From Candidatus Eiseniibacteriota bacterium (GTDB lineage: Bacteria; Arandabacterota; Arandabacteria; JAGLYR01): 9,378 nucleotides of DNA. The stretch is from the NCBI GenBank assembly GCA_023132135.1, contig JAGLYR010000228.1, positions 1-9,378 on the forward strand, read 5' to 3'. A program made the translations under genes and the position numbers. Positions 1-9,378 of this stretch are shown in pieces. The first letter of the stretch is position 1. Each line of letters begins with the position of its first letter. The notes under the pieces are model-generated. The model had not been told where the DNA came from. It saw nothing but the letters and a program-made list of their open reading frames with translations, and did not search any database.

Positions 1-90
1 CGTCTGCGTGATCTTGTGGGACGGCCGGGTCTTTCCGTAGCTCCCGCGCCAGATCTTGCCCCGTTTCGTCCTGCGATCTCCTCTACCCAT
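1..90 (-). CDS. thx: 30S ribosomal protein THX, 5' part (cut by left edge)
   Basis: Thirty codons are visible, starting with ATG at 90 and open to the window edge. The protein begins [20 protein letters not shown] and continues with TRPSHK. This is the hallmark of THX, a very short basic protein that in Thermus sits in the head of the 30S subunit: a GxGDxxTxRGKI block, then GSYGxxRP. The start is fixed by an AAGGAG Shine-Dalgarno nine bases upstream. A sigma70-like promoter lies between this gene and the upstream lysR stop, so it is probably transcribed on its own. Family members run from about 26 residues to somewhat longer versions with basic tails. Because no stop is seen, the total length is unknown. 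The identity rests on the motif alone, but the match is close over most of the visible protein. Confidence 0.85.
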
Positions 91-120
91 CTATCAAGAC
101 TCCTTGTGCCACCCTGGAAT

Positions 121-169
121 GGACCACCTGATGTGGCGAACCCCGATTCCCCCGCCGGTGGGTGGTTCC
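121..169 (-). other. possible hairpin in the thx leader
   Basis: Bases 121-128 (GGACCACC) pair with 161-169 (GGTGGTTCC) with one bulged T. Inside, 135-138 (GGCG) pair with 153-156 (CGCC). The structure lies within the predicted thx leader, between promoter and Shine-Dalgarno. It could be a leader structure controlling a ribosomal-protein gene, or part of a lysR 3' end. No T-run follows on either strand, so a simple terminator is not supported. Confidence 0.3.
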
Positions 170-206
170 CCGGACAGGCGGGCTCGCCCTGTTTCGAGAA
201 TGCACC

Positions 207-236
207 AGTATAGCGCGTTCCCTAGCCGGATGGCAA
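207..236 (-). promoter_or_regulatory. sigma70-like promoter for thx
   Basis: On the minus strand, TTGCCA (236-231) and TATACT (212-207) are separated by 18 bases. Each box matches five of six consensus positions. Transcription would start near 200, giving a leader of about 110 nt before the thx ATG at 90. The promoter begins just after the lysR stop codon (246-248), which supports separate expression of thx. Confidence 0.6.
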
Positions 237-245
237 GCTCACAGA

Positions 246-1154
246 CTAGACTTGCCAACTCTGCTTCTCGAGAGTCTCCCCCAGCCCCAGAACGCGGAGG
301 AACTCGCGAAGCACAGGGGAAAGGTACTTGCCGTGCCGGATGGCCACGCCGTAGCCGAGTTTGCCGAAGTACTCAGTCACAGGAATCCGATGGAGATTCG
401 CGCCCTCGTCCTGTTCGAAGGCAAGCCCTGAAATGATGGAAATCCCCAGCCCCGCGCTGACATACTCCTTGATTACCTCGGCGCCCCCGGTCTCAATGGT
501 CACATCCACGCTGAGTCCGTGCTTCGCGAAAACCCCTTCGATTCGCTTGCGGATGGAGTTGTCCCGCTCGTAGAGAACGAGGGATTCCGAGGCAATCTCC
601 TCCAGAGTAATCCGTTTCCGGCGCGCGAAACGGTGAGACAAGGCTGTGCAGAGATACATATCGAAGCTGAAGACCTCGAAGAAGCGGGTATCCCGGAATT
701 CGTTCCAGGAGGACGTAATCCCGAAGTCGATCTCGCCGGCGGCAACCATGGAAAGCACTTCACGATCTCGGTTCCGGTGCTCGATCTTGAGACGCGTTCC
801 GGGACTGCGGTCCTTGAACTCCCTGAGGATCTCCGGGAGCTTGTACTTCATGATGCTCCGGTAGCTGGCCAGACGAATTGTGCCCGCCGGGTGACCAGAC
901 AGGTCTCTGAAGTGATTCTCCAGATCGTCGAGCTTCTGGAGAATCGACGACGCGTAGCCCAGCAGAATCTCGCCCTCAGCCGTCAGGCGGATACCGCGTC
1001 CGGCCCTTTCGTACAGCTTCACCCCGAGTTCCTCCTCGAGGGATTTGAACTGGTGACTGATGGCCGACTGTCCCACTCCGAGTTTCCTGCCTGCGGCAGA
1101 GAAACTCTGGTAGTAGGCCGACCAGTAGAAGCCTCTGAGTTTCTGCAGATCCAT
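246..1154 (-). CDS. LysR-family transcriptional regulator
   Basis: A 302-residue protein, normal length for a LysR-type regulator. Residues 1-60 form the winged helix-turn-helix; the helices are recognisable in SFSAAGRKLGVGQSAISHQ and the following SLEEELGVKLYER, RLTAEGE. A linker helix follows (about 62-88), then the two-lobed periplasmic-binding-protein-like effector domain from about residue 92 (GTIRLASY) to 290, including IDFGITSS and VSAGLGISIIS. The C-terminal part resembles the CysB/Cbl branch in the way it ends (GVAIRHGKYLSPVLREFL), but the effector cannot be named. The ATG at 1154 has a GGGAG Shine-Dalgarno about seven bases upstream. The gene is divergent from the unknown gene at 1387. 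An 18-bp palindrome (1229-1246) overlaps its likely promoter, so autorepression and control of the divergent gene are both plausible. Confidence 0.93.
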   Translation of the reverse strand: MDLQKLRGFYWSAYYQSFSAAGRKLGVGQSAISHQFKSLEEELGVKLYERAGRGIRLTAEGEILLGYASSILQKLDDLENHFRDLSGHPAGTIRLASYRSIMKYKLPEILREFKDRSPGTRLKIEHRNRDREVLSMVAAGEIDFGITSSWNEFRDTRFFEVFSFDMYLCTALSHRFARRKRITLEEIASESLVLYERDNSIRKRIEGVFAKHGLSVDVTIETGGAEVIKEYVSAGLGISIISGLAFEQDEGANLHRIPVTEYFGKLGYGVAIRHGKYLSPVLREFLRVLGLGETLEKQSWQV

Positions 1155-1207
1155 TGCTCACTCCCACTCTGGAGAAAGAACGGCGGCGCAAAGAAATACG
1201 GACTAAA

Positions 1208-1236
1208 AGCATATCATGAACAGGGCTCATATTCAA
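1208..1236 (-). promoter_or_regulatory. candidate promoter of the lysR gene
   Basis: On the minus strand, TTGAAT (1236-1231) and TATGCT (1213-1208) are separated by exactly 17 bases. Each box matches four of six consensus positions. The -35 box lies inside the palindrome at 1229-1246, the usual arrangement for a LysR-type protein that represses its own gene. Confidence 0.45.
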
Positions 1237-1246
1237 ATGCGAATAT
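1229..1246. promoter_or_regulatory. 18-bp palindrome, candidate LysR operator
   Basis: The arms ATATTC and GAATAT are perfect inverted repeats around the 6-base spacer AAATGC. LysR-type regulators classically bind dyads containing T-N11-A, and positions within this dyad satisfy that pattern. It sits 140 bases upstream of the plus-strand gene at 1387 and overlaps the -35 box proposed for lysR. The only dyad I see of this quality in the divergent region is this one. That this LysR protein binds here is inference. Confidence 0.5.
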
Positions 1247-1386
1247 CAACGCGGACGCGGATACATGCGCAGTCTTCATATCTTAGTGCCCATTTTTGCC
1301 TTGTGTTCATAGGACAATCTGCGGTAACATGGCTTATGAAGGTCATCCTCAACTCACTTGTCAAGTCAAAGAGGGGGAAATAAGAG

Positions 1387-2196
1387 ATGGATTTCGTGGC
1401 AATCAGAGCTTCGGAGATCGGCCTGCCCCTGGTGCGCCCTCTCCCGACCATCTTCGCCTATGCCCAGGGAGTGCAGTCTCTGCAAATCGTGCCCAACGTG
1501 ACGGAAGAGGAGTTTTACGCCCACGTGGATTGCCTGATCGACCTTCTCGAAACCGCGTGCCTCCGGGCCCGAATTCCCGCGTCCGTCTGCAAGGGAATCG
1601 CCCAGAAGGCGGTGAACCTGACCCGCAGCGGGAACGACAAGCTCATCGAGCGAGTCAACGATCTGCTGACGGATCTCACTAACCTGTCGAGAATCCACAA
1701 GTCCGCACTCAAGAGCGAACTCAACGCCAGGCCCGAGATCTACCGCGACATCTACTGGGGGCGTGTCTACACGAAGAAGATCACCCTCGTTCACCAGAAA
1801 ACCCCGGAGGCGGTGGAGAGGATCGCAAACCGTCTCCGTAAGAGCTGCGCCTACGACGTAGCCGTCGAGGCGGAGAAGGATCTGACCATCAAACCCACGA
1901 GTTCCGACATGGTTCTGTTCCACCCGACGGAGGGTCCGATTCGCCCGGCATCCCTCGCCACGGCAGCGGCCTTTGGACTTCCAACTCTCATCCTGATTGA
2001 CTTGGGCAGGAAAACGGAAACGGCTGACCCCGTGGCGGTGAAAATCGCCCATCTTTATGCCAGGAGCGGGTTGAAAGTGCTCTACAGACCCTTCACGCCA
2101 CTCAGGCTTTTCTCGGCCATAGACTCTTCCTATGTCGAGCATCTCCTGAGGAAACCGGTCTTCGCCGGCGCCAGGGCCAAGGGGGAAGTTGCGTAG
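1387..2196 (+). CDS. unrecognised protein with a receiver-like C-terminal half
   Basis: A 269-residue soluble protein that I do not recognise; no signal peptide or membrane segment is visible. Residues 1-125 look mainly helical. Residues 130-250 can be read as five alternating strands and helices: KITLVHQ, a helix at 139-153, YDVAVE, DMVLFHP, a helix, PTLILID, a helix at 214-227, then LKVLYRPFTP. That order, and the RPF after strand five where receivers have KPF, resembles a CheY-type receiver domain. The acidic pocket and the phospho-acceptor Asp at the end of strand three are absent (His179 is there), so it would be a non-phosphorylatable pseudo-receiver. This is a reading of the pattern, not a proven homology. 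The ATG has an AGGGGG Shine-Dalgarno nine bases upstream. The divergent lysR gene is its likely regulator. Its TAG stop is the first base of a long inverted repeat. Confidence 0.85.
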   Translation: MDFVAIRASEIGLPLVRPLPTIFAYAQGVQSLQIVPNVTEEEFYAHVDCLIDLLETACLRARIPASVCKGIAQKAVNLTRSGNDKLIERVNDLLTDLTNLSRIHKSALKSELNARPEIYRDIYWGRVYTKKITLVHQKTPEAVERIANRLRKSCAYDVAVEAEKDLTIKPTSSDMVLFHPTEGPIRPASLATAAAFGLPTLILIDLGRKTETADPVAVKIAHLYARSGLKVLYRPFTPLRLFSAIDSSYVEHLLRKPVFAGARAKGEVA

Positions 2197-2244
2197 CTTG
2201 GATTATGCATGAACCCCGTGACAGGGTTCATGCATAATCCAAGC
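2196..2244. repeat. perfect 21-bp inverted repeat with 7-base loop
   Basis: The left arm (2196-2216, starting GCTTGGATTATGCATG) and right arm (2224-2244) are exact reverse complements. They are separated by CGTGACA. The last base of the upstream gene's TAG stop is the first base of the left arm. Each arm contains its own ATGCAT palindrome. The element lies between two convergent genes. No T-run follows on either strand, so it is not a standard intrinsic terminator. It may stop or stabilise transcripts from both sides, or be a dispersed REP-like or miniature mobile element. Confidence 0.9.
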
Positions 2245-2286
2245 AGAGCAGTGGAGAGTCGAAAGTAGATAGTAGAGCCCGTGCTG

Positions 2287-2616
2287 TCACTTCCCCAGCA
2301 TCCGCTCCGCCCGCTTCCGATCCTTCTTGACCTCGGGATCCTCGTTCAGCCATCCGTCCAGCAGAGCCAGAACCACGGCCGCGTACAGATTCGACCTTTC
2401 CGGGTTAATGCGGTAGATCTCCTCATCCTCGCCTTTCACCGGGACGACGACATCGGCCTCGCCAAGGATGGCAATGTGGTCCTGTACCTCGGCCTCGGAC
2501 TGCTCGAGAATCGCAGCGAGACCCGACACACCCATGGAGGTAAACTGCAGCAGCTTGACGACCCGCACGCGCTCCCGGTGAGAAAGCGCGCGGACCACTC
2601 CTAAAAACGCATCCAT
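2287..2616 (-). CDS. ArsR/SmtB-type small transcriptional regulator
   Basis: About 109 residues, a typical ArsR-family length. The winged helix-turn-helix runs through ALSHRERVRVVKLLQ, then a recognition region (VSGLAAILEQSEAEVQDHI), then a wing with DEEIYRINPE. The tail WLNEDPEVKKDRKR resembles the C-terminus of ArsR proteins from arsenic-type operons. The protein has no cysteine at all, so it lacks the classical ELCVC metal site and its signal is unknown. An in-frame ATG lies at 2631, but I prefer the one at 2616: it has a GGGGG Shine-Dalgarno six bases upstream, and the predicted transcript start near 2639 would leave the 2631 codon almost no leader. The gene is convergent with the one at 1387. 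It lies downstream of the B12 operon on the same strand but has its own promoter. Confidence 0.8.
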   Translation of the reverse strand: MDAFLGVVRALSHRERVRVVKLLQFTSMGVSGLAAILEQSEAEVQDHIAILGEADVVVPVKGEDEEIYRINPERSNLYAAVVLALLDGWLNEDPEVKKDRKRAERMLGK

Positions 2617-2645
2617 CCTCATCCCCCGCATGAATCCTGCACAAG

Positions 2646-2674
2646 ATGATGCCAGCGCGGGGAATCCGAGTCAA
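2646..2674 (-). promoter_or_regulatory. candidate promoter of the arsR-type gene
   Basis: On the minus strand, TTGACT (2674-2669) and CATCAT (2651-2646) are separated by 17 bases, matching five and four of six consensus positions. The transcript would start near 2639, giving a short leader that contains the Shine-Dalgarno used for the ATG at 2616. Confidence 0.5.
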
Positions 2675-2686
2675 GTGAAGAGAGAA

Positions 2687-2733
2687 GCAGCAAGTGCGCA
2701 CGCCGGGCTCAGCCCGGCAATCCGTCTTGCTGC
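2687..2733. repeat. nested inverted repeat in the spacer
   Basis: An outer pair, GCAGCAAG (2687-2694) and CTTGCTGC (2726-2733), encloses an inner perfect hairpin, GCCGGGC (2702-2708) and GCCCGGC (2712-2718), with a 3-base loop. The two arms are separated by equal 7-base internal loops on each side. Neither strand has a T-run directly after it. It could mark the 3' end of the B12 operon, be a processing site, or be a dispersed structured repeat. Confidence 0.7.
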
Positions 2734-2734
2734 A

Positions 2735-2880
2735 GAGGGGTGAAAGGTGAGAGGTGAGAGGCGGAAAACCAAGTCTGACATTCAATAGTGCACCCTCACC
2801 CCGGTCACCTCTCTCCTTCTCTCCTCTCTCCTTCTCTCCTCTCTCCTTCTCTCCTCTCTCCTCTCGGCTCTCGGCTCTCG
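2735..2880. repeat. purine tract and 15-bp pyrimidine tandem repeats
   Basis: Three exact copies of TCTCTCCTTCTCTCC lie at 2810-2824, 2825-2839 and 2840-2854, followed by a partial copy. A shorter TCTCGGC repeat then runs up to 2880, three bases before the propeller gene's stop. At 2735-2764 the same strand carries a purine tract made of GGTGAGA-like units. The two tracts are imperfectly complementary, so a transcript leaving the propeller gene could fold them together. Such tracts are also prone to slippage and to triplex-type DNA structure. No gene is seen between 2632 and 2883. Confidence 0.85.
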
Positions 2881-2883
2881 CCC

Positions 2884-4368
2884 CTACCGGGCCAAGATCA
2901 TCTTGCGGGTGACCGTTTGCCCTCCCGCGCGCAATCTGCAGAAAAACACCCCCGCTCGCGCCTCAACTCCCGCCTCATTCCGGCCCGCCCACAGAACATG
3001 GTGCAGCCCTGCCGGGAACCACCCGTCGACGAGAGTCACGACTCTCTTGCCTTGGACGTCATAGATGTCGAGCCGAACGCCCCCCCCCTCCACCAGGTCG
3101 AAGGGGATCGCTGTCTCGGGATTGAAAGGATTGGGGTAGTTCTGCCCCAGGGCAACCGCCGGCCGAGCATAATGCTCCGGATCCAGAACCACGTGCAGGT
3201 ACCATGGCGGCTGCACAAAGGCAATATCGAAGGGCGGGAGCCCCACATCGATGGCTTCGAGCAACCCGTTGGTTCCGGTGTCGTAGATCCGCACACGCGG
3301 ATTTGTTGCATCCCGGTCGCAAAGGTACAGTTCTCCCTGCGAGTTCAGTTCCATTCCCGCCATGGAGGATCCCATCCCGCTCATCTGCTGACAGAGTGTA
3401 TCGATGACCGTTCCCGTGGAGGGGTCGAATTCCACGAGGCGTGCGAAGTTGTTCGGCCATGGACTCGGATCCATCACCACCGCGTAGCCCTTGCCATCGG
3501 GAGTCAACAACGCGTCGGACACATCTCCCCCCAGGCTGGTCTCCGAAATCACGACACCCTTGCTCTCCAGTGCAAAGGGGTCGATGGCCACGACTCCGCC
3601 GTCCAGCGCGCTCCACAAGCCAAGGCAGCCGACGATGAGCTGCTGCCGAGTGGGATCGAACCGGATTTCCGTGTACGGGTTCTCAAGTTCCAGCGTGATG
3701 GCTTGAACGCCCGCAGCTCCGGGATCCGTGTCCACGAGTGTGTCGGCCGCGACATCGATCACGGCGACCTTGCCTGGACCATCCGGCAGCCAGGTAGTGT
3801 GGTTGATGCTGTTGAGGGTAACGAAGAGTTTCCCGTCCACTATTGCCATCCGGTCCATTTCCGGAATGCCGTCTCCATCGGCTACGGGCGAGAGATCTAT
3901 GGAGTCCAGAATGGCTCCCGTGTAGGGATTGACGATGAGGAGCGTTTTCCACTCGAACCTGGACACGTACGCTTTCTCCGAAGACGCGACCCGGATGTCA
4001 TGAGGATTCGACCCGTTACCCACTGAGTACTGACCCGTGGTGGCGAAGCTCTGGTTGGGATCAACCAGCTGGATGTTGTCCGCCAGGTAGCGATTCACAA
4101 TGAAAACCATGTCCTCACCGTAGTCGTAGTGAGCAACAGCATCCGTGCTGGGTGTCTGGGGACTGATCCACACATCCCTCGGCGGCTCAATCTCGATCGT
4201 TCCATACTCGGCGGCGGACCAATAGTCCGTGGTCAGGAAGAACGCGTAGTCCTGATCCGCTCTCGAGCCTTCAGCGAGCGCGGATCCGCAGGCAAACCAC
4301 CCGATTGCCAGCGCCAGCGCAGCCGCCACCGTCGAAGTCCTGAATCGGAAACATCTGCAACACTGCAT
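2884..4368 (-). CDS. secreted beta-propeller protein with C-terminal FlgD/T9SS-like tail; candidate B12 capture protein
   Basis: A 494-residue exported protein. Residues 1-32 form a signal peptide with a hydrophobic core and an ALA cleavage site. Residues about 80-385 contain YncE/YVTN-type propeller blades, seen as recurring strand pairs such as KAYVSRFEWKTLLIVNPYTG, GKVAVIDVAADTLV, GGVVAIDPFALESKG, FARLVEFDPSTGTVIDT and VRIYDTGTNGLLEAID. Near the start is GSNPHDI, a blade-type motif. The tail (about 411-494) begins YPNPFNPETAIPFDL and ends TRKMILAR, the layout of the FlgD-Ig-like/type IX sorting-type domains common in FCB bacteria, which suggests surface display or release. An AAGGAG Shine-Dalgarno seven bases upstream fixes the ATG. 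The gene is 68 nt downstream of the btuB-like receptor, in the same riboswitch-controlled transcript. In Bacteroides, the propeller lipoprotein BtuG sits on BtuB and captures B12. An analogous role here is inference; no lipobox is seen. Confidence 0.88.
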   Translation of the reverse strand: MQCCRCFRFRTSTVAAALALAIGWFACGSALAEGSRADQDYAFFLTTDYWSAAEYGTIEIEPPRDVWISPQTPSTDAVAHYDYGEDMVFIVNRYLADNIQLVDPNQSFATTGQYSVGNGSNPHDIRVASSEKAYVSRFEWKTLLIVNPYTGAILDSIDLSPVADGDGIPEMDRMAIVDGKLFVTLNSINHTTWLPDGPGKVAVIDVAADTLVDTDPGAAGVQAITLELENPYTEIRFDPTRQQLIVGCLGLWSALDGGVVAIDPFALESKGVVISETSLGGDVSDALLTPDGKGYAVVMDPSPWPNNFARLVEFDPSTGTVIDTLCQQMSGMGSSMAGMELNSQGELYLCDRDATNPRVRIYDTGTNGLLEAIDVGLPPFDIAFVQPPWYLHVVLDPEHYARPAVALGQNYPNPFNPETAIPFDLVEGGGVRLDIYDVQGKRVVTLVDGWFPAGLHHVLWAGRNEAGVEARAGVFFCRLRAGGQTVTRKMILAR

Positions 4369-4436
4369 GGTTGAACTCCTTTCTATAGCCTAGGTGATTG
4401 ATGGAGAACGCCAGCGCTGCGCGCTCGCCTTGTCGC

Positions 4437-6491
4437 TTACAGATCGTAAATCAGCGTTCCATAGAACGACCGCCCGGGCATGGGAAATCCCATCACGTCT
4501 TCCACCTGTTCATCTGTGATGTTCTTGACTTCCGCAGTGAGTTCCATCCCGGGCAGACCCACAGGAAGAGTGACACCCATCCCGTGCAGGCGCCGCACCC
4601 GCACCGGATCCTTGCTGTTGGGCGGAATCCCGTTGTAGGAATTCCAATAGTTGCCGCCGATGTAGTCGAACTCGTAGAACACCGCCTTTCTTCCCCGACG
4701 CCAGGCCACTTTCCCAAAGGCGGCCAGCTCGGGTCGATCAGGCAATCTCTTGCCGTGCGCGTAGCTGACGGGTCCGGTGTTGACGGCGTCGAGCCCGGTC
4801 AGATTGCCCGAAAAGCTGAACCCCATCCAATCCCCGCAGCTGAGAGAGAATTCGTACCCCTCGATCTCTGCGCTGTCGATGTTCACGGCGCCCGCGGCGG
4901 ATCCTCGCCGGAACCACATGATCAGATTCTCAACCCTGGACCAGAAATGAGCGTACTCGATCGACACGAAACGCCCCGCCGACGAGGTGTGCTCCCAGCG
5001 CACTCCAAGATCGCTGTTCCGCCCTGTTTCCGGCTTCAGCTGAGGGCTAGGGTAGATGAAGCCCCGGTACCCAAACAGCTCCATCAGTGAGGGGACGCGG
5101 TGGTATCGCCCGTGGTTGGCCTTCAGGACAATCCCATATCCCAGGTCCGCCACAGCGCTAATGTGTCCCGAAATGCTCTCCCGGGAGAGTGTCGTGTCGG
5201 CCAGATCCCGCACATACAGGTGCAGGAAGGAACTGCGGGGAACTGCGCGGGTGCAATCCACATACTTCTCATACCGCGCGCCGGGAACCAGCCGGAAGCG
5301 TCCCGGGACGGCATCGATCTCATCCTCGAGTGTGAGAACCAGACTTCTCCTGCTCTGGCGTTGTCCTTCGATCGTCTCCGTGAATGTCTCTTCCGGCTGG
5401 AAGGACTCCTGCCGAACCTCCACCAGTCCTCGCAGAGACTGCCGTAGCCGCGGGAGGGGCACCTGCCAGCGCAGGTTTGCCCCGTAGGACACGCCTTGGT
5501 TCCTCACATCCGGTTTGGCCGGAGGTTTCTTCTCCTGCCGGTCCATGAAATGATCCATCTGGTAGACCGAAAACAGGCCAACGCTCAGGCGGAGCGGCAA
5601 TGAATGGGTGGCAGGCCTGTCCCAGGAGATGTGCAGGAGGTTGTGCGTCTTGGAGAGGGCCTCCGTCCTGGATTGGTACGTCCCATATCCCGGCAGGCCC
5701 TGCTTCCGGTGGAGAAACTGATCGGCAAGGACGAGCGTCCCCGGGCCCAGGGCGCGGCTCGCCTTCATGAATACCTCGCGCTCCTCGAGATGGTTGTTGA
5801 TCCGCCCGGCGATCTCGTCGTCATCCTTGTTGTACGGCGTCCCGTTATCGTCGAGGAACTCGAAGCTCCCCTCCGTGGAAAGGGCCGTCCCGACTGCCAG
5901 CACATCCCAACAAGAACGGGAAAACGAGCAGCTCGCCTGGTATCTCTGGGTGGAGAGAGATCCGTGCGACATCGACAAGCGGCCACGGGCGGAAGATGCG
6001 CCTTCCGTTACGAGATTGACCACACCCCCGATTGCGGACCCCGACAGGTCGAAGGCGCTGAACCCCCGGTAGACCTCAATGCGGGAGAGAGAGGACACCG
6101 GAAGGTCCGCCAGATCCACGAGGCCCGAGTGCGACTGGTTGAGGGGAATTCCATCGATAAAGATGCTGACCTGTTTGGAGGATGAACCGCGAATGGACGC
6201 CGTGCTGTAGGCTCCGTACCCGCCCGTGCTTTTCACGTGGAAGCTCACAGACTGGCTGAGACACTCGGCGGTGCTCGAGACCCGGCGGTGGGTTTCCTCC
6301 ATGGGAAGGATGGTGATAAAGGCCGGGCGGTTCCTGAGTTGCTCGATCTCCGAGAGACGGTCGGCTTCCACCAGGACTTCAGAGAGATGATAGACGGTAT
6401 CCCTGAAGGCGATCGTCTGGGACGAAGATGATCCGGGGATGAGAATCCCGGTGGAGATGAGGATGAATTTCAGAAGGCGCGTTCCCACCAC
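4437..6491 (-). CDS. btuB: TonB-dependent outer-membrane receptor, probable cobalamin transporter
   Basis: A 684-residue protein of usual size for a BtuB-type receptor. Residues 1-25 are a signal peptide. The plug domain (about 35-165) shows a TonB-box-like stretch near the mature N-terminus (YHLSEVLVEADR), ASIRGSSSKQVSIFIDG, LSRIEVYRG and GSAIGGVVNLV. The rest is a 22-strand-type barrel ending in VKNITDEQ and a C-terminal YGTLIYDL strand. An Asp-rich loop at 214-225 (DDNGTPYNKDDD) could bind calcium, as aspartate loops do in E. coli BtuB. The substrate assignment comes mainly from the cobalamin riboswitch 120 nt upstream; the receptor sequence alone would not prove it. Start is GTG at 6491; a second in-frame GTG at 6488 is better spaced from the GAGG Shine-Dalgarno. 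The propeller gene follows 68 nt downstream. No BtuCDF-type inner-membrane transporter is present in the window. Confidence 0.92.
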   Translation of the reverse strand: MVGTRLLKFILISTGILIPGSSSSQTIAFRDTVYHLSEVLVEADRLSEIEQLRNRPAFITILPMEETHRRVSSTAECLSQSVSFHVKSTGGYGAYSTASIRGSSSKQVSIFIDGIPLNQSHSGLVDLADLPVSSLSRIEVYRGFSAFDLSGSAIGGVVNLVTEGASSARGRLSMSHGSLSTQRYQASCSFSRSCWDVLAVGTALSTEGSFEFLDDNGTPYNKDDDEIAGRINNHLEEREVFMKASRALGPGTLVLADQFLHRKQGLPGYGTYQSRTEALSKTHNLLHISWDRPATHSLPLRLSVGLFSVYQMDHFMDRQEKKPPAKPDVRNQGVSYGANLRWQVPLPRLRQSLRGLVEVRQESFQPEETFTETIEGQRQSRRSLVLTLEDEIDAVPGRFRLVPGARYEKYVDCTRAVPRSSFLHLYVRDLADTTLSRESISGHISAVADLGYGIVLKANHGRYHRVPSLMELFGYRGFIYPSPQLKPETGRNSDLGVRWEHTSSAGRFVSIEYAHFWSRVENLIMWFRRGSAAGAVNIDSAEIEGYEFSLSCGDWMGFSFSGNLTGLDAVNTGPVSYAHGKRLPDRPELAAFGKVAWRRGRKAVFYEFDYIGGNYWNSYNGIPPNSKDPVRVRRLHGMGVTLPVGLPGMELTAEVKNITDEQVEDVMGFPMPGRSFYGTLIYDL

Positions 6492-6540
6492 GAGACCTCG
6501 CGTGACGGACGTATCCCGCGGAGCTCTCCCGGTGGAAACA

Positions 6541-6574
6541 GAAAACCCGACCTTCGCTGTCAGATGAGATCGGG
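6541..6574 (-). terminator. riboswitch-controlled intrinsic terminator
   Basis: In the minus-strand transcript, CCCGATCT (6574-6567) pairs with AGGTCGGG (6553-6546): eight pairs including one G-U, a 13-base loop, and then UUUUC (6545-6541). It lies between the cobalamin aptamer and the btuB start codon, so it would stop transcription before the gene. The left arm can instead pair upstream (see the antiterminator). Confidence 0.75.
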
Positions 6575-6593
6575 CGTACCCACCCCTCGACCT
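6567..6593 (-). promoter_or_regulatory. antiterminator alternative to the btuB leader terminator
   Basis: The hexamer AGGTCG (6593-6588) is identical to the first six bases of the terminator's 3' arm. It can pair with CGATCT (6572-6567), which is the terminator's 5' arm, in six pairs including one G-U. The two pairings exclude each other. In the B12-free state this upstream pairing would keep the operon on. How ligand binding releases the arm is not resolved from the sequence. Confidence 0.5.
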
Positions 6594-6613
6594 CGAAGAG
6601 TTCCGTGGGTTTT

Positions 6614-6770
6614 CCCTGGCAGGTCTCCTGGCTCATGGCTCCAGCGCCTTCCCCCGCCTTCCCGGTCTATTGACCCGTGGCCTGAAGGGGGTAGGCTCGC
6701 CAATCACAGTGGCGGGACCGCGGAGGCTTTGCACCTCACTTCCCGTTTTCAGTCCGTTCGGACACCAGGG
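6614..6770 (-). promoter_or_regulatory. cobalamin (adenosylcobalamin/B12) riboswitch aptamer
   Basis: On the minus strand the conserved core reads in order: GGGAAGTGAGGTGCAAAGCC, then GGTCCCGCCACTGTGATTGG, and near the 3' end the B12 box, GCCAGGAGACCTGCC. P1 closes the element: CCCTGG (6770-6765) pairs with CCAGGG (6619-6614). The aptamer is about 157 nt, a usual size for this family. It binds corrinoid and normally turns expression off. Here it precedes a terminator/antiterminator pair and then the btuB-like gene, so the receptor and the propeller protein should both be repressed when B12 is plentiful. The identification rests on the invariant boxes and the P1 pairing. Confidence 0.95.
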
Positions 6771-6797
6771 AATACACTCAGTTGTCGAACTGATACA

Positions 6798-6827
6798 TCT
6801 CTATCACAATGCCGGAGGCGTTGTCAA
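6798..6827 (-). promoter_or_regulatory. candidate promoter of the btuB-propeller operon
   Basis: A perfect TTGACA -35 box lies at 6827-6822 on the minus strand. The best -10 at 18-base spacing is TAGAGA (6803-6798), which matches only three of six positions. Transcription would start about 20 bases before P1 of the riboswitch. A 5-bp dyad, CAGTT-GTCG-AACTG (6779-6792), lies at the predicted start point. The weak -10 leaves the exact promoter uncertain. Confidence 0.4.
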
Positions 6828-6858
6828 GCTCCAACGACAGTCCGCGAACGGGCATCCG

Positions 6859-6887
6859 TTGACATCCAAGCCCGGGCAGAGTAGGTT
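6859..6887 (+). promoter_or_regulatory. candidate promoter of the kinase-regulator pair
   Basis: A perfect TTGACA (6859-6864) is followed after 17 bases by TAGGTT (6882-6887), a weak -10. An alternative is TTGAAT (6886-6891), 16 bases, TATGGT. Either would start transcription before the ATG at 6964. The TTGACA boxes of this promoter and the btuB promoter lie about 31 bases apart and point away from each other, so one bound regulator could affect both. Confidence 0.35.
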
Positions 6888-6963
6888 GAATGCGGCTTGG
6901 CCTGGATTATGGTTGTCTCTCGTATCGGTTGGGAATCGCTGTCCGCACAGGGGCGAAGTGGTT

Positions 6964-8733
6964 ATGGAAAAGGGAACTCGACAGGATCGGGGCCGGGGAG
7001 CAACTGGTCGGAAAAACCTCGCTGACTTCCGAATCCTGTCCCGGCAGATTCTGCAGCATGGAAGCCGCGGTCTTCTCAGAACCGAGTTCATGAACAAGAT
7101 CCTGGAGACACTTGTGGATTTCTCCGGATGTGACGAGGCCGGACTTGCCCTGAGCGAACGGGGGAAGTACTACAGATGCAGTCTCACCACTTCTCCGGAG
7201 CGGTGCTTCCGTTTTGAGACTCTGCCGCTGCCACAGAACGGGGACAAGGAGGTTGCCTGTGATCCTGGAAGCAGCCTTGGGATGATACGGCTCTGCCAAT
7301 GCGTTGCCAGTGGGCACACCGACAGGGAATCGCCGTTCTTCACGGAAGGCGGCAGCTTCTGGACAGGAGATACCGGGAAGGCAATCGTTTCTGAATCCGC
7401 GACCGCCGGTCAGCCGGATAGCGAGGAGATCCACCTCGACGGGCCATACCGGACCCTCGCACTGATCGCCCTGGCGGTGGAGGAAGGAAAAACCGGGCTC
7501 CTCACCCTGATGAGCAAGCAACGGGACTATCTCGACCGGGAGGACATCGAATTCTACGAGTGGATTGCCGAGGTTCTTGGCGTTGCGCTTGCTTCCCGCC
7601 GGACCCAGCTTGACCTGCGTGAGCGCGTCAAGGAGATCACTTGTCTGTATGGGATATCCCGCCTGGTGGATCCTCCGGGCGCGAATCTGTCCCACATCCT
7701 GCGGGGCATCGTGGATCTTCTTCCTCCTGCGTGGCTCTACCCTGAGGTTGCCTCAGCCGGGATCGATCTGGATGGGCACTGCTATCGGACTACCGATTTC
7801 CAGGAGGAAGGAGACCGACAGATGGCCGAGATCATCGTGGCGCGGCGGAGTCGTGGCTCCGTCTCGGTGGTCTATTCCGAGGAAAGGCCGGACCTGGACG
7901 AGGGTCCGTTCCTGAAGGAAGAGCGGCACCTGATCGACACAGTGGCCCGCGAAATCGCCCTCCTCCTCGAACGTCGCCAGTTCGAGGAGGACAAGGCGAA
8001 ACTCGAAGAGCAGTTGCGCCACGCAGACCGGTTGGCCACCGTCGGGCAATTGGCCGCCGGCGTGGCCCACGAGCTAAACGAGCCTCTGGGGGCGATTCTC
8101 GGATTCGCTCAGCTGGCCCGGAAGGACCCGGAATTGCCCGACCACCTTGGACAAGATATCGGGAGGATCATCTCCGCCTCCCTCCATGCGCGGGAGGTGA
8201 TCCGGAAACTGATGATCTTTGCCCGCGACGTACCTTCCCAGAAAACCCAGGTCAGTCTCAACCAGCTGGTTGAGGAGGGCCTGTTCTTCTTCGAAGGACG
8301 GTGCGCCAAAGGCGGGATTGAACTGGTGCGTTCGCTCAAGCCCGACCTGCCCGACATTGCAGCCAACGCGGGACAGATAAACCAGATTCTGATCAACCTG
8401 ATGGTCAATGCGATGCAGGCGATCCCTGAAGAAGGCAGGATTTCCGTGGAAACGGGGATCTCCGAAGGCCACGTTTTCCTTGCTGTGGAGGATACAGGCG
8501 TGGGGATGAGCAAGCAGATCCAGAGTCAGATCTTTCTCCCGTTCTTCACGACCAAAGACGTTGATGAGGGAACGGGCCTCGGATTGGCCGTGGTTCACGG
8601 CATTGTCACCTCACACGGGGGCTCGATCAAGGTGGAAAGCAGGACAGGACAAGGCACACGCTTTGAGGTCCGGCTGCCTCTCACGGAAGCCTCGTCTGGC
8701 GGAAAGGATGGGGCGGATGTCGTCCAAGGCTGA
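6964..8733 (+). CDS. GAF-domain sensor histidine kinase (soluble)
   Basis: A 589-residue protein with no membrane segment. Two GAF-like sensor regions precede the kinase core: about 40-215, and 222-340 (starting [12 protein letters not shown], a common GAF opening). The HisKA region follows, with the phospho-acceptor His369 in [17 protein letters not shown]. The ATPase domain has the N box (NLMVNAMQ, Asn482), G1 (EDTGVGM, 509-515), F box (FLPFFTTK) and G2 ([11 protein letters not shown], from 536). Residues 110-135 hold LCQCVASG and [13 protein letters not shown], a stretch I have the impression recurs in GAF-type kinases. The first GAF is cysteine-rich (56, 72, 81, 99, 111, 113). I chose the ATG at 6964 because the open frame continuing upstream to 6670 crosses the riboswitch and its promoter region and has no kinase-like content. 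The stop overlaps the response-regulator gene. The signal sensed is not evident. Confidence 0.9.
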
Positions 8734-9378
8734 GAAAGAGCGCATTCTCGTCGTCGACGATGCGCCCGACACTCTTGAGGTCCTGAGGAGAAACCTCACG
8801 GCAGAGGGCTATCGGGTCTTCACCGCCGCCCACGTCGCGGCTGCGGTCGAGATCCTCGAGTCGACACCCGTCGACCTGGTGATCACGGATTTCAAGATGC
8901 CCAAGGTCAGCGGCATGGATCTCGTGAGGCACGTTCGGGAGAACTTCAAAGATGTCGAGGTCATGATGATCACGGGCTATCCCTCCATCGCGGGTGCCGT
9001 CGAGGCGGTCAAGATCGGAGCTGAAGAGTACCTGGCGAAGCCTTTCACGGATGACGAACTTCTCTCCGCTGTGCAGCGGGTGTTGGACAAACTCCGTTCC
9101 CGCAGGATCGGCCCGTTGCCCCCTCGCGGGAGTCCGCTGTCCGCTCACGGTATGCTTGGGGAATCGCAGGCCATGCGCCGGATTGCCCGCGCCATCGCCA
9201 AGGTGTCAACCACTGCGGCCACGGTTCTCATCACGGGGGAGAGCGGCACGGGCAAGGAGCTGGTTGCTCGAGCTGTTCACTACAGCGGCTCGCGGGCTGC
9301 GGCTCCCTTTGTGCCTGTGAATTGCGGGGCGATCCCCGAGGGCCTGTTGGAGAGTGAACTCTTCGGACATGTCAAGGG
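8717..9378 (+). CDS. NtrC-type sigma54-activating response regulator, N-terminal part (cut by right edge)
   Basis: 220 codons are visible before the window ends. Residues 9-125 are a receiver domain: the acidic pair Asp14-Asp15, phospho-acceptor Asp58 in VITDFKMP, Thr86 in MITGYPS, and Lys108 in LAKPF. After a short linker, a sigma54-interaction AAA+ domain begins at about 147 ([10 protein letters not shown]). It has the Walker A loop GESGTGKE (174-181), then [21 protein letters not shown]; the GAFTGA loop expected next falls just outside the window. The full protein should be about 450 residues with a C-terminal Fis-type DNA-binding helix-turn-helix. It overlaps the kinase gene by 17 nt, so the two are surely co-transcribed and cognate. 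An alternative in-frame ATG lies at 8708. The 8717 start is preferred because AAAGG is then placed about 10 bases upstream. Its sigma54 target promoter is not visible here. Confidence 0.92.

Follow-up and report, generated by a model that had tools for sequence, protein, structure and literature searches.

A riboswitch-linked BtuB-propeller operon with a T9SS tail: a probable BtuBG-type corrinoid capture unit outside Bacteroidota

The closest described counterparts of the locus reported here are the BtuBG systems of Bacteroides thetaiotaomicron (BtuG1, BtuG2 and BtuG3; PMC6143338, PMC10404256). BtuG has been reported to be exclusive to the Bacteroidetes, where it was interpreted as a means of outcompeting other gut bacteria for B12 (PMC6143338). 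The two-gene unit that we analyzed, which lies in a 9,378-nucleotide stretch of DNA from a Candidatus Eiseniibacteriota bacterium (the window), has in common with BtuBG a cobalamin riboswitch, an adjoining BtuB-type receptor and an exported acidic propeller, and in both sequence profile and fold the BtuGs outrank every other PDB entry as matches to its propeller. Unlike BtuG, the propeller has no lipobox, ends in a C-terminal T9SS tail and belongs to a different phylum; it is very distant from BtuG, with 18-20% identity in structural alignment. The unit also differs from BtuBG of Bacteroides in having no btuFCD genes.

Other surface systems resemble this unit in part. The DUF4465 B12 binders (BtuJ) are surface proteins found in eight bacterial clades, and in Bacteroides they are encoded beside btuB under riboswitch control (PMC13398666), but they are beta-jellyrolls of a separate family, whereas the protein in the window is a propeller. 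The XusAB system for siderophore piracy (PMC13142918) likewise pairs a TonB-dependent receptor with a propeller, the lipoprotein XusB, which is among our structural matches. However, the ligand of XusAB is a ferric siderophore, and XusB has no sequence match to our propeller profile. We know of no cobalamin riboswitch associated with XusAB. The propeller also resembles T9SS type A cargo (Por_Secre_tail, TIGR04183) in carrying a sorting domain that scores above the cut-off, in a genome that is rich in such tails and encodes SprA. The T9SS cargo known so far consists mostly of proteases, adhesins and glycosidases, and a literature search found no paper on a vitamin-capture lid as T9SS cargo. Within the openly available literature, we also found no paper describing BtuG beyond Bacteroidota, and none describing a B12 protein anchored by T9SS.

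On the minus strand, the riboswitch is followed by the btuB-type gene and then, starting 68 bp past its end, by the propeller gene (Table 1). The initial annotation had described a two-gene operon headed by a cobalamin riboswitch, with a TonB-dependent receptor as the first gene and an exported beta-propeller as the second, and each part of this description holds: the RF00174 match is full length and well above the gathering score of 31.5 bits, the Plug and barrel domains were found in the first product, and a signal peptide was read and a propeller fold modelled for the second. The span given there, 2884-6770, covers both genes and stops 14 bases short of the end of the riboswitch at 6784. 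This riboswitch is the sole copy in the 3.4 Mb genome. A terminator-like hairpin in the leader is probably its expression platform; a hairpin with a T run occupies the same position in all eight genomes analyzed from the phylum, in some cases with stems that are altered yet still pair (CCGGTCT/AGACCGG, GCCCGGC/GCCGGGC). This call was made by eye, and automatic folding did not choose the hairpin in every one of these genomes.

Table 1. Positions of the predicted features within the window
Feature	Position	Strand	Basis
Cobalamin riboswitch aptamer (RF00174)	6601..6784	-	121.9 bits, E 6.6e-31, model positions 1-189
Terminator-like hairpin, CCCGATC...GGTCGGG then TTTT	6546..6574	-	Sequence scan of leader
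BtuB-like TonB-dependent receptor, 684 aa, GTG start	4437..6491	-	PF07715 (Plug) and PF00593 (TonB_dep_Rec)
BtuG-like exported beta-propeller with T9SS tail, 494 aa	2884..4368	-	Profile, fold and tail matches
Signal peptide region, residues 1-33, without good lipobox	4270..4368	-	Sequence MQCCRCFRFRTSTVAAALALAIGWFACGSALAE, by eye
Beta-propeller domain, residues 40-391	3196..4251	-	Conserved core, AF model, PDB matches
T9SS type A sorting domain / FlgD-Ig-like tail, residues 404-494, YPNPFNP...	2887..3159	-	TIGR04183

The receptor is divergent from the curated models. Its score against the nearest B12 model, TIGR01779, is 117.9 bits, under the cut-off of 599.7, and its top NCBIfam score is to a myxochelin receptor, far under the cut-off. 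As a single sequence, it matches PDB entries that include the BtuBs of E. coli and B. theta. When a profile built from 19 operon receptors was compared with the PDB, the top match was B. theta BtuB1 from the BtuB1G1 complex (E 6e-56, full length), followed mostly by other BtuBs, and B12 receptors outranked siderophore receptors. Among TonB-dependent receptors, the protein is by sequence closest to those for vitamin B12.

For the propeller, the relationship to BtuG is seen at the profile level only. No Pfam or NCBIfam model matches the propeller region above cut-off, the single sequence found no homologue and no BtuG in the PDB, and a profile of four full-length proteins found FlgD alone, via the tail. 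A profile of 29 propellers, searched against all PDB sequences, had BtuG1/2/3 as its top ten matches (E 5.7e-11 to 8e-7), and the next match was a generic YVTN propeller (2e-4); XusB was absent. At this level, the propeller is a remote homologue of BtuG from a lineage other than Bacteroidota. The domain has a net charge of -33, in agreement with the acidic BtuG2 (-18e, PMC10404256), and its core is 63-67% identical among relatives, while the C-terminal tail diverges and is far less conserved.

The AF model of the full-length protein has a pLDDT of 61 with a poor N-terminal part, and trimming to the propeller gave only a partial gain (pLDDT 68, pTM 0.73; first 81 residues below 50). The predicted fold is a propeller, as the initial annotation had expected, and in the VIA comparison with the PDB its nine best rows are BtuGs (Z 22.9-23.7), including BtuG2 with 266 residues aligned at an rmsd of 3.1 (Z 23.5). 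With its first 81 residues unreliable, the model supports a propeller fold but not a particular number of blades, of which BtuG has seven. The BtuGs lead unrelated propellers by a Z of about 2, and propeller folds are common. Because E. coli YncE, XusB and WD40 propellers are also among the structural matches, we do not count the fold alone as evidence of function.

Genomic context adds a second line of evidence. Each of the eight genomes of the phylum has exactly one RF00174 riboswitch, always ahead of btuB, and the propeller gene follows btuB in all six of the eight whose contig continues. Outside the phylum, the propeller profile found relatives in 42 of 378 genomes, and in 37 of these the match shares its strand with a cobalamin riboswitch that it follows at a distance of 0.26-5.9 kb, so the propellers are not scattered away from riboswitch and btuB. 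All 35 testable outside matches at E<1e-8 have a riboswitch within 6 kb upstream on the same strand, an arrangement expected by chance at about 0.001 for each. The five outside matches without a nearby riboswitch comprise one at a contig end and the four weakest (E 5e-8 to 3e-6), which we do not count as relatives. These riboswitch positions exclude, for nearly all of the outside matches, the notion that they are mere generic propellers. A BtuB-like receptor adjoins the propeller on the same strand in 31 of 36 loci examined, and most relatives carry a single propeller gene next to that of the receptor. Beyond what the initial annotation could show, the BtuB-propeller system is spread across many phyla, and the protein in the window is BtuG-like by homology and context, and not a BtuG lipoprotein.

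How the propeller is held at the cell is the main point of difference. The signal peptide at the N-terminus lacks a good lipobox (W-F-A-C), and the phylum relatives have no conserved Cys there; the tail scores 28.8 bits against TIGR04183, 'T9SS type A sorting domain' (cut-off 23), and falls under the cut-off of 27 for both PF13860 (21.4 bits) and PF18962 (18.6 bits). This agrees with the suggestion that a T9SS-like tail stands in for the lipobox. The same sorting tail is used about 112 times in the genome, counted as matches of the protein to its own genome, nearly all of them to the tail. SprA (TIGR04189), the sole T9SS-specific core component searched, is above cut-off in 8/8 genomes of the phylum, and C25 peptidases, PorU-like or gingipain-like, are likewise found in 8/8. 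Among relatives elsewhere, anchors vary between a lipobox, a T9SS tail and neither; most keep one of the two signals, and one clade (L098, L106 and L107) has neither. SprA is present in 11/11 outside genomes with a tailed propeller compared to 2/23 with an untailed one (p 2.7e-7); the tails were called before the SprA search, and the genomes are related, so these cases are not independent. An AU test weakly rejects the hypothesis that the T9SS tail arose once (p 0.03), on a tree in which 9 of the 27 inner branches have good support; since this tree is poorly resolved, we claim no number of anchor switches. With the tag used genome-wide, SprA present and other anchors in other phyla, the idea of a BtuG-like system with a different anchor in a different lineage gains support.

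Taking the riboswitch and its linkage, the BtuB and BtuG homology, the T9SS tail and SprA together, we infer the following mechanism. When corrinoids are scarce, the riboswitch would let transcription through the terminator-like hairpin, and both proteins would be produced. The propeller would cross the inner membrane by Sec, and T9SS would then export it and fix it on the cell surface through the C-terminal tail. There it would form a lid on BtuB that binds corrinoids tightly and passes them to the receptor for TonB-driven import. The genomes carry B12-binding domains. A search for a BtuC-type permease (FecCD) gave no match in the genome of the window, which leaves the inner-membrane import step without a candidate there; the other genomes have weak matches. 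The propeller most likely serves as a corrinoid-binding lid at the surface that delivers its ligand to BtuB, and we put the probability that the operon is a BtuBG-type corrinoid capture unit outside Bacteroidota, including this lid mechanism, at about 0.8.

The leading alternative, which we consider unlikely, is that the T9SS tail releases the propeller to the medium or capsule, where it would act as a diffusible, haemophore-like (HasA-like) corrinoid scavenger that later docks to the receptor. T9SS cargo may be released as well as anchored (PMC10202324), and the clade with neither signal would suit a soluble carrier. However, retention of a lipobox or T9SS tail in most relatives counts against such a carrier, and the usual single propeller gene beside the receptor fits a bound partner better. 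Less probable still is a generic secreted YVTN/YncE-type protein without corrinoid binding, either a chance operon partner or an aid to receptor assembly: the lack of a curated family name, the very common fold and the empty single-protein search would suit it, but the riboswitch co-occurrence in 37/42 outside genomes and in all testable phylum genomes, the BtuGs rather than E. coli YncE as nearest solved sequences and folds, and a propeller much better conserved than its tail all argue against it. Import of another ligand for which demand varies with B12 status, for instance a cobalt chelate or a siderophore, in the manner of XusAB (XusB being a propeller lipoprotein of a different kind, DUF4374), is hinted at by the XusB structural match and the myxochelin score but is very improbable given ten BtuG and no XusB sequences matched by the propeller profile, B12 receptors ranked over siderophore receptors by the receptor profile, and cobalamin riboswitch control in every phylum genome.

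Returning to the lid on BtuB, BtuG homologues with the same operon logic occur in an uncultured phylum, in which at least one member bears the kind of record name given to marine-sediment genomes, and in dozens of genomes beyond it, despite the reported exclusivity to the Bacteroidetes (PMC6143338). We lean, with some reserve, toward the view that BtuB paired with a propeller is an ancient corrinoid capture system shared across phyla rather than a gut speciality of Bacteroides, and that the anchor of the propeller changed on more than one occasion, to a T9SS tail, a lipid or neither, according to the secretion route of the host. Anchoring then offers a natural experiment, in which the same lid comes with a lipid, a T9SS tail or none, and the tail tracks SprA. 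Neither Pfam nor NCBIfam has a name for these propellers, and a named family could point to candidate corrinoid binders among many proteins annotated as hypothetical. Altogether, this suggests that surface corrinoid capture is a general solution of B12-scavenging bacteria.

The initial annotation proposed that a cobalamin riboswitch heads a two-gene operon encoding a TonB-dependent receptor and an exported propeller protein, and the feature search bears this out (see table). The riboswitch is the only cobalamin riboswitch in this genome (96% complete). The window spans the entire contig, and the ~250 bp past the propeller gene are free of same-strand genes, so the transcription unit probably consists of two genes. 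Further short CT-rich and GA-rich repeats border the tandem repeat just past the propeller gene. The 269-amino-acid open frame, which sits between two regulator genes, gave no Pfam or NCBIfam matches. On the divergent side, the kinase frame has its first start codon within the riboswitch aptamer, so its true start is probably further downstream.

Features of the riboswitch operon and its flanks in the window
Feature	Position	Strand	Remarks
GAF histidine kinase and NtrC-type response regulator	6670-9376	+	divergent, starting beside riboswitch
Cobalamin riboswitch	6784-6601	-	full length, 121.9 bits
Hairpin and T run	6574-6546	-	3' of riboswitch
TonB-dependent receptor, 684 aa	6491-4437	-	plug and barrel domains
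Exported protein (propeller), 494 aa	4368-2884	-	68 bp past receptor gene
Tandem repeat, 15 bp	2808-2865		CCTCTCTCCTTCTCT, perfect, 3.7 copies
ArsR-type HTH protein	2631-2287	-	next same-strand gene past propeller
Open frame, 269 aa	1387-2196	+	

Our comparison within the phylum covers eight genomes, each with exactly one cobalamin riboswitch, which in every case precedes a btuB. The propeller lies directly 3' of btuB in all six genomes whose contig extends that far; in the remaining two, the contig stops within btuB. The post-aptamer hairpin is kept in 8/8 genomes, and its stem, compared by eye, varies in sequence yet still pairs. This retained pairing points to control of the operon by transcription termination, a regulatory step that we infer. 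Upstream of the riboswitch, a DUF4136-type or similar small protein recurs in several phylum genomes, on the same strand, with a Pfam match at locus L002:2240-2848 and DUF4136-type or similar-looking proteins at L004:4577-5161 and L036:1279-1803.

When a profile built from six propeller domains was run on 378 genomes outside the phylum, it found relatives in 42, all of which also have a cobalamin riboswitch. In 37 of them, the propeller shares contig and strand with the riboswitch and follows it by 0.26-5.9 kb, usually ~2.3 kb, the length of a btuB; the other five comprise one contig cut 150 bp ahead of the gene and four weak matches. Matches with E<1e-8 are riboswitch-linked in 35/35 testable cases, where chance would place a given gene at such a position about once in 1000. 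A same-strand BtuB-like receptor adjoins the propeller in 31 of the 36 loci compared; the gene order is reversed in some loci (L103, L108, and L111). Three riboswitch operons carry two BtuG-like propellers in tandem; both have lipobox-like N-termini in L116 and L117 (genomes G135 and G271), and only the first could be judged in L112 (G047). Two propellers with an unusual GGGGH C-terminus (L115:7659-9074 and L118:7974-9242) lie ~0.3 kb directly 3' of a riboswitch, with no recognizable BtuB beside them. At L124:7937-9853 (G065), a propeller with a DUF5074-like match follows a cobalamin riboswitch and BtuB-like receptor, and its C-terminal region closes with a weak dockerin-like match.

How closely do these proteins resemble BtuG itself? 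In a fold search against 350,542 PDB chains, BtuG1, BtuG2, and BtuG3 came near or at the top for the propeller model, and the nine best rows from a second aligner were all BtuGs (Z 22.9-23.7), with generic propellers at 22 and below. Because propellers resemble one another, sequence comparison is the stronger test: a profile of 29 riboswitch-linked propellers, run against all PDB sequences, returned ten BtuGs and no others better than 2e-4. The relation is remote (~18-20% identity) and escaped a PDB search with the single window sequence; these propellers fall outside all Pfam and NCBIfam families. Among B12-receptor equivalog models, the nearest gives the receptor a score under its cut-off. 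When 19 receptors from these operons were combined into a profile and searched against the whole PDB, the best match was Bacteroides thetaiotaomicron BtuB1, the receptor half of the BtuB1G1 complex, at full length (E 6e-56), and most of the next matches were other BtuBs. The propeller is thus a BtuG homolog in the same operon setting, and the BtuG-like interpretation in the initial annotation is supported.

The 494-amino-acid protein has three parts: a signal peptide, the propeller domain, and a C-terminal tail above the NCBI cut-off for the type A sorting domain of the type IX secretion system (T9SS), which occurs ~112 times across the genome. As first proposed, the signal peptide lacks a good lipobox, and its relatives share no conserved cysteine there. 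Within the phylum, the propeller domain is 63-67% identical and the tail is poorly conserved, as expected if a generic tag carries a functional head. Bacteroides BtuGs, in contrast, are lipoproteins carrying an export signal (PMC6143338); strictly speaking, the absence of a lipobox means that the window propeller cannot be classed as a BtuG lipoprotein.

T9SS-like tails also end the propellers of eleven genomes outside the phylum, many other outside propellers start with a lipobox, and one clade (L098, L106, and L107) has neither. Of ten outside tails scored, four pass the NCBI threshold; the other six match the same domain, or FlgD/PorU/PorZ C-terminal regions, more weakly. Tails were recorded before we searched for the T9SS translocon SprA, which is above cut-off in 8/8 phylum genomes and, outside the phylum, occurs in 11/11 genomes with tailed propellers versus 2/23 with untailed ones (Fisher p 2.7e-7; the genomes are only partly independent cases). 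On the propeller tree, whose resolution is poor, the hypothesis that the tail arose once is weakly rejected (p 0.03). Genome G151 has two propellers (L113 and L114), one T9SS-tailed and adjoining a riboswitch and btuB, the other with a lipobox on a contig without a riboswitch. In L099, L100, and L111, a lipobox is followed by ~120-250 residues ahead of the propeller; this region had no Pfam matches in L099 and L100, the two scanned.

BtuG has been reported as exclusive to Bacteroidetes (PMC6143338); the window's phylum, represented by eight genomes in the searched set, is not Bacteroidota. The suggestion of a different anchor in a different lineage is supported. B12-binding domains are encoded in 8/8 phylum genomes. 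Across the phylum genomes (G000-G007), a BtuC-type (FecCD) permease was not found in the window's genome and gave only weak matches in its relatives, even though a B12 receptor is encoded alongside these B12-binding domains.

Structures and genetics of BtuBG show that the propeller caps BtuB as a lid, that it draws corrinoids through its strong negative charge and holds them in a central pocket, and that BtuB loop EL8 expels the ligand toward the barrel (PMC10404256). Like BtuG in that complex, the window propeller is strongly acidic (net charge -33), and it most likely works like BtuG. By analogy, it would form a lid on BtuB, with the same corrinoid binding and handover, and would be exported and anchored by the T9SS as its putative route.
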